From the NCBI RefSeq assembly GCF_002262875.1, contig NZ_NKYE01000002.1, positions 124,001 through 188,000 of the forward strand: DNA of 64,000 bases. Reading direction: 5' to 3'. Source of the DNA: Amycolatopsis antarctica (GTDB taxonomy: Bacteria; Actinomycetota; Actinomycetes; Mycobacteriales; Pseudonocardiaceae). The notes below the pieces were generated by a model that saw nothing but the letters and a program-made list of their open reading frames with translations, ran no database searches and was not told the origin of the DNA. The translations under genes were made by a program, and so were the position numbers. Of this stretch, positions 1 to 64,000 are shown piece by piece (within the stretch, counting starts at the first letter, position 1; the number at the start of each line of letters is the position of its first letter).

Positions 1-924
1 CTTGCCGGGCAGGCGGCGCTGCTGCGGGAGTCGGCGACGCTGACCGCGCGGGCCGGCCGGGAGGAGCCGGTGCTGGCGGTGTCGAACACGCTGTGGGCGT
101 GGAAGGAGCTGCGCCTGCACGGCGGGTTCACCGGCGAACTGGCCGCCTGGCCGAACGGGCGGGTGGCCACGGCGCCGTTCGTGGACGACCCGGACGCCGC
201 CAGGAGGCAGATCAACGCCGACGTCGCGGAGACGACCAGGGACCTGATCCCGGAGTTGCTGGCCGAGGACGCGGTGGGGCCGGACACCGTGGCGAGCATC
301 GTCAACGCCCTCTACCTCAAGGCCGCGTGGAACTTCCGGTTCGGCGAGGACGCCACCGTCCCAGCGGACTTCCACGCTCCCTCGGGGACACGCGAAGTGC
401 CGATGATGTCCCAGGAGGAGCGTCTCGGTCACGTCGCCGCCCGCGGCTGGCAGGCCGTGGCCCTGCCCGCCGCCGGCGGGCTGGAGGCGGTGCTCCTGCT
501 GCCGGACGGTGAACTGGCAGAGCAGGAGTCCACATTGGACACCAATGTGCTGTCGGAGTTGCTGTCCGGGACCCGTCGCCGCCAGGTGCGGCTGGCCATG
601 CCCAGGGTGTCGCTGGACGTGAGCAGCGGCCTCACCGACGCTCTGCGCTCGCTGGGAGTGCACACCCTGTTCACCCCGCAGGCCGACTTCGGCCCGCTCA
701 CCGACGACCCCAGGCTGTCCGTGTCCGATGTGCTGCACCAGGCGGTGCTGCGCGTGGACGAGCAGGGCTTCGAGGGCGCGGCGGCGACCGCGGTCATGGT
801 GCGGATGGCGTCGATCTCGACCGAGCAGCCGGTGGAGGTCACGGCGGACCGCCCGTTCCTGCTGCTCGTCCGGAACGCGGGCACCGGTGCGGTGTACTTC
901 CTCGCCCGCGTGGTCACCCCGTGA
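1..924 (+). CDS. serpin family protease inhibitor, 5' end missing
   Basis: The reading frame is open from the first base, so the N-terminus lies outside the window and about 307 residues are visible. Serpin hallmarks are present: the VNALYLKAAW stretch, a breach/shutter region, a hinge (VDEQGFEGAAATAV) leading into the reactive centre loop, and the C-terminal strand RPFLLLVRNAGTGAVYF. Serpins trap serine or cysteine proteases by inserting the cleaved loop. Aligned to alpha-1-antitrypsin spacing, the scissile bond would fall near Met-Ala-Ser, which would suggest a chymotrypsin- or elastase-like target. The hinge P14 position appears to be Phe rather than the usual small residue, so inhibitory function is not certain. 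Whether it is exported cannot be judged without the N-terminus. It is followed 49 bp later by a membrane protein gene on the same strand. Confidence 0.85.
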   Translation, partial: LAGQAALLRESATLTARAGREEPVLAVSNTLWAWKELRLHGGFTGELAAWPNGRVATAPFVDDPDAARRQINADVAETTRDLIPELLAEDAVGPDTVASIVNALYLKAAWNFRFGEDATVPADFHAPSGTREVPMMSQEERLGHVAARGWQAVALPAAGGLEAVLLLPDGELAEQESTLDTNVLSELLSGTRRRQVRLAMPRVSLDVSSGLTDALRSLGVHTLFTPQADFGPLTDDPRLSVSDVLHQAVLRVDEQGFEGAAATAVMVRMASISTEQPVEVTADRPFLLLVRNAGTGAVYFLARVVTP

Positions 925-973
925 CGCGGCCCGCACGGCCGGTGCACGGTGGCGGCGGGCGGACCGGGCTGAG

Positions 974-2764
974 GTGACCCCCGGATACGCCCCGGCCGCC
1001 GCACCGGCCGCGACCGCGTCCGGCGGCGATCGGCGGCCCTGGCGGTTCACTCTGGCCGACGCCGCCGTGCTGGCCGGCTACACCGCGCTCGCGTTCGTCG
1101 TCCTGGGTCCACTGTGGACGGACCTCTCGCGGGGCTATCTCGACCACAGCATGCAGGACCAGCACATGTGGGAGTGGTTCTTCGCCGTCACCGCGAAGAA
1201 CGTGGTGAACCTGGACAACCCGTTCTTCACCACGCTGCAGAATCATCCGGCCGGGGTGAACCTGATGGCCAACACGGTCATGCTCGGCATCGGCGTCCCG
1301 CTGACCCCGGTGACCGTGGTGTTCGGGCCGACGGCGACCTGGGCCGTCGCCCTCACCGGCGGTCTGGCCGCCACCGCGGCCGCCTGGTACTGGGTGATCT
1401 CCCGGCACTTCGTCGCCTCGCGGTGTGGCGCGGCGATCGGCGGCGCCTTTTGCGCGTTCGCTCCGCCGATCATCTCCCACGCCAACGCGCACCCCAACTT
1501 CGTGGTGCTCTTCGTGCTGCCGTTGATCGCGGCCAGGGTCGTCCGGCTCGCCCGCGGTGCCAGGCCGGTGCGCGACGGCGTGGTGCTCGGTCTCCTGCTG
1601 GCATACCAGATCTTTCTCGGCGAGGAGCCGCTGCTGATCGGCGCGACGACCTTCGCGGTGTTCGCCGGCGTCTACGCGGTGTTCCGGCCCACCGAGGTCG
1701 CCGGCATGCTGCGCCCGCTGGGGGTCGGGCTGGGTGTGGGCGCGGCGGTCACGCTCGCGCTGGTGGCGTTCCCGTTGTGGTGGCAGTTCTTCGGCCCGCA
1801 GGGGTACAGCTCGCTGGAGCACGGCCTGGTCGGCAACGATCTGGCAGCCGTCACCGGTTCGGCCACCGAGTCGCTGGCCGGCGATCCCCGGTCGGCGCGG
1901 GACCTGTCGATGAACCGGACCGAGGAGAACGCCTTCTTCGGCTGGCCGCTGGCGGTGCTGATGCTGGTGCTCACCGGGTGGCTGTGGCGTTCGGCGGCCG
2001 CGCGGGCGCTGTCGGTGACGATGCTGGTGATGGTGTGGCTGTCGCTCGGCGCGCTGGTGATGGTGAACGGCACGGTCACCAGCGTTCCCGGTCCCTGGAT
2101 GCTGCTGTTCGACAAGCCGCTGTTCGAGTCCGTGCTGGAGTCCCGGTTCGCGATCGGCGCGGTCCCGGTGATCGGCGTGCTGCTCGCGATGGCGATCAGG
2201 AAGCTGCTGGATGTCCGGCCCTCCGTGGCGCAGTGGCGCACGCCGGTGCGGATGGCCGGCTTCGCCGTGCTCGCCGTCGCGCTGCTGCCGGTGGCACCGA
2301 CGCCGCTGGAGGTCGCGCGGCGCGATCCCACCCCGCGGTTCTTCACCGAGGGGGCGTGGCGTGACTTCGTCGATCCCGGCGGCTCGGTGGTCGTGGTGCC
2401 CCTGCCCGACGCGGGCGACGCCGAGGCACTGAGCTGGCAGGTCGACGCCGGACTCGAGTTCCCGCTCGCGGAGGGGTACTTCGTCGGCCCCGGCGCGGAC
2501 GGCAAGGGCGGCTACGGCGCGGTGCGACGGCCAACCTCGTCGACGCTGGACAAGGTCGGCCGCACCGGGTCGGTGCCCGCGCTCGACTCCCGGGACCGCC
2601 GGGACGCGCTGGCGGATCTGCGGTTCTGGGACGCCGACGTGATCGTGCTCGGCCCGCAGGAGCACGACCGGGAACTGCGCGACACACTGGAACTCCTGCT
2701 GCGCAGGCCGCCTCGAGAACTCGCCGGGGTCTGGGTGTGGGACGTGCGGGAACTGACGCGCTAG
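974..2764 (+). CDS. polytopic membrane protein, GT-C glycosyltransferase-like
   Basis: This is a 596-residue protein from a GTG start placed after the serpin stop. The open frame extends further upstream, but that part would overlap the serpin in another frame. About ten or more hydrophobic segments run from residue 30 to 470 and are followed by a roughly 130-residue soluble C-terminal domain. A large first external loop carries the acidic stretch DHSMQDQHMWEWFF, and an HPAG segment follows. This resembles GT-C type (PMT/DUF2079-like) lipid-linked sugar transferases of actinomycetes, where early-loop acidic residues are catalytic. I do not recognise a specific family, so the function is inferred from topology only. 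The spacing to the serpin (49 bp) permits co-transcription, but nothing ties the two functions together. Confidence 0.7.
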   Translation: MTPGYAPAAAPAATASGGDRRPWRFTLADAAVLAGYTALAFVVLGPLWTDLSRGYLDHSMQDQHMWEWFFAVTAKNVVNLDNPFFTTLQNHPAGVNLMANTVMLGIGVPLTPVTVVFGPTATWAVALTGGLAATAAAWYWVISRHFVASRCGAAIGGAFCAFAPPIISHANAHPNFVVLFVLPLIAARVVRLARGARPVRDGVVLGLLLAYQIFLGEEPLLIGATTFAVFAGVYAVFRPTEVAGMLRPLGVGLGVGAAVTLALVAFPLWWQFFGPQGYSSLEHGLVGNDLAAVTGSATESLAGDPRSARDLSMNRTEENAFFGWPLAVLMLVLTGWLWRSAAARALSVTMLVMVWLSLGALVMVNGTVTSVPGPWMLLFDKPLFESVLESRFAIGAVPVIGVLLAMAIRKLLDVRPSVAQWRTPVRMAGFAVLAVALLPVAPTPLEVARRDPTPRFFTEGAWRDFVDPGGSVVVVPLPDAGDAEALSWQVDAGLEFPLAEGYFVGPGADGKGGYGAVRRPTSSTLDKVGRTGSVPALDSRDRRDALADLRFWDADVIVLGPQEHDRELRDTLELLLRRPPRELAGVWVWDVRELTR

Positions 2765-3052
2765 TGGTCCGTGTGTGACGTTGTCCGACGGTTGGCTTTC
2801 TTGAGAATGTGCTCGGCGGGTTGTGGTCCAGAGGAAGCGGTCAAAGCACCTCTCGACCCGAAATTCCAGTCGAGCAACGTGGGGCCAAGACTCGCCGGAC
2901 GGGGCCGGTTCTCGCCGGATCGGTGGGGCGGGGAGTGGCCGGTGCAAACAGTCAGCCGGTGCCCGTCGAGTGACCCGCGTTCTAGGCAGATTTCGTTCGC
3001 CGGGCCCGGGTCAGCATGACCAATGGACGAACCGGGCCCGGCTCCCGGTACT
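2765..3052. other. intergenic region without a recognised gene
   Basis: This stretch lies between the membrane protein and the oppositely oriented small secreted protein, so it is a convergent 3' region. The short frames in it lack family features. It holds two copies of the self-palindromic CCGGGCCCGG near 3000 and 3033, which could together form a hairpin and stop readthrough from the upstream gene. No promoter was identified. Confidence 0.4.
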
Positions 3053-3077
3053 AAAAAAATCCGCCAGAAAGTCGGAT
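3053..3077 (-). terminator. short intrinsic terminator of the small secreted protein gene
   Basis: On the minus strand an ATCCG/CGGAT stem with a 9-nt loop is followed directly by seven T residues. The stem begins at the last base of the stop codon of the 3077-3340 gene. A run of seven T is rare in this GC-rich DNA, which supports a terminator. Confidence 0.6.
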
Positions 3078-3340
3078 CAGAATTTGACCCACAACTCTGT
3101 CCTGTCTCCCACGCCTCGGCACGAGACCGGCTTACCGGGGTATTCATAGCGGCCGTCCCTGTTGCAAACGACCTGCACGTACTTATTGTTTCCCTGATAC
3201 CACTTGACGTAGACCCACGTTGCCTGAGAGGAGACCTCCCTCGGGGCGGGGTCCGCCGACGCGACCGCCCCGGACGTGGCGGCCGCCGTCCCCGACAGAA
3301 TCAGCGCAAATGCGAAACTGGCCAGAACTTTACGAATCAC
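3077..3340 (-). CDS. small secreted protein, unknown function
   Basis: This 87-residue protein begins with GTG preceded by AGGGAG at 6-nt spacing. A Sec-type signal peptide is clear: Arg-Lys, the hydrophobic stretch VLASFAFALILSGTAAA, and an Ala-rich cleavage region near ASADP. The mature part is about 57 residues with two cysteines (VVCNRD and VSCRG) that could form one disulfide, and many aromatic residues (WVYVKWYQGN). It resembles small secreted actinomycete proteins of unknown function. It stands alone: the next gene on the same strand upstream is 400 bp away, and its own terminator follows the stop codon immediately. Confidence 0.75.
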   Translation of the reverse strand: MIRKVLASFAFALILSGTAAATSGAVASADPAPREVSSQATWVYVKWYQGNNKYVQVVCNRDGRYEYPGKPVSCRGVGDRTELWVKF

Positions 3341-3745
3341 TTTCGGCTCCCTAATTGTACTGCGGCCTGGAATGGTGAGGTATCCCGCGTGAATGGTAGC
3401 CGAATGCGAAGTCGGAGGGTGTGGTGCGAGTGCTTTCGTGCATAGATGCTACCCAAACACCCCAGCAATCTGGACCAGGGGCGCTGTGATTGCTTGAGTC
3501 GTGGGGTCGGCCAGATCGTGCGACCGAAGGACGAAACTGACCCTGAGGCGTCGACTGATCGGCGCGATTGCCGGAACCCTTCGCGCCGAGAACGATTCGC
3601 GATACCGCATTCTGGCGCCCGTCAACCTCGACCAATCAACGAAACGCAACGCCGGGCCCTGCCCGGTAGTTCTTGGTCGATGGAATTCGTGATCGACGCC
3701 GTCTCGACGCGAATACCGCGACCACACGGCACCGCGGGGCAGGGC
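3341..3745. other. intergenic region without a recognised gene
   Basis: This 405-bp stretch between the MarR gene and the small secreted protein gene (both on the minus strand) is less GC-rich than its surroundings and must hold the promoter of the latter. Several 60-110 residue frames cross it on both strands, but none shows a ribosome site, signal peptide or family motif. I see no repeats or RNA gene. Confidence 0.4.
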
Positions 3746-4231
3746 CTAACCGCCGCGGGCAGCGGGCCGGTCGGCGTCGATGAGTTCGGTCGCCAGCCGC
3801 CGCAGGTAGCGGGCCAGGCTGTGCCGGTCCGCTTCCGGCCAGCCGGCGACCATGTCGTCGAATGTCCGCTGCTGGAACGCGTGCGAGTCGGCGAGAAAAC
3901 GCTGTCCGGTCTCGGTGAGCGCCAGACTGGCCCTGCGAGCGTCCACTTCGGACGTTCCACGGCGGACGTAGCCGGCGTCCACGGCTATCGAGACCATCCG
4001 GCTGGCGACCGAGCGGTCGAGGCCGAGCTGATGGGCGATGTCGGCCACCGTCACTTCCGCCTGGTGCCCGGCGCCGTCCACCGCCTCCACGACGAAGACG
4101 TTCTGCACGTTCTCCGGTTCACCGCGCACCCCGTTCGCCACGCCCGGCGCCCAGCGTCGCGACCAGAATCGCACCAGGCGGAACAGCGCGGGCCCGGCTT
4201 GCGGGAACGGCACCGCTGCCTGGTCGGTCAC
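3746..4231 (-). CDS. MarR family transcriptional regulator
   Basis: This 161-residue protein has the MarR winged-helix layout. An N-terminal dimerisation helix (LFRLVRFWSRRW) is followed by the HTH around residues 60-90 (TVADIAHQLGLDRSVASRMVSIAVDAGYV), a wing with the DARRASLALTETG signature, and a C-terminal dimerisation helix. The DxR of the wing is conserved, as expected for a DNA binder. MarR proteins usually repress a neighbouring gene and respond to small aromatic or oxidising ligands. Here the neighbours are the ECF41 sigma factor 157 bp upstream on the same strand and an unrelated small secreted protein downstream, so its target is unclear. Confidence 0.88.
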   Translation of the reverse strand: MTDQAAVPFPQAGPALFRLVRFWSRRWAPGVANGVRGEPENVQNVFVVEAVDGAGHQAEVTVADIAHQLGLDRSVASRMVSIAVDAGYVRRGTSEVDARRASLALTETGQRFLADSHAFQQRTFDDMVAGWPEADRHSLARYLRRLATELIDADRPAARGG

Positions 4232-4388
4232 GTGCGCTTCTCCCCGTCGGTCGGAATCGGGTCATCGTGCCACGCACTCGCCCGCCCCGCCCGTTCTTCT
4301 CACCCGGCCCGGGAACCGGACCACCCGATCGCGCGGCATCGCCCCGTCCGCTCCCGGCCCGTGTCCTTCTGCGCGCGGTCCGGAACGC

Positions 4389-5318
4389 TCAGCCGGTCAC
4401 GCGGCGCAGCTTGTCCGGGTTCGCCTGGTCGTAGATCGCGACCACGCGGCCGTCCCGGACGGCGACCGTCTGCAGCCGCGCGTCGAGATCCCGGTAACCG
4501 TCGTGGCCCGGTGCGGGCGGCACGTACATGCCGGGGTCGCCGTTGACCAGCACCGGCCGGACGTGTGCCAGTGCGTCCGGCGAGTACTGGCGGAGCAGGC
4601 CGGTGAGGAACCGGATGATCCGGTCCGCGCCCACCATGACCTGCCGGGTGGTGCGGGCCTTGCCGCCGGAGTCGCCGATCAGCACGGCCTCGGGGTGCAG
4701 GATCTCGGTGACCGCGTCTATGTCGCCGCGGAGCACGGCCGCGAGGAAGCGCTCCAGCACCGCCCGCTGCTCGGCGGCGGGCGCCCGGGCCGGCGGGTCC
4801 GCGTCGGCGAGCACCCGCCTGCCCCGCGAACCGTGCTGCCGCGCGGCGGCGGGGGAGCAGCCGAGGACCTCGGCGATCTCCGCGAACGGCACGGCGAACG
4901 CGTCGTGCAGCACGAACGCGACGCGCTGTTCCGGGGTGAGCCGGTCGAGCACCAGCATCGCCGCCATCCGGACCCCGTCGTCGCGGACGGCGGCGTCGAG
5001 CGGGCTCTCGCCGAGTCCACCACCGGACGGGCTCACGATCGGCTCGGGCAGCCACTGCCCGACGTAGGACTCCCGTCGCACGGCCGCCGAACGGAGCCGG
5101 TCCAGGCACAGGTGCCCGACGACGGTGGTCAGCCACGCCCGTGGTTCACGGATCTCCGCTCTCCGCTCCGGTTCGAGCGCGGCAAGGCGCAGCCACGATT
5201 CCTGCACCGCGTCCTCCGCGTCGGCGACCGAACCGGTCAGCCGGTACGCCACCGCGACCAGGTGGGCGCGGTGCTCGGTGAACTCGCGGGCCAGAGCGTC
5301 GCCGCCGGTGACTGACAT
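4389..5318 (-). CDS. ECF41 family RNA polymerase sigma factor with SnoaL-like C-terminal domain
   Basis: The ATG at 5318 gives 309 residues; the open frame extends 114 bp further but would run across the dnaG start. Sigma region 2 spans about residues 8-75 (AYRLTGSVADAEDAVQESWLRL) and region 4 about 110-165 (LDRLTPEQRVAFVLHDAFAVPFAEIAEVLGCS). The linker has the ECF41-specific WLPEP motif at about 89-93. The C-terminal half is an NTF2/SnoaL-like domain ending in the other family signature, NPDKL, at about 300. In ECF41 factors this domain modulates activity in place of an anti-sigma factor. Members usually lie next to a carboxymuconolactone-decarboxylase, oxidoreductase or epimerase gene, but none is seen here. 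It is divergent from dnaG with 64 bp between the starts. Confidence 0.93.
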   Translation of the reverse strand: MSVTGGDALAREFTEHRAHLVAVAYRLTGSVADAEDAVQESWLRLAALEPERRAEIREPRAWLTTVVGHLCLDRLRSAAVRRESYVGQWLPEPIVSPSGGGLGESPLDAAVRDDGVRMAAMLVLDRLTPEQRVAFVLHDAFAVPFAEIAEVLGCSPAAARQHGSRGRRVLADADPPARAPAAEQRAVLERFLAAVLRGDIDAVTEILHPEAVLIGDSGGKARTTRQVMVGADRIIRFLTGLLRQYSPDALAHVRPVLVNGDPGMYVPPAPGHDGYRDLDARLQTVAVRDGRVVAIYDQANPDKLRRVTG

Positions 5319-5369
5319 GTGCCGAGTGTGCCGTATCCACGGCCCCGTCCGGGGTCCGAGGGCGAGCAC

Positions 5370-5375
5370 TAGACT
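5370..5375 (+). promoter_or_regulatory. -10 element of dnaG, leaderless transcript
   Basis: TAGACT ends 7 nt before the GTG start of dnaG. Transcription from it would begin at or next to the start codon, giving a leaderless mRNA. No good -35 element is visible. No ribosome-binding sequence precedes the GTG, which agrees with this reading. Confidence 0.5.
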
Positions 5376-5382
5376 CGGGTAC

Positions 5383-7266
5383 GTGGCAGGACGGATCCGG
5401 GACAGCGACATCGCCGAGGTGCGTGAGCGCAACCGGATCGACGAGGTCGTGGGTGACTACGTGGCGCTGCGGCGCGCGGGCGGCGGAGCGCTCAAGGGGC
5501 TCTGCCCGTTCCACGAGGAGAAGACCCCCTCGTTCAACGTACGGCCGACACACGGCACCTTCCACTGCTTCGGCTGTGGCGAGGGCGGCGACGTCATCAA
5601 GTTCCTCACCCAGTACGAGAAGCTCAGCTTCGTCGAAGCGGTGGAGAGGCTGGCCGACCGCATCGGCTACAAGCTCACCTACGAGGGCGGCGGCGGCAGT
5701 GTGCAGCGCGATCGCGGCACCCGCGCGCGGCTGGCCGAGATCAACAAGGCCGCCCAGGAGTTCTACGCCGAGCAGTTGCTCATCCCCGACGCCCAGGTCG
5801 CCCGCGACTTCCTCAGGGACCGCGGTTTCGACTCGGCCGCGGCGCAGACCTTCGGCTGCGGTTTCGCGCCGTCGGGCTGGGACAAGCTCACCAAGGTGCT
5901 CCTGAACAAGGGGTTCGAGCTGACCGAGCTGTACAAGGCGCAGATATCGAAGGAGGGCAGGCGCGGCCCGATCGACCGCTTCCACCGCAGGCTGGTCTGG
6001 CCGATCCGCGACCTCGCCGGGGATGTGGTCGGTTTCGGCGCGCGCAGGCTGTTCGACGACGATCCGATCCAGGCCAAGTACCTGAACACCAGTGAGAGCC
6101 CGGTCTACCGCAAGTCCGAGGTGCTGTTCGGTCTCGACCTGGCCAAGCGCGAGATTTCCAAGCGGCACCAGGTCGTCGTCGTCGAGGGCTACACCGATGT
6201 GATGGCCATGCATGCCTCCGGGGTGCCCACCGCGGTCGCCTCCTCCGGCACCGCGTTCGGCGACGAGCACATGAAGCTGCTGCGCAGGCTGCTGATGGAC
6301 GACGACGCGTTCCGCGGCGAGGTGATCTTCACCTTCGACGGCGACGCGGCGGGGCAGAAGGCGGCGCTCAAGGCGTTCGAGGGGGACCAGACCTTCGCCG
6401 GGCAGACCTACATCGCCGTGGCCCCGGACGGCATGGACCCCTGCGAACTGCGGCTGGCCAAGGGCGACACGGCGGTGCGCGACCTGGTGGCGCGCCGGAC
6501 GCCGCTGTTCGAGTTCGCCATCCGCAGCATGCTCGTCGAGTACGACCTGGATTCCGTCGACGGGCAGGTGGCCGCGCTGCAGCGCACGGTGCCGGTGGTG
6601 GCGCGGATCAAGGACCGGGCCAAGCGCGACGGCTACGCCACCAAACTGTCCTGGTGGGTCGGCTGGCCGGACGAATCGATGGTGGTGCGCCGGGTGCGGG
6701 AGGAAGCGGGCTCACCGTCGAAGCGGGCGCCGGTTCGCCGGACGGCACAGCGGCCGGGCCCGGACGAGGACATCACCCGTCCGTCCGCGGCCGACCCGCA
6801 GCTCCGGGCGCAGCGCGAGGCGTTGAAGGCGGCCCTGCAGGAGCCCGCACTGGCGGGTCCGCTCTACGACTCGCTGCCTGAGGACGCGTTCACCCATCCC
6901 GCCTACGTGATGGTGCACTCCGCCATCCTGGCGGCCGGGGGAACCGGGTCCGGGCTGTCCGGCCCCGGTCTGCTGGAGGCCGCCTCGCAGAACTGTCCAC
7001 AAGGGACGGTGCAGTCGTTGCTGTCCGAACTGGCGGTGGAGAGCCTGCGCGCCAGGGGAGAGGCGGACCTGCGCTACATCTCCAGCGTGCTGGCCGCGGT
7101 CCAGGAGAACCTGGTGGGGCGGCAGATCGCGGACCTGAAGTCGAAATTGCAGCGGCTCTCGCCGGTCGAGGCGCCGGAGGAGTACCGGGCGCTCTTCGGC
7201 GACCTGGTCGCCCTCGAGCAGTACCGCAAGGCCCTGCGGGAACAGGCGGGCGGAGGACTGGAATGA
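5383..7266 (+). CDS. dnaG: DNA primase DnaG
   Basis: This 627-residue protein makes the RNA primers for replication at the fork together with DnaB helicase. The N-terminal CHC2 zinc finger is intact, with ligands at about C41, H44, C62 and C65. It is followed by the RNA polymerase core, the TOPRIM motifs (VVVEGYTDVMAMH with the catalytic Glu, and FDGDAAGQKAA) and a C-terminal helicase-binding region of about 150 residues. The GTG at 5383 was chosen because the zinc finger lies at the usual distance and a -10 element sits 7 nt upstream. The upstream extension of the frame runs inside the antisense ECF41 gene. It overlaps the next gene by 4 bp (ATGA), so the two are co-transcribed. Confidence 0.97.
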   Translation: MAGRIRDSDIAEVRERNRIDEVVGDYVALRRAGGGALKGLCPFHEEKTPSFNVRPTHGTFHCFGCGEGGDVIKFLTQYEKLSFVEAVERLADRIGYKLTYEGGGGSVQRDRGTRARLAEINKAAQEFYAEQLLIPDAQVARDFLRDRGFDSAAAQTFGCGFAPSGWDKLTKVLLNKGFELTELYKAQISKEGRRGPIDRFHRRLVWPIRDLAGDVVGFGARRLFDDDPIQAKYLNTSESPVYRKSEVLFGLDLAKREISKRHQVVVVEGYTDVMAMHASGVPTAVASSGTAFGDEHMKLLRRLLMDDDAFRGEVIFTFDGDAAGQKAALKAFEGDQTFAGQTYIAVAPDGMDPCELRLAKGDTAVRDLVARRTPLFEFAIRSMLVEYDLDSVDGQVAALQRTVPVVARIKDRAKRDGYATKLSWWVGWPDESMVVRRVREEAGSPSKRAPVRRTAQRPGPDEDITRPSAADPQLRAQREALKAALQEPALAGPLYDSLPEDAFTHPAYVMVHSAILAAGGTGSGLSGPGLLEAASQNCPQGTVQSLLSELAVESLRARGEADLRYISSVLAAVQENLVGRQIADLKSKLQRLSPVEAPEEYRALFGDLVALEQYRKALREQAGGGLE

Positions 7267-7778
7267 GCTGGTTGGGGCGACTGTTCGGCGATCGGGCACC
7301 GGAGTCCCTCACCGGGCTGCTCGACGGCGAGGAGCACGTGCTCGCGGCCGCGGAGGTCGACGGCGGCGGGCACCTGGCCGTGACCGCGCTGGGTCTGTGG
7401 GTTCCGGGCCCGCGCCGGATCGGCTGGCACCTCCTCGCCAAGGTGGCGTGGGGCGAGGGGACGATGACGGTGACCGAGGCGGAGGAGTCCGGGCGGGCCG
7501 GGGCGGCGGTGCTGCTGACCGACCTGCCGCCGGTGCGGTTCGGCGTGCGCAGCCCCGGCAAGCTCCCGCAACTCGTCCGCGCCCGCGTCGACGGGTCGAT
7601 CCGGGTCCGGCACCGGCAGGAGCTGCCCGGCGGCGGTGGTGCGTGGTTCGTGCTGCGCAAGGTGCCCGGCCGGGACGGCGCCGTGTTGCAGGCCCGGCCG
7701 GACCGGGGCACCGACCCGGGCCTGGTGGCCGAGATCGCGGTGGACGTGGCGGAGCGGATGGCTACCGCGCAGGATTAG
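7263..7778 (+). CDS. conserved hypothetical protein following dnaG
   Basis: The 171-residue protein begins with ATG overlapping the dnaG stop (ATGA). It has no signal peptide or membrane segment. The sequence alternates short beta-like stretches (LAVTALGLWVPG, RIGWHLLAKVAWGEGTMTV, RIRV-type repeats), which suggests a PH-like or all-beta fold, and ends in an acidic helix (DPGLVAEIAVDVAERM). Proteins like this often sit next to dnaG in actinomycetes, but no function is known to me. The tight overlap implies translational coupling with primase. Confidence 0.8.
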   Translation: MSWLGRLFGDRAPESLTGLLDGEEHVLAAAEVDGGGHLAVTALGLWVPGPRRIGWHLLAKVAWGEGTMTVTEAEESGRAGAAVLLTDLPPVRFGVRSPGKLPQLVRARVDGSIRVRHRQELPGGGGAWFVLRKVPGRDGAVLQARPDRGTDPGLVAEIAVDVAERMATAQD

Positions 7779-7779
7779 C

Positions 7780-7793
7780 AGTACGTTCGTACT
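7780..7793 (+). promoter_or_regulatory. palindromic promoter element before the methyltransferase gene
   Basis: AGTACGTTCGTACT is a dyad (AGTACG / CGTACT around TT) ending exactly at the GTG start. It contains TACGTT at 7782-7787, a good -10 element 6 nt from the start codon. A protein bound here would block a leaderless transcript. Confidence 0.4.
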
Positions 7794-8585
7794 GTGAGTC
7801 GGCTGGAGGCGCCTGTGTGGGATCCCGACAAGTACCTGGACTTCGCCGGGCAACGGGCCCGGCCCTTCCACGACCTGCTTGCCAGGGTGCCCGCCGAGTC
7901 GCCGCGCCGGGTGGTCGACCTCGGCTGCGGTCCTGGCCACCTGACTGCCGGGCTCGCCGCCCGCTGGCCAGGGGCGGCCGTCGAGGCGTTCGACGAGTCG
8001 CCCGAGATGGTGGCCGCCGCCATCGACGCCGGCGTCGATGCCCGGCGGTGCCGCGTGCAGGACTGGACGCCGGAGCCCGACACCGACGTGGTGATCTCCA
8101 ACGCCGTACTGCAATGGGTTCCGGAACACCGCGCCCTGCTGCGCCACTGGGCGGGCGTGCTGCCCGCGGGGGCCTGGCTCGCCGTGCAGATGCCGGGCAA
8201 CTTCGCCGCCCCCTCGCACGAGCTGGTCGGCGACCTGGCCCGCTCACCCGAATGGGCGGTCGCGCTGGCGGGCCTGCCGCTACGCGAGGACCGGGTCGTC
8301 GACGCTCCGGCGGACTACGCCGAACTGCTCGCCTCGGCCGGGTGCGCGGTCGACGCCTGGGAGACCACCTACGTCCAGCGGCTGACCGGGCCGGACGCCG
8401 TGCTGGAGTGGATCTCCGGGACGGCCCTGCGCCCGATCAGATCCGCCCTGGACGACGCGGGCTGGCAGCGCTTCCGGGAACAGCTCGCGCCCCGGCTGGC
8501 GCGGGCTTATCCGCGCCGGCCGGACGGCTCCACCTGGTTCCCGTTCCGGCGGGTGTTCGCCGTCGCCCGGACAGCGGCGGGATGA
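7794..8585 (+). CDS. tam: trans-aconitate 2-methyltransferase-like SAM methyltransferase
   Basis: This 263-residue protein begins with GTG. It starts with the Tam-typical WDPDKYLDFAGQRARPFHDLLARV and has the SAM-binding motif VVDLGCGPGHLT, an acidic residue after the second strand (AFDESPEM), and the family stretch VVISNAVLQWVPEH followed by LAVQMPGNFAAPSH. Tam methylates trans-aconitate, a citric-acid-cycle inhibitor formed from cis-aconitate, using S-adenosylmethionine in the cytoplasm. Length and motif order match the family well. The gene sits 15 bp after the dnaG follower but seems to have its own leaderless promoter. Confidence 0.92.
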   Translation: MSRLEAPVWDPDKYLDFAGQRARPFHDLLARVPAESPRRVVDLGCGPGHLTAGLAARWPGAAVEAFDESPEMVAAAIDAGVDARRCRVQDWTPEPDTDVVISNAVLQWVPEHRALLRHWAGVLPAGAWLAVQMPGNFAAPSHELVGDLARSPEWAVALAGLPLREDRVVDAPADYAELLASAGCAVDAWETTYVQRLTGPDAVLEWISGTALRPIRSALDDAGWQRFREQLAPRLARAYPRRPDGSTWFPFRRVFAVARTAAG

Positions 8586-8626
8586 CATCGCGTCCGGCGC
8601 CACGACGGCGACGGGGCGCGCGGGGA

Positions 8627-8872
8627 TCAGCGCGGGCGAGCGTCGGCGTTGCGCTGGTGACCGTTCGCGCCGTGCGCGGCGACCTTGCGGGTGACCGGCA
8701 GCGCGTCACCGATCTTCTCGCCCACCTTGGCCCTGGCGATCCCCGCGGCACCCTGGACGGCGGGATGGTCGGCGACCTTGCGGTAGGTGCGGACGATCTG
8801 CTCGTACCGCCCCCGCCCGGCGCGCGCGCCCAGCACGTAACCCGCGGCCGCTCCCAGCAGGAAGGTTTTCAT
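8627..8872 (-). CDS. small YtxH-like membrane-anchored protein
   Basis: The start is the ATG at 8872, preceded by AGGAGG at 8-nt spacing; the longer frame upstream has no ribosome site. The 81-residue product starts with MKTFLLGAAAGYVLGARAGRGRYEQI, a glycine-rich single membrane segment followed by a basic cytoplasmic tail. This matches small YtxH-like proteins common in actinobacteria. Their role is not established; they are often linked to envelope stress. It is convergent with the methyltransferase gene, 41 bp away. Confidence 0.8.
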   Translation of the reverse strand: MKTFLLGAAAGYVLGARAGRGRYEQIVRTYRKVADHPAVQGAAGIARAKVGEKIGDALPVTRKVAAHGANGHQRNADARPR

Positions 8873-9034
8873 GCTCCCGGCCTCCTCATCGGTAGTGGAA
8901 CTGATCGCCCATTGTCGCTCACCCGTGGCGCGCCCGCCCGGGACGCACAGGGCCGGGGCCCCTCGATGGCACCGCCCGGGCATGCGTTAGAGTCTTCTCC
9001 AGTCGGCACGGCCACGGTCGCACCGCAGCAGCAT

Positions 9035-9107
9035 TCCCCTGTAGCTCAATTGGCAGAGCATTCGGCTGTTAACCGGAGGGTTGTTGGTTCGAGTCCAACC
9101 GGGGGAG
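9035..9107 (+). tRNA. tRNA-Asn (anticodon GTT)
   Basis: The sequence folds as a complete 73-nt cloverleaf. The acceptor stem is TCCCCTG pairing with CGGGGGA (one G-T pair), the D arm GCTC/GAGC, the anticodon loop CTGTTAA with GTT, and the T arm GTTGG-TTCGAGT-CCAAC. The discriminator base is G and the CCA end is not fully encoded. The D and anticodon arms closely match actinobacterial tRNA-Asn. A strong terminator follows at once. Confidence 0.97.
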
Positions 9108-9108
9108 C

Positions 9109-9141
9109 AAAAAGCCCAGGCCACACGGCCTGGGCTTTTTT
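9109..9141 (+). terminator. intrinsic terminator of tRNA-Asn
   Basis: A perfect 9-bp stem (GCCCAGGCC / GGCCTGGGC) with an ACAC loop is flanked by five A on the left and six T on the right. It is a classical bidirectional rho-independent terminator 1 nt after the tRNA. Confidence 0.95.
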
Positions 9142-9448
9142 GTGCCCGAACGCAGAAGGCCAAATTGACCACAAACTGTCCAAAAACCTAGCCGCTCCAC
9201 ATCGCCTCCGGCGTGACGAGACCATCCGCGAGTTGGGAACGTAAGCGCGATGAGTGGCGTCCGTCGGCGTGTGTCGCGGTGGCGCCCCCGTGCCGTGGCT
9301 CGTGCGCGACACGACGGATCGTGATGGGACCGGCGAGTCGTGTCTGGTGAACCGGGTGCAAGCCGCCGATATCGAGGGCGGCGTCAGGGCGCACGAGAAC
9401 ACGCTGCCGGCGTCAAGCATGCACCGAGTGCGGCCGTTGTCCGGGTAC
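9142..9448. other. intergenic region downstream of tRNA-Asn, no recognised gene
   Basis: About 300 bp lie between the tRNA terminator and the end of the GrpB-like gene. The first part (CCAAATTGACCACAAACTG) is AT-rich compared with its surroundings. Frames crossing it on the minus strand lack recognisable domains. tRNA 3' ends are common integration sites, but I see no copy of the tRNA 3' end or an integrase nearby. Confidence 0.35.
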
Positions 9449-10036
9449 TTACAGCATTCCCGCCGCACGGAAAAGGCGGTCATAGATCGCGCGTATGGTC
9501 TCCTGCTTGCGCGCGTTGTAATCCATCACGCGCCCGCCCCCGGGGACCGCGGCTCGTTTCGCGTCCTCGTACCGCGCGCGTTCCTCGGGATGGGCACGCA
9601 GCCAGTCGCGGAACATGCGGTGCCGGATGACCTCCGGGCACTCCGGCCCGAACACGTGCAGGTTCACGCGGGGCTCGTCCAGCCTCAGGCACCGGTGTTC
9701 GTGCCAGGACGGCTCCCGAACCGTGAGGACGTAACCGATCCGCGTGAGCGAAGGGAGATACAGCTCCTCCTCGCGGGGGTCGGCCACGGTCAGGTCGATG
9801 TCGATGACGTCCTTGGCGGCCAGTCCTTCGACGGAGGTCGACCCGACATGCTGGAGGTCCACCACCGCCGAGCCGAGCGCCGCGCGGATTTCCGACGCTG
9901 CGGCCTGGTAGCGGTGCGGCCACTCGGAGTCGTAGGCGACGATCGATACCGTCTCCGGCGGTGGGGGCCCGTTCACCCACGGGTTCTCGGCCGGATCGGG
10001 ATCATGGTGTCGGGTGATCTCCTCGGAGGTGGGCAC
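9449..10036 (-). CDS. GrpB/UPF0157 family protein (nucleotidyltransferase fold)
   Basis: The GTG at 10036 gives 195 residues. TACGTT lies 7 nt upstream, which suits a leaderless start; the open frame runs 31 codons further without a ribosome site. The GrpB signature is clear: VSIVAYDSEWPHRYQAAASEIRAALG, then LQHVGSTSVEGLAAKDVIDIDLTV, then RVNLHVFGPECPEVIRHRMFRDWLRAHPE and a C-terminal YNARKQETIRAIYDR helix. GSTSV with the following DIDL resembles the active site of nucleotidyltransferases such as the aminoglycoside-modifying ANT family. The natural substrate is not known. In some organisms the domain is fused to dephospho-CoA kinase; here it stands alone. Confidence 0.9.
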   Translation of the reverse strand: MPTSEEITRHHDPDPAENPWVNGPPPPETVSIVAYDSEWPHRYQAAASEIRAALGSAVVDLQHVGSTSVEGLAAKDVIDIDLTVADPREEELYLPSLTRIGYVLTVREPSWHEHRCLRLDEPRVNLHVFGPECPEVIRHRMFRDWLRAHPEERARYEDAKRAAVPGGGRVMDYNARKQETIRAIYDRLFRAAGML

Positions 10037-10184
10037 CCGCGTCAACGTAGCAGAGGCCCACCGGGAGCAAATTTCTCTGTTGCGGGCGACGCGACGTGAG
10101 GGACGGGTCCGCCCGGGCACCGCTGGCACGACGCACGGCGATGCCTGAGCCGGCCGATGACGTGTGGCCGCTGGGCCACCAGGG

Positions 10185-11363
10185 TCAGGGCACGGACTCG
10201 ACGGCCACCTCCAGGTAGTCGAATCCGCGCAGACCGTTGTTGATCATCGACCGGCTGTCCTTGATCTCGAAGCGGGCGACCCGGTCGGCGAGCCTTTCCA
10301 GGAGGGCGCTCATTTCCAGCCGGGCGAGGTGCATGCCGACGCATACGTGTTCGCCCCGTCCGAAGGCGAGATGGTCCGACGGGCGGCGGGTGATGTCGAA
10401 GCGCGTCGGGTCGGGGTACTGGCGTTCGTCGCGGTTGGCGGAGGCATAGAGCAGTGCGACCCGGGAGCCCGCGGCCAGCGGGGTTCCGCTGATCTCGTGG
10501 TCCTGGGTGAGTACCCGGCTGAACTGGGGGACCGGGGTTTCCAGGCGTAGTGATTCGTTGATCGCGTGCGGGATCAGCGAACGGTCCTCGCGCAGCAGGT
10601 CCCACTGGTGGGGGTTCCTGGCGAACAGCGCGACGACGTTGGCGATCGCGAGGATCGTGGTGTCCAGGCTGGGGGTGACGTAGTCGAGCATCATCACCGG
10701 GCACTTGTCGTGCGGGATCTCGCCGCGGTCGGCGGCCTCGTAGAGCTGGTCCGCCCAGCCGCCGGGAGTGATTTTGCCTGGCACGGCGTCATTCGTGGCG
10801 AACGCCATGAATTCCTCGACGGCAGGCCCCGCCGCGGCGGCCCGGTCGTCGGCGGGGCCCTGGGTGTTCCAGATGGCCGCTGCCCACTCCAGCATCTTCG
10901 CCTGCCCGTGCTCGGGCAGCCCTACCAGGTCCGACACCACGGTCATGGGCAGGTACTCCGCCAGCTCCGTGACGACTTCGAAGCCGCCCTGACCGGCCAG
11001 CCGCTCGACGATCCGGTCGGCCTCCGCCTCGATCCGTGGGCTCACCTCGCGCATCTGATCCGGGCGCAGCGGTCGCCCCAGGACCGAACGCATCGCCGTG
11101 TGCTCGGGCGGGTCACTGCACAGTGTGATCCCTTCCAGCCGGGCATTCACGTCCGGATCGACGAACACCCCGCGCGCCGAGGAGAACGTCTGCCAGTCCA
11201 TCAGGGCGGCACGTACCTCGTCGTAGCGGGGCAACGCGTACAGGTCGTAGCGGGACAGATGCACGACGGGGCCGAGCGCGCGAAGCTCGGAGTAGATCCC
11301 GTAGGGGTCGATACGTGCCTGCTCGGTATACAGGTCGACGTCGCTGACGGGAATCGCGGTCAA
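10185..11363 (-). CDS. cytochrome P450 monooxygenase
   Basis: This 392-residue soluble bacterial P450 begins with a TTG start fixed by a strong ribosome site. The heme-binding loop is FGRGEHVCVG (Cys ligand near residue 343) and the ExxR motif is ESLRLE, with R as expected. The I-helix reads TPSLDTT: the acid-Thr pair is present, but the usual Ala/Gly-Gly before it is Pro-Ser. It needs a ferredoxin and reductase; none is encoded nearby. It is the last gene of a run of minus-strand genes (enolase-superfamily enzyme, aldehyde dehydrogenase, iron alcohol dehydrogenase), with a 128-bp gap before it, so it may have its own promoter. The context suggests oxidation or dealkylation of a small substrate whose aldehyde is processed by the neighbours. 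Confidence 0.92.
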   Translation of the reverse strand: MTAIPVSDVDLYTEQARIDPYGIYSELRALGPVVHLSRYDLYALPRYDEVRAALMDWQTFSSARGVFVDPDVNARLEGITLCSDPPEHTAMRSVLGRPLRPDQMREVSPRIEAEADRIVERLAGQGGFEVVTELAEYLPMTVVSDLVGLPEHGQAKMLEWAAAIWNTQGPADDRAAAAGPAVEEFMAFATNDAVPGKITPGGWADQLYEAADRGEIPHDKCPVMMLDYVTPSLDTTILAIANVVALFARNPHQWDLLREDRSLIPHAINESLRLETPVPQFSRVLTQDHEISGTPLAAGSRVALLYASANRDERQYPDPTRFDITRRPSDHLAFGRGEHVCVGMHLARLEMSALLERLADRVARFEIKDSRSMINNGLRGFDYLEVAVESVP

Positions 11364-11368
11364 AGATT

Positions 11369-11375
11369 CCTCCTC
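11369..11375 (-). promoter_or_regulatory. strong ribosome-binding site deciding a TTG start
   Basis: GAGGAGG on the minus strand lies 5 nt before TTG at 11363. No ATG or GTG at a suitable distance competes, so the P450 very likely starts at TTG. Confidence 0.7.
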
Positions 11376-11491
11376 GTACGGGATCGGGCGCGCACCTGCG
11401 GCGACGCAACACCACCGACGCCGGGTCGAACCTGCCAGAACGTCCCGCGGGAATCCAGCTGCTCGACCGTTCTTGCCCGATCCGCTACCGA

Positions 11492-12667
11492 TCAGAACAC
11501 GGATCGCAGGATCGCCAGTACGTCCGCCACGGTCACCGCGCGCGGATTGTTTCCGGTGACCGGATCCGCCACGGCGGACTCGGCGATCCGGGGCAGCAGG
11601 TCCGCGGTCGCGCCGAGCGCACGCAACGGCCGCGCCACTCCCAGCGTCCCGCCGATCTCCCGCACCGCGGCCAGCGCCGCACCCGTCCAGTCCACATCGG
11701 ACGGTGCGACGCGCAGCGCCCTGGCCGTCTCCTCGAACGCCGCGGCGGCGGCCGGTGCGTTGAACTCCAGCACCCGGTCCAGAACCGCGGCCAGCGCCAC
11801 CCCGTGCGGGGTTCCGGTGTGCGCGGTCAGGGCGTGCCCGATGCCGTGCACCAGTCCCAGTCCGGAGATGGTCAGGGCCCGCCCGGCGAGATGCGCGCCG
11901 AGCATGACCTGTGCCCGCGCCTCCAGGTCCCGCCCGTCCCGGTGCACGGCGGGCAGCCAGTGGCCGAGAACGGTCACCGCCCGCGCGGCGTAGGCGGCGG
12001 AGACGACGTTGGCGCCACGGGAGGCGAGCGACTCGACACCGTGGACGAGCGCGTCGATACCGGTCGCGGCCGTGACGTGCGCCGGGAGACCGATCGTCAG
12101 TTCCGGGTCCAGCACGGCCACCCGTGGCCGGACCGACGAGTGTCCTATGTAGACCTTCCGGCGGGCGCAGGCGTCTTCGATCACGCCGAATCCGTTGGTC
12201 TCCGCACCGGTCCCGGAGGTCGTGGGCACGGCGATCAACGGCCAGCCCGCCGCCGGATCGGCCTCGCCGCCGATGCCCGCCGCGGTGGCACCGGGATTGC
12301 CCGCCAGCAGCGAGATCGCCTTGGCGGCGTCCAGCGGCGAGCCGCCGCCGACCGCGACGACCGCGGCCCGTCCGAACGAGCGCGCCACCTCCGCTCCCCG
12401 GTCGACCTCGTCGGTGGACGGGTTCGCCCCGATGTCGGCGTGGACGAGGTGTTCCATTCCCGCCCGCGTCAGCGCCGCGGTCACCCTGTCCACGATGCCC
12501 ACCGCCAGCAGGCCGGCGTCGGTCACCACGAGGGCGCGCTGGTCCCCGGCCTGGGCCACGAACTCCGGTATCGCCGTGACCAGCCCGGCACCGAACTCCG
12601 TCCGGCCGCCCGCGTCGATGCTCAGACGCTGCTCCGCCGCGCCTGCACCGCCGATGCCGTCGTTCAC
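11492..12667 (-). CDS. iron-containing alcohol dehydrogenase / maleylacetate-reductase-like
   Basis: This 391-residue protein from a GTG start belongs to the group III (iron) alcohol dehydrogenases. The NAD-binding GGGSPLDAAKA and the TTSGTGAE motifs are present. The metal site shows Asp in IDALVHGVES plus histidines in GLVHGIGHALTAHTGTPHG. It would interconvert an alcohol and an aldehyde or ketone with NAD(P)H in the cytoplasm. It follows the aldehyde dehydrogenase by 36 bp on the same strand, so the two probably act in sequence. The exact substrate cannot be told from sequence. Confidence 0.92.
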   Translation of the reverse strand: MNDGIGGAGAAEQRLSIDAGGRTEFGAGLVTAIPEFVAQAGDQRALVVTDAGLLAVGIVDRVTAALTRAGMEHLVHADIGANPSTDEVDRGAEVARSFGRAAVVAVGGGSPLDAAKAISLLAGNPGATAAGIGGEADPAAGWPLIAVPTTSGTGAETNGFGVIEDACARRKVYIGHSSVRPRVAVLDPELTIGLPAHVTAATGIDALVHGVESLASRGANVVSAAYAARAVTVLGHWLPAVHRDGRDLEARAQVMLGAHLAGRALTISGLGLVHGIGHALTAHTGTPHGVALAAVLDRVLEFNAPAAAAAFEETARALRVAPSDVDWTGAALAAVREIGGTLGVARPLRALGATADLLPRIAESAVADPVTGNNPRAVTVADVLAILRSVF

Positions 12668-12703
12668 CTCGGGACTCGCTTTCCGTACGGGGGCAGGGGC
12701 CGG

Positions 12704-14224
12704 TCAGCTCAGATCGAGCCAGGTCGTCTTCAACGCGGTGTAGGCGTCCAGTGCGTGCAGTGATTTGTCCCGCCCGGCGCCAGTGGCTTTGAACCCGCCG
12801 AACGGGGTGATCACGTCGCTGGCGTCGAAGGTGTTCACCCAGACCGTCCCGGCGCGCAGCAGCGCCGCCGTCCGGTGGGCCGTGGTGACGTCACGGGTCC
12901 ACACCGAGGCGACCAGCCCGAAGTCCGTGTCGTTCGCCAGCCGCACGCCCTCCTCGGTGCCGCCGTCGAAACCGATCACCGACAGCACCGGCCCGAAGAT
13001 CTCCTCTCGCGCAACCACATCGGAGTTGCGCACCCCGTCGAGGATCGTGGGGCCGAGGTAGGTACCGCCGGTGTCGTCGAGGATCCGTTCCCCGCCGAGG
13101 ACGACGGTGGCGCCCTCGGCACGTCCCGTCTCGACGTAACTGAGAATCCGCGCGAGCTGCGTCCGGTCGACGATCGGGCCCATCGTGGTGGCCGGATCGA
13201 GCGGATCACCGACCCGGAAGGTCCGTTCGGTGACGGCGACGACCTCGGCGAGCAGTTGTTCCCGGACCGACTCGTGCACGATCACCCGGGAACCGGCGTT
13301 GCAGGTCTGCCCGGCGTTGTAGAAGATCCCCCACGCCACCGCGGACGCGGCCGCGGCGATGTCCGCGTCCGGCAGCACGAGCTGCGGAGACTTGCCGCCC
13401 GCCTCCACGGCCACCTGCTTGCCGTTGGACTGTCCCGCGTAGACCTGGAACGACCGTGCCACCTCGGCCGAGCCGGTGAACGCGATCTTGTCCACGTCCG
13501 GATGCCGCCCGAGTGCCTGCCCGGCGACCTCGCCGATGCCGGGGACGACGTTGAGCACCCCGTCCGGGAGCCCGGCCTCGGTCGCCAGCCTGGCCAGCAC
13601 GAGCGCGGCCAGGGAGGTTTGTTCGGCCGGCTTGAGCACCACGGAGTTGCCGGTGGCGATCGCCGGCGCCAGCTTCCAGGACGCGATGAGCAGCGCGTAG
13701 TTCCACGGCACCACCGCCCCGACCACCCCGAGTGGTTCCCGGGTGATCAGCGCCAGCGCGTCGGCGGGCGCGGGTGCGATCCGGTCGTAGGTCTTGTCGA
13801 TCGTCTCCGGGTACCAGGCGATCGTCTCGGCCGCACCGGCCACGTCCACCCGGCCTGCCTCACCGAGCGGCTTGCCCATCTCCAGGGTGTCCAGCAGAGC
13901 CAGTTCCCCGGCGTGCTCACGGATCAGTTCGGCCCACCGCAACATCACCCGCTTACGTTCCTTCGGGGCGGTGCCCCGCCAGCGGGCGTCGTCGAAGGCG
14001 GCGCGGGCGGCCCGCACGGCACGGTCGACGTCCTCGGCCCCGCAGGCGGCGACCTCGGCCACCACCGAACCGTCCCGCGGCGAGGTGGAGGTGAACGTCT
14101 CCCCCGAGACGGTGCCGGTGAACCGGCCGTCGACGAACGGCCGGGTCTCCGGCGCGATCAGGGCCGCGGCCGCCCGGCGCCGCTCGTACTCGCGGACACC
14201 GGGGTCCGCCTGTGCCTCGGTCAT
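12704..14224 (-). CDS. NAD(P)-dependent aldehyde dehydrogenase
   Basis: The ATG at 14224 overlaps the stop of the upstream enolase-superfamily gene (ATGA) and has GGAGG 5 nt before it, giving 506 residues. All ALDH landmarks are seen: PWNYALLIASWKLAPAIATGNSVVLKPAE for the cofactor, FTGSAEVARSFQ, the general base in VEAGGKSPQ (EAGGK where ELGGK is usual), and the catalytic Cys in NAGQTCNAGSRV. It resembles the gamma-glutamyl-aminobutyraldehyde/betaine aldehyde group. It would oxidise the aldehyde made in this operon to an acid. Translational coupling to the dehydratase upstream argues for a shared pathway. Confidence 0.94.
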   Translation of the reverse strand: MTEAQADPGVREYERRRAAAALIAPETRPFVDGRFTGTVSGETFTSTSPRDGSVVAEVAACGAEDVDRAVRAARAAFDDARWRGTAPKERKRVMLRWAELIREHAGELALLDTLEMGKPLGEAGRVDVAGAAETIAWYPETIDKTYDRIAPAPADALALITREPLGVVGAVVPWNYALLIASWKLAPAIATGNSVVLKPAEQTSLAALVLARLATEAGLPDGVLNVVPGIGEVAGQALGRHPDVDKIAFTGSAEVARSFQVYAGQSNGKQVAVEAGGKSPQLVLPDADIAAAASAVAWGIFYNAGQTCNAGSRVIVHESVREQLLAEVVAVTERTFRVGDPLDPATTMGPIVDRTQLARILSYVETGRAEGATVVLGGERILDDTGGTYLGPTILDGVRNSDVVAREEIFGPVLSVIGFDGGTEEGVRLANDTDFGLVASVWTRDVTTAHRTAALLRAGTVWVNTFDASDVITPFGGFKATGAGRDKSLHALDAYTALKTTWLDLS

Positions 14225-15333
14225 CGGATCCTCCATCGCTCGACGGCCTCGGTGTCCAGTTCGATCCCCAGACCGGGCCGCTGGGGCACGTGCAGGTGCC
14301 CGTCGGCGCCGATCGTGAGCGGTTCGGCGAGCATGAAATCGCGCCGCTCGGGCGTCCAGCCGGGCGGGTCGAACGGGAACTCGAAGTACGGCCCGCCGCC
14401 CACCCCGGCGGCCACATGCAGGTTGGCGAGCACGCCGATCCCGTTGGTCCAGGAGTGCGGAGTGAACCGGCGGTGCTTGAGCTGCGCGAGTTCGGCCAGG
14501 GTGCGGGCACGGTGCATGCCCACCGCCAGCACCACGTCCGGCTGGTACACGTCGAGTACGTCGTTCTCCAGATAGCGCAGCAGTTCCGGCATCGAGTGGT
14601 GCATCTCGCCACCGGCGATGCGGACGCCCGGATTCTCGGCGCGCAAGGTGCGGAAACCGTCGAGATCGGCGTAGGGGAGGGGTTCCTCCACCCAGAACAC
14701 GTCCAGTTCGGCCAGCCGCCGCACCAGCCTGCGGGTGGCCGCGAGATCGGTGGCCTCGGCGGTGTCGCCCGCCATCCGCCAGGACTGGTTCAGGTCCACC
14801 ATGATGTCGAAATCCGGGCCCAGCGCCTCGCGCACCGCGGCGACCGTGGCGACACCCTCGGCCGTGCGGTCACCGTCGATGCGGATCTTCATCGCGCGGA
14901 AACCCACCTCGCGTGCGTGCAGCGCCGTCTCCACCCGCTCCGCGGGTGCCTTGAGTTCCGCCGAGGAGGCGTAGGCGGGCAGGGAGGACGCGGCGTTGCC
15001 GAACAGCGCCGACACCGGCAGGCCCGCGACGGTGCCGATGATGTCCCACAGTGCGGCCTCCAGCGGCCAGTAGTACGCGCCGTGGAAGTTGGCGCTCTCG
15101 ATGGCCTTGACGTGCCGGACGATCGCGCACGGATCCTCGCCCACGAACAGCGGCGCCACCGACTCCAGCCCGGCCATCGTGTCGCCGGAGCCGATCCCGG
15201 TGATGCCCTCGTCGGTGTGCACGCGCACGATCGTCGCGTCGAAGTGCCTGCGCGGCTCCGGGTCCCACGCCGCACGCAACGGCGGGTCCAGGTCCAGCCG
15301 CAGCTGGTCGGAGGTGATGTCGGTGATCTTCAT
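14221..15333 (-). CDS. mandelate racemase/muconate lactonizing enzyme family protein
   Basis: The ATG at 15333 gives 370 residues of an enolase-superfamily acid-sugar dehydratase or racemase. The capping domain (residues 1-125) is followed by the barrel with K-x-R in AMKIRID where many mandelate racemase members have KxK. The metal ligands lie in DLNQSW, WVEEP and GGEMHH, and a His base in RFTPHSWTNGIG. The layout fits the mandelate racemase subgroup, which abstracts the proton alpha to a carboxylate. The specific substrate is not readable. It is the first gene of an operon with aldehyde and alcohol dehydrogenases and is divergent from an IclR regulator. Confidence 0.88.
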   Translation of the reverse strand: MKITDITSDQLRLDLDPPLRAAWDPEPRRHFDATIVRVHTDEGITGIGSGDTMAGLESVAPLFVGEDPCAIVRHVKAIESANFHGAYYWPLEAALWDIIGTVAGLPVSALFGNAASSLPAYASSAELKAPAERVETALHAREVGFRAMKIRIDGDRTAEGVATVAAVREALGPDFDIMVDLNQSWRMAGDTAEATDLAATRRLVRRLAELDVFWVEEPLPYADLDGFRTLRAENPGVRIAGGEMHHSMPELLRYLENDVLDVYQPDVVLAVGMHRARTLAELAQLKHRRFTPHSWTNGIGVLANLHVAAGVGGGPYFEFPFDPPGWTPERRDFMLAEPLTIGADGHLHVPQRPGLGIELDTEAVERWRIR

Positions 15334-15399
15334 CGGCGATACGGGAACATGGCGGCTCCAAGCTGCGTCAGCGAGGCGGACCTGCCGTCCGCCCAACCG

Positions 15400-15429
15400 A
15401 ACCTAAAAAGGCGAAGGGCTGCGGTGCAA
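15400..15429 (-). promoter_or_regulatory. promoter of the dehydratase operon
   Basis: On the minus strand TTGCAC (15429-15424) and TAGGTT (15405-15400) are 18 bp apart, a good vegetative promoter. The TTGCAC hexamer recurs as an inverted copy at 15456-15461, so the two may also be operator half-sites for the divergent IclR regulator. Confidence 0.5.
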
Positions 15430-15500
15430 GGGAATCCGGGTGATCGAGACCAGCGTTGCACTGAGGCCAACCGGCGGGCCCGGTGGTTTACGCTGCGCCC

Positions 15501-16319
15501 ATGACGGTCCCGGGCGGGCCCCGGTCACCGGGGCACGGACTGCGCCGCGACATCGAACTGCTGGAGGCGCTGGCCTCCGCCGAGGCCCAGCGGGCCGGTG
15601 GCCTCGGCGTCGTGCGGATCGCCGAGCTCGTCGGCCGGGACAAGAGCCAGGTGTCGCGGGTACTGCGGGCACTTGCCGACGAGGGGATCGTCGAACGCGA
15701 TCCGGACACCCTCGAATACCGGCTCGGCTGGCGGCTGTTCTCGCTGGTGTCGCGCACGGTGGAAAGCAGGCTGCTGCGCGTCGCCGAGCCCGTCATGCGG
15801 GACCTGTCGGCCGGCCTGGAGGAGACCGTCCACCTGTGCGTGCTGCGCGATACGCAGGTGCTGACCCTGCTGTCGGTGTCCGGGCACTCGTTCCGGGTGC
15901 ACGGCTGGGAGGGGCGCGGGGTGCCGGTGGCCTGCACCTCGGCAGGCCGGGTGCTGCTGCTCGACGCGACGCCGGACGAGCTGTACGTCCGCTTCGGCCC
16001 GGAGACCGACCTCGGTGCCGCCTGCGCGGCATCGCGGGTGCGTTCCCTGCCGGAACTGTGGGCGCGGGTGCGCGAGGGTGAACGGGACGGTTACGCCACT
16101 GTGCGCGAGGAGTTCGAGGCCGGGCTGGTGGGCGTATCCGCGCCGGTGCGTGACTTTCGCGGGAGGGTGATCGCCGCGCTGAACGTCTCCGCGCCACGGG
16201 GCAGGCTCGGTCACCGGCTCGCCGCGGCCGGGGAAGCGGCCCGCACGGCGGCCGCGGCGGTCTCCGCACAGTTGGGCTGGGACACGGCGCCCCCGCCGCC
16301 CGCGTCGAAACCGACCTGA
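15501..16319 (+). CDS. IclR family transcriptional regulator
   Basis: The ATG at 15501 has TACGCT 6 nt upstream, so a leaderless start is likely and the product is 272 residues. The N-terminal winged helix (DIELLEALASAEAQRAGGLGVVRIAELVGRDKSQVSRVLRALADEGIVERD) is followed by the IclR effector domain (LRVAEPVMRDLSAGLEETVHLCVL through GLVGVSAPVRDFRGRVIAALNVSAP). IclR proteins bind small acids and often control the adjacent catabolic operon. This one is divergent from the dehydratase, aldehyde dehydrogenase, alcohol dehydrogenase and P450 genes, which are its likely targets. Confidence 0.93.
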   Translation: MTVPGGPRSPGHGLRRDIELLEALASAEAQRAGGLGVVRIAELVGRDKSQVSRVLRALADEGIVERDPDTLEYRLGWRLFSLVSRTVESRLLRVAEPVMRDLSAGLEETVHLCVLRDTQVLTLLSVSGHSFRVHGWEGRGVPVACTSAGRVLLLDATPDELYVRFGPETDLGAACAASRVRSLPELWARVREGERDGYATVREEFEAGLVGVSAPVRDFRGRVIAALNVSAPRGRLGHRLAAAGEAARTAAAAVSAQLGWDTAPPPPASKPT

Positions 16320-16341
16320 GCGGGAGGGCGGTGCGCGCGAC

Positions 16342-16818
16342 TCAGCGCTGCCCGCGTCCCTCACGAAGCCGGGCGACGGCCTTGTCGATCCGGCGCAGTC
16401 GCGTCTCCGGCTTCTTCGCCTCCTCGACGTCCAGCACGAACCAGCGCCGCTGGCTGTACGGCAGGCCGTCGAAGAAGCGGCGGGCCTCCGGCACGGCGTC
16501 CAGCGCCTCGGCGAAGTCCGGCGGCACCGTCACCTCGCGCGGCGCGGAATCCAGCGCAAGCTCCACGTCCACCTCGTCGCCCGCCGCCACGCCGGCACCC
16601 GCCCGGTTTTCCGCGCTGAGCGGCAACATGAACTCCCCACCCATCGAGGCGATCGTGCTGCGATAGGTGTGGCCGCCCACGGTGACCGTCACGGCCGGGC
16701 GCCTGCCCGCGTCCAGCGTCCGCACCACCTCGTCCGGCACCCGCAGCCCGGTCGCCGTCTTCCCGCCCAGCACCACGGTCGTCCGGAACCTCATCGGCAG
16801 CGCCCCCGTCGTCGTCAT
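16342..16818 (-). CDS. YdeI/DUF1905 domain protein
   Basis: This 158-residue protein starts at the ATG at 16818, chosen because the conserved part begins soon after it. The first two thirds match DUF1905 (FRTTVVLGGKTATGLRVPDEVVRTLDAGRRPAVTVTVGGHTYRSTIASMGGEFMLPLS). The C-terminal third is a YdeI/OmpD-associated motif (LPYSQRRWFVLDVEEAKKPETRLRRIDKAVARL). The function is unknown; such proteins are cytoplasmic and common in actinomycetes. It is convergent with the IclR gene, 22 bp away. Confidence 0.88.
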   Translation of the reverse strand: MTTTGALPMRFRTTVVLGGKTATGLRVPDEVVRTLDAGRRPAVTVTVGGHTYRSTIASMGGEFMLPLSAENRAGAGVAAGDEVDVELALDSAPREVTVPPDFAEALDAVPEARRFFDGLPYSQRRWFVLDVEEAKKPETRLRRIDKAVARLREGRGQR

Positions 16819-16957
16819 GACCGGTAGGTCGCCGCACCGTCCGGATCGGTTACACACCGGTGACCAGTGCACGGGCGTTCGCGCCGGATGGGGTAGGTTC
16901 AACGCCGCGATCCGCGGGGGGCGACGTTCGCCACACCGCCCACGGCCGGACGCGACG

Positions 16958-17031
16958 GGGCCGGTAGCTCAGTTGGTCAGAGCAGGGGACTCATAATCCC
17001 TTGGCCGCGGGTTCGAGCCCCGCCCGGCCCA
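16958..17031 (+). tRNA. tRNA with CAT anticodon (Met or Ile2)
   Basis: A 74-nt cloverleaf is complete: acceptor GGGCCGG/CCGGCCC, D arm GCTC/GAGC, anticodon stem GGGGA/TCCCT around CTCATAA, and T arm GCGGG-TTCGAGC-CCCGC, with discriminator A and no encoded CCA. It is not an initiator tRNA because the first base pair is formed. The stretch GACTCATAAT-CCCTTGGCCGC resembles tRNA-Ile2, whose C34 is changed to lysidine to read AUA, more than elongator tRNA-Met. That identity is inference. Confidence 0.9.
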
Positions 17032-17438
17032 CAGTTCTGAGCAGGCAATATAACGACACGCAAGATCACTGATGGCCGCATCTCCGCGGTTCTGTCCATG
17101 GACTGCTCGTTGACGTGCGCCCGGTTGACGTCGGACGCATGAGTTCATGACCCCGTTCGCCAGAGCCCGCTGACCGTCAGGAGCGGGACAACATCCGCAG
17201 GCGTGGCAGCTCGCTACAGGTGCGCGTCTACTCGGGCATCGTGGCGCCCGGGTCGCCGACTGGCCTCCGCATCCGCGTGAGGAACGCTCCTGGCAGATCT
17301 CGACGTTGTTTTCACGAAGCGTGGGAAACTGGAAGCTGCCCGTGTTTGTCGAACTGGCTGGAAACCCAAGCACGGAAACCGGGTCGACGCGCAAATTGCG
17401 ATTGATTCGTCGAGGGCGTCCCCTGAGACAATGCCGGC
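17032..17438. other. intergenic region after the CAT tRNA, no recognised gene
   Basis: This 407-bp region has a less biased base composition than its neighbours. Frames on both strands show no domains or ribosome sites. No copy of the tRNA 3' end and no integrase were found, so there is no direct sign of an integrated element. GACAAT at 17427-17432 is the probable -10 element of the following GNAT gene. Confidence 0.35.
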
Positions 17439-17969
17439 ATGTCGCTGGCGTCCGTTCCGGAAACCGTGGAGACCGAGCGCCTCACCCTTCGGCGACGCAG
17501 AGTGGGCGAGGCTGCCGTCTATCACCGGCTGTGGACTGAACGGGATCCGCGGGTGCCGCCGCATCGGCGGATGGATCTTGAGGGCAGGCCGACCGTGGAG
17601 GACATCGCGGCAGAGGTGCGCGCGGAACGTGAGAATTCGGGCTCAGGAATTCTGGCGGTGGAACGGAAGGGCACGGCCGACGTCATCGGGTACTGCGGCT
17701 TGATCTTTCATGAGAGCGCATCGCCCGACGAGCCTGAGTTGGCCTACGAGTTGCTGCGTGCGGCTCACGGTTGCGGTTACGCAACTGAAGCAAGCAGGGC
17801 GATGGTCGTCTGGGCGAGCGAGGCGGGCTACCGGCGGTTGTGGGCGACGGTCTGGGACTGGAATGTCGCGTCGCGACGGGTCCTGGAGAAGCTCGGGTTC
17901 CGCGAAACGGGCCGGGTGGAGCCCGACTCTGTCCACGGCCGCAGTCTGCTGGCCGTTCGAGAGTTGTGA
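17439..17969 (+). CDS. GNAT family N-acetyltransferase, RimJ/RimL type
   Basis: This 176-residue protein has the RimJ/RimL order of motifs: an ETERLTLRRRRVGEAAVYHRLW start, VIGYCGLIFH, then PELAYELLRAAHGCGYATEASRAMVVWA with the acetyl-CoA-binding R/GxGYA-type loop, and a terminal NVASRRVLEKLGFRETG. It transfers an acetyl group from acetyl-CoA to an amine, which could be a protein N-terminus or a small molecule. No operon partner is visible. A -10-like GACAAT ends 6 nt before the ATG, so a leaderless transcript is possible. Confidence 0.9.
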   Translation: MSLASVPETVETERLTLRRRRVGEAAVYHRLWTERDPRVPPHRRMDLEGRPTVEDIAAEVRAERENSGSGILAVERKGTADVIGYCGLIFHESASPDEPELAYELLRAAHGCGYATEASRAMVVWASEAGYRRLWATVWDWNVASRRVLEKLGFRETGRVEPDSVHGRSLLAVREL

Positions 17970-18436
17970 ACGGCGCCCGATGGTGGATCCGTATGCCCGG
18001 CGCCCTGGTGTTGACGACCGGGGTCTGCTGGCCGAGTGAGCCGTGTCGCCGGCGCCGGCTCGTCGTGTGGTGCACAGCGAGCCGGGTTCGGGACTGGCCG
18101 GCGGCGAATCCGCGGCCGGGTCGCCTGCGGTGGCCCCTTCTGCTCCGCATGCGATCCTGACTTTCAAGATCCCAGCTGGCATCAACGGCTGGAACAACCG
18201 TTGCCAACCCTTAGCCTCGGCCGGACGCGGCCAATGCGGATATCCGAGAAATTAACCGCCGGACAACGTCGAACACGGGCCGTCAGTTAATCAAATAGCT
18301 ATATAATTTCTATGAACAGGCTGGCCAGTGCTTCTTGTCAAGCCTTGTGACCGTCCGTGAGTTGCACGGTTTGCGGGCGCTATGTTGGACTGGCGTCGGC
18401 TGGACCATTCGACGATTGAGAAATGAGGGAGCCGTC
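17970..18436. other. upstream region of the lasso cluster
   Basis: This 467-bp stretch separates the GNAT gene from the lasso precursor. The last 190 bp are AT-rich for this genome. A consensus -10 TATAAT lies at 18302-18307 and a second candidate TATGTT at 18381-18386; no matching -35 element is convincing. If the first is used, the mRNA would have a 5' leader of about 120 nt before the precursor start. No other gene is evident. Confidence 0.45.
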
Positions 18437-18598
18437 GTGCACAACATCTCAACAGACCACGTCGACAATTCGAACGCCGTGTCCGAGACCGAGGCATACG
18501 AGCCGCCATCATTCCAGGACATGGGCTCTTTCCGTGCCGAGACGGGCGCCTTCGCGGCCGCACCCATCGAGCCGGGAACGACCCACGGCATCAAGTAG
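18437..18598 (+). CDS. lasso peptide precursor
   Basis: The GTG at 18437 has GAGGGA at 6-nt spacing and gives a 53-residue precursor. The leader carries the lasso RRE-recognition pattern YxxPxLxxxGxxxxxTxG, read here as Y21, P24, F26, G30 and T36. With Thr at leader position -2, cleavage falls after Gly37 and the core is AFAAAPIEPGTTHGIK, whose Glu is at core position 8, correct for an 8-residue macrolactam ring with Ala1. If cleavage instead precedes Gly37, the ring would be Gly1-Glu9. The tail is PGTTHGIK, where His and Ile could serve as steric locks. The next three genes encode the cyclase, RRE and leader protease, which fixes the identification. Confidence 0.93.
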   Translation: MHNISTDHVDNSNAVSETEAYEPPSFQDMGSFRAETGAFAAAPIEPGTTHGIK

Positions 18599-18652
18599 TC
18601 CGTGCCGTGGAGGATGAGCTGATCGTTCCCGCGAACGGAAAGTGAGATCAAC

Positions 18653-20494
18653 GTGGTGGAGCACGGTACGCCGTTCTTTGTCGTCCTTCCGGACACTGGG
18701 CACGGCGATACCGTGCTCCACCATCCTTCGCTTGCGGCGCAGGACGTCGAAACCGTGCGACACGCGTCCGGTCGCCCGTGGCTGATCGGCCGGTGGGACG
18801 GCGAACTGCGGGTGGTGCGCAGCGGCACGGACGCGCTGGCGGTCATCGGTCTCACCTCCGCCACCGACGTCGAACTGCGCGCCGCGCTGGCCGCCTGGGA
18901 TTCGAGTGGCGAGCCGGTGCGGCTTACCCGGCAATGGGCGGGGGATTTCCACGTCATCGCTTCGGTCGGCCACCGAATCTGGTCGCGGGGTACCGCCTAC
19001 GGCACGCGACGGATGTTCCACACCGAGTACGCCGGGATGACCGTCGCCTCGGACCGGGCCGCCGCACTGGCCAGGCTCACCGGCGCGCCGATCGATCGGG
19101 TCGGCCTGGCCACTCGGTTGATCACGCCGACGCCGTATCCCCTCGGGGACCGTCCGCTGTGGACCGGGGTGCACCCGGTCCGTCCGGGACACCACCTGGT
19201 GTCGGCCGAAGGGAACGCACCACGCACGGTGCGCTGGCACCGTCCGCCCCGCGCCGAGATTCCGCTGGCCGAGGGCGCGACCGCGGTACGCGCGGCCCTC
19301 GAACGCGCCGTCGCGCTGCGTACCGGCGGAGTCGACCGTGTCAGCGCCGATCTCTCCGGCGGCCTGGACTCGACCTCGCTGGTCTTCCTCGCCGCACGCG
19401 AACTCGACCCACAGCACCTGCTGGTCTGCACGGGCTCGGACAACCCGGAGAACTGCGACGATCTGCGCTGGGCGCGCACCGCCGCCGCTCACCTGCCGGG
19501 CGTCGAGCACACCGTGTTCAGCGGAGCCGACCGACCGCCCTTCTACGAAGGCCTTCTCGACGAGCAGGTCGCCTTCGACGGGCCGACCGAACTGTCGATG
19601 CACCGCAAACGGATCTTCTCCGCGCTGCGCGGCATGGCCGAGCGCGGCTCGCGACTGCACCTGAACGGCCTTGGCGGCGACCATCTCTTTCTCGGACAGG
19701 CCGCGCACTATCACTCGCCGTTGCCGCGCCATCCGCTGTTGTGGTTGCGGCACATCCGCGGTTACCGCGCGTTGTTCTCCTGGCGCTGGCGGGAGTTGTT
19801 GCCGGCGTTGGCCGACCGGAGTTCCTTCGGCGACACGATGCGTGCCATGGACCTGGCGAACACCGACCCGATCACGTTCAACACGGTGGTACTGGCGTGG
19901 TGCTATCCGCCCAGGGTGCCGTCCTGGATCACCGGTACCACCCGTGAGTTGGTGACCGAGGCGGTGGCCGGAGCCGCCGACACGCCGCCGCTGGCGGACA
20001 ACCGCGGCGAACACATCGAACTGGACGCCACCGAACTCGTCACGCGGGAAATACCCGGCTGGCGCGATGTCGCCCGCCGCCACGGCGTCACGTTCGCCAC
20101 TCCCTACTTCGACGACCAGGTCGTCGACGCCGCCAGATCCGTCCGGCTGCGGGATCGTTCGACACCGTTCGCCTACAAGCCGTTGCTCGCCGCGGCGATG
20201 CGCGGGGTGGTGCCCGAGGAGATGACCCGGCGCCGGACCAAAGCCACCGGAGAGGGCGCGCTGAACGCCGGACTGCGGCAGGAACGCGAGGCGCTGGCCT
20301 CGCTGTGGGACGACTCGGTACTCGGCGAACTGGGTTTGGTGGACACCGGGGAACTGCGCAGGGTCAGCCTGTCGCCGTTGTCCGAGGGGACGGCGGAGAA
20401 CGGCCTCGGAGACACGGTGGCCGCGGAACTGTGGGCGCGCTCCGCGACACCCACCGGGGCAACGCCGACGCCAGAAAGGAGCGTGCGCACATGA
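18653..20494 (+). CDS. lasso peptide macrolactam synthetase (asparagine synthase-like)
   Basis: This 613-residue protein has the asparagine-synthetase-B fold. An N-terminal Ntn-like domain without the catalytic Cys2 is followed by an ATP-pyrophosphatase domain with SGGLDST at about residues 234-240. In lasso maturation this C protein adenylates the side-chain carboxylate of the ring Asp/Glu and joins it to the core N-terminus after leader removal. GTG codons at 18653 and 18656 are both possible starts. It follows the precursor by 54 bp. That gap contains a small hairpin (CGTTC/GAACG at 18624-18637) that could reduce readthrough and favour the precursor. Its last codon overlaps the RRE start (ATGA). 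Confidence 0.95.
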   Translation: MVEHGTPFFVVLPDTGHGDTVLHHPSLAAQDVETVRHASGRPWLIGRWDGELRVVRSGTDALAVIGLTSATDVELRAALAAWDSSGEPVRLTRQWAGDFHVIASVGHRIWSRGTAYGTRRMFHTEYAGMTVASDRAAALARLTGAPIDRVGLATRLITPTPYPLGDRPLWTGVHPVRPGHHLVSAEGNAPRTVRWHRPPRAEIPLAEGATAVRAALERAVALRTGGVDRVSADLSGGLDSTSLVFLAARELDPQHLLVCTGSDNPENCDDLRWARTAAAHLPGVEHTVFSGADRPPFYEGLLDEQVAFDGPTELSMHRKRIFSALRGMAERGSRLHLNGLGGDHLFLGQAAHYHSPLPRHPLLWLRHIRGYRALFSWRWRELLPALADRSSFGDTMRAMDLANTDPITFNTVVLAWCYPPRVPSWITGTTRELVTEAVAGAADTPPLADNRGEHIELDATELVTREIPGWRDVARRHGVTFATPYFDDQVVDAARSVRLRDRSTPFAYKPLLAAAMRGVVPEEMTRRRTKATGEGALNAGLRQEREALASLWDDSVLGELGLVDTGELRRVSLSPLSEGTAENGLGDTVAAELWARSATPTGATPTPERSVRT

Positions 20495-20748
20495 GCGCGG
20501 TTTTCGCGAAACACGTGAGCTACACCCGCACCGAGTACGGGGCCGTGGTGCTGGACAAGAAGAAGAGCCGGTACTGGCAGTTGAACCCGACTGCCGTGCT
20601 GGTGGCCGATGCGCTCGAAGCAGGTGGTTCGGTCGACGACGCGGTACAGCGTGTCGTCACGGCCTTCGACGTGGACGCCGGGCGCGCCAGGCAGGACGTG
20701 ACCGCACTGCTGGCGCAGTGGCGCGCGGCCGGAGTGCTGCGGCGATGA
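20491..20748 (+). CDS. lasso peptide RRE protein (PqqD-like, B1)
   Basis: The ATG at 20491 overlaps the synthetase stop and has AAGGAG upstream, giving 85 residues. It is the RiPP recognition element that holds the leader for the protease. The PqqD-like pattern is clear: an N-terminal beta region with YGAVVLDKKKSRYWQLNPTAVLVADAL followed by a three-helix part (GGSVDDAVQRVVTAFDVDAGRARQDVTALLAQW). It should bind the YxxP region of the precursor leader. The longer frame starting at 20305 lies inside the synthetase gene and is not real. It overlaps the protease gene by 4 bp. Confidence 0.93.
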   Translation: MSAVFAKHVSYTRTEYGAVVLDKKKSRYWQLNPTAVLVADALEAGGSVDDAVQRVVTAFDVDAGRARQDVTALLAQWRAAGVLRR

Positions 20749-21176
20749 GCGTCAACATCATGATCCCGTGGCACGAACGGATGCGCCGTCGGCGCCCGGC
20801 ACTCTGGATCGGCACCAGGCTGGCGATCTGCCTCGCCCGCGGATTGACTTTGCTTTCGCCCTACCGCTCGGAACAGGTGATGACGGCGCTGCGTGGCCGG
20901 GCCCGGCCCGCGACCGCGGAGGAGGCGGACGAGGCCCTGCGGTCGGTGTTGTCCAGCAGTCTGGCGCTGAACGCGCACAAGGCGTGTCTGCCGCGCTCCA
21001 TCGCCGCCGCGCTGACCTCCCGGCTGCTCGGCCGCTGGCCGACCTGGTGCACGGGGGTGGGCGTCACCCCACCGTTCAACGCGCATGCCTGGGTGGAAGT
21101 GGACGGAGTCCCCATCGGGGAGAGCGACAACGGCACCGGCTTCACCCGCACCATCACCGTCGCATCCGCCGGCTGA
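20745..21176 (+). CDS. lasso peptide leader peptidase (transglutaminase-like, B2)
   Basis: The ATG at 20745 overlaps the RRE stop (ATGA), giving 143 residues. It is a B2 cysteine protease of the lasso type with the Cys-His-Asp triad at about C81 (NAHKACLPRS), H114 (FNAHAWVEVDG) and D120. It cuts the leader from the precursor, with the penultimate leader Thr as a specificity element. The split B1/B2 arrangement is normal for actinobacterial lasso clusters. No ABC transporter (D gene) follows: the next gene is on the opposite strand and encodes an unrelated FAH-fold protein. Confidence 0.94.
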   Translation: MSVNIMIPWHERMRRRRPALWIGTRLAICLARGLTLLSPYRSEQVMTALRGRARPATAEEADEALRSVLSSSLALNAHKACLPRSIAAALTSRLLGRWPTWCTGVGVTPPFNAHAWVEVDGVPIGESDNGTGFTRTITVASAG

Positions 21177-21375
21177 TCCGTCCCGCGCGGCCCGCGGAAG
21201 CGGTCGCTCCGAAGGACCCCGCGGGATGACGGTCGAAGTCCACGGTCCAGGGCAGTCCACAATGGACACCTGCTGTCCGGCTTGGCGCCACCGTGGTCAC
21301 TCGCGCCGGGGAACTCCTGCTATCGCCGCCGGGAGCGGGATGATTCGCCACGGGCCGACACTGAGCCGTTCCCGG

Positions 21376-22239
21376 TCATCGGCGCGTGTCCGGCGCGGTG
21401 AAGGTCTGCCGTAGCTCGCCCACGCCGTCGACGAACGTCCTCAGCGTCTCACCCGGCCGTAGGTAACGCGGCGGTGTGCGGCCCATGCCTACACCGGCGG
21501 GAGTGCCGGTGAACAACAGGTCGCCGGGCAGCAGGGGCAGTATCCGGGACAGGGCAGCAATCAGCGCCGGGATGCCGAACACCAGGTCGCGGGTGCGGCC
21601 GCGTTGCACCGGGTCTCCGCCGAGGTCGCAGCCGAGCGTGAGGTCGTCCGGGTCGGCGAACTCGTCCGCGGTCACCACGGCAGGGCCGATGGGCGCGAAC
21701 CCCGGAAACGACTTGCCGAGGCTGAACTGCGGCGGGTCGCCCGCCAGTTGCACCCCGCGATCGGACAGGTCCTGCCCCGCGGTCAGACCCGCCACGTGCT
21801 GCCAGCCGTCCCGCTCGGCTACCCGGTGAGCCCTGCGCCCAACGACGGCGACGAGTTCGACCTCCCAATCGACCGTGTCGGAGGGCAGCTCGACCGCGCC
21901 GACCGGACCGGTCACGCAGGACGGGAACTTGGTGAACACCAGTGGCGTGTCCGGCGCGGTGAACCCGGATTCCGTCGCGTGGTCGCGATAGTTCAGACCG
22001 ACGGCGAAGACCTGCCGTGGCGCGGGCACCGGCGGGCCGAGTTCGTCGGGCGAGATCGGGCGGCCCGGTGACAGTTCGGCGCCGGCGTGCCAGGCGCGCA
22101 GGGCGTCCCAGTTTTCGTAGCAGGACTGGACCTCGGGGCCGAAGCGCCCGCCGGAGGCGTCGTGCAGGTCCACCGAAACGGGCGCCTCGGCGGGATCGCC
22201 GAGCAGCGCGGCCCGTCCCGCGACGTTGCCGAGGCGCAT
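21376..22239 (-). CDS. fumarylacetoacetate hydrolase family protein
   Basis: This 287-residue protein has the FAH C-terminal domain: VFAVGLNYRDHATESG, the metal site within DWEVELVAVVGRRA, VAGLTAGQDLSDR, and LLFTGTPAGVGMGR. Family members hydrolyse, decarboxylate or hydrate beta-keto acids using Mg. It starts 1 bp after the stop of the class III aminotransferase and is surely co-transcribed with it. The N-terminal 85 residues are less typical. It is convergent with the lasso cluster, so it belongs to the catabolic region to its right, which has a second FAH-fold gene at 25891. Confidence 0.9.
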   Translation of the reverse strand: MRLGNVAGRAALLGDPAEAPVSVDLHDASGGRFGPEVQSCYENWDALRAWHAGAELSPGRPISPDELGPPVPAPRQVFAVGLNYRDHATESGFTAPDTPLVFTKFPSCVTGPVGAVELPSDTVDWEVELVAVVGRRAHRVAERDGWQHVAGLTAGQDLSDRGVQLAGDPPQFSLGKSFPGFAPIGPAVVTADEFADPDDLTLGCDLGGDPVQRGRTRDLVFGIPALIAALSRILPLLPGDLLFTGTPAGVGMGRTPPRYLRPGETLRTFVDGVGELRQTFTAPDTRR

Positions 22240-22240
22240 G

Positions 22241-23602
22241 TCAGCCCTCGCCGCGCACGGTGCCCGCGGCGACCAGTTCGCGCAGAACGACGTCGGCGGT
22301 CTCCAGCGTGCGGTCGATGTCGTCGTCGGTGTGCGCGCCGGAGACGTGGTTGCGTTTGAGCGACATCGGCAGCATCAGCACTCCGCGCTCGGTCATGCCG
22401 CGGTGGAACGCGACGTAGGCGGCGTTGTCGTTGCGCAGCAGGTCGCGGTAGCCGTGGATCGGGCCGGCGCAGAAGTACATCGAGAACACGCCACCGAACC
22501 CGGTCACCTGGGTCACGATGCCGAGTTCGGCGGTGATCTCGGTGAGGCCGGCGCGGATGCGATCCCCGTGGGCGAACGTGCGGGAATAGAAGTCCGGGTT
22601 CGCGCGCAGGTGGTCGATGGTCGCGATCGCCGCGGCGCAGCCGACCGGGTGACCGTTGAAGGTGCCCGCGAGCAGCACATCGCCGCCGCGGCCGTCGAAG
22701 TGGTCCATCAGGTCACGCCTGCCCGCGAGGCCGCCGACCGGGTAGCCGTTCGCCATCCCCTTGCCGAAGGTGGTGAGGTCCGGGGTCACCCCGACGACCT
22801 GCTGGTAGCCGCCGAGGGAGTGCCGGAACCCGGTGATCACCTCGTCGAAGATCAGCACCGCACCGCGCTCGAGGGTCAGCGCACGCAGACCCTCGACGAA
22901 TTCCCGCGTGGGTACCAGGGCGCCGACGTTGTGCGGGATCGGTTCGAGGATCACCGCGGCGACATCGCCGGGATGCGCGTCGAACAGGGCGCGTACCGAG
23001 TCGAGGTCGTTGAACTCGGCGATCAGGGTCTCGTCCAGGGCCGCGGGCAGGATGCCGTGGGAGAGCGGGTCGCTGCCGTAGGCGCGTTCGGCCGGTGAGA
23101 TGACGTTACGGGCCACGGCGTCGCTCCAGCCGTGAAAACCGCCCTGGAACTTGACGATCTTCGCGCGCCCGGTGGCGGCCCGGGAAAGCCGGACCGCCTG
23201 CGCGACCGCCTCGGACCCGCTCATCGTCGCGATCATCGACTCCGCGGACGGGATCAGCTCGACGACCCGCTCGGCGAGGCGCACTTCGAGTTCGCTGACG
23301 CCGAGGCCCACCAGGTCGTGGCCACGCAGGGCGGCACGTACGGCGTCGTTGACGACGGGGGAGTTGTGGCCGAGCAGGATCGCGCCGAACGCGGCGTGGT
23401 AGTCGAGATAGCGGCGGCCGTCGGCGTCGACCACGTAGGCGCCCTCGGCCGAGGTGAACGCGAACGGCTCTCCGACGTCACGGGTCGCGGAGTTGACGCC
23501 GCCCGGAATCACCCGGCGTGCCGCCTCGGCGAGTGCCGCACCGCGTGGCGCGGTGGCGGGCGGTGACGTGTCTGGCGTCGCGGAGGACCGCACCGAGGAC
23601 AT
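22241..23602 (-). CDS. class III aminotransferase, glutamate-1-semialdehyde aminomutase-like
   Basis: The ATG at 23602 gives 453 residues. The PLP-fold landmarks are present: GGVNSATRDVGEPFAFTSAEGAYVVDADGRRYLDYHAAFGAILLGHN, MSGSEAVAQAVRLSRAATGRAKIVKFQGGFHGW, DEVITGFRHSLGG, and the PLP lysine in TFGKGMANGYPVGGLAGR. It resembles HemL, but it lies among catabolic genes and is coupled to an FAH-family gene. It is therefore more likely an aminotransferase or aminomutase for a catabolic intermediate than a tetrapyrrole enzyme. A frame reading a further 207 codons upstream runs across the divergent promoter and into the opposite gene and is not used. Confidence 0.9.
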   Translation of the reverse strand: MSSVRSSATPDTSPPATAPRGAALAEAARRVIPGGVNSATRDVGEPFAFTSAEGAYVVDADGRRYLDYHAAFGAILLGHNSPVVNDAVRAALRGHDLVGLGVSELEVRLAERVVELIPSAESMIATMSGSEAVAQAVRLSRAATGRAKIVKFQGGFHGWSDAVARNVISPAERAYGSDPLSHGILPAALDETLIAEFNDLDSVRALFDAHPGDVAAVILEPIPHNVGALVPTREFVEGLRALTLERGAVLIFDEVITGFRHSLGGYQQVVGVTPDLTTFGKGMANGYPVGGLAGRRDLMDHFDGRGGDVLLAGTFNGHPVGCAAAIATIDHLRANPDFYSRTFAHGDRIRAGLTEITAELGIVTQVTGFGGVFSMYFCAGPIHGYRDLLRNDNAAYVAFHRGMTERGVLMLPMSLKRNHVSGAHTDDDIDRTLETADVVLRELVAAGTVRGEG

Positions 23603-23655
23603 AACGGCCTTTCGTCGTCCGTCGGCGGCCTGCTGCTCGGCCGCCCCGGCACGGA

Positions 23656-23685
23656 ACGCTAGACCGCTCCGGCCGGAAATGGCAA
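23656..23685 (-). promoter_or_regulatory. promoter of the aminotransferase-FAH operon
   Basis: On the minus strand TTGCCA and TAGCGT are separated by 18 bp. Just upstream is TGGAACGCC, which matches the left half of the box found before three other units of this region. The right half, TTTCC, is spaced wider than in those boxes. Confidence 0.4.
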
Positions 23686-23698
23686 GGCGTTCCATGTT

Positions 23699-23764
23699 GT
23701 TCGGGTACTCGATTACCGGCGCGCTGATCAGCGTCTCCTTGCGCGCCGGGTAATTTGCCCGAAC
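23699..23764. promoter_or_regulatory. long interrupted palindrome in the divergent promoter region
   Basis: Left arms GTTCGGG (23699-23705) and ATTACCGGCGCG (23712-23723) are mirrored by CGCGCCGGGTAAT (23742-23754) and CCCGAAC (23758-23764). Both arms match almost fully, around an 18-nt centre. The element lies midway between the two divergent starts at 23602 and 23850, as expected of a shared operator. TTGACA at 23767-23772 next to it may be the -35 element of the rightward operon. Confidence 0.55.
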
Positions 23765-23849
23765 CCTTGACATGATCTCGGTCACGTCCCAAGATCGCCG
23801 ACATGAAATCGCGTTCCGTGTTTGTGCCGTCCCGGCGGGCGGCGTCGCG

Positions 23850-24866
23850 ATGAACCGCCCGCTCGGCGTTCTCGTGATCGGTGCCGGGTTCATCGCCGAC
23901 GCCCACATCGCCGCACTCGCCACCCAGCCCGGCGCGCGGCTCGCCGCGCTCGTCGACGCCGACCCCGGGCGGCTGGCCGTGGCCGCGCACCGCAACGGCG
24001 GGGTGTACGCCACCGCCGACCTTGACGAGGCACTCGCCCGCGAGGACGTCGACGCCGTGATCGTGTGCACCCCGAACGACACCCACGCCGCGATCGCGCT
24101 GCGGGTGGCCGCGGCGGGCAAGCACCTGCTCGTCGAGAAGCCACTGGCGACCACGATCGCCGACGCGCAGGCCGTCGCCGCCGCGTTCGCGACGGCCGGG
24201 CTGACGCTGACGGCCGCGCACACGCACCGGTTCTACGACTACGGCCGCACCGTGCGGCGCGCCATCGTCTCGGGCGAGCTGGGCCGGGTGACGCTCGTGC
24301 GGCTGGCGATCCTCGGCGGCTGGATCTGGCCGGACTGGAACGCCTGGGTGCTGGACCCGGCGCGCTCCGGCGGCCACCCGCTGCACAACGGCGTGCACCT
24401 GCTCGATCTGGCCACCTGGTGGCTCGGCGCCGAGCCGCGCACCGTGCACGCCCGCGGTGCGCGGGTCACCTCCGCCGCTCTGGACATCGACGACCACCTG
24501 GAAATGGTGCTGACCGACGAGAACGGCGCCACCGCGATCTGTGAGATGAGCCGTGCGCATCGGCCGGGTTCGTTCGGCCACCGTGACGTGCTCGTAGCGG
24601 GCACGCAGGGCGTGCTGCGGCTCGATTGGCAGGACGAGGCGGCACTCGTCGTGGACGAGAAGGGGATCACCGGCCTGCCCGCCACCGCTGCCGACGGATT
24701 CGCCGTGCAGCTCGCCGCCTGGCTGGGCGCGATCGCGGGCGAACCGCCGGAGATGACCGCGGCCGAGGGGGTCCGGGCCGTGGCGCTCGGCGTCGCCGCG
24801 CAGCGCTCGATCGAGACCGGCGAGCCGGTCGATCTCGACGACCTCATGACGGGGGCGCACACATGA
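23850..24866 (+). CDS. Gfo/Idh/MocA family NAD(P)-dependent oxidoreductase
   Basis: The ATG at 23850 gives 338 residues. The Rossmann motif VIGAGFIADAHIAAL is followed by DAVIVCTPNDTHAAIALRVAAAGKHLLVEKP, the EKP motif with the catalytic Lys. The C-terminal domain has the HNGVHLLDLATWWLG motif with the conserved acid and His. Enzymes of this family oxidise or reduce sugars, inositols or amino sugars at a carbinol. It opens a rightward operon of tightly overlapping genes and overlaps the next gene by ATGA. Confidence 0.92.
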   Translation: MNRPLGVLVIGAGFIADAHIAALATQPGARLAALVDADPGRLAVAAHRNGGVYATADLDEALAREDVDAVIVCTPNDTHAAIALRVAAAGKHLLVEKPLATTIADAQAVAAAFATAGLTLTAAHTHRFYDYGRTVRRAIVSGELGRVTLVRLAILGGWIWPDWNAWVLDPARSGGHPLHNGVHLLDLATWWLGAEPRTVHARGARVTSAALDIDDHLEMVLTDENGATAICEMSRAHRPGSFGHRDVLVAGTQGVLRLDWQDEAALVVDEKGITGLPATAADGFAVQLAAWLGAIAGEPPEMTAAEGVRAVALGVAAQRSIETGEPVDLDDLMTGAHT

Positions 24867-25894
24867 CCGGCCGGGTGCGGGTACTGGCCGCGGGCTTCGG
24901 CGGCATCGGCGTTCCCGGCGGACAGGACCACCAGACCGACATGTACCTGCCCGCGCTGGCCGCGGACCCGCGCTTCGAAGTCGCCGGCGTCGCCACGGCA
25001 GGCGAGGATCCCGGACGGGCCCGGGCCGCCGCCGAACGCTACGGCGTGGTGTGCCACGAATCCCTGGACGCCGCCCTGCGCGCGGACGGGGTGGACCTGG
25101 TGTGCCTCGCCGCGCCGTACGAGACGCGGACGGAGGCGATCACGGCGGTCCTCGAGGCCGGACGGCACGTGCTCGCCGACAAGCCACTCGCCCCGGCCGC
25201 CGCCGACGCCGCCCGGCTCGCCGCGCTCGCCGACGAGACCGGGGTCGTGCTCGTCCCGGCCCATCACCAGCGCCTCGGCGGCGTCCTGCGCTCGGTGCGC
25301 GGTGCGGTGCGGGCGGGCAGGATCGGGCTGCCGTGGAACGTGCAGGCGGATCTGCTGGTGGCCGGAGGCGAGCCTGCCCCCGGTGGAGAACTGGCCAACC
25401 TCGCGCTCCACCCGGTCGATGTCGTGCTCGCGCTGCTCGGCCTGCCGGTGACACGGGTGTACGCCTGCGGTGGCGCGGCCGTACCGGAGGGCGGGCACGC
25501 GCCGGTGACCCTGCTGCTCGACCACGAGCGCGGTGTCCGCAGCACGATCGTCTGCGGCAGGCTGCCCGCGCTGCGCGACGTTCCGCCGTCGGCGCCGGTG
25601 GTGCACCGCTACCGGATCAGCGGGTCGCACGGCGTGGTGCTGGCCGACGCGCTCAAGCCCGCCGCGGACCTGCACACCACCACCGGGCGTACACCGGTGG
25701 GCACGGGCCGCGACACGCTCGCGCACCTGCTGGACGCGACCTGGACCGCGGTGACCACCGGCAGCGCGGAACTCACCGCCTGGGACGCGGTGCGGACCGG
25801 GCTGGTGCTGGAGGCCGCGGCGGAATCCCTGCGCACCGGCCGTCCCGCCGAACCGGCGCGCGACGGCGAACACGCTGAGAGGAGCGAGGGATGA
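24863..25894 (+). CDS. second Gfo/Idh/MocA family oxidoreductase
   Basis: The ATG at 24863 overlaps the first oxidoreductase gene and gives 343 residues. The motif order is VLAAGFGGIGVPGG, then DLVCLAAPYETRTEAITAVLEAGRHVLADKPLAP (DKP in place of EKP), then LANLALHPVDVVLALLG. The glycine-rich loop has an inserted GIGVPGGQDHQTDMYLPAL segment that is not classic, so it is a divergent member. With the adjacent paralogue it probably forms an oxidation-reduction pair on a sugar, as in anhydro- or keto-sugar catabolism. It overlaps the FAH-family gene by 4 bp. Confidence 0.88.
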   Translation: MTGRVRVLAAGFGGIGVPGGQDHQTDMYLPALAADPRFEVAGVATAGEDPGRARAAAERYGVVCHESLDAALRADGVDLVCLAAPYETRTEAITAVLEAGRHVLADKPLAPAAADAARLAALADETGVVLVPAHHQRLGGVLRSVRGAVRAGRIGLPWNVQADLLVAGGEPAPGGELANLALHPVDVVLALLGLPVTRVYACGGAAVPEGGHAPVTLLLDHERGVRSTIVCGRLPALRDVPPSAPVVHRYRISGSHGVVLADALKPAADLHTTTGRTPVGTGRDTLAHLLDATWTAVTTGSAELTAWDAVRTGLVLEAAAESLRTGRPAEPARDGEHAERSEG

Positions 25895-26748
25895 GGCTGG
25901 TCAGCTATCGGCGTGACGGCGTGGTCCGGCACGGTCGAATCGAGGATTCCGGTGGCGCACAACGGGTTGCCGAGCTCGGCGACGGCGACCTCGGCACGAT
26001 CGCCGGGACGATCCTGGACGGGGTCGCCGAGCCGCGCGGAGAGCACCCGCTGGACGGCGTCGAACTACTCACCCCGATCGCGCGGCCGGGCAAGCTGCTC
26101 GCGGCCGCGGCCAACTACCAGGAGCACGTCACCGAGACCGGCGGCGAACCGCTGGATCGCTCCCGCCTGTCGCCGCGGCTGTTCCTCAAACCGTCCACCT
26201 CGATCGCCGGGCCGGGCGAGCCGGTGCCGATGCCCAGCGTCAGCGACCAGGTCGACTGGGAGGCCGAGTTGACGGTGGTGATCGGCCGCCGCTGCCGCGA
26301 TCTCGCGGTAGGCGAGGCCTTGGACGTGGTCGCCGGGTACTGCACCTCCAACGACGTGTCGGCCCGCTCGATGGACTACGGCTACGAATGCGACACCGAA
26401 GGGGCCGTCTGGTTCTTCGATTGGCTCGCGGGCAAGTGGCTGGACGGATTCGCGCCCATCGGGCCCTGGCTGGTCACCGCCGACGAGGTGCCCGACCCGC
26501 AGGACCTCGCGGTGGACCTGGAGGTCAACGGAAAGTCCCGGCAGCACGGGTCCACAAAGGACATGATCTTCACCGTCGCCGAGCTGATCGCGCACGCCTC
26601 CCGGCTGATGACCCTCGAGCCCGGCGACATGATCATGACCGGTACCCCCTCCGGTGTCGGCGCCGCGACGGGGGAGTTCCTCGGCCAGGGCGATGTCATG
26701 TCGGTGACCGTCGGTCCGCTCGGCACCCTCGTCAACCCGGTCGCCTGA
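25891..26748 (+). CDS. fumarylacetoacetate hydrolase family protein
   Basis: This 285-residue protein belongs to the FAH group that includes ureidoglycolate lyase-like and 2-keto-3-deoxy-acid enzymes. Landmarks are LLAAAANYQEHVTE, PRLFLKPSTSIAGPGEPV, DWEAELTVVIGRRCRDL (the metal Glu residues), GYCTSNDVSAR and MIMTGTPSGVGAA. It would act on a 2-keto acid made by the oxidoreductases upstream. It is coupled to the previous gene by ATGA. The second FAH gene of the region (21376) is in the divergent operon, which suggests two related keto-acid intermediates. Confidence 0.93.
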   Translation: MRLVSYRRDGVVRHGRIEDSGGAQRVAELGDGDLGTIAGTILDGVAEPRGEHPLDGVELLTPIARPGKLLAAAANYQEHVTETGGEPLDRSRLSPRLFLKPSTSIAGPGEPVPMPSVSDQVDWEAELTVVIGRRCRDLAVGEALDVVAGYCTSNDVSARSMDYGYECDTEGAVWFFDWLAGKWLDGFAPIGPWLVTADEVPDPQDLAVDLEVNGKSRQHGSTKDMIFTVAELIAHASRLMTLEPGDMIMTGTPSGVGAATGEFLGQGDVMSVTVGPLGTLVNPVA

Positions 26749-26778
26749 CGGCAGCCCGAACCGTAAGGAGCTTCTCGG

Positions 26779-28332
26779 ATGGCACGTAGGTTCGTCCACG
26801 CCGCGCTCGCGGCGGTGGCGGTCGCCGCCACAGCGCTGACCGCATGTACCGGGCCCGCGACCGGTGGGGGTGAGGCCGGAACGGTCAACGTCTACCTGTA
26901 CCAGGAGCCGGTGGGGGTCTTCAGCCCACTCGCGCCCGCCAGCGGACCCGACCTGCAGGTGATGTCGATGATCGACGAGGGCCTGCTCGCCGTCGATCCG
27001 CAGTACGACCTGAAGCCGATGCTCGCCTCCGGCTATCAGGTCTCGCCGGACGCGAAGACGTTCACCTTCACCCTGCGCGAGGGACTCAAGTGGAGCGACG
27101 GCACGCCGTTCAGCTCCGCCGACGTGCTGTTCACCTACGAGCGGATGGCCGACAAGAACAGCGGCAGCGCGACGGCGGGCAACTACAGCAACGTCGCGGG
27201 CTTCAGCGCCCCGGACGAGTCCACTTTCGTCATCGAGGCGAAGACGCCGGACATCGGCCTGCTCGCCCTCATCGGCATAGTCAACATCATGCCCAAGCAC
27301 GTGCTGGGTGAGGTTCCGGTCGGTTCGCTGGCCAAGCACGAGTTCTTCCGCAAGCCCACGGTCGGTATGGGTCCGTACACGTTCGTCGACTATCAGACCA
27401 ACCAGTACGTGCACGTCACCCGGAACGACAACTACCGCGCGCCCGCCTCGATCAAGGACATCTACCTCAAGCCGTTGACCTCAGACGTCGCCACCGCGCA
27501 GCTCGGCAACGGTGGCATCGACATCGCGTCCTACTCGCCGACCGACGCGGAGACCGTCAACGGCCTGGACACGGTCGAGAGCCAGGAGATCAAGGGCGCG
27601 GGCTTCGTGCGCATCGGGTTGAACCAGTCGAAGCCGGAGTTCGCGGACCAGCGGGTGCGGCAGGCGTTGCTGCACGGGGTGAACCGCAAGGAGATCGTCG
27701 ACAAGGTGTTGTTCGGCAAGGCGCTGGTGCAGAACTCGAACTTCTACGCGGAGAACACTCCGCCCGGCTTGAACGACTACGCCTACGACCCGCCGAAGGC
27801 CCGGCAGTTGCTCGCGGCGGCCGGATGGGACGCCAACCGCACGATCGTCCTGCAGTGGGTGCCGGGCCAGCGCGACCGGGACGCGGCGGCCACGATCGTG
27901 CAGAACCAGCTCCAGGCCATCGGGGTGAAGGTCGAACTCAAGCAGGTCCAGTCCTCGCAGATCACGCCCAGCCTGGACGACAAGTCCTACGACATGCTGC
28001 TCTACGGCGGCGGGAACTACGCCGTCGACTCGTCCAGCGTCAACGCGATCACCGCGTGCTCGCTGCGCTACCCCGAGGGTGCGAACCAGAACTTCTTCTG
28101 TGACCCGGAACTGGACGAGATCATGCGGCAGGCCAATTCCACCGCAGACGAGACGCAACGCAAGACGCTCTACGACCAGGCGGCGCTGCGCGAGAACGAG
28201 CAGGCGGACCTGATGTGGCTCTACAGCCCGTTCGGCCTGTGGGCGGTGAACAAGCGCATCGAGAACTTCCAGGCGCCGGGATCGCAGGAGTTCCCGTTCT
28301 GGGCGCCGGGAACCTGGAAGGTCAGGGGGTGA
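26779..28332 (+). CDS. ABC transporter substrate-binding lipoprotein, peptide/oligosaccharide type (SBP family 5)
   Basis: This 517-residue protein begins with a lipoprotein signal peptide and the lipobox LTAC at about residue 23, so it is anchored outside the membrane. The family 5 binding fold is clear (KTFTFTLREGLKWSDGTPFSSADVLFTYERM, then VRQALLHGVNRKEIVDKVLFG). Family 5 proteins bind peptides, nickel or oligosaccharides. AAGGAG lies before the ATG. It is followed by a glycosidase gene and then by the two permeases and two ATPases of the same transporter, so the ligand is probably a glycoside that GH116 cleaves after uptake. Confidence 0.94.
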   Translation: MARRFVHAALAAVAVAATALTACTGPATGGGEAGTVNVYLYQEPVGVFSPLAPASGPDLQVMSMIDEGLLAVDPQYDLKPMLASGYQVSPDAKTFTFTLREGLKWSDGTPFSSADVLFTYERMADKNSGSATAGNYSNVAGFSAPDESTFVIEAKTPDIGLLALIGIVNIMPKHVLGEVPVGSLAKHEFFRKPTVGMGPYTFVDYQTNQYVHVTRNDNYRAPASIKDIYLKPLTSDVATAQLGNGGIDIASYSPTDAETVNGLDTVESQEIKGAGFVRIGLNQSKPEFADQRVRQALLHGVNRKEIVDKVLFGKALVQNSNFYAENTPPGLNDYAYDPPKARQLLAAAGWDANRTIVLQWVPGQRDRDAAATIVQNQLQAIGVKVELKQVQSSQITPSLDDKSYDMLLYGGGNYAVDSSSVNAITACSLRYPEGANQNFFCDPELDEIMRQANSTADETQRKTLYDQAALRENEQADLMWLYSPFGLWAVNKRIENFQAPGSQEFPFWAPGTWKVRG

Positions 28333-28339
28333 CGCGGCG

Positions 28340-30889
28340 ATGGTGAGCTTCTCCGGAGACGCCCGCCGGGCCGCGGCGGTGCCGCTGGGCGGTATCGGCA
28401 CCGGCACCGTCGCACTGCGCGCGGACGGATCGCTGGACCAGTGGCAACTGGCCAACGTGATCAACCACGTCGCGCCCGCGCCGAGTACCTTCCTCGGGCT
28501 GCGGGTGGCGACGCTCGGTTCGGGCAGGCCCGCCGATCACGCGTCTCGGGTGTTGCGGGCACACCCGCCCGCCGCCCCGGCAACGCCACCGCAGGACTCG
28601 ACCGACTGGCGAGTGCCCGACCGGCCCGCGATCGACTGGCCACTGCTGGCCGACTCGCGCGCCGAGGTCGACTACCCGTTCGTTCGTGTCGAGTTCGACG
28701 ACGACACGCTGCCGGTGCGGGTCGCGACCGAGGCGTGGACCCCGTTCGTGCCAGGGGATCTGGACGCCAGCAGCCTGCCGCTGATCGAGCACCGGGTGGA
28801 CATCGAGAACACCGGGCCGGCACCGTTGTTCGGATTCGCCGTGTACCACGGGCAGAACACCGTCGGCTGGGACGGCGCGAGCCCGGTGGACGGGGTGTGG
28901 CACGGCCGTTACGGCGGCAACGTGAACCGCTTGGTACGCAACGGAAACACCACCGCGGTCGTGATGGACAACCCCGGCCTGCGCGACGACGATCCGTTCG
29001 CCGGCGAGCAGGTGGTGGCCACCGACGCGCCGTGCTGGCCGTTGGTGCGCTGCGATGGACCGGCCGCCACGGCGGCGGCGGTCGCCGGGCTGGCGCTGAT
29101 CGACTGCGCGGGTTCCGGAGACTGGAGCGACGCGCGGTTGCGCGCCAACACCGCCCGCCTCGCACCGCCGGTGCACACTCCGCACGGGCCGAGCCCGGCG
29201 GGCCGTACCTGGGACACCGCGCTCTGCGCGGCCTGGCACCTGGCGCCGGGGGAGCGGACGACGGTGCGCTTCGTGCACGCCTGGCGCTTCCCGAACCGCT
29301 ACCTCGACTTCCTCCAGCAGTACGTGGACGCCGGGCCGGGTGGCAGACGCTTGTGGGTCGGCAACCACTACGCCACCCGGTTCGGCACCGCGATGGACGT
29401 CGTCCGGCACTTCCGGGAGAACGAGACGGACCTGCGGGCGGCGTCCCGGTCCTGGGCGGACGGCGTCGCGGGCACCGAACTGGCCGAGGCCGAACTGACC
29501 GAACCCGTGCGCCACCAGCTCACCCTGCAGTCGAGCAGCGTCCGCAACCCCGTCCTGTTCCGCACCGCGGACGGCCGCTGCTACGGGCACGAGGGCGGCA
29601 ACGGCGCGTCCAACGAGTACTGGTCCGGCCACGTCGGCGGCTCGTGCCCGCTGAACTGCAACCACGTGTGGAACTACGCCCAGACCATGTCCCGGCTGTT
29701 CGGCGAGTTCGAACGGTCCATGCGGGACACCGAGTGGGCCGCGCAGGACGAGACCGGGTCGATCCCGCACCGCATCGTGCTGCCCGCCTGGCTGCCCCAG
29801 TACCGGGGCGGTCCGATCGGCGGCCCGAAAACGCCCGCGCTGGACGGCATGCTCGGTGCCGTCCTCAAGACCTATCGCGAGGCGCGTCAGGGTGGCGGAG
29901 CCGAACTGCTGTCCGCGCGGTGGCCGGAGATGCTGCGCGTGATCGACCATGTCGAGCACGGCTGGCACACCCGGGGCGACGGCATCCTGCGCGGACCGCA
30001 GCCGACAACCTACGACTATCCGCTGACCGGTCCGAACATGATCATCGGCTCGCTCTGGCTGGCCACACTCGCCACCATGTACGAGGTCGCCGACGTCCTC
30101 GGCGAACCGGGGCGGCGGTTCGCCGAACTGCGCGCCACCGCCGCGCGCAACTACCACGAACTGCTGTGGAACGGCGAGTACTACGTGCAGACCGAGCCCG
30201 CCGGCACCGACGACTACGGACTCGGCTGCCACGCCGACCAGCTCATCGGGCAATGGTGGGCGCACCAGCTCGAACTCGGCCACCTACTCGACCCGGAACA
30301 CGTGCGCGGCACACTGCGCGCGATCCTGCTGTACAACGACCGCGAACGGGTCCCGGTGCCGGACCTCGGTGCGCGCGCCTTCGCCGACGGCGCCGACGGC
30401 GGGCTGGTGAACTGCAGCTGGCCGCACGGCGGTCGCCCGGACAAGCCCGTCCACTACTGCGACGAGAGCTGGGTCGGTACCGAGTACCAGGTCGCGGCGC
30501 ACTGCCTGATGGAGGGCATGGGCAAGGAGGCCGCGGGCGTGCTGCGCGCCGTGCACCGCCGCAAGGACGGCACCCGCCGCAACCCGTTCAACGAGATCGA
30601 GTGCGGCGACCACTACGTGCGCGGGCAGGCGGGCTGGTCGGTCCTGGAGGCGGCGACCGGGTTCCGCTACGACGCCGTGCGCGGCAGGCTCACCGTCGAC
30701 CGGGACTCCGGCACGTTCCCGTTCGTCGCGGGCGGCGCGTGGGGCCGGATCAGCGCGGCCGGCGGCCGCGTCCGGATCGCGGTGGTCCGCGGCACCCTGG
30801 ACGTCGCCTCGGTGCGGATCGCGGGTACCGAGCACGCACTGAGCGCGCCGGTGCCCGCGGGCGAGTCGGTCGACGTCGGGGCCGGCTGA
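28340..30889 (+). CDS. GH116 family glycosidase (GBA2-like)
   Basis: This 849-residue protein lacks a signal peptide and is therefore cytoplasmic. It starts with the GBA2 N-terminal signature AAAVPLGGIGTGTVALRADGSLDQWQLANVINH. The catalytic barrel carries GSCPLNCNHVWNYAQTMSRLFGEFERSMRDTEW, PTTYDYPLTGPNMIIGSLWLA, DDYGLGCHADQLIGQWWAHQLELGHLL and CDESWVGTEYQVAAHCL, all in family order. GH116 includes beta-glucosidases, beta-xylosidases, glucosylceramidases and beta-N-acetylglucosaminidases. It sits between the binding protein and permeases of one transporter, so it should cleave the imported compound. The precise specificity cannot be read from sequence. Confidence 0.93.
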   Translation: MVSFSGDARRAAAVPLGGIGTGTVALRADGSLDQWQLANVINHVAPAPSTFLGLRVATLGSGRPADHASRVLRAHPPAAPATPPQDSTDWRVPDRPAIDWPLLADSRAEVDYPFVRVEFDDDTLPVRVATEAWTPFVPGDLDASSLPLIEHRVDIENTGPAPLFGFAVYHGQNTVGWDGASPVDGVWHGRYGGNVNRLVRNGNTTAVVMDNPGLRDDDPFAGEQVVATDAPCWPLVRCDGPAATAAAVAGLALIDCAGSGDWSDARLRANTARLAPPVHTPHGPSPAGRTWDTALCAAWHLAPGERTTVRFVHAWRFPNRYLDFLQQYVDAGPGGRRLWVGNHYATRFGTAMDVVRHFRENETDLRAASRSWADGVAGTELAEAELTEPVRHQLTLQSSSVRNPVLFRTADGRCYGHEGGNGASNEYWSGHVGGSCPLNCNHVWNYAQTMSRLFGEFERSMRDTEWAAQDETGSIPHRIVLPAWLPQYRGGPIGGPKTPALDGMLGAVLKTYREARQGGGAELLSARWPEMLRVIDHVEHGWHTRGDGILRGPQPTTYDYPLTGPNMIIGSLWLATLATMYEVADVLGEPGRRFAELRATAARNYHELLWNGEYYVQTEPAGTDDYGLGCHADQLIGQWWAHQLELGHLLDPEHVRGTLRAILLYNDRERVPVPDLGARAFADGADGGLVNCSWPHGGRPDKPVHYCDESWVGTEYQVAAHCLMEGMGKEAAGVLRAVHRRKDGTRRNPFNEIECGDHYVRGQAGWSVLEAATGFRYDAVRGRLTVDRDSGTFPFVAGGAWGRISAAGGRVRIAVVRGTLDVASVRIAGTEHALSAPVPAGESVDVGAG

Positions 30890-31848
30890 TGGGTGCGTAC
30901 CTGCTGCGCAGGCTCGGCATCAACCTGCTGGTGTTCCTGCTCATCTCGGTGGCGATCTTCTGGCTCGTGCACCAGACGCCGGGCGACCCGATCGCCAGCC
31001 AGATCTCGCCCGCGGACCGCAACGCCGGCAGCCAGGAACTGATCGACCAGCGCCGCGAGGAACTCGGCCTGAACGATCCGGTTGTCCTGCAGTACTTCAG
31101 CTGGTTCGGCCGCGCACTGCGGGGAGACCTCGGATACTCGCTGAGCGACGGGCGGCCGGTGCTGGAACTGCTCGCCGAGCGGATCGGGCCGACCGTCGAG
31201 CTGATGCTGGTCGGCCTGCTGCTGTCGATCCTGATCGCGTTCCCGCTCGGCATGTTCGCCGCCCTGCGCCGCAACACGATCGTCGACTACCTGGCCACGA
31301 CCGTCAGCCTCGGCTCGGTGTCCTTCCCGCCGTTCTACCTCGGGTTGATCGCGATCTACGTGTTCACCCTGAAGTTCCAGCTACTTCCCTCCTCCGGCAT
31401 CTCCGATCCCAGCAATCCCGGACTGGGCGACCTGCTGGCCCATCTCGTGCTGCCCGCGTTGATCCTCGGCTTCGGCAATTCGGGACCGCTGATGCGCTAT
31501 GTGCGCAGCAGCATGATCACCGAACTCAACGCCGACTACGTGCGCACCGCGGAAGCCAAAGGCGCCTCGCGCAACCGGGTGGTCATGCGGCACACCCTGC
31601 GCAACTCACTGATCCCGGTGCTGACGGTCATCGCCACGAACCTCGGGCAACTGCTCGCGGGCGCCGTCGTCATCGAGCAGGTGTTCGCCTGGCCGGGTAT
31701 GGGCCAGCTCGCGATCACCTCGGTGCGCTCCAGCGACTACCCGGTGATCATCGGTTTCGCCCTGCTCGTCGCGATTCTGGTGCTGCTGTCGAACCTGCTC
31801 GCCGACATCCTGTACACCGTCGTCGACCCGAGGGTGAGGCTGACGTGA
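30889..31848 (+). CDS. ABC transporter permease, DppB type
   Basis: The ATG at 30889 shares one base with the glycosidase stop (TGATG) and gives 319 residues. Six membrane segments are predicted, starting with LGINLLVFLLISVAIFWLVH. The DppB-type hallmarks TPGDP, LGLNDPVVLQYF and the coupling loop DYVRTAEAKGASRNRVVMRHTLRNSLIPVL are present. It forms the inner-membrane channel with the next gene. Gene order (binding protein, glycosidase, B, C, D, F) is that of a dipeptide/oligosaccharide importer with an inserted hydrolase gene. Confidence 0.95.
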   Translation: MGAYLLRRLGINLLVFLLISVAIFWLVHQTPGDPIASQISPADRNAGSQELIDQRREELGLNDPVVLQYFSWFGRALRGDLGYSLSDGRPVLELLAERIGPTVELMLVGLLLSILIAFPLGMFAALRRNTIVDYLATTVSLGSVSFPPFYLGLIAIYVFTLKFQLLPSSGISDPSNPGLGDLLAHLVLPALILGFGNSGPLMRYVRSSMITELNADYVRTAEAKGASRNRVVMRHTLRNSLIPVLTVIATNLGQLLAGAVVIEQVFAWPGMGQLAITSVRSSDYPVIIGFALLVAILVLLSNLLADILYTVVDPRVRLT

Positions 31849-32729
31849 CCGCCACCGTCCCGTCCGGGAACGCCCCGGCCCTGCGCCGCTCGCCCGGCAG
31901 GCTCATGCTGCGCCGGTTCCTCCGGCACCGGCTGGCGGTAGCCAGCACGGTGCTGGTGTTCGTGATCATCGCGCTGGCCGTGTTCGCCGGGGCCGTCGCG
32001 GGCGTCGATCCGGACGCCACCGACCTGGGCGCGACCCGGCAGGGGCCGTCCGCGGCGCACTGGCTGGGCACCGACACCGTCGGGCGCGACGTGTTCTCCC
32101 GGTTGTTGCACGCGGGCCGGGTGTCGCTGCTCGTCGGCGTACTGGCCGCGCTGCTCGCGGTGGCACTGGGCACCGTGCTGGGCACGATCGCCGGGTACTT
32201 CGGCGGCTGGATCGACGGCCTGGTGATGCGGCTCGCCGACGTGTTCATGTCGTTCCCCTCGCTCGTCGTGATCATCGTGCTGGCCGGCATCATCGGGCCG
32301 AGCGTGCCGACGCTGGTGATCGCGATCGGCTTGTTCCAGTGGCCGGTCTGCGGCCGGCTGGTGCGCGGGGTGACGCTGTCGCTGCGCGAGCAGGAGTACG
32401 TGCTCGCCTCCCGGGCGACCGGCAGCAGCCCGGCCTGGCTGATCCGCAAGCACCTCGTACCCGCCGTCCTGCCCGCGGTCAGCGTCGCCGCCACCCTTGC
32501 GGTGGCCCAGGCCATCGGATTGGAGGCGACGATGTCGTTCCTCGGCCTCGGCGTGCAGGCGCCCGCGGCGAGCTGGGGCAACATGCTCACCGACGCGCAG
32601 AGCCTGACCGTCGTGCGGACCATGCCGTGGCTCTGGCTGCCGCCGGGCCTGGCGGTGGCGGTCACCGTGCTGGCCGTGAACTTCATCGGCGACGGGCTGC
32701 GCGACGCGGTGGATCCGAGGCAGTCATGA
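31845..32729 (+). CDS. ABC transporter permease, DppC type
   Basis: The GTG at 31845 overlaps the DppB stop (GTGA), giving 294 residues. The cytoplasmic N-terminus precedes a first membrane segment (VASTVLVFVIIALAVFAGAVAG), followed by a typical DppC external loop (HWLGTDTVGRDVFSRLLHAGRVSLLVG) and the coupling loop EYVLASRATGSSPAWLIRKHLVPAVL. It pairs with DppB as the second permease subunit. The next gene overlaps by ATGA. Confidence 0.95.
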   Translation: MTATVPSGNAPALRRSPGRLMLRRFLRHRLAVASTVLVFVIIALAVFAGAVAGVDPDATDLGATRQGPSAAHWLGTDTVGRDVFSRLLHAGRVSLLVGVLAALLAVALGTVLGTIAGYFGGWIDGLVMRLADVFMSFPSLVVIIVLAGIIGPSVPTLVIAIGLFQWPVCGRLVRGVTLSLREQEYVLASRATGSSPAWLIRKHLVPAVLPAVSVAATLAVAQAIGLEATMSFLGLGVQAPAASWGNMLTDAQSLTVVRTMPWLWLPPGLAVAVTVLAVNFIGDGLRDAVDPRQS

Positions 32730-33799
32730 CCGAACCGAACACGACCGAACCGAACACGACCGAACCGAACGAGCAGCCGCTGCTGGAGATCGACGGGCTC
32801 ACCGTCGAGTTCGGTACCGACGACGGCACCGTGCACGCGGTCAGTGACCTGAGCCTGACCGTGCACGGCGGCGAGATCGTGGCCGTCGTGGGGGAGTCCG
32901 GTTCCGGCAAGAGCGTGACCGCGATGTCCGTGCTCGGGCTGGTCCGCGAACCACCGGCCCGCACACTCGCGGGCAGCGTCCGTTTCCGTGGCCGGGAGCT
33001 GCGTTCGTTGTCCCCCCGGGAGTTGCGCGGTATCCGCGGCGGCCCGGTCGGGATGATCTTCCAGGATCCGATGACCACGCTGAATCCGGTGATGACGATC
33101 GGCGCGCAGATCGCCGAGGCCGTCCGGCTGCACCAGCCGGAGGCCGGGAAACGCGAGGCGATGCGGCGCACCAGGGAGCTGCTCGCGCTCGTCGGCGTAC
33201 CCGACCCGGCAGCGCGGGTGCGGCAGTACCCGCACGAGTTCTCCGGCGGCATGCGACAGCGCGCGATGATCGCCATGGCCATCGCGAACGACCCCGCGCT
33301 GATCATCGCCGACGAGCCGACCACCGCCCTGGACGTGACGATCCAGGCGCAGGTGCTCGGGTTGCTGAGGACGGCGCAGGCCGAGACCGGGGCGGCCACC
33401 ATCCTCATCACGCACGACCTCGGCGTGGTGGCCGAACTCGCCGACCGCGTCGTCGTCATGTACGCCGGACGGATCGTGGAGACCGCGACCGTCTTCGACC
33501 TGTTCGCCCAGCCCCGGCATCCGTACACCCTGGGGCTGCTGGCGAGCCTGCCCCGGCTGGACGTGCCGACCGAGGAACTGCGGCAGATCCCGGGCAACCC
33601 GCCCGACATGGCCAACCCACCGGACGGATGCGCCTTCCACCCGCGTTGCCCGCTCGCGCGGGAGATCTGCCGCACCGAACGCCCGGTACTCGCCGACATC
33701 GGTGACGGCAGGCAGAGCGCCTGCCACTTCGCCGGCGAACTCGACGGACGGTCCGGCGCGCAGGTCTTCGCCGGTACACGAGCGGAGGTGCCCGAATGA
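32726..33799 (+). CDS. ABC transporter ATPase, DppD type
   Basis: The ATG at 32726 overlaps the DppC stop and gives 357 residues. Walker A GESGSGKS, signature SGGMRQR, Walker [13 protein letters not shown] and the H-loop ITHDLG are intact. The C-terminal oligopeptide-transporter domain ends in a four-cysteine region ([17 protein letters not shown] and SACHF) that in this family can bind an iron-sulfur cluster. The N-terminus contains a direct TEPNT repeat encoded by a 15-bp tandem repeat. It energises uptake together with the next gene. Confidence 0.95.
32729..32770 (+). repeat. 15-bp tandem repeat inside the DppD gene
   Basis: ACCGAACCGAACACG occurs twice in full and a third time in part, right after the start codon. 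It encodes TEPNT repeats. Being a multiple of three, copy-number change would keep the frame. Confidence 0.8.
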
Positions 33800-34833
33800 C
33801 CGGGACGAGCGAGCCGGTACTCGAGGTCGCGGGGCTGACCAAGCACTTCCCGGTGCGCGGCGGGGTGCTGCGGCGCACCGTCGGCGCGGTACGCGCGGTG
33901 GACGGCGTCGACCTCACCCTGCACCGCGGCGAAACGCTGAGCCTGGTGGGTGAGTCGGGCTGCGGGAAATCCACCACAGGGCGGTTGCTGGCACGGTTGC
34001 TCGACCCGTCCGCGGGCAGCATTTCCTTTCGTGGCCAGGACATCGCGACGCTGCCGCAGCGCAGTCTGCGGTCGCTGCGGCGCGACATCCAGATCATGTT
34101 CCAGGACCCGTACGCCTCGCTGTCACCGCGGATGACCGTGCACGACATCGTCGCCGAACCGCTGCGGGTGCAGCGTTGTTACGCGGAGGGCCGGGTACGG
34201 GAACTACTCGAACTCGTCGGACTGCGCGGTGAGCACGAGAACCGGTACGCGCACGAGTTCTCCGGCGGGCAGCGGCAGCGCATCGGCCTGGCCCGGGCCC
34301 TGGCCCTCGACCCCGAGGTACTGATCCTGGACGAGCCGGTCAGCGCGCTGGACGTCTCGGTGCAGGCGCAGGTGGTGAACCAGCTCCGCGAGCTGCAGCA
34401 GCGACTCGGGGTGGCCTACCTGTTCATCTCGCACAACCTGTCGGTGGTCCGGCACCTCTCGCATCATGTCGCCGTCATGTACCTGGGCCGCATCATCGAA
34501 TCCGGCACCAGCGAACAGGTGTTCGGCACGCCCACCCACCCGTACACCCACGCGCTGCTCTCGGCGATCCCCACCCCGGAGCCGGTCGGCCGGGACACCC
34601 GCGAGCGGATTACGCTCACCGGCGATGTGCCCAACCCGAGCAGCCCGCCGTCCGGCTGCCGGTTCCGCACCCGGTGCCCGAAGGCGCAGGAGGTGTGCGC
34701 GTCCGAGGAGCCTGCGCTGGCCGATCGCCTCGGGACAGGGCATCCGAGCGCGTGCCACTTCCCGGAGCTGGCCCCGGTCCGCAGCCGTGACCGCCCCGCC
34801 TCGTCCACCATCGACACCCGGTCCGATCACTGA
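33796..34833 (+). CDS. ABC transporter ATPase, DppF type
   Basis: This 345-residue protein has Walker [10 protein letters not shown], signature SGGQRQR, Walker [15 protein letters not shown] and the H-loop ISHNLS. The C-terminal region with [14 protein letters not shown] and SACHF matches DppF/OppF. It is the second ATPase of the importer and completes it. It overlaps the DppD gene by ATGA. An IclR regulator follows 20 bp later and may be the last gene of the operon. Confidence 0.95.
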
Positions 34834-34853
34834 GCCACTAGTCAGGAGCAACC

Positions 34854-35729
34854 GTGCCCCGACAGCCGAGCAAGGTCCTGCGCTCCTCCGTCGACGACGC
34901 GCGGCCCGCGTCCGCGAACTACCACGCCAACGCGCTCGCTCGCGGTCTGGCGCTGCTGGAGCTGATCGCCGCGCAGCGCAGGCCGCTGACCCTGTCCGAG
35001 CTCAGTGAGGGCACGTCACTGCCGAAGAGCACCCTGGTGCGGCTGCTCGCGGTGCTCACCGAACTGTCCTATCTGGTGCGGGTCGACGATCGGCCGTCCT
35101 ACCGGCTCGGTCACAAGGTGCAGGGACTGGCGAGCGCGTACCTGACCACCCTCGACCTCTCGGTGGTCGCGAGCCCGCATCTCGCTCCGGTGGCCGAACA
35201 GACCGGGCAGACCGCGAACCTCGGAATGATCGACGGCGACCAGGTGCTGCACGTGTGCGTCGCCGAGCCCGACCGGCCGCTCCGGTTCACCACCGCCACC
35301 GGTGCGCGCGACCACCTGTACTGCACCGGTCTCGGCAAGTTGCTGCTCGCCCAGCTCGAGCCGGCGCGGGTATCCGCCTGCCTGCCTGCCGAGCCGTGGC
35401 GGGCGTTCACCGACAACACGCACACGAGGCTGGATTCGCTGCGTGACGACCTGCGCCGTATCGCCGAACGCGGCTACGCCCTGGACGACAACGAGCGCAG
35501 CACCGGGTTGCGGTGCGTTGCCGTACCGATTCCGGTCCGCGGCGACGAGGGCGAGTCGGTGGCGGCCGTCAGCGTGTCGGGGCCCGCGGGGGAGTTCGGC
35601 GCCGCGCAACAGGAACAGTACGTCGCGCGGCTGCACGGGGCGGCCGCCGACCTCGCCGCCGATCCGGATGTCGAGGCCGCGCTTCGCCTCGCGCGGCGTT
35701 CCCTGCGCACTCCGGCGAGGCCGGCCTGA
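34854..35729 (+). CDS. IclR family transcriptional regulator of the catabolic region
   Basis: The GTG at 34854 has AGGAG 6 nt before it, giving 291 residues. The winged helix (ANALARGLALLELIAAQRRPLTLSELSEGTSLPKSTLVRLLAVLTELSYLVRV) is followed by the effector domain (ASPHLAPVAEQTGQTANLGMIDGDQVLHV through GLRCVAVPIPVRGDEGESVAAVSVSGP). It lies between the transporter genes and a set of D-amino-acid and amidohydrolase genes, so it probably controls both. The TGGAA-N5-TTCC boxes before neighbouring genes have the shape expected for IclR operators, but the link is inference. Confidence 0.93.
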   Translation: MPRQPSKVLRSSVDDARPASANYHANALARGLALLELIAAQRRPLTLSELSEGTSLPKSTLVRLLAVLTELSYLVRVDDRPSYRLGHKVQGLASAYLTTLDLSVVASPHLAPVAEQTGQTANLGMIDGDQVLHVCVAEPDRPLRFTTATGARDHLYCTGLGKLLLAQLEPARVSACLPAEPWRAFTDNTHTRLDSLRDDLRRIAERGYALDDNERSTGLRCVAVPIPVRGDEGESVAAVSVSGPAGEFGAAQQEQYVARLHGAAADLAADPDVEAALRLARRSLRTPARPA

Positions 35730-35740
35730 TCTCGCCGCGC

Positions 35741-36118
35741 TCAGCCGAGGAAGGCGACCGCGTCGAGTTCGACGCGGACGTTGGCATGACCGAAATCGAC
35801 GACCACGGTGGTACGCGCGGGTGGTGCGGCACCGAAGCGCTGGGCGTAGATCGCGTTGAACGGCGCGAACAGCGTCGCGTTGGACAGGTACGCACCCACT
35901 CGCACCACCTGTTCCACGCTCGCGCCGCCCGCGCGCAGCACCGCCTCGACGTTGTCCAGCGCGCCGCGCACTTCCCGCTCGAAGTCGCCGACGTAGATGC
36001 CACCCTCGTCGTCGGTCGCGGTCTGGCCGGAGACGAACAGGAAACCGCCCGCGCGCACACCGTGCGAGAGCGGGACGGCGGGCTGTGCGAACTCCGGCGG
36101 ATGAATGCGTTCGATCAC
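35741..36118 (-). CDS. RidA family protein (enamine/imine deaminase or related)
   Basis: The GTG at 36118 is preceded by AGGAG at 6-7 nt, giving 125 residues; the open frame continues upstream without a ribosome site. It is a RidA/YjgF-fold protein: GGFLFVSGQTATDDEGGIYVGDFEREVRGALDNVEAVLRAGGASVEQVVRVGAYL and a C-terminal ARTTVVVDFGHANVRVELDAVAFLG. The Arg that binds the substrate carboxylate in RidA proper is found here as PPARTTV. It hydrolyses reactive enamines or imines released by PLP enzymes, which fits the nearby D-serine-dehydratase-like gene. It is divergent from the deacylase gene. Confidence 0.9.
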   Translation of the reverse strand: MIERIHPPEFAQPAVPLSHGVRAGGFLFVSGQTATDDEGGIYVGDFEREVRGALDNVEAVLRAGGASVEQVVRVGAYLSNATLFAPFNAIYAQRFGAAPPARTTVVVDFGHANVRVELDAVAFLG

Positions 36119-36149
36119 GGACGGCTCCTGACGTTGATGGTCGGGCACA

Positions 36150-36168
36150 GGGAACCACATTTCGGGTG
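36150..36168 (+). promoter_or_regulatory. variant of the shared regulatory box
   Basis: GGGAACCACATTTCGGGTG matches 14 of 19 positions of the box at 39729. It lies between the divergent RidA and deacylase starts, a good place for an operator. TTGATG at 36134-36139 could be an accompanying -35 element. Confidence 0.4.
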
Positions 36169-36183
36169 GGAGGTGCACGGGTG

Positions 36184-37749
36184 ATGCTGTTGCGCGGTGG
36201 CACGGTGATCGACGGCAGCGCGGCGCCGGCGCTGCGTGCCGACGTCCTGGTGCGGGACGGGCACGTCGCGGCGATCGGTGCCGGCCTGGATGCGCGGGGC
36301 GCCCGGCAGGTGGACGTGACGGGCGCGGTGGTGTGCCCGGGTTTCGTGGACATCCACACCCACTCCGACCTGACCCTGCTCGCCAACCCGGACGCGCCGA
36401 GCAAGGTGCATCAGGGCGTCACCACCGAAGTGGTCGGCAACTGCGGTCTCGGCGTGGCTCCACTGCCCGCGGGCTGTGACCGGGCCGCGATTCGCGCGGC
36501 TGTGTCCTATCTCGACCTCGATCCGGACGTCGCGTGGCCGTGGGACGACATCGACGGTTACCTGGCCACGCTGGAGAAAACGCCGCCGTCGGTCAATGTC
36601 GCCACCCTCGTACCGCATCTCGTGCTGCACGCGGCGACCGTCGGTTTCGGTGACCGCGCGCCCGGGCCCGCGGAACTGGATGCCCTGTGCGGGCTGCTGG
36701 CCGATGCGCTCGACGCGGGCGCGGCCGGATTGTCGACGGGCCTGGTGTACGCGCCGCTGACCTTCGCCCGGGAGGCCGAGCTGGACGCGCTCGCCGCCGT
36801 CACGGCCGCGCGCGGCAAGGTTTTCGCCTGGCACGTCCGAAGCTACGACGACGACCTGGTGCCCTCGGTCCGGCAGGCCGTCGACGTCGCACGGCGCACC
36901 GGGTGCCGTACCCAGATCTCCCACCTGGCGGCCGTCGGGCGGCGCAACTGGGGAACGGTGCGCCAGGCGCTGGACCTGGTGGACGCCGCGCGCGCCGAGG
37001 GATTCGACATCGGCGTGGACGTGTACCCGTACCTGCACGGCAACGCGCCGCTGGCGCAGTTGCTGCCCGCCTCGGTGCAGGAGAACGGGCTGGACCCGGC
37101 CCGGCTCGTTGATCCGGCGGTGCGCGCGGAGGTCCGGCAACACTGGGCACACCAGCCGCTTGGCTGGGCGGAGATCACGGTCAGCCGAGTGCCCGATGCC
37201 GCACCCGTCACCGGCCACACGATCGCCGAACTGGCCGTGATCCAGGCCCGGCAACCCGACGAGGTCGCCCTGGATCTGCTCGCCATGTACGGCACCGGTG
37301 TGCTGATCGTGGCGGGCGGGCGCAGCGAGGACGACCTGCGCACCGTGCTCGGCCATCCGGCGACCGTCGTCGCCTCGGACGGCCTCGCCCTCGACCCGCA
37401 CGGCGTCACCGGCGCGGGCAGCCCGCATCCGCGCAGCTACGGCTGCTTCCCGCGCTACCTCTCCCGCTACGCGGGGGCCGACCTGCCCGCCGCAATCGCA
37501 CGGTGCACCTCGCGGCCCGCGGCGATCGCCGGCCTGACCGACCGCGGAGTGCTGCGCCCCGGCGCGCCCGCCGACCTCGTGGTGCTGCGCCCGGAACTCA
37601 TCCGTGACACCGCCGATTTCGCCGAACCGCAGCGTTATCCGGACGGCATCGACCTCGTCCTCGTGGGCGGCGAACCGGTCGTGGTGAACGGGACGCACAC
37701 CGGTGCGCGTCCGGGGTCGGTGCTCCGAGTGAGAGAGGGAATCCGATGA
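36184..37749 (+). CDS. N-acyl-D-amino-acid deacylase-like amidohydrolase
   Basis: The ATG at 36184 gives 521 residues; GTG at 36181 is an alternative with better ribosome-site spacing to GGGAGG. It is an amidohydrolase-superfamily enzyme of the D-aminoacylase type: MLLRGGTVIDGSAAPALRADVLVRDG, the metal motif PGFVDIHTHSDL, GVTTEVVGNCGLG, SHL as a later ligand, and the C-terminal SRPAAIAGLTDRGVLRPGAPADLVVL. Such enzymes release D-amino acids from N-acyl forms; dihydroorotase-like activity is the main alternative. It is followed by two overlapping genes, the last of which handles D-hydroxyamino acids. Confidence 0.9.
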   Translation: MLLRGGTVIDGSAAPALRADVLVRDGHVAAIGAGLDARGARQVDVTGAVVCPGFVDIHTHSDLTLLANPDAPSKVHQGVTTEVVGNCGLGVAPLPAGCDRAAIRAAVSYLDLDPDVAWPWDDIDGYLATLEKTPPSVNVATLVPHLVLHAATVGFGDRAPGPAELDALCGLLADALDAGAAGLSTGLVYAPLTFAREAELDALAAVTAARGKVFAWHVRSYDDDLVPSVRQAVDVARRTGCRTQISHLAAVGRRNWGTVRQALDLVDAARAEGFDIGVDVYPYLHGNAPLAQLLPASVQENGLDPARLVDPAVRAEVRQHWAHQPLGWAEITVSRVPDAAPVTGHTIAELAVIQARQPDEVALDLLAMYGTGVLIVAGGRSEDDLRTVLGHPATVVASDGLALDPHGVTGAGSPHPRSYGCFPRYLSRYAGADLPAAIARCTSRPAAIAGLTDRGVLRPGAPADLVVLRPELIRDTADFAEPQRYPDGIDLVLVGGEPVVVNGTHTGARPGSVLRVREGIR

Positions 37750-38582
37750 TCGATGTGCACACACACTGCCACCTCAGCGAGCACTGGGGCTGCGAGTGGC
37801 ACCGCAACTGGAAACCGGTGTACGGCTACGACTACCGCGACTGGACACCCGAGGAGTACGACGCGGCGATGTCCGGCGGCGGCGTCGACCTGGCGTTCGT
37901 GTTCGGGCTGCGGGCTTCCCGGGCGGGCGTGCGCACTCCGAACGAGTACGTGCAGGACTTCTGTGCGCGCACCGAAACACCGACCGTCGGGTTCATGGCT
38001 CTCGATCTCGCCGACGAGGACCTCATGACCCAGCTCGCCGACGGCATCGCCCGCGGCCTGCGCGGCGTGAAGCTCTACCCGGTGCTCGCGCACTTCGACC
38101 CGCGCGACGAGGCGTACGACGGGTTCTACCGGGCCGCCGCCGATGCCGGGCTGGTGTTGTTGTGGCACATGGGCGCCACCCCCAGCCCGGAGGGCAGACT
38201 CGAGGTCAGCCAGCCGCTGGTGGTGGACGAGGTCGCCCGGCGGCACCCAGGGCTGGTGCAGATCATCGCCCACCTCGGGCACCCGTGGCAGCGCGAGTCG
38301 ATCGTGACCCTGCGCAAGAACCGCAACGTCTACGCGGACGTCTCCGGGGCGTGGGCGCGGCCGATGGAGGGTTACTTCGCCTTGGCCCGCGCACAGGAGT
38401 GGGAGGTGGTACCCAAGCTGCTGTTCGGCTCGGACTTTCCACTGTGGACACCCGCAGAGGCAGCGGCCGGCCTGCGCTCGATCGCCGATACCCGGCCGGC
38501 GGGTATGCCCGGGATCAGACCGGAGACGCTGGAGTGGCTGCTGGACGGCGACCCGCGCGAAGCACTGGGGATCGCCGGATGA
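37746..38582 (+). CDS. amidohydrolase-related metal-dependent hydrolase
   Basis: This 278-residue TIM-barrel protein starts with MIDVHTHCHLSEHWG, giving the HxH metal motif at the very N-terminus, followed by RGVKLYPVLAHFDPRD, VLLWHMG and a terminal LLFGSDFPLWTP with the conserved Asp. It is an amidohydrolase_2 family member, a group of decarboxylases and hydrolases. It is coupled at both ends by ATGA overlaps, so it works in the same pathway as the deacylase upstream and the PLP enzyme downstream. Its substrate is unknown. Confidence 0.9.
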   Translation: MIDVHTHCHLSEHWGCEWHRNWKPVYGYDYRDWTPEEYDAAMSGGGVDLAFVFGLRASRAGVRTPNEYVQDFCARTETPTVGFMALDLADEDLMTQLADGIARGLRGVKLYPVLAHFDPRDEAYDGFYRAAADAGLVLLWHMGATPSPEGRLEVSQPLVVDEVARRHPGLVQIIAHLGHPWQRESIVTLRKNRNVYADVSGAWARPMEGYFALARAQEWEVVPKLLFGSDFPLWTPAEAAAGLRSIADTRPAGMPGIRPETLEWLLDGDPREALGIAG

Positions 38583-39703
38583 GCGCGCCGGAGTTCCCGC
38601 GGCCGAGCACTGTGGACGCACTGCCGACTCCGGCGCTGCTCCTGGAGAACACCCGGCTGGAACGCAACATCGCCGCGATGGCGCGGCGTTACGACACGGC
38701 GGGAGTCGCGCTGCGCCCGCACGTCAAGACGTCCAAGTGCTGGGAGGTCGCCCGCAGGCAACTCACCGCCGGCGCCATCGGGTTCACCTGCTCCACCCCC
38801 GCCGAGGTCGACTGGTTGCGGGAACGCGGTGTGGCCGATCTGTTGTGGGCGCACCACCCGATCGGCCCGCGCAAGGTCGAGTTCGCGGTGGCCGCCGCCG
38901 CACGCGGCGGTCTCACCGTCACCCTCGACTCACCGGAGGGCGCCGCCCCGCTGGCCGCTGCCGCCGCGGCGGCCGGGGTGGTCGTGCCCTTCGTGCTCGA
39001 GGTGAACACCGGGCACGCCCGCGGCGGCGTCGAGCCGGAGCTGGCCCGCGAGCGCGCCGCGGCGATGGCGGCGCACTCCTCGCTGCGACTGCGCGGGGTG
39101 CTCACCCACGAGGGCCAGTTGGCCGGCTACGTCGGCGACCGCCCCGGCCTGGAACGGGCGGGCCGCGAGGCGGGCACGCTGCTGTCCCAGGTGGCGGGGG
39201 AGCTGCGCGACGCGGGCCACGGCATCGAGCTCGTCTCGGTCGGCTCGACGCCGGGCGCCACCTCCGCCCCGTTCGCCGGCGGCGTCACCGAAGCGCGGCC
39301 GGGTACCTACGTCTACTTCGACGCCAACCAGGTCCGTCTGGGCAGTGCCACGCTCGACGACTGCGCGCTCACCGTCCTGGCCACGGTGATCAGCATCCAG
39401 CGTCCGCAGCGGGTGATCATCGACGCGGGGATCAAGGCGATGAGCTCCGACACCATCGCCGCCGCCGGCTCCCTCGGCCTGGTCTGTGACCAGGAGGGCA
39501 GGCCGCTGCCCGAGGTCACCTTCGCCGACGGCAACGAGGAACACGGCTTCCTGACCGGTGCGGGCGCCGCGGCCCTGCGCGTCGGCGACCTGGTGCGGCT
39601 GGTGCCCAACCACGCCTGCGGCACCACCAACATGTGGAGCGGGCTGTACGTCGTGGACGGCCCGGCGGTGACCGATCGCTGGGCGATCTCGGCGCGGTAC
39701 TGA
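38579..39703 (+). CDS. D-threonine aldolase / D-serine dehydratase-like PLP enzyme
   Basis: The ATG at 38579 overlaps the previous stop and gives 374 residues. It has the alanine-racemase-type barrel with the PLP lysine in LRPHVKTSKCWEVAR, then TPAEVDWLRERGVADLLWAHHPIG, a distal VSVGSTPGATSAP phosphate-binding loop, and the C-terminal metal site LVPNHACGTTNMW (His and Cys). Relatives cleave D-3-hydroxyamino acids or dehydrate D-serine. Together with the deacylase and the RidA protein this makes a consistent D-amino-acid branch. It ends the operon; the next gene has its own promoter. Confidence 0.92.
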   Translation: MSAPEFPRPSTVDALPTPALLLENTRLERNIAAMARRYDTAGVALRPHVKTSKCWEVARRQLTAGAIGFTCSTPAEVDWLRERGVADLLWAHHPIGPRKVEFAVAAAARGGLTVTLDSPEGAAPLAAAAAAAGVVVPFVLEVNTGHARGGVEPELARERAAAMAAHSSLRLRGVLTHEGQLAGYVGDRPGLERAGREAGTLLSQVAGELRDAGHGIELVSVGSTPGATSAPFAGGVTEARPGTYVYFDANQVRLGSATLDDCALTVLATVISIQRPQRVIIDAGIKAMSSDTIAAAGSLGLVCDQEGRPLPEVTFADGNEEHGFLTGAGAAALRVGDLVRLVPNHACGTTNMWSGLYVVDGPAVTDRWAISARY

Positions 39704-39722
39704 CTCCGGCGGGCCGCACGTA

Positions 39723-39747
39723 TTGACATGGAACGGCATTCCGCGTG
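39723..39747 (+). promoter_or_regulatory. promoter plus operator box before the PhyH gene
   Basis: TTGACA (39723-39728) runs straight into TGGAACGGCATTCCGCGTG (39729-39747). The box is a dyad, GGAACG and CATTCC around one G with one mismatch. The same arrangement recurs at 40753-40777. With 17-bp spacing the -10 element falls at 39746-39751, and transcription would start close to the ATG at 39758. Confidence 0.65.
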
Positions 39748-39757
39748 AGCTGATCCC

Positions 39758-40507
39758 ATGACAGCAAGCACCACTGGGGACGTCGTCGCCCACTACCAGC
39801 GGGACGGATTCGTCGCGCTGCCACGACTGTTCGACGCCGCGCGGGTCGTCGAGATCGCCGAGAGGATCGAGGACGCCGGTGCGCGCGCCGCGGAGCGGAT
39901 GGCGCCCGGTGACTTCGTCCTCGAACCCGGCGGCAAGGTCCGCAACCTGTGGCGGCTCGAGACCTACGACGAGTACTTCCGCGAACTCGGCGACGATCCG
40001 CGTCTGCTGGAGACCATGGGCGCGTTGCTCGGCGGTGAACCGGTGCTGGCCGCGGTCGAGACCTTCAACAAGCCCGCCCTGCAGGGCAGCGCCGTACCGC
40101 CGCACCAGGACAACGCCTACTTCTGCCAGCAGCCACCGGACATGCTCACCGTCTGGGTCGCCATCGACGCCACCACGGCGACCAACGGCCCCGTGCACTA
40201 TGTCCGGGACAGCCGCGCGGAGCTGTTGCCGCACAAGGGATCCGGCATCCCCGGCAACTCGATGCTGCTCGCCGACCCGCCGTCCTACGACCAGTCGCGG
40301 GTGACCGTCGGGCTGCTGGAGCCGGGCGACGCGATGGTGCACCACTGCCAGACCGTGCACTGGAGCGAACCCAATCGCACCGAGCAGCGGCGCACCGGCC
40401 TGCTGTTCGTCTACCGGGCCGCGCACACCCGGACCTCGAAGGACCTGCGCGCGCAGTATGAGGCGGCGGCCGCGGCCTATGCCGCGCAGCAGGCCGAGCG
40501 GGGATGA
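39758..40507 (+). CDS. phytanoyl-CoA dioxygenase (PhyH) family protein
   Basis: This 249-residue Fe(II)/2-oxoglutarate dioxygenase has the metal facial triad in VPPHQDNAYF (His and Asp) and VHHCQTVHWSEPNRTEQRRTGL (distal His with the 2-oxoglutarate-binding Arg). PhyH-family enzymes hydroxylate small molecules, including lipids and ectoine. It has its own promoter with the shared box, so it responds to the same signal as the sialidase-fold gene that follows and perhaps as the whole region. The substrate is unknown. Confidence 0.92.
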   Translation: MTASTTGDVVAHYQRDGFVALPRLFDAARVVEIAERIEDAGARAAERMAPGDFVLEPGGKVRNLWRLETYDEYFRELGDDPRLLETMGALLGGEPVLAAVETFNKPALQGSAVPPHQDNAYFCQQPPDMLTVWVAIDATTATNGPVHYVRDSRAELLPHKGSGIPGNSMLLADPPSYDQSRVTVGLLEPGDAMVHHCQTVHWSEPNRTEQRRTGLLFVYRAAHTRTSKDLRAQYEAAAAAYAAQQAERG

Positions 40508-40813
40508 CGCGGCGCCCTCGGCCGGGCACGGCGGGGGCGCGAACAGGATCGCGGTCAGCGCGCGGGGAGGCCGGCGGGTAGCGATGACGGGCGGTCTGCC
40601 GGGCGATCCGCGCACCGGCGCGGCGAACGGCGGTCGAAGGCGACGGCGCCCGGACAGCCGAGCGCGCCGGCCTCGTCGGCGGCATGCGGTGACCGGCCGT
40701 TGGTCCATCCCGGCGCGATCCCGGCCGGCGACGTCCTGATCCGGCCAACTTGTTGACATGGAACGATATTCCGCGTGTGCTGATCGCAATCGGGTCGAGT
40801 CCCAGGAGGCACA
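40508..40813 (+). promoter_or_regulatory. intergenic region with the second promoter/operator box
   Basis: TTGACA at 40753-40758 is followed directly by TGGAACGATATTCCGCGTG at 40759-40777, a near-identical copy of the arrangement at 39723. The similarity extends downstream (GCTGATC). The ribosome site AGGAGG at 40804-40809 precedes GTG at 40814. The first 230 bp of this stretch hold nothing recognisable. Confidence 0.65.
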
Positions 40814-42571
40814 GTGCATCGGCAACGGACCCCCATTCTGGTCGCTGTCTTCGCGTTACTGCTCACCGTGTTGTCGCCCGCGGCGGCAGCGACGGCCCAA
40901 GCGGCGAACACGGTGCGCACCTTCGAGGAGGACGCGGTCGGCGCGGTCCCGGCGGGCTGCGCGGCCCCGGCCGGTGGCACCGCGGCCGTGGTCAGTGACG
41001 TGCGCGCCGCGGCAGGCGCGCACAGCCTGCGGCTCAACGACCAGTCCACGGCCACCACGGTCGGCATCACCTGCCCCGACACCGCGCGACAGGGTGTGGA
41101 CCTGAGCTTCGCGGCGTATCCGGCCCAGTTGACGAACGGCTTCTCCTACAGCCTGCTCGGTCACCTGGAAGGCATCGACACCGAACGGTCGGTGTTGCAC
41201 CTGAGCGTCACCCCCGAGGGCGCGCTGCGGTGGTACGACGGGCTCGGCTGGACGCAACTGACCCCGGCCGGGACCGTCCCGGTGAACGAGTGGAGCACGC
41301 TGCGAGTGCAGGTGCCGAGTTCCCAGGAAGCCGCGTACCTCTATGTCGACGACCGCTACGTCGGCGAGGCCGGGTCGTGGGGAGTCCGGGCGGTCACCGA
41401 TGTCACCGGCTTTCAGATCACCGGCAACGGCACCGAGACCGCGGGCGACGAAGTGTTCGTCGACGACGTGAGTATCGGCGACGCGGTCGACACCCCACCC
41501 GCGCGCACCCAGCCGTTCACGGTGGGCCCGGACGTCACCATCGCGACCTCCGACACCCACGTGCAGATGCCCAACACCGCGGTGAACGTGACCGTCGACG
41601 GACAGCAGCAGACGCTGGTCGCCTACCCGACGCACGGCGACGCGAACGACGTGGGCGGCACCGGAATGGCTGTCTCCACCGACAAGGGCACCACCTGGAG
41701 CGACGCCCAGTCGCGCAACCCGATGCCGGAGGCGCATTCCTACGGGATGACCAAGCTGGCGAACGGTGACATCCTCGCCGTGGGCTACCAGACCTACATG
41801 ACGCCCAACTCCGGCGAGCGTTCCGCCGAGGTGCCGACCGCGATCTCGCACGACAACGGCCTGACCTGGACCCGCCGGGCGGGAGTGATGACGACGCCGG
41901 AGGCGATGCGCCCGATCAACAACGTCACCGATCGCCCCGGCTCACCGCTCGGCGGTTTCGTGCTCGTGCACAACGTCGTGCAGAACCCGGACGGTTCGCT
42001 GCTGCAGTCGGGCTACGGCTACTACGCGAACGACACCAAGTTCCGGCAGATCGTGCTGCGCTCCACCGACGGTGGGGTGAACTGGGAACTGCTGACCACT
42101 GTCGCCTACGACCCCGGCCTGTCCCCCGAGCCGCGGTACGAGGGCTTCGACGAGGGCGCGATCGAACGCACCGCGAACGGCGATCTGCTGATCGTCATGC
42201 GCACCGGCAGCTTCCAGCAGATGTACTCCGCCCGTTCCGCCGACGACGGCGCGACGTGGAGCGCACCGGAGCCGGTCCTCGCGGATTCGATACCGGTCAC
42301 CGGCATCTACCCGACGCTGACCCGGCTCGCCTCGGGCGAACTGGCGCTGTGGATAGGGCGGCCCGGCCAGGCGCTGCTCGTCTCCCGCGACGGCACCGGC
42401 AACTCGTGGACCCCGCCACAGACGGTCGACTACCGCAACAGCGGCAACGGTACGTTCGTCCCCGTGGACGACGACCACCTGCTCACCTTCGGCGACCGCG
42501 GCGCCGACTGGGCCGACCCGAAACCGCTGGAATCCCGAGTGTGGTCTCGGCTGGTGACCATCAACCGGTGA
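40814..42571 (+). CDS. secreted sialidase-fold (BNR repeat) exo-hydrolase with N-terminal beta-sandwich domain
   Basis: This 585-residue protein from a GTG start with AGGAGG at 4-nt spacing has a clear Sec signal peptide (VAVFALLLTVLSPAAAATAQA). Residues about 35-225 form a concanavalin-like sandwich (FSYSLLGHLEGIDTERSVLHLSV, YLYVDDRYVG). The rest is a six-bladed propeller with five Asp-boxes: STDKGTTW, SHDNGLTW, STDGGVNW, SADDGATW and a degenerate SRDGTGNSW. GH33-like enzymes use an Arg triad and a Tyr/Glu pair; candidate Arg and Glu residues exist, but I cannot assign them. It is extracellular and co-regulated with the PhyH gene, so it may release the compound that the transporter imports. 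Confidence 0.88.
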   Translation: MHRQRTPILVAVFALLLTVLSPAAAATAQAANTVRTFEEDAVGAVPAGCAAPAGGTAAVVSDVRAAAGAHSLRLNDQSTATTVGITCPDTARQGVDLSFAAYPAQLTNGFSYSLLGHLEGIDTERSVLHLSVTPEGALRWYDGLGWTQLTPAGTVPVNEWSTLRVQVPSSQEAAYLYVDDRYVGEAGSWGVRAVTDVTGFQITGNGTETAGDEVFVDDVSIGDAVDTPPARTQPFTVGPDVTIATSDTHVQMPNTAVNVTVDGQQQTLVAYPTHGDANDVGGTGMAVSTDKGTTWSDAQSRNPMPEAHSYGMTKLANGDILAVGYQTYMTPNSGERSAEVPTAISHDNGLTWTRRAGVMTTPEAMRPINNVTDRPGSPLGGFVLVHNVVQNPDGSLLQSGYGYYANDTKFRQIVLRSTDGGVNWELLTTVAYDPGLSPEPRYEGFDEGAIERTANGDLLIVMRTGSFQQMYSARSADDGATWSAPEPVLADSIPVTGIYPTLTRLASGELALWIGRPGQALLVSRDGTGNSWTPPQTVDYRNSGNGTFVPVDDDHLLTFGDRGADWADPKPLESRVWSRLVTINR

Positions 42572-42572
42572 C

Positions 42573-42587
42573 CGGTCCGCCGGACCG
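42573..42587 (+). terminator. possible short hairpin terminator
   Basis: CGGTCC and GGACCG flank a 3-nt loop 2 bp after the sialidase-fold stop codon. It has no T run, so it is a weak candidate. Confidence 0.3.
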
Positions 42588-42733
42588 CACCACGGTGACC
42601 GCGGCGAGGACCGCGCACGATCTCGCCGTCCGATACCGGGCCCGGTATCACGTCCGGGACCGTGGCGGTGGGCCGTGCTCTCCCGGCGAGATCGGCCGGC
42701 CGGACCCGGTCCTGGGACGACGCAGGGGGCCGC

Positions 42734-43432
42734 TCAGGTGGTCCAGCCGCCCGAGACCGGGATGAGCTGGCCCGCCAGGAAGTCACTGGCACCACTTGCC
42801 AGCGCCAGTGCCAGTTCCGCGGCCTCGTGGCCCTTGCCGAGCCGGCCGGCCGGGATGTCGGCTTCGAACGACTCGCGCACGGACCGGTCCGCGAGCATGT
42901 CCTCGGTGTAGTACATGTTGTTCTCGATGTGGGCCGGGCCGATCGCGTTCACCTGAACGTTGTGCGGCGCCGCTTCGGCGCCGACGACCTGGAGGAAGGC
43001 GTTCTGCGCGCCGCGCGCGGCCGAGTAGATCGACAGGCCGGGTATCGCGCGCTCCGGGGTGGCGCTGGTGATCGCGACGATCTTGCCCGACCCGCGTTCG
43101 AACATCTGCGCAAGCGTGGCGCGCACGATCCGCAGCAGGGGCCAGACCAGCGCGTCGATGTAGCCCCGCACGGCCTCGTCGGTGAACTCGGTGGGTCGCA
43201 CCATCATGCCGGTGACCGGCATCGCCTCCGGTGGCCCGGCGAGATTGGCGACCAGCACGTCTATCCGCCCGCTGCGCGCGACCAGCTCCTCCGGCTCGTC
43301 CGGCCCGGTCAGCTCGCTCTCGTCGGCGAGCACCGTCGCGCCCTCGGCGCGGAACAGTTCGACCACCGGCGGTCCCAGATAGCGGTGCGCGTGGGTGACC
43401 AGCACCCGTCGTCCGTCCAACCTCGAGCTCAT
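42734..43432 (-). CDS. halohydrin dehalogenase-type SDR protein
   Basis: The ATG at 43432 has AGGAG at 8-nt spacing, giving 232 residues. The protein has the SDR fold but lacks the NAD-binding TGxxxGIG motif; in its place is T13-x4-Y18-x-G20. The catalytic triad is S123, Y136 and R140 with the exact S-x12-Y-x3-R spacing of halohydrin dehalogenases, where Arg replaces the SDR Lys. The segment ITSATP before the serine region is identical to HheC as I remember it. These enzymes convert vicinal halohydrins to epoxides and run the reverse with azide, cyanide or nitrite. The neighbour at 43575 is a normal SDR on the opposite strand. An inactive SDR is the main alternative. Confidence 0.85.
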   Translation of the reverse strand: MSSRLDGRRVLVTHAHRYLGPPVVELFRAEGATVLADESELTGPDEPEELVARSGRIDVLVANLAGPPEAMPVTGMMVRPTEFTDEAVRGYIDALVWPLLRIVRATLAQMFERGSGKIVAITSATPERAIPGLSIYSAARGAQNAFLQVVGAEAAPHNVQVNAIGPAHIENNMYYTEDMLADRSVRESFEADIPAGRLGKGHEAAELALALASGASDFLAGQLIPVSGGWTT

Positions 43433-43574
43433 CGAATCACTCCTGGAGATCGTTGCCATGGCGTGACAAACGAGCTTAGAAGGATGACGTCCATCCCGCT
43501 GCGCAGTCCTGTTAGGACATACCCCGCGACGGACGGGCTGCGCCGGTCTGGCGCCCCGTGGCAGGATCAGATCG

Positions 43575-44348
43575 ATGATCGATCCCGGACTGAGGGACAG
43601 GACAGTTCTCGTCACCGGTGGCGCGATGAACATCGGCGCCCAGATTTCCCGAGCGTTCGCAGCACAGGGCTCGCGTGTCGCCGTCCACTACGTGGCGGGC
43701 GCCGCGTCCACGGCGACGGAGCATGTGCGGGCGACCCACGACGAGGTCGACGCGTTCGTCGGGTCATTGCCCGATGCCATCGCCGTGGAGGCGGACTTTC
43801 TCGGGCCCGGTGCGTCGGCGCGATTGCTGGACCAGGTCGAGGCTCGTCTCGGACCCATCGACGTGCTGGTCAACAACGCCGCGCACGCCGAGGACGCGGA
43901 CGCGTTCGACAGCCTCGACGAAGGCGGCGTGGAGCGCACCTTCCGGGTCAACACCGTCGTGCCGACAATGCTGCTGGCAGAGTTCTCCCGCCGGGTTCCC
44001 GCCGACGCGGGCGAAGGATCGAGATGCGTCGTCAACATCTCGACCGATGCGGCGCGGGGGTTCCCGGGACAAGTCGCCTACGGTGCCTCGAAAGCCGCGC
44101 TCGACTCGCTCACGCGCGGTGCGGCCATGGATCTCGGGCCGCGGGTCCGCGTCAACGGTATCGCGCCCGGGCCGGTGCAGACGGGCTGGATGAGCGAGGA
44201 GGTGATCCGCGCCGTGACTCCGGCCATCCCGCTGGGCCGGGTGGGCGACCCGAGTGACATCGCCGACGCGGCGGTCTTCCTGGCCTCCCACCAAGCCCGC
44301 TGGATCACCGGGCAGATCATCCAGGTCGCCGGAGGCCACTGGCTCTGA
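43575..44348 (+). CDS. short-chain dehydrogenase/reductase
   Basis: This 257-residue classical SDR has VLVTGGAMNIGAQISRAFAAQG for NAD(P) binding, VNNAAH, NISTDAARGFPGQVAYGASKAALDSLTRGAAMDL with the Ser-Tyr-Lys triad, and a C-terminal GQIIQVAGG. It reduces or oxidises a carbonyl/alcohol. It is divergent from the halohydrin dehalogenase gene with 142 bp between the starts. CAGGAT ends 7 nt before the ATG, so the transcript may be leaderless. The substrate is unknown. Confidence 0.92.
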   Translation: MIDPGLRDRTVLVTGGAMNIGAQISRAFAAQGSRVAVHYVAGAASTATEHVRATHDEVDAFVGSLPDAIAVEADFLGPGASARLLDQVEARLGPIDVLVNNAAHAEDADAFDSLDEGGVERTFRVNTVVPTMLLAEFSRRVPADAGEGSRCVVNISTDAARGFPGQVAYGASKAALDSLTRGAAMDLGPRVRVNGIAPGPVQTGWMSEEVIRAVTPAIPLGRVGDPSDIADAAVFLASHQARWITGQIIQVAGGHWL

Positions 44349-44522
44349 GCGCCGGACGTGAGCGCCCGTACGTTCCGCCGCCGTCGCCACGGCCAGAAAC
44401 CGTTGGCCCGCCGCGGTTGCCGGCGTGTCCTCCGCCGGATCAGCACGCGCGCCGTGGCCGCCGGTGCTCCGCCGAGCATGGGACCCGTGCCTGCCGCCTC
44501 GTACCCGGGGTCGTCAGAGTAT

Positions 44523-45413
44523 TCAGCGCCGGCTACGGCCGGCGAGGGAGCGGACGAAGTCCGCGATCTCCATCGGTTTCTCCTCGGCCATGAAATGGCC
44601 CGCCCCAATGGGCTCGAACGTCAGGTCCGGTGCCCACGCGCGCCAGAGCGCGGCGGCGTCGAAGCCCAGTCGGGCCCCCCAGTCCTGGGAAACGACGGCC
44701 ACCGGCATGTCGAGTGTCCTGCCGGCCTCCCGGTCCGCGCGGTCCATGTCGAGGTCGATGCTCGCGGTGGCCCGGTAGTCGGCGACGATGGAGTCCACCG
44801 CGTGCACGGAGCTGTCGACGTAGTGGCGGCGGACCTCGGGGGTGAAGGCCGTGCCCTCGGTGTCCCAGGCGTCCAGGAACGAGCCGAAGAACTCGGGCGC
44901 GACCGCCCTGATCATCTTTTCCGGAAGTCCCGCGGGCTGCGCCATGAGGTACAGGTGCCAGGCCACCTTGGCCTCGGCCCCGCGCAGGACCTCCCAGGTG
45001 TCGAGCGTGGGCAACACGTCGAGGATTCCGAGGTACCGCACGGCGCGCGGGTGGTCGAGTCCGGCGCGGACGGCGACGAGGGCGCCCCGGTCGTGACCGA
45101 CCAGGCCGAAACGTTCGTGCCCGAGCGCTTCGGCCACGCGCAGGACGTCCAGGGCCATGGTCCTCTTCGAGTAGGTCTGCGGTCCCTGCTCCGCGGGCTT
45201 TCCACTCTGCCCGTACCCGCGCAGGTCCGGAACGATCACCGTGTGCCGGGCGCGGAGCTCCCGAGCGACCTGGTGCCACATGTAGTGGGTCTGCGGGAAA
45301 CCGTGCAGGAGTACCACGGCGGGACCGGTGCCCGCGACGGCGACGTTCAGGTCCACGCCCTGCTCACCGGGCAGGGTCCGGTACTCGAATTCGGGGATGG
45401 TCAACGGGTTCAT
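44523..45413 (-). CDS. alpha/beta hydrolase, haloacetate dehalogenase / epoxide hydrolase family
   Basis: The ATG at 45413 overlaps the TetR stop (ATGA), giving 296 residues. HGFPQTHYMWHQVA, DLRGYGQSGKP, GHDRGALVA with the nucleophile D108, and GAGHFMAEE with the catalytic His follow the fluoroacetate-dehalogenase/epoxide-hydrolase order. R109 after the nucleophile is kept. The second carboxylate-binding Arg (RGxR) is Leu112, and the halide-binding Trp after the conserved His153 is Leu154. It is therefore probably not a true fluoroacetate dehalogenase; an epoxide hydrolase or an altered dehalogenase is more likely. It is co-transcribed with its TetR regulator. Confidence 0.9.
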   Translation of the reverse strand: MNPLTIPEFEYRTLPGEQGVDLNVAVAGTGPAVVLLHGFPQTHYMWHQVARELRARHTVIVPDLRGYGQSGKPAEQGPQTYSKRTMALDVLRVAEALGHERFGLVGHDRGALVAVRAGLDHPRAVRYLGILDVLPTLDTWEVLRGAEAKVAWHLYLMAQPAGLPEKMIRAVAPEFFGSFLDAWDTEGTAFTPEVRRHYVDSSVHAVDSIVADYRATASIDLDMDRADREAGRTLDMPVAVVSQDWGARLGFDAAALWRAWAPDLTFEPIGAGHFMAEEKPMEIADFVRSLAGRSRR

Positions 45414-46114
45414 TGAGACTCCTCCGGAGATGACGTGCCGGCCGAGGGGGTGGGGTGGCCGGAGAAGATGCCGGCCGGGGGTTCGTGGTGGAGCCGGGCC
45501 GTGGCGCGCAGGGCCGGGATCAGGATCGAGTCGACGAGAGCTTCGAGATAGCCGGTGTCGATCTCCAGCGCGTTGAGCCGGCGGAGCAGGATCGCGGCGC
45601 CCGTCACCTCTTCGTAGGGAAAGGGGTGCACGCCCTCGGGAAGCTCCCCGCGGCGGACCGCGGCCTCGATGACGGTGGCGGGCAAGCGAGCGCCGGTCGG
45701 GCCGACCGCTCGCTCTATCTCCTCGCACAGCTCCGGGTCCTCGAGTCCCGCCTGGAGGAGCAGCACCGCGGCCTGGGCGTCCGCGGAGCACATGGACCGG
45801 ACGAGGCGCCGGCACAGCGCGAGCAGATCCCCGCGCAGGCTGCCGGTGTCGATCTCGTCCGGCCCGTCGCGGCGGGCGGGGCCCGCCTTCACGGCGGCGA
45901 CCACCATGTCCCGCTTGCCCGCCCACCGCCGGTATAGCGTGGCCTTCGACGCCCCTGCCCGGCGCGCGACCTCCTCGAAGGTCACGCCCTCGTAGCCACG
46001 CTCGGCGAGCAGCGCGGTCACGACCGCGAGGATCTCGCTCTCCCGCCGGGCGTCCCGGGGGCGCCCGGCGTGGCCGGCGGGCGGACCGTTATCGGCATAG
46101 TTTCGATACGACAC
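45410..46114 (-). CDS. TetR family transcriptional regulator
   Basis: The 234-residue protein starts at GTG 46114, which lies inside a 25-bp palindrome with a -10-like TACGGT 7 nt upstream. The HTH is RRESEILAVVTALLAERGYEGVTFEEVARRAGASKATLYRRWAGKRDMV (residues about 25-72). The remainder is the ligand domain. It is coupled to the hydrolase gene by ATGA and probably represses both from its own operator. The C-terminal 30 residues are Pro- and Ser-rich and unlikely to be structured. Confidence 0.92.
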   Translation of the reverse strand: MSYRNYADNGPPAGHAGRPRDARRESEILAVVTALLAERGYEGVTFEEVARRAGASKATLYRRWAGKRDMVVAAVKAGPARRDGPDEIDTGSLRGDLLALCRRLVRSMCSADAQAAVLLLQAGLEDPELCEEIERAVGPTGARLPATVIEAAVRRGELPEGVHPFPYEEVTGAAILLRRLNALEIDTGYLEALVDSILIPALRATARLHHEPPAGIFSGHPTPSAGTSSPEESQ

Positions 46115-46129
46115 GTTTCGTACCGTATC
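46105..46129. promoter_or_regulatory. palindromic operator over the TetR promoter and start
   Basis: GATACG (46105-46110) and CGTATC (46124-46129) flank a 13-nt centre that is itself partly symmetric (ACG and CGT). The 25-bp dyad covers the -10 element and the GTG start of the TetR gene. This is the usual position for an autoregulatory TetR operator. Confidence 0.55.
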
Positions 46130-46164
46130 ATTCGAAGGTTCGGGTCACGCCGTTGCCGGCCGGG

Positions 46165-47040
46165 TCAGCGGCCCTTGGCTGCCTTCGGGTAGTGGCGGCG
46201 CAGGTTGGCGGCGAGGATGCGGTCGAGCGTGCGGTCGGACAGGATCCGGGTGAGGCGGGTGATGAGGGCGGAGTCCCGGCCGATGGTGTAGCGGGCGCGG
46301 GGCCTGGGGGTCGTCACGGCCTTCGCGATGACCAGGGCGGCGGCCTCGGCGGTCACGCCCGATCCGGTGCCCGAGGCCATCAGCCTGTTGTTCGCCTTCA
46401 CCAGGCCGCCGTAGCGCTCGTCCTGCTCCGGCGTCATCCCGGCGGCCAGCTCGTTCGCCGTCGCGACCCCGCGGCCGGCGATCTCCGTGCGGACGCCGCC
46501 GGGCTCGATCACCACTACCGGCACGCCCAGCGGCGCGACCTCCCGGCGAAGCGAATCGCTGACCGCTTCCAGGGCGAACTTCGCGCCCGCGTACGCGCCG
46601 TAGGTGGCCATGGCGACCTTGCCGCCGACCGAGCTGATGTTGATCACGCGGCCCTTTCCGCGCAGCAGTGCGGGCAGGAGTGCCTGCGTCACGGCGATGT
46701 GGCCGAACAGGTTGACCTCGAACACCCGTCGCCACTGCGCCATCGGCATGGTTTCCACCGGGGCGTTCACCTGGATGCCGGCGTTGTTGACGAGCGCGTG
46801 CAGCGTGCGCTCGTCCTCGGCGACCCGGGCGACGAGCGCCGCCACCTGCTCGGGCTCGGTGATGTCGAGAATGACCGGCTCGATGCCGGGCGATCGGATG
46901 GCGTCTGCGTCCTGGTCGCGTCGCACACCGGCCAGGACGTGGAATCCCTGACGGGCCAGTTCGCGGGCGGTGGACGCGCCCATGCCCGTGGAGGCTCCGG
47001 TCACGACGATCAGCTTCCGGGGTTCAGATGACGTTGTCAC
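46165..47040 (-). CDS. short-chain dehydrogenase/reductase
   Basis: This 291-residue SDR begins with GTG and has LIVVTGASTGMGASTARELARQG, VNNAGIQVNAP, INISSVGGKVAMATYGAYAGAKFALEAVSDSLRREV with the Ser-Tyr-Lys triad and a long C-terminal region (RYTIGRDSALITRLTRILSDRTLDRIL). This is typical of the retinol/ketoacyl-reductase-like SDRs of actinomycetes. It is divergent from a TetR gene and its start codon lies within one of two 19-bp direct repeats shared with that promoter. The TetR and hydrolase genes follow 50 bp downstream on the same strand. Confidence 0.92.
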   Translation of the reverse strand: MTTSSEPRKLIVVTGASTGMGASTARELARQGFHVLAGVRRDQDADAIRSPGIEPVILDITEPEQVAALVARVAEDERTLHALVNNAGIQVNAPVETMPMAQWRRVFEVNLFGHIAVTQALLPALLRGKGRVINISSVGGKVAMATYGAYAGAKFALEAVSDSLRREVAPLGVPVVVIEPGGVRTEIAGRGVATANELAAGMTPEQDERYGGLVKANNRLMASGTGSGVTAEAAALVIAKAVTTPRPRARYTIGRDSALITRLTRILSDRTLDRILAANLRRHYPKAAKGR

Positions 47041-47077
47041 CTTCGTTACGGTACCACCTCAGATGACACTGTCACCT
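47024..47077. promoter_or_regulatory. two 19-bp direct repeats forming a divergent operator
   Basis: TCAGATGACGTTGTCACCT (47024-47042) and TCAGATGACACTGTCACCT (47059-47077) differ at only two positions and are 35 bp apart. Each contains a TGAC-N3-GTCA dyad; the second is a perfect palindrome, TGACA-C-TGTCA. The first covers the SDR start codon and the second abuts TATGGT, the probable -10 element of the TetR gene. Both divergent genes would be repressed together. Confidence 0.65.
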
Positions 47078-47090
47078 ATATGGTGGACTC

Positions 47091-47669
47091 ATGGTCACCC
47101 GTGCGGAGTCCGCCGCCGTCACCCGTCGCGCCCTGCTCGACGCCGCCGCCGAACTCCTCGACCTCGGCGGCCCCGGAGCCGTCACCTTGCGCGAGGTGGG
47201 TGCGCGGGCGGGCGTGACACGGGGAGCGCCGTACCGGCACTTCGCGGACAAGGACAGTCTGCTGACCGCCGTGGCCACCGAGAGCTGGGAACGGATCAGC
47301 GACCAGGTGCGCGCTCTGCGGATCGACCCCGCCCTGCCTGCCTCCGAGAAACTGCGCGGCGCTCTCCGCGTCCTCATCGGCGTCGGCCGGGAGCAGCCGC
47401 ACCTTTACCAGGTGATGTGCAGCGCGCCGGCGGGCGATCCCACCGCGGCCCAGCGCGCGGCCGGACGCTCCCAGGACGAGTTCCGGGAGATCGTCGCCGC
47501 CCTGGTGGGGGAGCGCGACGCCCGGCACTACGGCGCCCTGCTGCTCGCCGGTGCCCACGGCATCGCGGGCATGGAGGTCAGTGGCTACCTGGCCGCGGAC
47601 CAGTGGCACACCACCGCCGACGAGGTCGTCGACACCCTCGTCCGCATGGTCGCGGGCGACACGACGTAG
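47091..47669 (+). CDS. TetR family transcriptional regulator
   Basis: This 192-residue protein has the HTH RRALLDAAAELLDLGGPGAVTLREVGARAGVTRGAPYRHFADKDSLLTAVA at about residues 10-62 and a TetR_C-like ligand domain. It is divergent from the SDR gene. The paired 19-bp repeats between them make that SDR its best target. TATGGT ends 6 nt before the ATG, so its transcript is likely leaderless. Confidence 0.93.
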   Translation: MVTRAESAAVTRRALLDAAAELLDLGGPGAVTLREVGARAGVTRGAPYRHFADKDSLLTAVATESWERISDQVRALRIDPALPASEKLRGALRVLIGVGREQPHLYQVMCSAPAGDPTAAQRAAGRSQDEFREIVAALVGERDARHYGALLLAGAHGIAGMEVSGYLAADQWHTTADEVVDTLVRMVAGDTT

Positions 47670-47765
47670 CCACGCCACGCCGCCGGGGATGTGGCCGAAC
47701 CTGGCCGCGATCGTCACCGGGACGGCGGTCTCACCGAGAACGTGCCGCGCCGTTTCGGGTACCCC

Positions 47766-48575
47766 TCACCGGGAAGGGCAGGCGTCAGCCGGGGTCAGGG
47801 AGGAACGGGCGACGGGGAAGTCGAAATAGGTGTCCGGGAACGGTTCCCCGGCGAAGGTGAAGTGCCACCACTCCGTCTCGATGCCGTCGAATCCCTGTGC
47901 CTTCATCGCATCCCGCAGCAGATCACGGTTCGCACGCTGTTCACCGGTGACCCGCGGATCGTCGGTATTGGACAGCGTGTCGAAACAGTCGTACCCGGTG
48001 CCCATGTCGACCATGTTGTCCGGGAACCGTTCCCCGGCCGGGGCGGTGCACGCCGTCAGCGGCTGTCCCGGCACGAAGTCCGGCTGCGGGGCGGGCGGGG
48101 TGCGCACCAGGGTCAGGTCCACGGTGCTGCCCCGGGAGTGACCGGACTTCTCCGCGATGTAGCCCTCCTCGAACAGGCGCGACTTGTCGATGTCCGGGTA
48201 GAACTCGGCCTTCATCTCGGTGTCGTCCGGATCCTCGGCCCAGGCGACGAAATCGTCGACCGAGCGCTGCGGGCGGAAGCAGTCGTAGACCTTGAGCGTG
48301 TACCCCCGCGGCAGCAACTGTTGCTGCGCGGTACGCAACGCCTCCGCCGCCGGCCGGGTGATGATGCACATCGGCTCCAGGTAACCGTTCACCGGGCGTC
48401 CGACGAAGTCGTGCTCGCCGGTGTACCGGATCTCCTGCAGGATCGTCGAGTCCACATCGGACAGAGCGACGAACTCCGGTGGGGCCGTCGGCTCGTCGGT
48501 GGCGGCGGCGAGCGGAGAGGCCAGCACCAGCAGAGCCGCGGTCAGCGCACCGATGCGCGAGACGGGGAATCGCAT
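47766..48575 (-). CDS. secreted VanX-type D-Ala-D-Ala dipeptidase
   Basis: The ATG at 48575 begins a signal peptide (RIGALTAALLVLASPLAAATDEP), so the 269-residue protein is exported. The peptidase M15D motifs are intact: FVGRPVNGYLEPMCIITRPAAEALRTAQ, KVYDCFRPQRSVDDFVAWA, the zinc site SGHSRGSTVDLTL, and the terminal IETEWWHFTF with Glu and His. VanX hydrolyses D-Ala-D-Ala. A secreted form may recycle wall dipeptide or reduce target precursors for glycopeptides. There are no vanH/vanA or VanRS genes nearby, so a resistance role is not supported. It is divergent from a MerR regulator across a 22-bp repeat array. Confidence 0.92.
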   Translation of the reverse strand: MRFPVSRIGALTAALLVLASPLAAATDEPTAPPEFVALSDVDSTILQEIRYTGEHDFVGRPVNGYLEPMCIITRPAAEALRTAQQQLLPRGYTLKVYDCFRPQRSVDDFVAWAEDPDDTEMKAEFYPDIDKSRLFEEGYIAEKSGHSRGSTVDLTLVRTPPAPQPDFVPGQPLTACTAPAGERFPDNMVDMGTGYDCFDTLSNTDDPRVTGEQRANRDLLRDAMKAQGFDGIETEWWHFTFAGEPFPDTYFDFPVARSSLTPADACPSR

Positions 48576-48717
48576 CGCCCCGTTGTAGCACGCACCGAGG
48601 TCGCGGTAATGCTCCTTATGGAGCAACGATCATCGGCGTCGAGTACGGAGATTCGCGTGCCACGAAGGGGATTGCGGGCCCGTACGCGGGCACGGCCGGC
48701 GCCCGGCCTGGTCTCAC

Positions 48718-48796
48718 CGCCCGACACGCAGTGCTGGGGCGCCGGACACGGGGTGCTGGGGCGCGCGACACGGGGTGCTGGGGCGCGTGACACGGC
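48718..48796. repeat. 22-bp tandem repeat array, copy 1
   Basis: Four units with a 22-bp period share the core GACACGGGGTGCTGGGGCGC; the two bases before GACACG vary and the last unit is diverged. GACACG starts at 48723, 48745, 48767 and 48789. The array lies in the divergent region between the VanX-like and MerR genes. The same unit forms an array at 54263. Confidence 0.9.
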
Positions 48797-48851
48797 GGCG
48801 TGGCGGCGAGAACGGACATCCGGCGGCGAGGTCCGTCGCTAGGATGCGCGG

Positions 48852-49565
48852 ATGGCCACCGAGTGCCGGGCACTCCGTCCGATCGACCTGGCCAGGGCCG
48901 CGGGCATCTCCGTCCAGCAGGTACGCAACTACGCGGACGCGGGCCTGCTGCCTCCGGCGCCGCGCTCGCCCTCCGGGTACCGCCGGTTCGACGCCCGGCA
49001 TCGGGACGCCCTGCTCACCTACCGGGCACTGGCGCGGGGCTACGGCCCGGCCACCGCGCGGGCGATCATGTGGGCTGTCCACGACGGGGACGTGTCGCGG
49101 GCGCTGACCATCGTCGACGAGGGGCACGCCCTGCTGCACCGGCAGCGCGAGGACCTGGCCGCCGCGGCCGGTGCGCTGGAAGCCGTCGCCGAGCAGGTGC
49201 CGCCGAGCCGGGAGACGCCGAGAACGGGCCTGCGGATCGGCGAGGTGGCCAGCCTGCTCCGGCTCCGCGCGTCCGCGCTGCGCGTCTGGGAGGACGCGGG
49301 CCTGCTGACGCCCCGGCGCGAACACGGCACGAAGTACCGCAGCTACGGCCCCGCCGACGTCCGGGACGCGCGGATGATCGCCATCCTTCGCCAGAGCCAC
49401 TACCCACTGGCGCAGATCCGGCCGGTGCTGGACGGCCTGCGGGAGTCCGGCAGCAGTGCCGCGCTGCGGGACGCGATCGCCCGTCGTGGGCAGGCACTGA
49501 CCTCGCGTTCGGCCGCCGTGCTCGGCGGTGACAGCAGGCTGCACGCCTACCTCGGCCAGGGGTGA
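48852..49565 (+). CDS. MerR family regulator with two HTH domains
   Basis: This 237-residue protein contains two MerR-type winged helices. The first spans about residues 8-55 (LRPIDLARAAGISVQQVRNYADAGLLPPAPRSPSGYRRFDARH). The second spans about 123-175 (LRIGEVASLLRLRASALRVWEDAGLLTPRREHGTKYRSYGPADVRDARM). This is the layout of TioE-like regulators from antibiotic clusters. There is no classical effector domain, so the second HTH may act as DNA- or protein-binding surface. TAGGAT ends 6 nt before the ATG, indicating a leaderless transcript. It is divergent from the VanX-like gene across the repeat array. Confidence 0.9.
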   Translation: MATECRALRPIDLARAAGISVQQVRNYADAGLLPPAPRSPSGYRRFDARHRDALLTYRALARGYGPATARAIMWAVHDGDVSRALTIVDEGHALLHRQREDLAAAAGALEAVAEQVPPSRETPRTGLRIGEVASLLRLRASALRVWEDAGLLTPRREHGTKYRSYGPADVRDARMIAILRQSHYPLAQIRPVLDGLRESGSSAALRDAIARRGQALTSRSAAVLGGDSRLHAYLGQG

Positions 49566-49654
49566 CCGGAAACCCGGTGCCGCGTGGCGCGGCGGAACCC
49601 GTGCCACAGCCGGGGAACAGGAGCAGCGGGGAAGATCGCACGCTCGGCGGTGGT

Positions 49655-49703
49655 GACGGCGTGTGTCCATCGCTACCCCCAGCAGCGATGGACACACGTC
49701 GTC
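49655..49703. repeat. 20-bp-stem perfect hairpin in the MerR-peptide intergenic region
   Basis: CGTGTGTCCATCGCT (49660-49674) and its complement AGCGATGGACACACG (49684-49698) surround a 9-nt loop. Five more base pairs, one of them G-T, extend the stem to 20 bp. It lies 90 bp after the MerR stop and 200 bp before the next start. It may be a terminator without a T run or an inserted palindromic element. The rest of the 336-bp gap holds only the direct repeats at 49815. Confidence 0.75.
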
Positions 49704-49814
49704 GTCCGCTCGAGCCTCGCCGCGCCCTCTTGGCGAGCCGAGCCCAGCATCCAGCAGCGGGCCATCGCGCGAACATCGGCGGAAAATCGCAGGTCCCAGC
49801 AGCGAACCTCGGTT

Positions 49815-49846
49815 TCCGATGTATGTTCGATAGCGTTTCGATAGCG
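49815..49846 (+). promoter_or_regulatory. 11-bp-spaced heptamer repeats, candidate SARP-binding site
   Basis: TTCGATAGCGT and TTCGATAGCG are adjacent direct copies at 49826 and 49837, and a weaker copy, TCCGATG, starts 11 bp earlier at 49815. Heptamers spaced by 4 bp upstream of a -10 element are the known binding pattern of SARP regulators. A SARP gene lies 340 bp downstream. A -10 element would fall near 49855. Confidence 0.55.
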
Positions 49847-49901
49847 TGCAGGGCACCATGGGACGGGACACGAGAATCCAGTTGCCGCAGGAAGGGTCCC
49901 C

Positions 49902-50066
49902 ATGCGAGTCGTACGCGCCGCGTCCCTGATGGCCGGAATCGCGATCGCCGTAACCCTCGGTTTCGGTGCCACCGCGCAGGCCTCCACCGTCGAATCCGCC
50001 CAGGCCGGGGACACCCCGGTGGTGGAGACCCAGAGCGCTTTCCCGTTCTTCCCCTGGTGGCCGTGA
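49902..50066 (+). CDS. tiny secreted peptide precursor, unknown function
   Basis: This 54-residue gene starts with ATG preceded by GGAAGGG at about 5-nt spacing. It has a full signal peptide (MRVVRAASLMAGIAIAVTLG, then FGATAQA). The mature peptide is only about 27 residues, STVESAQAG through VETQS, and ends in the aromatic, Pro-rich tail AFPFFPWWP. I recognise no family. It lies between SARP-like binding repeats and a SARP gene on the same strand, which recalls how afsS lies next to afsR in Streptomyces, although the peptide itself is not AfsS-like. The strong signal peptide, ribosome site and upstream repeats support a real gene. Confidence 0.6.
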   Translation: MRVVRAASLMAGIAIAVTLGFGATAQASTVESAQAGDTPVVETQSAFPFFPWWP

Positions 50067-50185
50067 CCCCGGTGTCCGCCGCGGCGTGACTCCGGTCCCG
50101 CCGCGGCGGACGCCCCGCCGGTGCTGAACCCGCCCGCCTCCCGCGGTCCGCCGGAAAGTCACCCGGCCTGGGCATAATGAGCCGC

Positions 50186-53100
50186 ATGCCGAGCCAGCCG
50201 ACCTCCACAGCCCGCCGGCTCACGGTCTGCCTCCTGGGACCGTTCGAGGTCCGGATCGACGACCGGAGATGTCCGCTCGGTGGTTCCCGCCAGGAAAAGC
50301 TGCTGGCCACCCTGTTCCTCTCGGCCGGTGACACCGTCACCACCGCCGCCCTCATCGACGCCCTGTGGGGCGACCGCCCGCCGGACACGGCCCGCAGGCA
50401 GATCCACAATGCGATCGCCGCACTGCGCCGCAGTCTCGACGAGTTCCGGACGATCGTCCGCACGGAACGGGACGGTTACCGGCTGGACGCGGGCGACAGT
50501 GTCGTGGATGCCGACCGGTTCGCCCGGACGGTCGAGGCGGCCCGCGCGGACCGGGCGGCGGGCGACCCGGATGCCGCGATCGAAAAGCTGTCCGCCGGGC
50601 TCGCGCTCTGGCGCGGCCGCGCGTTGCAGGGAATGACCGGCCAGAACGTCGAGGCCGCCGCCGCGCGCCTCGACGAGCAGCGGCTCGCGGCGCGGGAGCT
50701 GCTCATCGAGTGCAGGCTCGACCGGGGCGAGAGCAACGCCGTCGTCCCGGAAGTCACCGAACTGGTCGCCGTCCACCCGTTCTGGGACAGCTTCCGCCGC
50801 CAGCTCATCGTCGCCCTGCACCGCGCGGGCCGTCAGGCGGAGGCCCTGCACGCCTACGAACGCGCCAGGGTCTTCCTCGCCGACGAACTCGGGATGAGCC
50901 CGGGGGAGGAACTGCGCGAGCTGCACTCGACGATCCTGCGTTCGGACAGTCCCGACGCGGCCCCCCGGCCCGAACCGGCCGCCCCGGCGCCCGCGGAGTC
51001 GCCTGCCCGGCCGGACGCGCCCGCGCCGCGGTTCTTCCTGCCCTACGCCGTCGCTGACTTCACCGGACGCACCGCCGAGGTCGGCAGGCTGGTGACGATG
51101 GCCGAGTCCACCGACGACCCGGCCGTGGTGATCACGGCGATGAACGGCATGGCCGGCATCGGCAAGACGACGATCGCGGTCCGGGTCGCGCATCTGGTGG
51201 CCAGGGACTACCCCGACGGGCAGCTCTTCATCGACCTGCACGGCTACACGCCCGGCCAGCGGCCGCTCGACCCGGCCAACGCGCTCGACGTGCTGCTGCG
51301 CACGCTGGGCGTTCCGCCGGAGCAGATTCCCGACGGCGTGCAGTCACGGGCAGGGGCGTGGCGGTCCGCGCTGGCGGGCAGGCGGATGCTGGTGGTGCTC
51401 GACAACGCGAAGAACGCCGAACAGGTCCGTCCGCTGCTGCCCGGTGCCCCCGGCGTCCGGGTGCTGGTGACCAGCAGGCACCGACTGTCCACATTGGAGG
51501 GTACGACCTCGTTCTCGATCGACCTGATGCCGCCGGCCGAGGCCGCAGACCTGTTCCGGCGGGTGGCGGGGCCCGATCGCACCGACGCCGACTCGGCGGC
51601 CAGGGTGGTCGAGTTGTGCGGGCACCTCCCGCTGGCCATCCGGATCGCCGCCGCGCGCTTCCGCAACCACGCCCGGTGGACGGTCGAGCACCTGATCGAA
51701 CGGCTCCGGGACGAGCGGCGCAGGCTCACCGAACTGTCCTCGGAGGACCGCAGCGTGATGGCCGCGTTCGCGGTGTCCTACGGGCATCTCGATGCTCCGG
51801 AACAACGAGCTTTCCGTTTCCTCAGCCTGCATCCAGGAGCCGACTTCGAGGTGTACGGAGCCTCGGCACTGCTCGGGGTCGGTGCGGACGACGCGGAGCG
51901 GCTGCTGGAGAACCTGCTCGACGCGAACCTGCTGTCCCAGCACGCCGTCGACCGTTACCACTTCCACGACCTGCTGCGGCAGTACGCCAGGGCCACCGCC
52001 GAACGGGACGAGCCCGCGGCATCCCGCCGGGAGGCCGTGCTGCGGCTGGCCGAGCACTACCTCGCGCTCGGCCGCGCGGGCGAGCGGATCGTCGGCGCCG
52101 CGGGCACGGCGGACGGGCTCCCCGGCGAGGGGCTGCCCGAGCTGCGGTCGGGGGAGAACGTGCGGGAGGTCGTCGACGCGGAGCAGCGCAATTTCTCGGC
52201 GATCATCCGGCACGCGGCCGAGAACGGCCTGCATGAGCAGACCTGGCGGCTGGTGGCGGTGCTGTGTCCCGCGCTGCTGCGGCACGGACAGGTGGAGGAC
52301 ACCGTCGCCTGCTACCGGATCGGTCTCGCGGCCGCGAAGGAGTCCGGTGACCGGGACGGGATGACGGTGCTGTACCGGAATCTGAGCACCACCTACGTCG
52401 GACTGGGCCGGTTCGACGAAGCGCTGGACGCGCTCGGCGATGGCCTGGCGATCGAGCGGGAACGGGGCGACTCCCAGGGCGCGGGCCGCATGCTCGGCAA
52501 CATCGCCATCGTCCACATGCGACAGGGTCAGTACGAGGAGGCGCTGACCCACCTCGATCGTTCCCGGGAACTGTTGTACGACAACGGGACCGCCAGGGAC
52601 CGTGCGGCGATTCTCGGCAACCTGGGGGTGGTGCACAGCAAACTCGGCCGGTACGGCGAGGCGGCGAGGTACCACCGGGAGGCGCTGGCCATCAACACCG
52701 AGCAGGGGAACCGGGCGTTCGAGGTTTCCGGGCTGGTGAACGTGGGCTGGACGTGCACGCTGGCCGGTGAACTGGACACGGCCGCCGACCATCTGCGCCG
52801 GGCACTGGAGCTCAGCCGGGAGGTCGGTGCCCGGGAGGACGAGGCCCGCAGCCTGTATCTGCTCGCGGACTGCCTGCTGCGCGGCGGGGAGCCCGAACGC
52901 GCGCTGGAGCACTGCCGGGAGGGACTGGTGCTGGCCAGGGAGATCGCGAACCCGGACATCGAGGGGCACGCGCTCGACGTGCTCGGCCGGATCCACGAGC
53001 GGCTCGGCGACCTGGACGCGGCCGGCGGGTGCTTCGACCGGTTGATCCGCCTCTCCGGGCGTACCGGCCAGAACTTCAAGGAGGCCTTCGCCTACGACGG

Positions 53101-53254
53101 CCTGGGCCGGATCGCGGCCGTGCGCGGCGAGCGGGCCGTGGCGCTGGACCACTGGGAACGCTCACTCGCCGCGGCCAGGGCGGCGAGACTGCCCGAGGCG
53201 GCAGCCATCGAGGAGCGGATCGCCGAGCTGCGCGGGTCCGGGACGCCCGCCTGA
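50186..53254 (+). CDS. AfsR-like SARP-NB-ARC-TPR transcriptional regulator
   Basis: CATAAT at 50173-50178 places transcription start at about the ATG at 50186, giving 1022 residues; an ATG at 50177 is inside that element. The OmpR-like DNA-binding domain (LTVCLLGPFEVRIDDRRCPLGGSRQEKLLATLFLSAGDTVTTAALIDALWG) is followed by the bacterial transcriptional activator domain (to about residue 260). The NB-ARC ATPase comes next, with Walker A GMAGIGKTT and Walker B MLVVLDN. About eight TPR repeats from residue 680 to the end close the protein. SARPs activate secondary-metabolite or stress genes; AfsR-type ones respond to phosphorylation. The NB-ARC and TPR suggest oligomerisation on a signal. A 26-bp palindromic terminator follows. 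Confidence 0.95.
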   Translation: MPSQPTSTARRLTVCLLGPFEVRIDDRRCPLGGSRQEKLLATLFLSAGDTVTTAALIDALWGDRPPDTARRQIHNAIAALRRSLDEFRTIVRTERDGYRLDAGDSVVDADRFARTVEAARADRAAGDPDAAIEKLSAGLALWRGRALQGMTGQNVEAAAARLDEQRLAARELLIECRLDRGESNAVVPEVTELVAVHPFWDSFRRQLIVALHRAGRQAEALHAYERARVFLADELGMSPGEELRELHSTILRSDSPDAAPRPEPAAPAPAESPARPDAPAPRFFLPYAVADFTGRTAEVGRLVTMAESTDDPAVVITAMNGMAGIGKTTIAVRVAHLVARDYPDGQLFIDLHGYTPGQRPLDPANALDVLLRTLGVPPEQIPDGVQSRAGAWRSALAGRRMLVVLDNAKNAEQVRPLLPGAPGVRVLVTSRHRLSTLEGTTSFSIDLMPPAEAADLFRRVAGPDRTDADSAARVVELCGHLPLAIRIAAARFRNHARWTVEHLIERLRDERRRLTELSSEDRSVMAAFAVSYGHLDAPEQRAFRFLSLHPGADFEVYGASALLGVGADDAERLLENLLDANLLSQHAVDRYHFHDLLRQYARATAERDEPAASRREAVLRLAEHYLALGRAGERIVGAAGTADGLPGEGLPELRSGENVREVVDAEQRNFSAIIRHAAENGLHEQTWRLVAVLCPALLRHGQVEDTVACYRIGLAAAKESGDRDGMTVLYRNLSTTYVGLGRFDEALDALGDGLAIERERGDSQGAGRMLGNIAIVHMRQGQYEEALTHLDRSRELLYDNGTARDRAAILGNLGVVHSKLGRYGEAARYHREALAINTEQGNRAFEVSGLVNVGWTCTLAGELDTAADHLRRALELSREVGAREDEARSLYLLADCLLRGGEPERALEHCREGLVLAREIANPDIEGHALDVLGRIHERLGDLDAAGGCFDRLIRLSGRTGQNFKEAFAYDGLGRIAAVRGERAVALDHWERSLAAARAARLPEAAAIEERIAELRGSGTPA

Positions 53255-53271
53255 ACAGGACCGCATGGCGG

Positions 53272-53297
53272 CGTCCCCTCCGGTACCGGAGGGGACG
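53272..53297 (+). terminator. 26-bp perfect palindrome, terminator of the SARP gene
   Basis: A 13-bp arm beginning CGTCCCCTCCGGT is followed directly by its exact complement, 17 bp after the SARP stop codon. There is no T run, as is common for actinomycete terminators. Confidence 0.65.
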
Positions 53298-53369
53298 GTT
53301 CGACGGACCGGACGCCGATCCGCGCCGGGAGCGCGAGTGATGCCGGGCACCGGGGGCTGAGCTCTCGCC

Positions 53370-53386
53370 GTTACTCGAAGTAACAT
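53370..53386 (+). promoter_or_regulatory. palindrome over the -10 element of the cyclase gene
   Basis: GTTACT-CGA-AGTAAC (53370-53384) is a perfect 15-bp dyad overlapping TAACAT (53381-53386), which ends 6 nt before the GTG start. Binding of a repressor would block the promoter of a leaderless transcript. Confidence 0.55.
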
Positions 53387-53392
53387 GCGCCG

Positions 53393-54256
53393 GTGGCAAC
53401 CGACGAGCGGCACGGCAACCCCGACCCGGGACGCGAGCAGGCGGCGGAACTCGCACTGTCGCGCATCCGCGGTGAGGCCGACGACCGCGCGGGCTGGGGT
53501 TCCCGGCTCAGTCGCGCCCTGCGTGAGGCCGACCGGCAGGACGGCCTGGTGCGCACCGCCCGGTTCGTGCGCAGGCTCGCACCCGGCGACAGCAGCCTCG
53601 GCGACCCGTTGTCCACCGCGTCCGGACTGCCCTCGGACCGGCTGGCGAAAGCACTCGCCGAAGGCGGCACGCGCAGGCCCAGCGTGCTGCGTGAACTCGG
53701 GCTCACCGCCGTGCAGGTGTGGCAGTCCTTCGGCGATGCGCGCGGCAGGTCCCGTGGCGAGGTCGAGGTGACCATCGTGTTCACCGACCTCGTCGACTTC
53801 TCGGCGTGGGCCTTGCGGGTGGGTGACGAGGAAGCGCTGCGGGCGTTGCGTGCCGTGGCCGCCGTCAGCGAGAACGCGATCACCCGCAACGGCGGACGGG
53901 TGGTCAAGCGGCTCGGCGACGGGATGATGGCAGCGTTCGCCGAGCCCGGTGCCGCGACGCGGGCCGCACTGCAGGCGTGCCAGGGCGTGGGCGAACTCGA
54001 CGTCGACGGGTACCGCCCGCTGCTGCGCGCCGGGGTGCACGCCGGGCGGCCCCGTCAGGTCGGGGCCGACTACCTCGGCGTGGACGTCAACGTCGCCGCG
54101 CGGGTCGCCGATGCCGCGAAAGGGTCCCAGGTGCTCGTGTCGGAGACCTGCGTCGGTCAACTCGACACCGGCGAGTACCGGCTGCGCCGCAAGCGCCGGT
54201 TCGCGGCGAAGGGCGCGCCGCGCGACCTGGCGGTGTACTCGGTACGTCCGGGCTGA
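53393..54256 (+). CDS. class III adenylate/guanylate cyclase-like protein
   Basis: This 287-residue protein begins with GTG. The first 120 residues form a helical domain (LVRTARFVRRLAPGDSSLGDPLST, RPSVLRELGLTAVQVWQSF) resembling the adenylate cyclase regulatory (autoinhibitory) region of mycobacterial cyclases. The catalytic domain starts at about 125 with VTIVFTDLVDFSAWALRVGDEEAL, which holds the first metal Asp, then VVKRLGDGMMAAFAEP with the second, and DYLGVDVNVAARVADAAKG. The transition-state Arg region (NVAARV) is intact, so it should make cAMP. It is cytoplasmic and has its own regulated promoter. Confidence 0.9.
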   Translation: MATDERHGNPDPGREQAAELALSRIRGEADDRAGWGSRLSRALREADRQDGLVRTARFVRRLAPGDSSLGDPLSTASGLPSDRLAKALAEGGTRRPSVLRELGLTAVQVWQSFGDARGRSRGEVEVTIVFTDLVDFSAWALRVGDEEALRALRAVAAVSENAITRNGGRVVKRLGDGMMAAFAEPGAATRAALQACQGVGELDVDGYRPLLRAGVHAGRPRQVGADYLGVDVNVAARVADAAKGSQVLVSETCVGQLDTGEYRLRRKRRFAAKGAPRDLAVYSVRPG

Positions 54257-54262
54257 CCGCCG

Positions 54263-54347
54263 CGCCCGACACGGGGTGCTGGGGCGCCCGACACGGGGTG
54301 CCGCCGCGCCCGACACGGGGTGCTGGGGCGCCCGACACGGCTGCTGG
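54263..54347. repeat. 22-bp tandem repeat array, copy 2
   Basis: Four 22-bp units with the core GACACGGGGTGCTGGGGCGC, GACACG starting at 54268, 54290, 54312 and 54334. One unit has CCGCCG in place of CTGGGG and the last is diverged. It starts 6 bp after the cyclase stop and ends 15 bp before the stop of the convergent GAF-ANTAR gene. The unit is the same as in the array at 48718. Confidence 0.92.
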
Positions 54348-54362
54348 GCTGGTGCCGGGTGG

Positions 54363-55106
54363 TCAGCGTGGGGTGGCGGTGACACCCGCGACGAGGCGCT
54401 TGGCGAGGTCGCGCAGCTTGGTGTTCTCCTGTTGCGACTGCTCGACCAGCACGGTGAACGCCTGGTCCGCGTCGATGTGCCGGACCGCCATCACGATCCC
54501 CTTCGCCTGGTCGATCACCGCCCGGGAGCGCAGTGCCGCGCGAAGCTGCTCGGCGAGTTCGAGCGCCTGGTGGAAACGCCGGGCGCTGCGCAACGCGGCC
54601 TCCACCGCGGCCGTGTAGAGCTCGAGCAGCCGCGCGTCCAGCTCACGGAAGCCGTGGTGCTGGGAGCTATAGCAGTTGATCGCGCCGGAGACCTGCCGGT
54701 CGACCATCAGTGGCGCCGAGAGGAAACTGCCGATCCCGGCCTCGTGCGCCGCCTTGGCGAACGAGGGCCACTGTGCCTGTGCCTCGGCGAGCGAGACCCG
54801 GACGAGCTTGCCGCTGTGCGCCGCCTCCAGGCACGGTCCCTCCGCGGCGCTGTACTGCTCCTCGTCCAGGCCGGCCACCTCCTGGTCGGTCGAGGCGGCG
54901 GTGCGCGGGGTGCCGTCCTCCAGCAGGGCGACGGTGGCCGCCTCGACGCCGGGGACCGCCCGCACCACCTGCTCGCACACCTCGTGCAGCAGGGTGCCGA
55001 ACTCGTTCTCCCGGCTCAGCACGTCGGCCAGGGTCTCCAGCGCTCCGGTGACGTCCTCGAGCACGTCCGGCCATGTCGCCGGTCCCTGGGCGAGGTCATC
55101 GGTCAC
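54363..55106 (-). CDS. GAF-ANTAR domain protein (antiterminator-type regulator)
   Basis: The GTG at 55106 is preceded by AAAGGGA, giving 247 residues. Residues about 30-165 form a GAF domain (ENEFGTLLHEVCEQVVRAVPGVEAATVALLEDGTPRTAAST, GIGSFLSAPLMVDRQVSGAINCYS). The C-terminal ANTAR domain (QLRAALRSRAVIDQAKGIVMAVRHIDADQAFTVLVEQSQQENTKLRDLAKRLVAG) binds RNA hairpins to prevent transcription termination. No GGDEF or kinase domain is attached. The input signal may be a small ligand or redox state sensed by GAF. It is convergent with the cyclase gene across the repeat array. Confidence 0.93.
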   Translation of the reverse strand: MTDDLAQGPATWPDVLEDVTGALETLADVLSRENEFGTLLHEVCEQVVRAVPGVEAATVALLEDGTPRTAASTDQEVAGLDEEQYSAAEGPCLEAAHSGKLVRVSLAEAQAQWPSFAKAAHEAGIGSFLSAPLMVDRQVSGAINCYSSQHHGFRELDARLLELYTAAVEAALRSARRFHQALELAEQLRAALRSRAVIDQAKGIVMAVRHIDADQAFTVLVEQSQQENTKLRDLAKRLVAGVTATPR

Positions 55107-55428
55107 AGTGTCGTCCCTTTCCGGGGAGTCCGGAGGGAGCGATCGCCGGGTGTCGCGCACGAGCGAGCAGACCGGAGCCGCGACGGCACGGCGCCCTGAG
55201 GCGGCGTACGTCGCTGGTCTGCCCGGCCGTGGCTTGACCGGAGATGATCGTGTGCGGCTACCCGGCGGTCTCTGCCCGCCGTGGTGCAGCAGCTATACGA
55301 GGTGGCACACCGGAAACCGGCGCGTCACCGGAACATTAGTACACCGGGATCACCGCTTCGCGACGGACCGCAGGAGCGGCGCGGTACTCCGTCCCCTTCG
55401 CCGTGCCGGTGCCACGGCGCTCGTGCGA
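55107..55428. other. upstream region of the GAF-ANTAR gene, no other gene
   Basis: About 320 bp lie between the GAF-ANTAR start and the end of the transporter gene, both on the minus strand. The frame upstream of GTG 55106 has no ribosome site. No clear promoter hexamers, repeats or RNA features were seen. Confidence 0.35.
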
Positions 55429-56310
55429 TCAGGCCGTCCGTGCGGGGACGGTGGGACCGAGGCCGCGCCGGGAGAAGGCGAACGCGCAGATCCCCGCGGG
55501 CACGAACATCACGACGCCGTAGATCGCGGCCGGAACGGCGAGCTCGTAGCTGCCCAGCACCGAGATCGCCACGGTGATCGCCAGCGTGCTGTTGTGGATG
55601 CCGATCTCCATCGCCGAGGCGATGGCCCGCTCCCGGGTGATACCGGCCAGCCGCGGAACCCAGTAGCCCACCGCCAGGCTCAGCACACAGAGCACGACGG
55701 TGAGGACGCCGACCGTGGCGGCGTGCTCGGCCAGCGTGCGGTGCTCCTGCACCAGGGCGACCACGATCACCCCCACCAGGAAGACCGCGGAGGCGACCTT
55801 CACCGGACCGTGCAGTGCCGCGCACCGGGCCGGGAAGCGGCCGCGCACCGCCATCCCGATCGCCACCGGTACCAGCACGATCGCGACGACCTGCGCGACC
55901 TTTCCCGGCTGCAGGCCGATTCCGGAGCCGTCCCCGAGGAAGCCGTCCAGCGCGAGGTTGACGACCACCGGCAGGGTGGCGGCCGAGATCAGCGAGTTGA
56001 TGGCGGTCAGGCTCACGTTCAGCGCGACGTCCCCGCCTGCGAGGTGGCTGAACAGGTTCGCCATGGTGCCGCCGGGGGAGGCGGCGAGCAGCATCATGCC
56101 CACCGCCAGTACGGGCTCGAGCCCGGACACCAATACCAGGCCGAGGCAGACGGCGGGTAGCAGGACGAGCTGGCACAGCAGTGCGATCACGACCGCTCGC
56201 GGTGAGCGGGCCACCGCGAGGAAGTCGGCCACCGTCAGCGACAGGCCGAGCCCGAACATCACCACGGCCAGGGCGAGCGGGAGGAAAACCGTGACCACCG
56301 ACGACACCAC
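55429..56310 (-). CDS. bile acid:sodium symporter (BASS) family transporter
   Basis: GTG at 56310 has GGGAGG at 5-nt spacing, giving 293 residues; ATG at 56328 is an alternative without a good ribosome site. Nine or ten membrane segments are visible. The BASS signatures are VVMFGLGLSLTVADFLAV, LAASPGGTMANLFSHLAGGDVALNVSLTAINSLIS and AMEIGIHNSTLAITVAIS (the crossover with the sodium site). Members import bile acids, pantoate or other organic anions with sodium. No pathway gene is adjacent. Confidence 0.9.
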   Translation of the reverse strand: MVSSVVTVFLPLALAVVMFGLGLSLTVADFLAVARSPRAVVIALLCQLVLLPAVCLGLVLVSGLEPVLAVGMMLLAASPGGTMANLFSHLAGGDVALNVSLTAINSLISAATLPVVVNLALDGFLGDGSGIGLQPGKVAQVVAIVLVPVAIGMAVRGRFPARCAALHGPVKVASAVFLVGVIVVALVQEHRTLAEHAATVGVLTVVLCVLSLAVGYWVPRLAGITRERAIASAMEIGIHNSTLAITVAISVLGSYELAVPAAIYGVVMFVPAGICAFAFSRRGLGPTVPARTA

Positions 56311-56430
56311 GCAGGCCTCCCGGGACATCTCCGGACCGCCCGGGCCGACCGGCCGGGGAGCGCACAAGAATAGCGCAAAGCGTGCGAATCGGACGGCGAT
56401 CGTGCCGAGTGGCCGTCGCGCGTCCCGGGT

Positions 56431-59046
56431 TCAGCCGGGCGTCACCACGGGCACCCGGTACGCGCCGGTGGCGGGCCCGGTGAGCCTGGTGCGGCTGGTG
56501 AGCCACTCGCCGAAAGCGTCGAGCGGCAGCGGACGCGAGTACAGGTAGCCCTGGACGATGTCGCACTCCAGCGAGATCAGCGCGTCCCGGGTCTGCGGAT
56601 CCTCGACGCCCTCGGCCACCACGACCAGGCCCAGCGTGTGGCCGAGCGCGAGAACGGTGCGCACCAGGCCGGAGTCACCGGGCGAGCCGGCGAACTCCGC
56701 GATGCAGCCACGATCGATCTTCACCTCGTCCACCGGGAGGTCGCGCAGGTAGGCCAGCGAGGAGTATCCGGTGCCGAAGTCGTCGATGCTGATCCGGACG
56801 CCCAGATCGTGCAGCCGCTGCACGATCGGCAGGGCGCGGTCGCGATCCTCCATGACCGCGCTCTCGGTGAGCTCGAAGGTCAGCAGTTCCGGGGGGACGC
56901 CGTGCTCGCGCAGGGCCGAGCCGACCAGTTCCGGGAAGCCGGAGTCGGCGAGGGAACGCGCCGACAGGTTCACCGCGACCGACATGCGTACCTGCTGCTC
57001 CAGCCAGCCCGCGATCGTCCGCAGGCCCTGCTCCAGCACGTGCTCGGTGAGGGCCCCGATCCGGCCGGTGCGCTCCAGTGCGGGGATGAACACGTCCGGC
57101 CGCAGCGCGCCGTAGTGCGGGTGCTGCCAGCGCACCAGGGCCTCGGCTCCCAGCACCTGGCCGGAGCTCAGGGAGATCTTCGGCTGGTAGTGGACGTGGA
57201 TCTGGCCGTCCGCGATCGCCTCGCGGATCTGGCTGGTGAACTCGAGCTGACGCCTGGCCTCCACTCCCATCGACGGCCGGTAGACGTGCACCGGGCGATC
57301 CACCGAGCGCGCCACCCCGATGGCCATGCCCGCGTGGTGCACCAGATCGTCGATACCCGGGAGCCGCGCGCCGAGGGGGCCTGCTTCGTCGGTTCCGGCC
57401 TCGCCCTCGTCGCCCGCTCCCGCGGTCGCCACCCCGACCACGGTGCCGGCCTGCACCGCGACGGAGCCGAGGGTGTACGGCTCGGCCAGAGCGCGCTGCA
57501 CGTACTCGGCGAGCTCTTCGGCGTCCTCCGCCCGACCGGGCACTCCAGCGAAGGGTTCCGGCTCGCCGGATCCCGTTCCGCCGGTGTCCGGATCCGGCGG
57601 CGGTACGACCGCCACGAACTTCCCGCGCTCGATGGTGGCCACGGTCGCGGTGGGCAGCAGATCGGTGAGCCGCTCGGCCGCCGAGCACAGCAGGGCCGCG
57701 CCCCATTTCGGGCTCAGCGCGGTGGCCGTGGTGGCGGCGTCGACCTCCACCCGGAGGACGGTGGTCCCGGTGGCGACCGAGACCGCGGCCCGCAGGCCGT
57801 CCCGGTTGCGCAGTCCGGTCAACGGGTCGTAGTAGGCGTTGTGACGCAGATGCGTGATCATCCGGGCGTTGGCGATGGCGTTGCCCAGTGCGCTCGCCAG
57901 CGTGGTCAGGGCTTGCTCGTCGGCGGGACCGAACCCGCGCCACCGGCTTTCCCTGTCGTGCACCTCGAGCACGCCGAGGGGGCCGCCGGGCACCCGCAAC
58001 TCCACCAGCAGGCACTCGGTCGCCTCGCGCAGCCGCAGCGATCGGCACAGCGTTCGAGGGCAGTCGGAGGTGTGCACGTACCGCACCCTCGGGCCCGCCG
58101 CGGTGGCCAGCTCGTCCTCGCGGCAGAGCGCGGCGGCGGCCAGCGGCGCGCCCGCGATCCGGGGTTCCGCGTCGCCGCCGTACGGCCACAGGACGACCCG
58201 GTGGGCGGACATGTGCCGGCGTACTCGCTCCAGTGCCTCGGTCATCGCGCGCTCGCCGTGCGCGGTGGGGTCGAGGGCCGCCGTGACCGATCGCGAGGCC
58301 TGCGACAGCCTTCGCACATCGCGGTGGTCGCGCAGCGCGGTGCCGTAGGTGTAGTAGCAGAGCATCACGCCGACCAGCATCGGCAACGCCAGCAGGAGGC
58401 CGTCCTCGACGGTCGTCGCCAGCACGATGAGCAGGCCGCCCACGCCCGCGTTGAGCATTCCGGGCAGGATGACCCGGCTGGCCAGACGCAGCGCCGCCCC
58501 CGTTGGCAGTCCCGGGCCGAGCAGCGGGAGCACCAGCAGGGCGAACAGGATCGACAGCACGGGCACCGTGGCCGCGCCCAGTGCCGCGGCCGCGACCGGT
58601 GGCCAGTGCGCGCCGATGGCGGCGCTGTAGGTCAGGTAGGCGACGCCGACCTCGACGCAGCGGACGCCGAAGTTGTACGCGTAGCGGTCCCGGACCTTGT
58701 TCAGCAGCAGGAAAACCCCGCCCGCCAGCAGGTGCACGGCGAGGATCAGCGGGAACGGCATCAGCAACAGGCCGATCAGCAGGGGCGGCTCACTGAAGGT
58801 GACCTTCCAGCCGACCCCGTCCACGTCGACCTCGAAGCCGAAGTGCTCGACCAGCAGGAACGCCGCCATCAGGACCGGGGCGAGCCACCACAGGCCCGCG
58901 TCCCAGTTCCACGGGGAGGCCCAGGCCAGGGTGCCTGCCAGCAGCAGTCCGGTGACGGCGGTGAGGCGGGCGAACCAATGGAACGCGCGCGGCCGCCGCG
59001 GTGACCGCGTGACGCGGTCACCACTGTCCGGCCCCCCGGCGACCAT
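56431..59046 (-). CDS. membrane c-di-GMP phosphodiesterase with degenerate GGDEF and intact EAL domain
   Basis: The ATG at 59046 is preceded by GAAGGGGG, giving 871 residues; a longer frame starts 60 bp earlier without a ribosome site. The first 280 residues hold eight or so membrane segments. A GAF-like region (about 280-420) precedes a GGDEF domain (YDPLTGLRNRDGL) whose active-site loop reads RGKFVA instead of GGDEF, so it should not make c-di-GMP. The EAL domain is intact: LGAEALVRWQHP, FELTESAVMEDRD, ISIDDFGTGYSSLAYLRDLPVDEVKIDR and VAEGVED. It should hydrolyse c-di-GMP at the membrane. The GGDEF part may act as a GTP sensor. Confidence 0.93.
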   Translation of the reverse strand: MVAGGPDSGDRVTRSPRRPRAFHWFARLTAVTGLLLAGTLAWASPWNWDAGLWWLAPVLMAAFLLVEHFGFEVDVDGVGWKVTFSEPPLLIGLLLMPFPLILAVHLLAGGVFLLLNKVRDRYAYNFGVRCVEVGVAYLTYSAAIGAHWPPVAAAALGAATVPVLSILFALLVLPLLGPGLPTGAALRLASRVILPGMLNAGVGGLLIVLATTVEDGLLLALPMLVGVMLCYYTYGTALRDHRDVRRLSQASRSVTAALDPTAHGERAMTEALERVRRHMSAHRVVLWPYGGDAEPRIAGAPLAAAALCREDELATAAGPRVRYVHTSDCPRTLCRSLRLREATECLLVELRVPGGPLGVLEVHDRESRWRGFGPADEQALTTLASALGNAIANARMITHLRHNAYYDPLTGLRNRDGLRAAVSVATGTTVLRVEVDAATTATALSPKWGAALLCSAAERLTDLLPTATVATIERGKFVAVVPPPDPDTGGTGSGEPEPFAGVPGRAEDAEELAEYVQRALAEPYTLGSVAVQAGTVVGVATAGAGDEGEAGTDEAGPLGARLPGIDDLVHHAGMAIGVARSVDRPVHVYRPSMGVEARRQLEFTSQIREAIADGQIHVHYQPKISLSSGQVLGAEALVRWQHPHYGALRPDVFIPALERTGRIGALTEHVLEQGLRTIAGWLEQQVRMSVAVNLSARSLADSGFPELVGSALREHGVPPELLTFELTESAVMEDRDRALPIVQRLHDLGVRISIDDFGTGYSSLAYLRDLPVDEVKIDRGCIAEFAGSPGDSGLVRTVLALGHTLGLVVVAEGVEDPQTRDALISLECDIVQGYLYSRPLPLDAFGEWLTSRTRLTGPATGAYRVPVVTPG

Positions 59047-59118
59047 CGTTCCCCCTTCAGGTGGCGTCTCGATCATCAGATCGTGTGTGTGCGATTTTCG
59101 CTCCACTCAGCGTACGTG

Positions 59119-59147
59119 GTTAATTGCACACGAAAGTGTTAATTGCA
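59119..59147. repeat. 10-bp direct repeat in the promoter region of the EAL gene
   Basis: GTTAATTGCA occurs at 59119-59128 and 59138-59147, a 19-bp period, in an AT-rich spot. It sits upstream of the EAL gene (minus strand) and 3' of the secreted propeller gene, so a binding site for a regulator of the EAL gene is possible. Confidence 0.5.
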
Positions 59148-59235
59148 GTGGTTAGCCGGTCATTCTCGGCGGACACGCGAACGCGGGCACGCCCGGGTCG
59201 GGCGTGCCCGCGGGCACCGGTGAGCCGTCGACGGT

Positions 59236-60450
59236 TCAGCCCAGCGGGACCGAGGCGAAGTACGGCTTGCACAGCGGTCCGTCCAGATCGGTCGCGATCT
59301 CCACCAGCGTCGCGCCGTCGGCGGTGGAGGCCAGGGTGGAACTGTAGTTCGGGCAGGGGGCGTTCGGCGGTGAGGGGACGGAGACCGGTGCCGGGATGGA
59401 GCGCCACGGGCCCGCGCCACCGTTGTCGTTGATCATCACCGTGTTGCCGCTGCCGGCCGCGATCTCGCCGTTGCCGTCCCGGAGCTGCTGGCCGACCATC
59501 GCCAGCCGGGTCGGGCCGGTGCCGTTGTCGATGCGGGCGAGGGTCTGCGCGTGCGTGTAGTACTGCCCGGTGTCGGAGAAGATGCGCGGGCCCTCGTCGC
59601 TGGGCGGGCCCCAGTCGGCGCCATCGGCAGAGGTACGGAAGTGCGTCGCGCAGTCGTACTGGTTCCCGGTCGCGCAGATCTCGTAGCTCATGTAGTAGCT
59701 GCCGTCGCCGAGCTGGCGCACGTTCGCCATGCCGGGCCGCAGGTCGCCGTTCGGCGGGGCGACCGTGGGGAAGGGAGCCGACCAGGTGAGCCCGTCGGCG
59801 GAGAACGACTCGCGCAGTTGCTGGCTGTGCGCGGGATCGGTCTCGTCGGCGTAGTGGCAGATCAGGTCGCCCTGGTTGTTCACCGCCAGCTCCGGCTCCC
59901 AGATGCCGCCGGTGTTCTCCGCGGTCCGGCAGGTGGACAGGTACTTCCAGGTCACGCCCTGGTCGGGGCTCTGCCAGATCGGCAGGGTCATCCGCCGGTC
60001 CGGCGCGTCCTGGCCGACGGAGGCGGTCCACAACAGGGTTCCGGCCGGCATGGCGCCGACCTGACGGGGCAGTTCGAACAGGGTCGAGCAGCAGTACCCC
60101 GCCGGGGTGCCGGGATCGTGGATGGAGCCGATCTCGGTGAACGAGGCGCCGTTGTCGGTGCTGCGGTAGATCGCGCCGACGCCGCCGTTCGGGTCGAAGT
60201 CCACGACCGAGGCGACCAGGTTTCCGTTGGCCTCGCCGGAGTTCTGCAGGCGGATCAGCCGGGGGTAGAGGCCGTTGCCGTTGCGTAGCGGTGTCCCGGT
60301 GGCCATCGCGCCACCGCCCGCGTCGGCGTCCGCGGCGGGCCCGGGAGCCTCGGCCGCGGCGGGGGACAGTCCCTGGCCCAGCAGCGCCAGCGCGCCGAGC
60401 AGAACTCCGGTGATCATCGAACGACGGTGACGTCTGAATGCAGCCCCCAC
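59236..60450 (-). CDS. secreted sialidase-fold (BNR repeat) protein
   Basis: GTG at 60450 has AAGGAG upstream, giving 404 residues. A signal peptide is clear (MITGVLLGALALLGQGLSPAAAEA). The mature protein is a propeller with Asp-box-like turns STDNGASF, SPDQGVTW, SADGLTW and SADGADW. Six cysteines (for example GYCCST, STCRT, EICATGNQYDCATH and NAPCPN) could give disulfides. It lacks the extra N-terminal sandwich of the sialidase-fold protein at 40814 and is not closely related to it. Sialidase, exo-arabinanase or a non-catalytic binding role are all possible. Confidence 0.85.
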   Translation of the reverse strand: MGAAFRRHRRSMITGVLLGALALLGQGLSPAAAEAPGPAADADAGGGAMATGTPLRNGNGLYPRLIRLQNSGEANGNLVASVVDFDPNGGVGAIYRSTDNGASFTEIGSIHDPGTPAGYCCSTLFELPRQVGAMPAGTLLWTASVGQDAPDRRMTLPIWQSPDQGVTWKYLSTCRTAENTGGIWEPELAVNNQGDLICHYADETDPAHSQQLRESFSADGLTWSAPFPTVAPPNGDLRPGMANVRQLGDGSYYMSYEICATGNQYDCATHFRTSADGADWGPPSDEGPRIFSDTGQYYTHAQTLARIDNGTGPTRLAMVGQQLRDGNGEIAAGSGNTVMINDNGGAGPWRSIPAPVSVPSPPNAPCPNYSSTLASTADGATLVEIATDLDGPLCKPYFASVPLG

Positions 60451-60813
60451 GAGGAAACTCCTTCGGCTCCCGGGTCCGGGTAAAGGATTACCCGGATCAT
60501 TCGCCGTCGAGTGTGTTTGTGACGGATCTGTCCGTCAATCCACCGTTCGTCCCATCCGCCGCCAGGGTGGGCCGGTGGACGCCGCGATGGTTGCCCGCGG
60601 GATACCCCGGCCGCACGGCGTAGGCCCTGGACACGGCCATGGTCCCGGTTCTCCCGGCAGCCGAATGAACCAGTGGGGCGATCTCGATGCCCACCCTTAC
60701 CGGCGCGTGGCGGATGGCAGGAAGCTGCCATCCGCCCGCTCGGGTCGAGGCCCGGTACCGGCAGGGTGGACATGGCCGAGGCCGGCCCGTCCACGGGGAT
60801 CGAACTGGCTCGG
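60451..60813. other. intergenic region between DrrB and the secreted propeller gene
   Basis: This 363-bp stretch holds the promoter of the propeller gene at its left end and a strong hairpin at 60709-60736. The frames crossing it on both strands have no domain or ribosome site. Confidence 0.4.
60709..60736 (-). terminator. 12-bp hairpin, probable terminator of the NRPS-transporter operon
   Basis: GGCGGATGGCAG and CTGCCATCCGCC pair perfectly around a GAAG loop, 77 bp beyond the DrrB stop codon on the minus strand. There is no T run. Confidence 0.55.
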
Positions 60814-61614
60814 TCAGCGGGACGCGGCCCGCCGGTAGCGGGCGACCGCCATCGACATGAACAGGGCGATGAGCCCGAGCGAGCACAGCACGGTGTAGAG
60901 CACCGCGTTCTCCGCCGGCCAGCCCTGGGGCTGCGGGAGGCCGGCCGGGGTCGGATTGCCGAACAGGTCGCGCACGGAGTTCGCCAGCGAGGTGATCGGA
61001 TTCCACTCGGCGATGGTGGCCAGCGGTTCCGGCATCGCGGCCACCGACACGAACCCGGAGGAGATGAACGTCGCCGGGAACAGCCAGATCAGGCCGAGGC
61101 TCTGCGCCACCTCGACACTGCGCGCGACGAGCCCGATGAACGCGCCGACCCAGGACATGGCGAAGGCGAACAACAGGATCAGCAGATAGCCGAGCACCGC
61201 GTCGAGCGGGTTGCCGCGGATCCGCCAGCCGATGGCGAGCCCGCAGAGCGTGGTCACCACCAGGCTCACCACGCTGGTCGTCAGATCCGAGGTGGTGCGC
61301 CCCAGCAGCACCGCGACCCGCGACATCGGCAGCGACCGGAAGCGGTCCACCACGCCCTTCTGCAGGTCGTTCGCCAGTCCGATGGTGGTGAACGAGGCGT
61401 TGAACGTCACGGTCTGGGCGAAGATCCCGGCCATGATGAACTCGCGGTACGAGGCGCCGCCCAGGCTGCCGCCGAACACGTAGGCGAGCAGGAAGACGAA
61501 CATGACCGGTTGCACCACGCTGGCGACCAGCGAGCCCGGCGTGCGCCGGATGTTGAGCAGGTTGCGCCAGGCCAGGTTTCCGCTGTCCCTGGTCATCCGG
61601 ACCACGGCGTTCAC
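60814..61614 (-). CDS. ABC-2 type permease, DrrB family
   Basis: GTG at 61614 overlaps the DrrA stop (GTGA), giving 266 residues. Six membrane segments and the DrrB pattern (LAWRNLLNIRRTPGSLVASVVQPVMFVFLLAYVFGG, GLANDLQKGVVDRFRSLPMSR, PATFISSGFVSVAAMPEPL) are present. It forms an efflux pump with DrrA. As the last gene of an operon that carries an NRPS and MbtH, it most likely exports the peptide product or gives self-resistance. Confidence 0.93.
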   Translation of the reverse strand: MNAVVRMTRDSGNLAWRNLLNIRRTPGSLVASVVQPVMFVFLLAYVFGGSLGGASYREFIMAGIFAQTVTFNASFTTIGLANDLQKGVVDRFRSLPMSRVAVLLGRTTSDLTTSVVSLVVTTLCGLAIGWRIRGNPLDAVLGYLLILLFAFAMSWVGAFIGLVARSVEVAQSLGLIWLFPATFISSGFVSVAAMPEPLATIAEWNPITSLANSVRDLFGNPTPAGLPQPQGWPAENAVLYTVLCSLGLIALFMSMAVARYRRAASR

Positions 61615-62687
61615 GCGCTCACCTCCTCGTCCCTGCGGTGCCTGCCGGTGACATCCGGCGGCGGCCAGTGCGGCACGGCGGGCAGGATGGTGGTCCGCTC
61701 GGTGTCCACTTCGGACGGAGCGGCCGGGGCGGTGGGGGTGTCGCCGGTGAGGCTGAGGAAGACGTCGTCCAGCGTCGCCCTGCGCAGCCCGATCTCCAGC
61801 ACCCGCACCCGCGCGGCGTTCAGCCGGTCCACGGCCGTGCCGAGCGCGAACTGGCCGGTGCCCACCGCGACCTCGATCCGGCGCAGCCTGCGGTCCACCG
61901 AAGGGGGAGCGTTGCCGGCCTGGGCGAGTACCCGGTGCGCGGTCGACAGGTCACGTTCGTCGGCCACGATGACCTCGAGCGTGTCGCCGCCGATGCGGGT
62001 CTTCAGCTCGTCGCTGGTGCCCTCGGCGATCACCGCGCCGTGGTCGATCACGGCGATCCGGTCGGCGAGTTGGTCGGCCTCCTCCAGGTACTGGGTGGTG
62101 AGCAGGACGGTGGTGCCGTCGGCGACCAGCCCGCCCACCACGTCCCAGGTGTCCAGCCTGCTCTGCGGGTCCAGTCCGGTCGTCGGCTCGTCGAGCACGA
62201 CGACCTCGGGGGCGGCGATCAGCGCGCCCGCGAGGTCCAGCCTGCGCCGCATACCGCCGGAGTAGGTGCGGGACTGCCGGTCCGCCGCGTCGACGAGGTG
62301 GAAGCGTTCGAGCAGCTCCCGTGCCACCGCCGCGGCCTTCTTCCGCCGCATCCCGTACAGCTTCGCGACCAGGTACAGGTTCTCGAAGCCGGTCAGTTTG
62401 TCGTCGACGGCCGCGTACTGCCCGGAGAGCCCGATCGAACGGCGCACCTCGTCCGGGGCGGTGGTCACGTCGTGCCCGGCCACCCGGACGGTGCCGGAGT
62501 CGGGGCGCAACAGAGTGGTCAGGATGCGTACGGCGGTCGTCTTGCCCGCGCCGTTGGGGCCGAGCAGCGCGAAGACCTCGCCCTTGCGCATGGTCAGGTC
62601 GACGCCGTCGAGCGCCCTCGTGCCACCGAAGCTCTTGTGCAGGTTCTTCACCTGAACGGCGGGGGCGCCGCGCGGGTCACCACGCAT
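61611..62687 (-). CDS. ABC transporter ATPase, DrrA family
   Basis: This 358-residue ATPase has Walker A GPNGAGKTT, signature YSGGMRRR, Walker B VVVLDEPTTGLD and the TTQYLEEADQLADRI segment typical of DrrA. The C-terminal part with LRRATLDDVFLSLTG is the DrrA-specific extension. Its ATG shares one base with the MbtH stop (TGATG). It powers the DrrB pump. Confidence 0.95.
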   Translation of the reverse strand: MRGDPRGAPAVQVKNLHKSFGGTRALDGVDLTMRKGEVFALLGPNGAGKTTAVRILTTLLRPDSGTVRVAGHDVTTAPDEVRRSIGLSGQYAAVDDKLTGFENLYLVAKLYGMRRKKAAAVARELLERFHLVDAADRQSRTYSGGMRRRLDLAGALIAAPEVVVLDEPTTGLDPQSRLDTWDVVGGLVADGTTVLLTTQYLEEADQLADRIAVIDHGAVIAEGTSDELKTRIGGDTLEVIVADERDLSTAHRVLAQAGNAPPSVDRRLRRIEVAVGTGQFALGTAVDRLNAARVRVLEIGLRRATLDDVFLSLTGDTPTAPAAPSEVDTERTTILPAVPHWPPPDVTGRHRRDEEVSA

Positions 62688-62896
62688 CAGGAACCTCCTT
62701 TCCGGATCCGGCTACGCGGGGTGATGTCCGGCCAGTTCCGCTCCACGTAGTCCAGGCACTCGTGCCGGGCGGCGGGACCGAAGCGGTGTTCCCAGCCACC
62801 GGGCAGGTCCAAATAGGACGGCCAGATCGAATGCTGGTCCTCGTGGTTGGCCAGGACCAGATAGCGGCCGTCGGGGGTGTCGAAAGGGTTGGTCAT
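62687..62896 (-). CDS. MbtH-like protein
   Basis: This 69-residue protein starts at ATG 62896 and matches MbtH throughout: NPFDTPDGRYLVLANHEDQHSIWPSYLDLPGGWEHRFG and CLDYVERNWPDITPRS, with the conserved Asn, Trp and Pro residues. MbtH proteins bind and activate NRPS adenylation domains. Its place between the NRPS and DrrA shows it serves the NRPS whose end lies in this window. Confidence 0.97.
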   Translation of the reverse strand: MTNPFDTPDGRYLVLANHEDQHSIWPSYLDLPGGWEHRFGPAARHECLDYVERNWPDITPRSRIRKGGS

Positions 62897-62910
62897 CGTC
62901 TCGCTCAAGG

Positions 62911-64000
62911 TCAGCTCCCGGTTCGTTCCTGTGGTTCGTCGGCGCACCATGCCGCCAGCGCGTCCGCGACGACCGGGCCGATGTGTTCCAGCGCAGCGGG
63001 TTGCTGCAGCCGGGCGTGTTCGAAGGGCACCGGATGGTTGTCGATCCGGCCCTGCAGGTAGGGCGCCCACTCGTGCAGGGTGGGTGTGTTCTCGTCCCGT
63101 CCGGCCTCGGCGGTGAAGAACAGCACGTCCCCGTCGAAGCGCCGGGGGGTGAAGTCGTTCATCAGCCGTGCCTGCAGGACGAACACGCCGAGCATCGCGC
63201 CCAGGTCCTCCTCGGAGAGGCTGCCCAGCGGACTGCCCGCCGAGCGGTAGGCCCGCAGTACTCCGGCCCGGTCCAGCTCGTCCTGTTCGGGCACCGGAAT
63301 GCCCTGGTTTCCCAGCAGCGCACGGAAGATCTGGTCCTCCGTCGCGTGCTCCAGCCCGTCCTGCGGCGCCATCGGGTACGAGTCCCACAGCGTGAGGAAC
63401 GCGACCTCCTCGCCCGCCCGTTCGAGTTGCACGGCCACCTCGTGTGCCAGGTTCCCGCCGAAGGAGTAGCCGGCCAGGTGGTACGGGCCGTGCGGCTGCA
63501 CCGAGCGGATCTGCGTGACGTAGTCGGCGGCGATGTCCCCGATCCCTGCCGGGTCGTAGGCATGGTCGGTCAGCCGTGGCGACTGCAGGCCGTACAGCGG
63601 ACGCTCCGGGTCGAGGTAGCGCAGCAGGCCTGAGTAGCCCCAGGCGAGTCCGCTGGCCGAGTGCACCGCGAACAGCGGCGGCAGACTGCCCGAGGTGCGC
63701 AGCGGCAGGAGTACGTCGAGCGCGTTCTCCTCGGTGTCGTCGTGCAGGGTGCGGGCGAGGCCGGCGACGGTCGGGTTCTCGAACAGCCGCCGGATGGGCA
63801 CGTCCACGCCGAAGGCCGAGCGGATCCGGCCGATCAGCCCGGTCGCCAGCAGGGAGTGCCCGCCCAGCTCGAAGAAGCTGTCGTCGATCCCCACCCGCTG
63901 CATGCCCAGTGCGCTCGCGAACAATCTGCACAGCAGGTCCTCCCGGGGTGAGCGCGGGCCGCGCCCGCCCGCGCCGGGATCCGCCGGTTCCGGAAGTGCC
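62911..64000 (-). CDS. non-ribosomal peptide synthetase, C-terminal PCP-thioesterase part (5' end outside)
   Basis: The frame is open to the right edge of the window, so this is the end of a longer NRPS. A linker (ALPEPADPGAGG) leads to a carrier domain (EDLLCRLFASALGMQRVGIDDSFFELGGHSLLATGL) with the phosphopantetheine Ser in GGHSLLA. A type I thioesterase follows with GYSFGG (nucleophile Ser), a mid-domain acid (LTLWDSYPM) and the late His region. The thioesterase releases the peptide by hydrolysis or cyclisation. It is the terminal module; the product cannot be told without the A domain. MbtH follows after 14 bp. Confidence 0.95.
   Translation of the reverse strand, partial: ALPEPADPGAGGRGPRSPREDLLCRLFASALGMQRVGIDDSFFELGGHSLLATGLIGRIRSAFGVDVPIRRLFENPTVAGLARTLHDDTEENALDVLLPLRTSGSLPPLFAVHSASGLAWGYSGLLRYLDPERPLYGLQSPRLTDHAYDPAGIGDIAADYVTQIRSVQPHGPYHLAGYSFGGNLAHEVAVQLERAGEEVAFLTLWDSYPMAPQDGLEHATEDQIFRALLGNQGIPVPEQDELDRAGVLRAYRSAGSPLGSLSEEDLGAMLGVFVLQARLMNDFTPRRFDGDVLFFTAEAGRDENTPTLHEWAPYLQGRIDNHPVPFEHARLQQPAALEHIGPVVADALAAWCADEPQERTGS

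Follow-up and report, generated by a model that had tools for sequence, protein, structure and literature searches.

The 64,000-nucleotide stretch of Amycolatopsis antarctica DNA analysed here (contig NZ_NKYE01000002.1; hereafter the window) contains a gene that, judging from its sequence, very probably encodes a cofactor-free halohydrin dehalogenase (HHDH) from the part of this family that resembles subtypes B and D. The gene occupies positions 42734..43432 on the minus strand, and its product of 232 residues combines a nucleophile-pocket motif (T13/Y18/G20) with a catalytic triad (S123/Y136/R140). A first-pass annotation had proposed this identity, which is supported by motifs, sequence neighbours, phylogenetic trees and a fold search, with the enzyme activity itself being a prediction. 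The protein appears to be a divergent new member of a known enzyme family. Actinobacterial HHDHs have long been known, among them HheA, HheA2, HheB and HheB2 of the genera Corynebacterium, Arthrobacter and Mycobacterium (PMC4989007), so an HHDH in an actinomycete is no surprise; the new point would be the placement in a small and rare side branch of the family.

The gene coordinates given at first pass are correct; the strand, which had been left unstated, is minus, and the plus strand of the same interval (42734-43432) reads as a different open frame. The start codon is an ATG at 43432 with an AGGAG ribosome site 7 bases upstream. This site lies in the 142-base intergenic region (43433..43574) between the HHDH gene and a divergent short-chain dehydrogenase (SDR) gene, in which a search for a sigma-70-like match found none. 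GC content by codon position is 0.71/0.49/0.91, and the values of four neighbouring genes are close to these.

Two HHDH fingerprint motifs have been published (PMC11976700, PMC4989007), of which motif 1 reads T-x4-F/Y-x-G (PMC11976700), and 19 enzymes selected in a published two-motif search were confirmed to have true HHDH activity (PMC4989007). The window protein contains motif 1 as T13-x4-Y18-x-G20 (THAHRYLG, residues 13-20) and motif 2 as S123-x12-Y136-x3-R140, with all six residues at the positions claimed earlier. Residues 121-126 are identical to the ITSATP segment of HheC (1pwx), as had been suggested. A glycine-rich motif (T-G/A-x3-G/A-x-G) is absent from the first 45 residues, and both members of the classical SDR pair (i.e. 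TGxxxGxG and YxxxK) are missing from the protein. When the protein was shuffled, both HHDH motifs occurred in 1 of 20,000 shuffles, with motif 1 sought within the first 45 residues. As a control, we inspected SDRs of the same genome, taking the best 30 of 65 PF13561 matches (two SDRs of the window included) and loosening the glycine pattern to T[GA]x5G; one protein (L035) was unreadable at a contig end, which left 29. Both SDR motifs are present in 26 of these, the first only in one and neither in two, while either HHDH motif is found in 0/29.

We infer the catalysis, halide pocket and substrate range of the window protein, in which S123 would bind a vicinal haloalcohol through its hydroxyl. 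By homology with HheC (PMC4989007), Y136, whose pKa would be depressed by R140, would take the hydroxyl proton, and the freed oxygen would displace the halide to give an epoxide and the halide. The T13-Y18-G20 segment, which would stand in place of the NAD-binding glycine loop, would line the pocket that receives the leaving halide. In the reverse direction, halide or another small anion (azide, cyanide or nitrite) would open epoxides.

Sequence and fold searches both place the protein among HHDHs. The best PDB sequence match is HheD2 (7b73, 4.8e-45), followed by an HheB mutant (5b12, 2.3e-44), wild-type HheB (4zd6, 3.7e-44) and an HheD8 triple mutant (8xxb, 1.7e-41); the following three matches (6a41, 7wkq and 5kvc) are dehalogenases too. 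The first chain named as a reductase (1o5i, 1.3e-19) is more than 20 orders of magnitude weaker than the best HHDHs, and HheG (5o30, 1e-17) is also among the weaker matches. Identity to the window protein is 43% for HheB, 42% for HheD8, 40% for HheD2, 31% for HheC and 27% for HheA2, so the nearest characterized enzymes are of the HheB/HheD type (40-43% identical). A model predicted from a five-row alignment has moderate overall confidence (mean pLDDT 73.4, pTM 0.77) and is weak at the active-site loops, pLDDT falling below 50 at residues 126-130 and 167-177, the expected site of the halide pocket. In a Foldseek search with this model, whose ranking draws on sequence as well as structure, HheD2, HheB and HheD8 account for all nine best chains, although the fits are loose (TM 0.75-0.77, rmsd 5.6-6.2); ordinary SDRs come in at rank 10, ahead of HheG at rank 15.

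We compared the protein with its relatives in phylogenetic trees, in which the named HHDHs were of subtypes A to D. The window protein forms a clade with five relatives, from Actinomycetospora soli, a Rubrobacter metagenome-assembled genome (MAG) and three further genomes (G013, G082 and G212). Support for this clade is 97/99, with 95/94 in the tree without SDRs and 100/99 in the tree without long branches. The window protein is 68-77% identical to these relatives, with the Actinomycetospora soli protein at 77% and the Rubrobacter MAG protein at 68%, and 6/6 members retain all six residues of the motifs. HheB, HheD2, HheD8 and a Novosphingobium plasmid protein form a group to which the clade does not belong and whose support is only moderate (93/91, with 87/87 and 87/86 in the other trees). 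Within that group HheB pairs with the Novosphingobium protein and then joins HheD2 and HheD8, while the window clade stands apart; in these trees it joins neither HheB apart from subtype D, as a subtype B member would, nor HheD2 and HheD8 apart from subtype B. HHDH subtypes are stated to share less than 30% identity (PMC4989007), a cut-off that we did not apply because HheB and HheD2 came out at 46%; HheD2 and HheD8, each other's closest, share 61%.

The members of the clade also share two features of sequence. First, the stretch between residues 63 and 97 holds 35 residues in clade members and 38 in G082, compared with 29 in HheB, 28 in both HheD2 and HheD8, 29 in HheC and 31 in HheA2, i.e. 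six to ten extra residues, of which six or seven over HheB, HheD2 and HheD8 and more in G082. This length is not unique within the superfamily, because an ordinary SDR (L011) has 36 residues here. If the extra residues lie beside the substrate entry, as we infer, they suggest a substrate site unlike those of HheB and HheD. Second, the pocket segment reads GPAH..NNMYYT in the clade and AQN/AQH..YFP/YFW in HheB, HheD2 and HheD8; by comparison with HheC, these positions would take part in halide and substrate binding.

Comparison with individual enzymes gives the same picture. HheB (from Corynebacterium sp. N-1074), a chain of 227 residues that ranks near the top of both the sequence and the fold search, resembles the window protein in having both motifs and the motif-1 tyrosine, but it lacks the ITSATP strand and the GPAH and MYYT of the pocket segment, has the shorter 63-97 stretch and lies on a separate tree branch. 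HheD2 and HheD8 share both motifs but have phenylalanine as the motif-1 aromatic residue and AQN..YFP in the pocket segment, besides their shorter 63-97 stretch. Like the window protein, HheC (from Agrobacterium radiobacter AD1) has both motifs and an ITSATP strand, and its pocket segment likewise begins with AIGP. By contrast, it is 22 residues longer between positions 34 and 58, carries Trp249 in an extension of its C-terminus (PMC4989007) that is missing from the window protein, and forms with HheA2 a long separate branch in the trees.

A tentative reading, to which we give somewhat less than an even chance, is that the clade represents a further HHDH subtype, so far undescribed, alongside B and D. 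Its longer loop and changed halide/substrate segment would then entail another natural substrate, and actinobacteria would carry it as a rare accessory gene. In our literature search, outside which most subscription journals lay, no paper on halohydrin dehalogenases with HheE and HheF, or with Pseudonocardia, was found. HHDHs turn haloalcohols into epoxides and back and serve in the synthesis of chiral epoxides and beta-substituted alcohols; enzymes with new substrate scope are sought. At 43% identity to HheB and 40% to HheD2, the window branch is slightly further off than these two are from each other, which makes it a sensible candidate for expression. It would also bear on the natural role of HHDHs, which a 2016 review leaves open in its account of the family (PMC4989007).

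That the clade is tight and has extra residues and a pocket signature of its own would also suit a cofactor-free enzyme of the SDR fold that shares the HHDH active site while its natural reaction is another one (e.g. an isomerase or lyase step, or the opening of epoxides by a different anion) and dehalogenation is a side activity. Neighbourhoods that differ among the clade members, except for the sister pair G082/G212, also speak for such an enzyme. However, conservation of all six motif residues throughout the clade argues against it, and we consider it rather unlikely.

The gene is rare in the actinobacterial samples searched, as the first-pass annotation had held of such enzymes. Matches at 1e-25, own genome included, are present in 1/80 genomes of the genus, 5/297 of the family, 4/396 of a phylum sample and 2/394 of a class sample, counts that include the more distant, non-clade proteins of G452, G327 and G1037. 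A search of genome contigs gave three relatives, i.e. those of A. soli and the Rubrobacter MAG and one 26% identical protein with ordinary SDR motifs. The Rubrobacter MAG gene (L010:1958-2656) contains one in-frame TAG at a position where its relatives have Trp, which is either a nonsense change or an assembly error.

The surroundings of the HHDH genes revealed no conserved metabolic neighbourhood in the genomes compared. In A. soli, G082, G212, G327 and the Rubrobacter MAG, for which gene calls are rough and part of the genes was scanned, the scanned neighbours belong not to alpha/beta hydrolases but to LuxR, dynamin-like, RF3, SDR, PEP mutase, glyoxalase, GMC and aldehyde dehydrogenase, zinc alcohol dehydrogenase, TetR, AraC, Rieske oxygenase, RapZ, GST and UvrC families, and four scanned genes matched no family. 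The HHDH gene most likely serves the turnover of haloalcohols or epoxides as an accessory gene of scattered occurrence. A partner encoded next to it was also considered. The divergent neighbour (43575..44348, plus strand) is an ordinary NAD(P)-type SDR with TGGAMNIG and YGASK; it was rejected as an HHDH partner, since at 1e-40 it has matches in 2/8 HHDH-bearing genomes tried, its own being one and the Rubrobacter MAG the other, where the match is partial (48%) and lies on a different contig. A role in secondary metabolism was also rejected, with no link found between the window and a paper on largimycins, a study that infers an HHDH-type step and by its own account finds no HHDH homologue in the producer genome (PMC9396626).

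Beyond the SDR gene, the window contains an alpha/beta hydrolase gene (44523..45413, minus strand) with an Asp nucleophile elbow (GHDRG), of the fluoroacetate dehalogenase/'probable epoxide hydrolase' group. Its start overlaps by 4 bases a TetR-type regulator gene (45410..46114, minus strand), with which it is likely co-transcribed. The HHDH could make an epoxide that this hydrolase opens, a two-gene pathway that we regard as improbable. In its favour, at least 3/7 genomes (own, G013 and G452) have an alpha/beta hydrolase gene no more than 1.1 kb from the HHDH-like gene, for which a chance estimate made after the pattern was seen is 0.003; in G013 the hydrolase gene is ∼370 bases downstream. 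The HHDH-like gene of plasmid pSA2 is likewise preceded, 11 bases before it, by an epoxide hydrolase gene, and the neighbour in G452 is haloalkane dehalogenase-like. Within the close clade, however, a hydrolase neighbour occurs in at least 2/5 handled genomes (estimate 0.02), and the similarity between these two hydrolases is only remote (35% over 109-112 residues). The window hydrolase also has Leu in place of both the second elbow Arg and the lid Trp of 9c9f and 4bat, which makes its activity unsure; it is perhaps an epoxide hydrolase or an esterase. Moreover, relatives of the hydrolase (42-63% identical, E up to 1e-60) are present in 64/80 genomes of the genus, own included, while of these 80 only the own genome has the HHDH. 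We give the pathway low weight because 63/79 other congeners have such relatives without an HHDH, and the hydrolase is probably no dedicated partner of the HHDH. Five of the relatives were examined and lie in other gene contexts; of 16 window query proteins, these congeneric stretches share only the hydrolase, weak LuxR-type matches and, once, a 35% SDR match, and comparing them for an empty site showed no insertion site.

It is very improbable that the window protein is instead an SDR oxidoreductase that depends on NAD(P) and merely has an atypical active site, given that THAHRYLG replaces TGxxxGxG and Arg the catalytic Lys. Pfam and NCBIfam do report general SDR families alone (e.g. adh_short_C2, 6.6e-27), as such families match the protein because HHDHs sit in the SDR superfamily, and some NCBIfam SDR profiles extend to its N-terminus, aligning from residue 3 or 6 (e.g. 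NF005559 from residue 6). On the other hand, the PF13561 match starts only at profile position 63, and of the 25 NCBIfam matches listed (of 189) none reaches its curated cut-off. The stretch between positions 34 and 58 holds 25 residues, against 47-62 in three SDRs compared. This short stretch is common to HheB, HheD2 and HheD8, but it is no mark of HHDHs, because HheC and HheA2 have 47 residues here.

The more distant relatives differ in motifs and surroundings. The G452 protein (L022) is 46-47% identical to the window protein and has both motifs, motif 2 by way of the second Ser of an SSS run; its gene is divergent to a haloalkane dehalogenase-like gene (6f9o, 4.5e-78), and the two (together L022:3417-5183, C83) may form a two-step dehalogenation pair. 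The G327 protein (L023, 7253-7927; 37-40%) misses motif 2, with a Ser-Tyr spacing one residue longer, and its gene adjoins a zinc alcohol dehydrogenase gene, with TetR and Rieske oxygenase genes nearby. In the Novosphingobium resinovorum plasmid protein (L025; 44-45%), Ser replaces the motif-1 Thr. Its gene, annotated merely as 'SDR family oxidoreductase', is paired with an upstream gene for an EHN-type epoxide hydrolase (together L025:6805-8678) on pSA2, a conjugative plasmid on which dehydrogenase and other catabolic-looking genes surround the pair. The other match of the class sample (L026, G1037:C1:436429-436980; 37%), which is outside the trees, contains THATRYAG and S-x12-Y-x3-R and by eye looks HheA/HheC-like.
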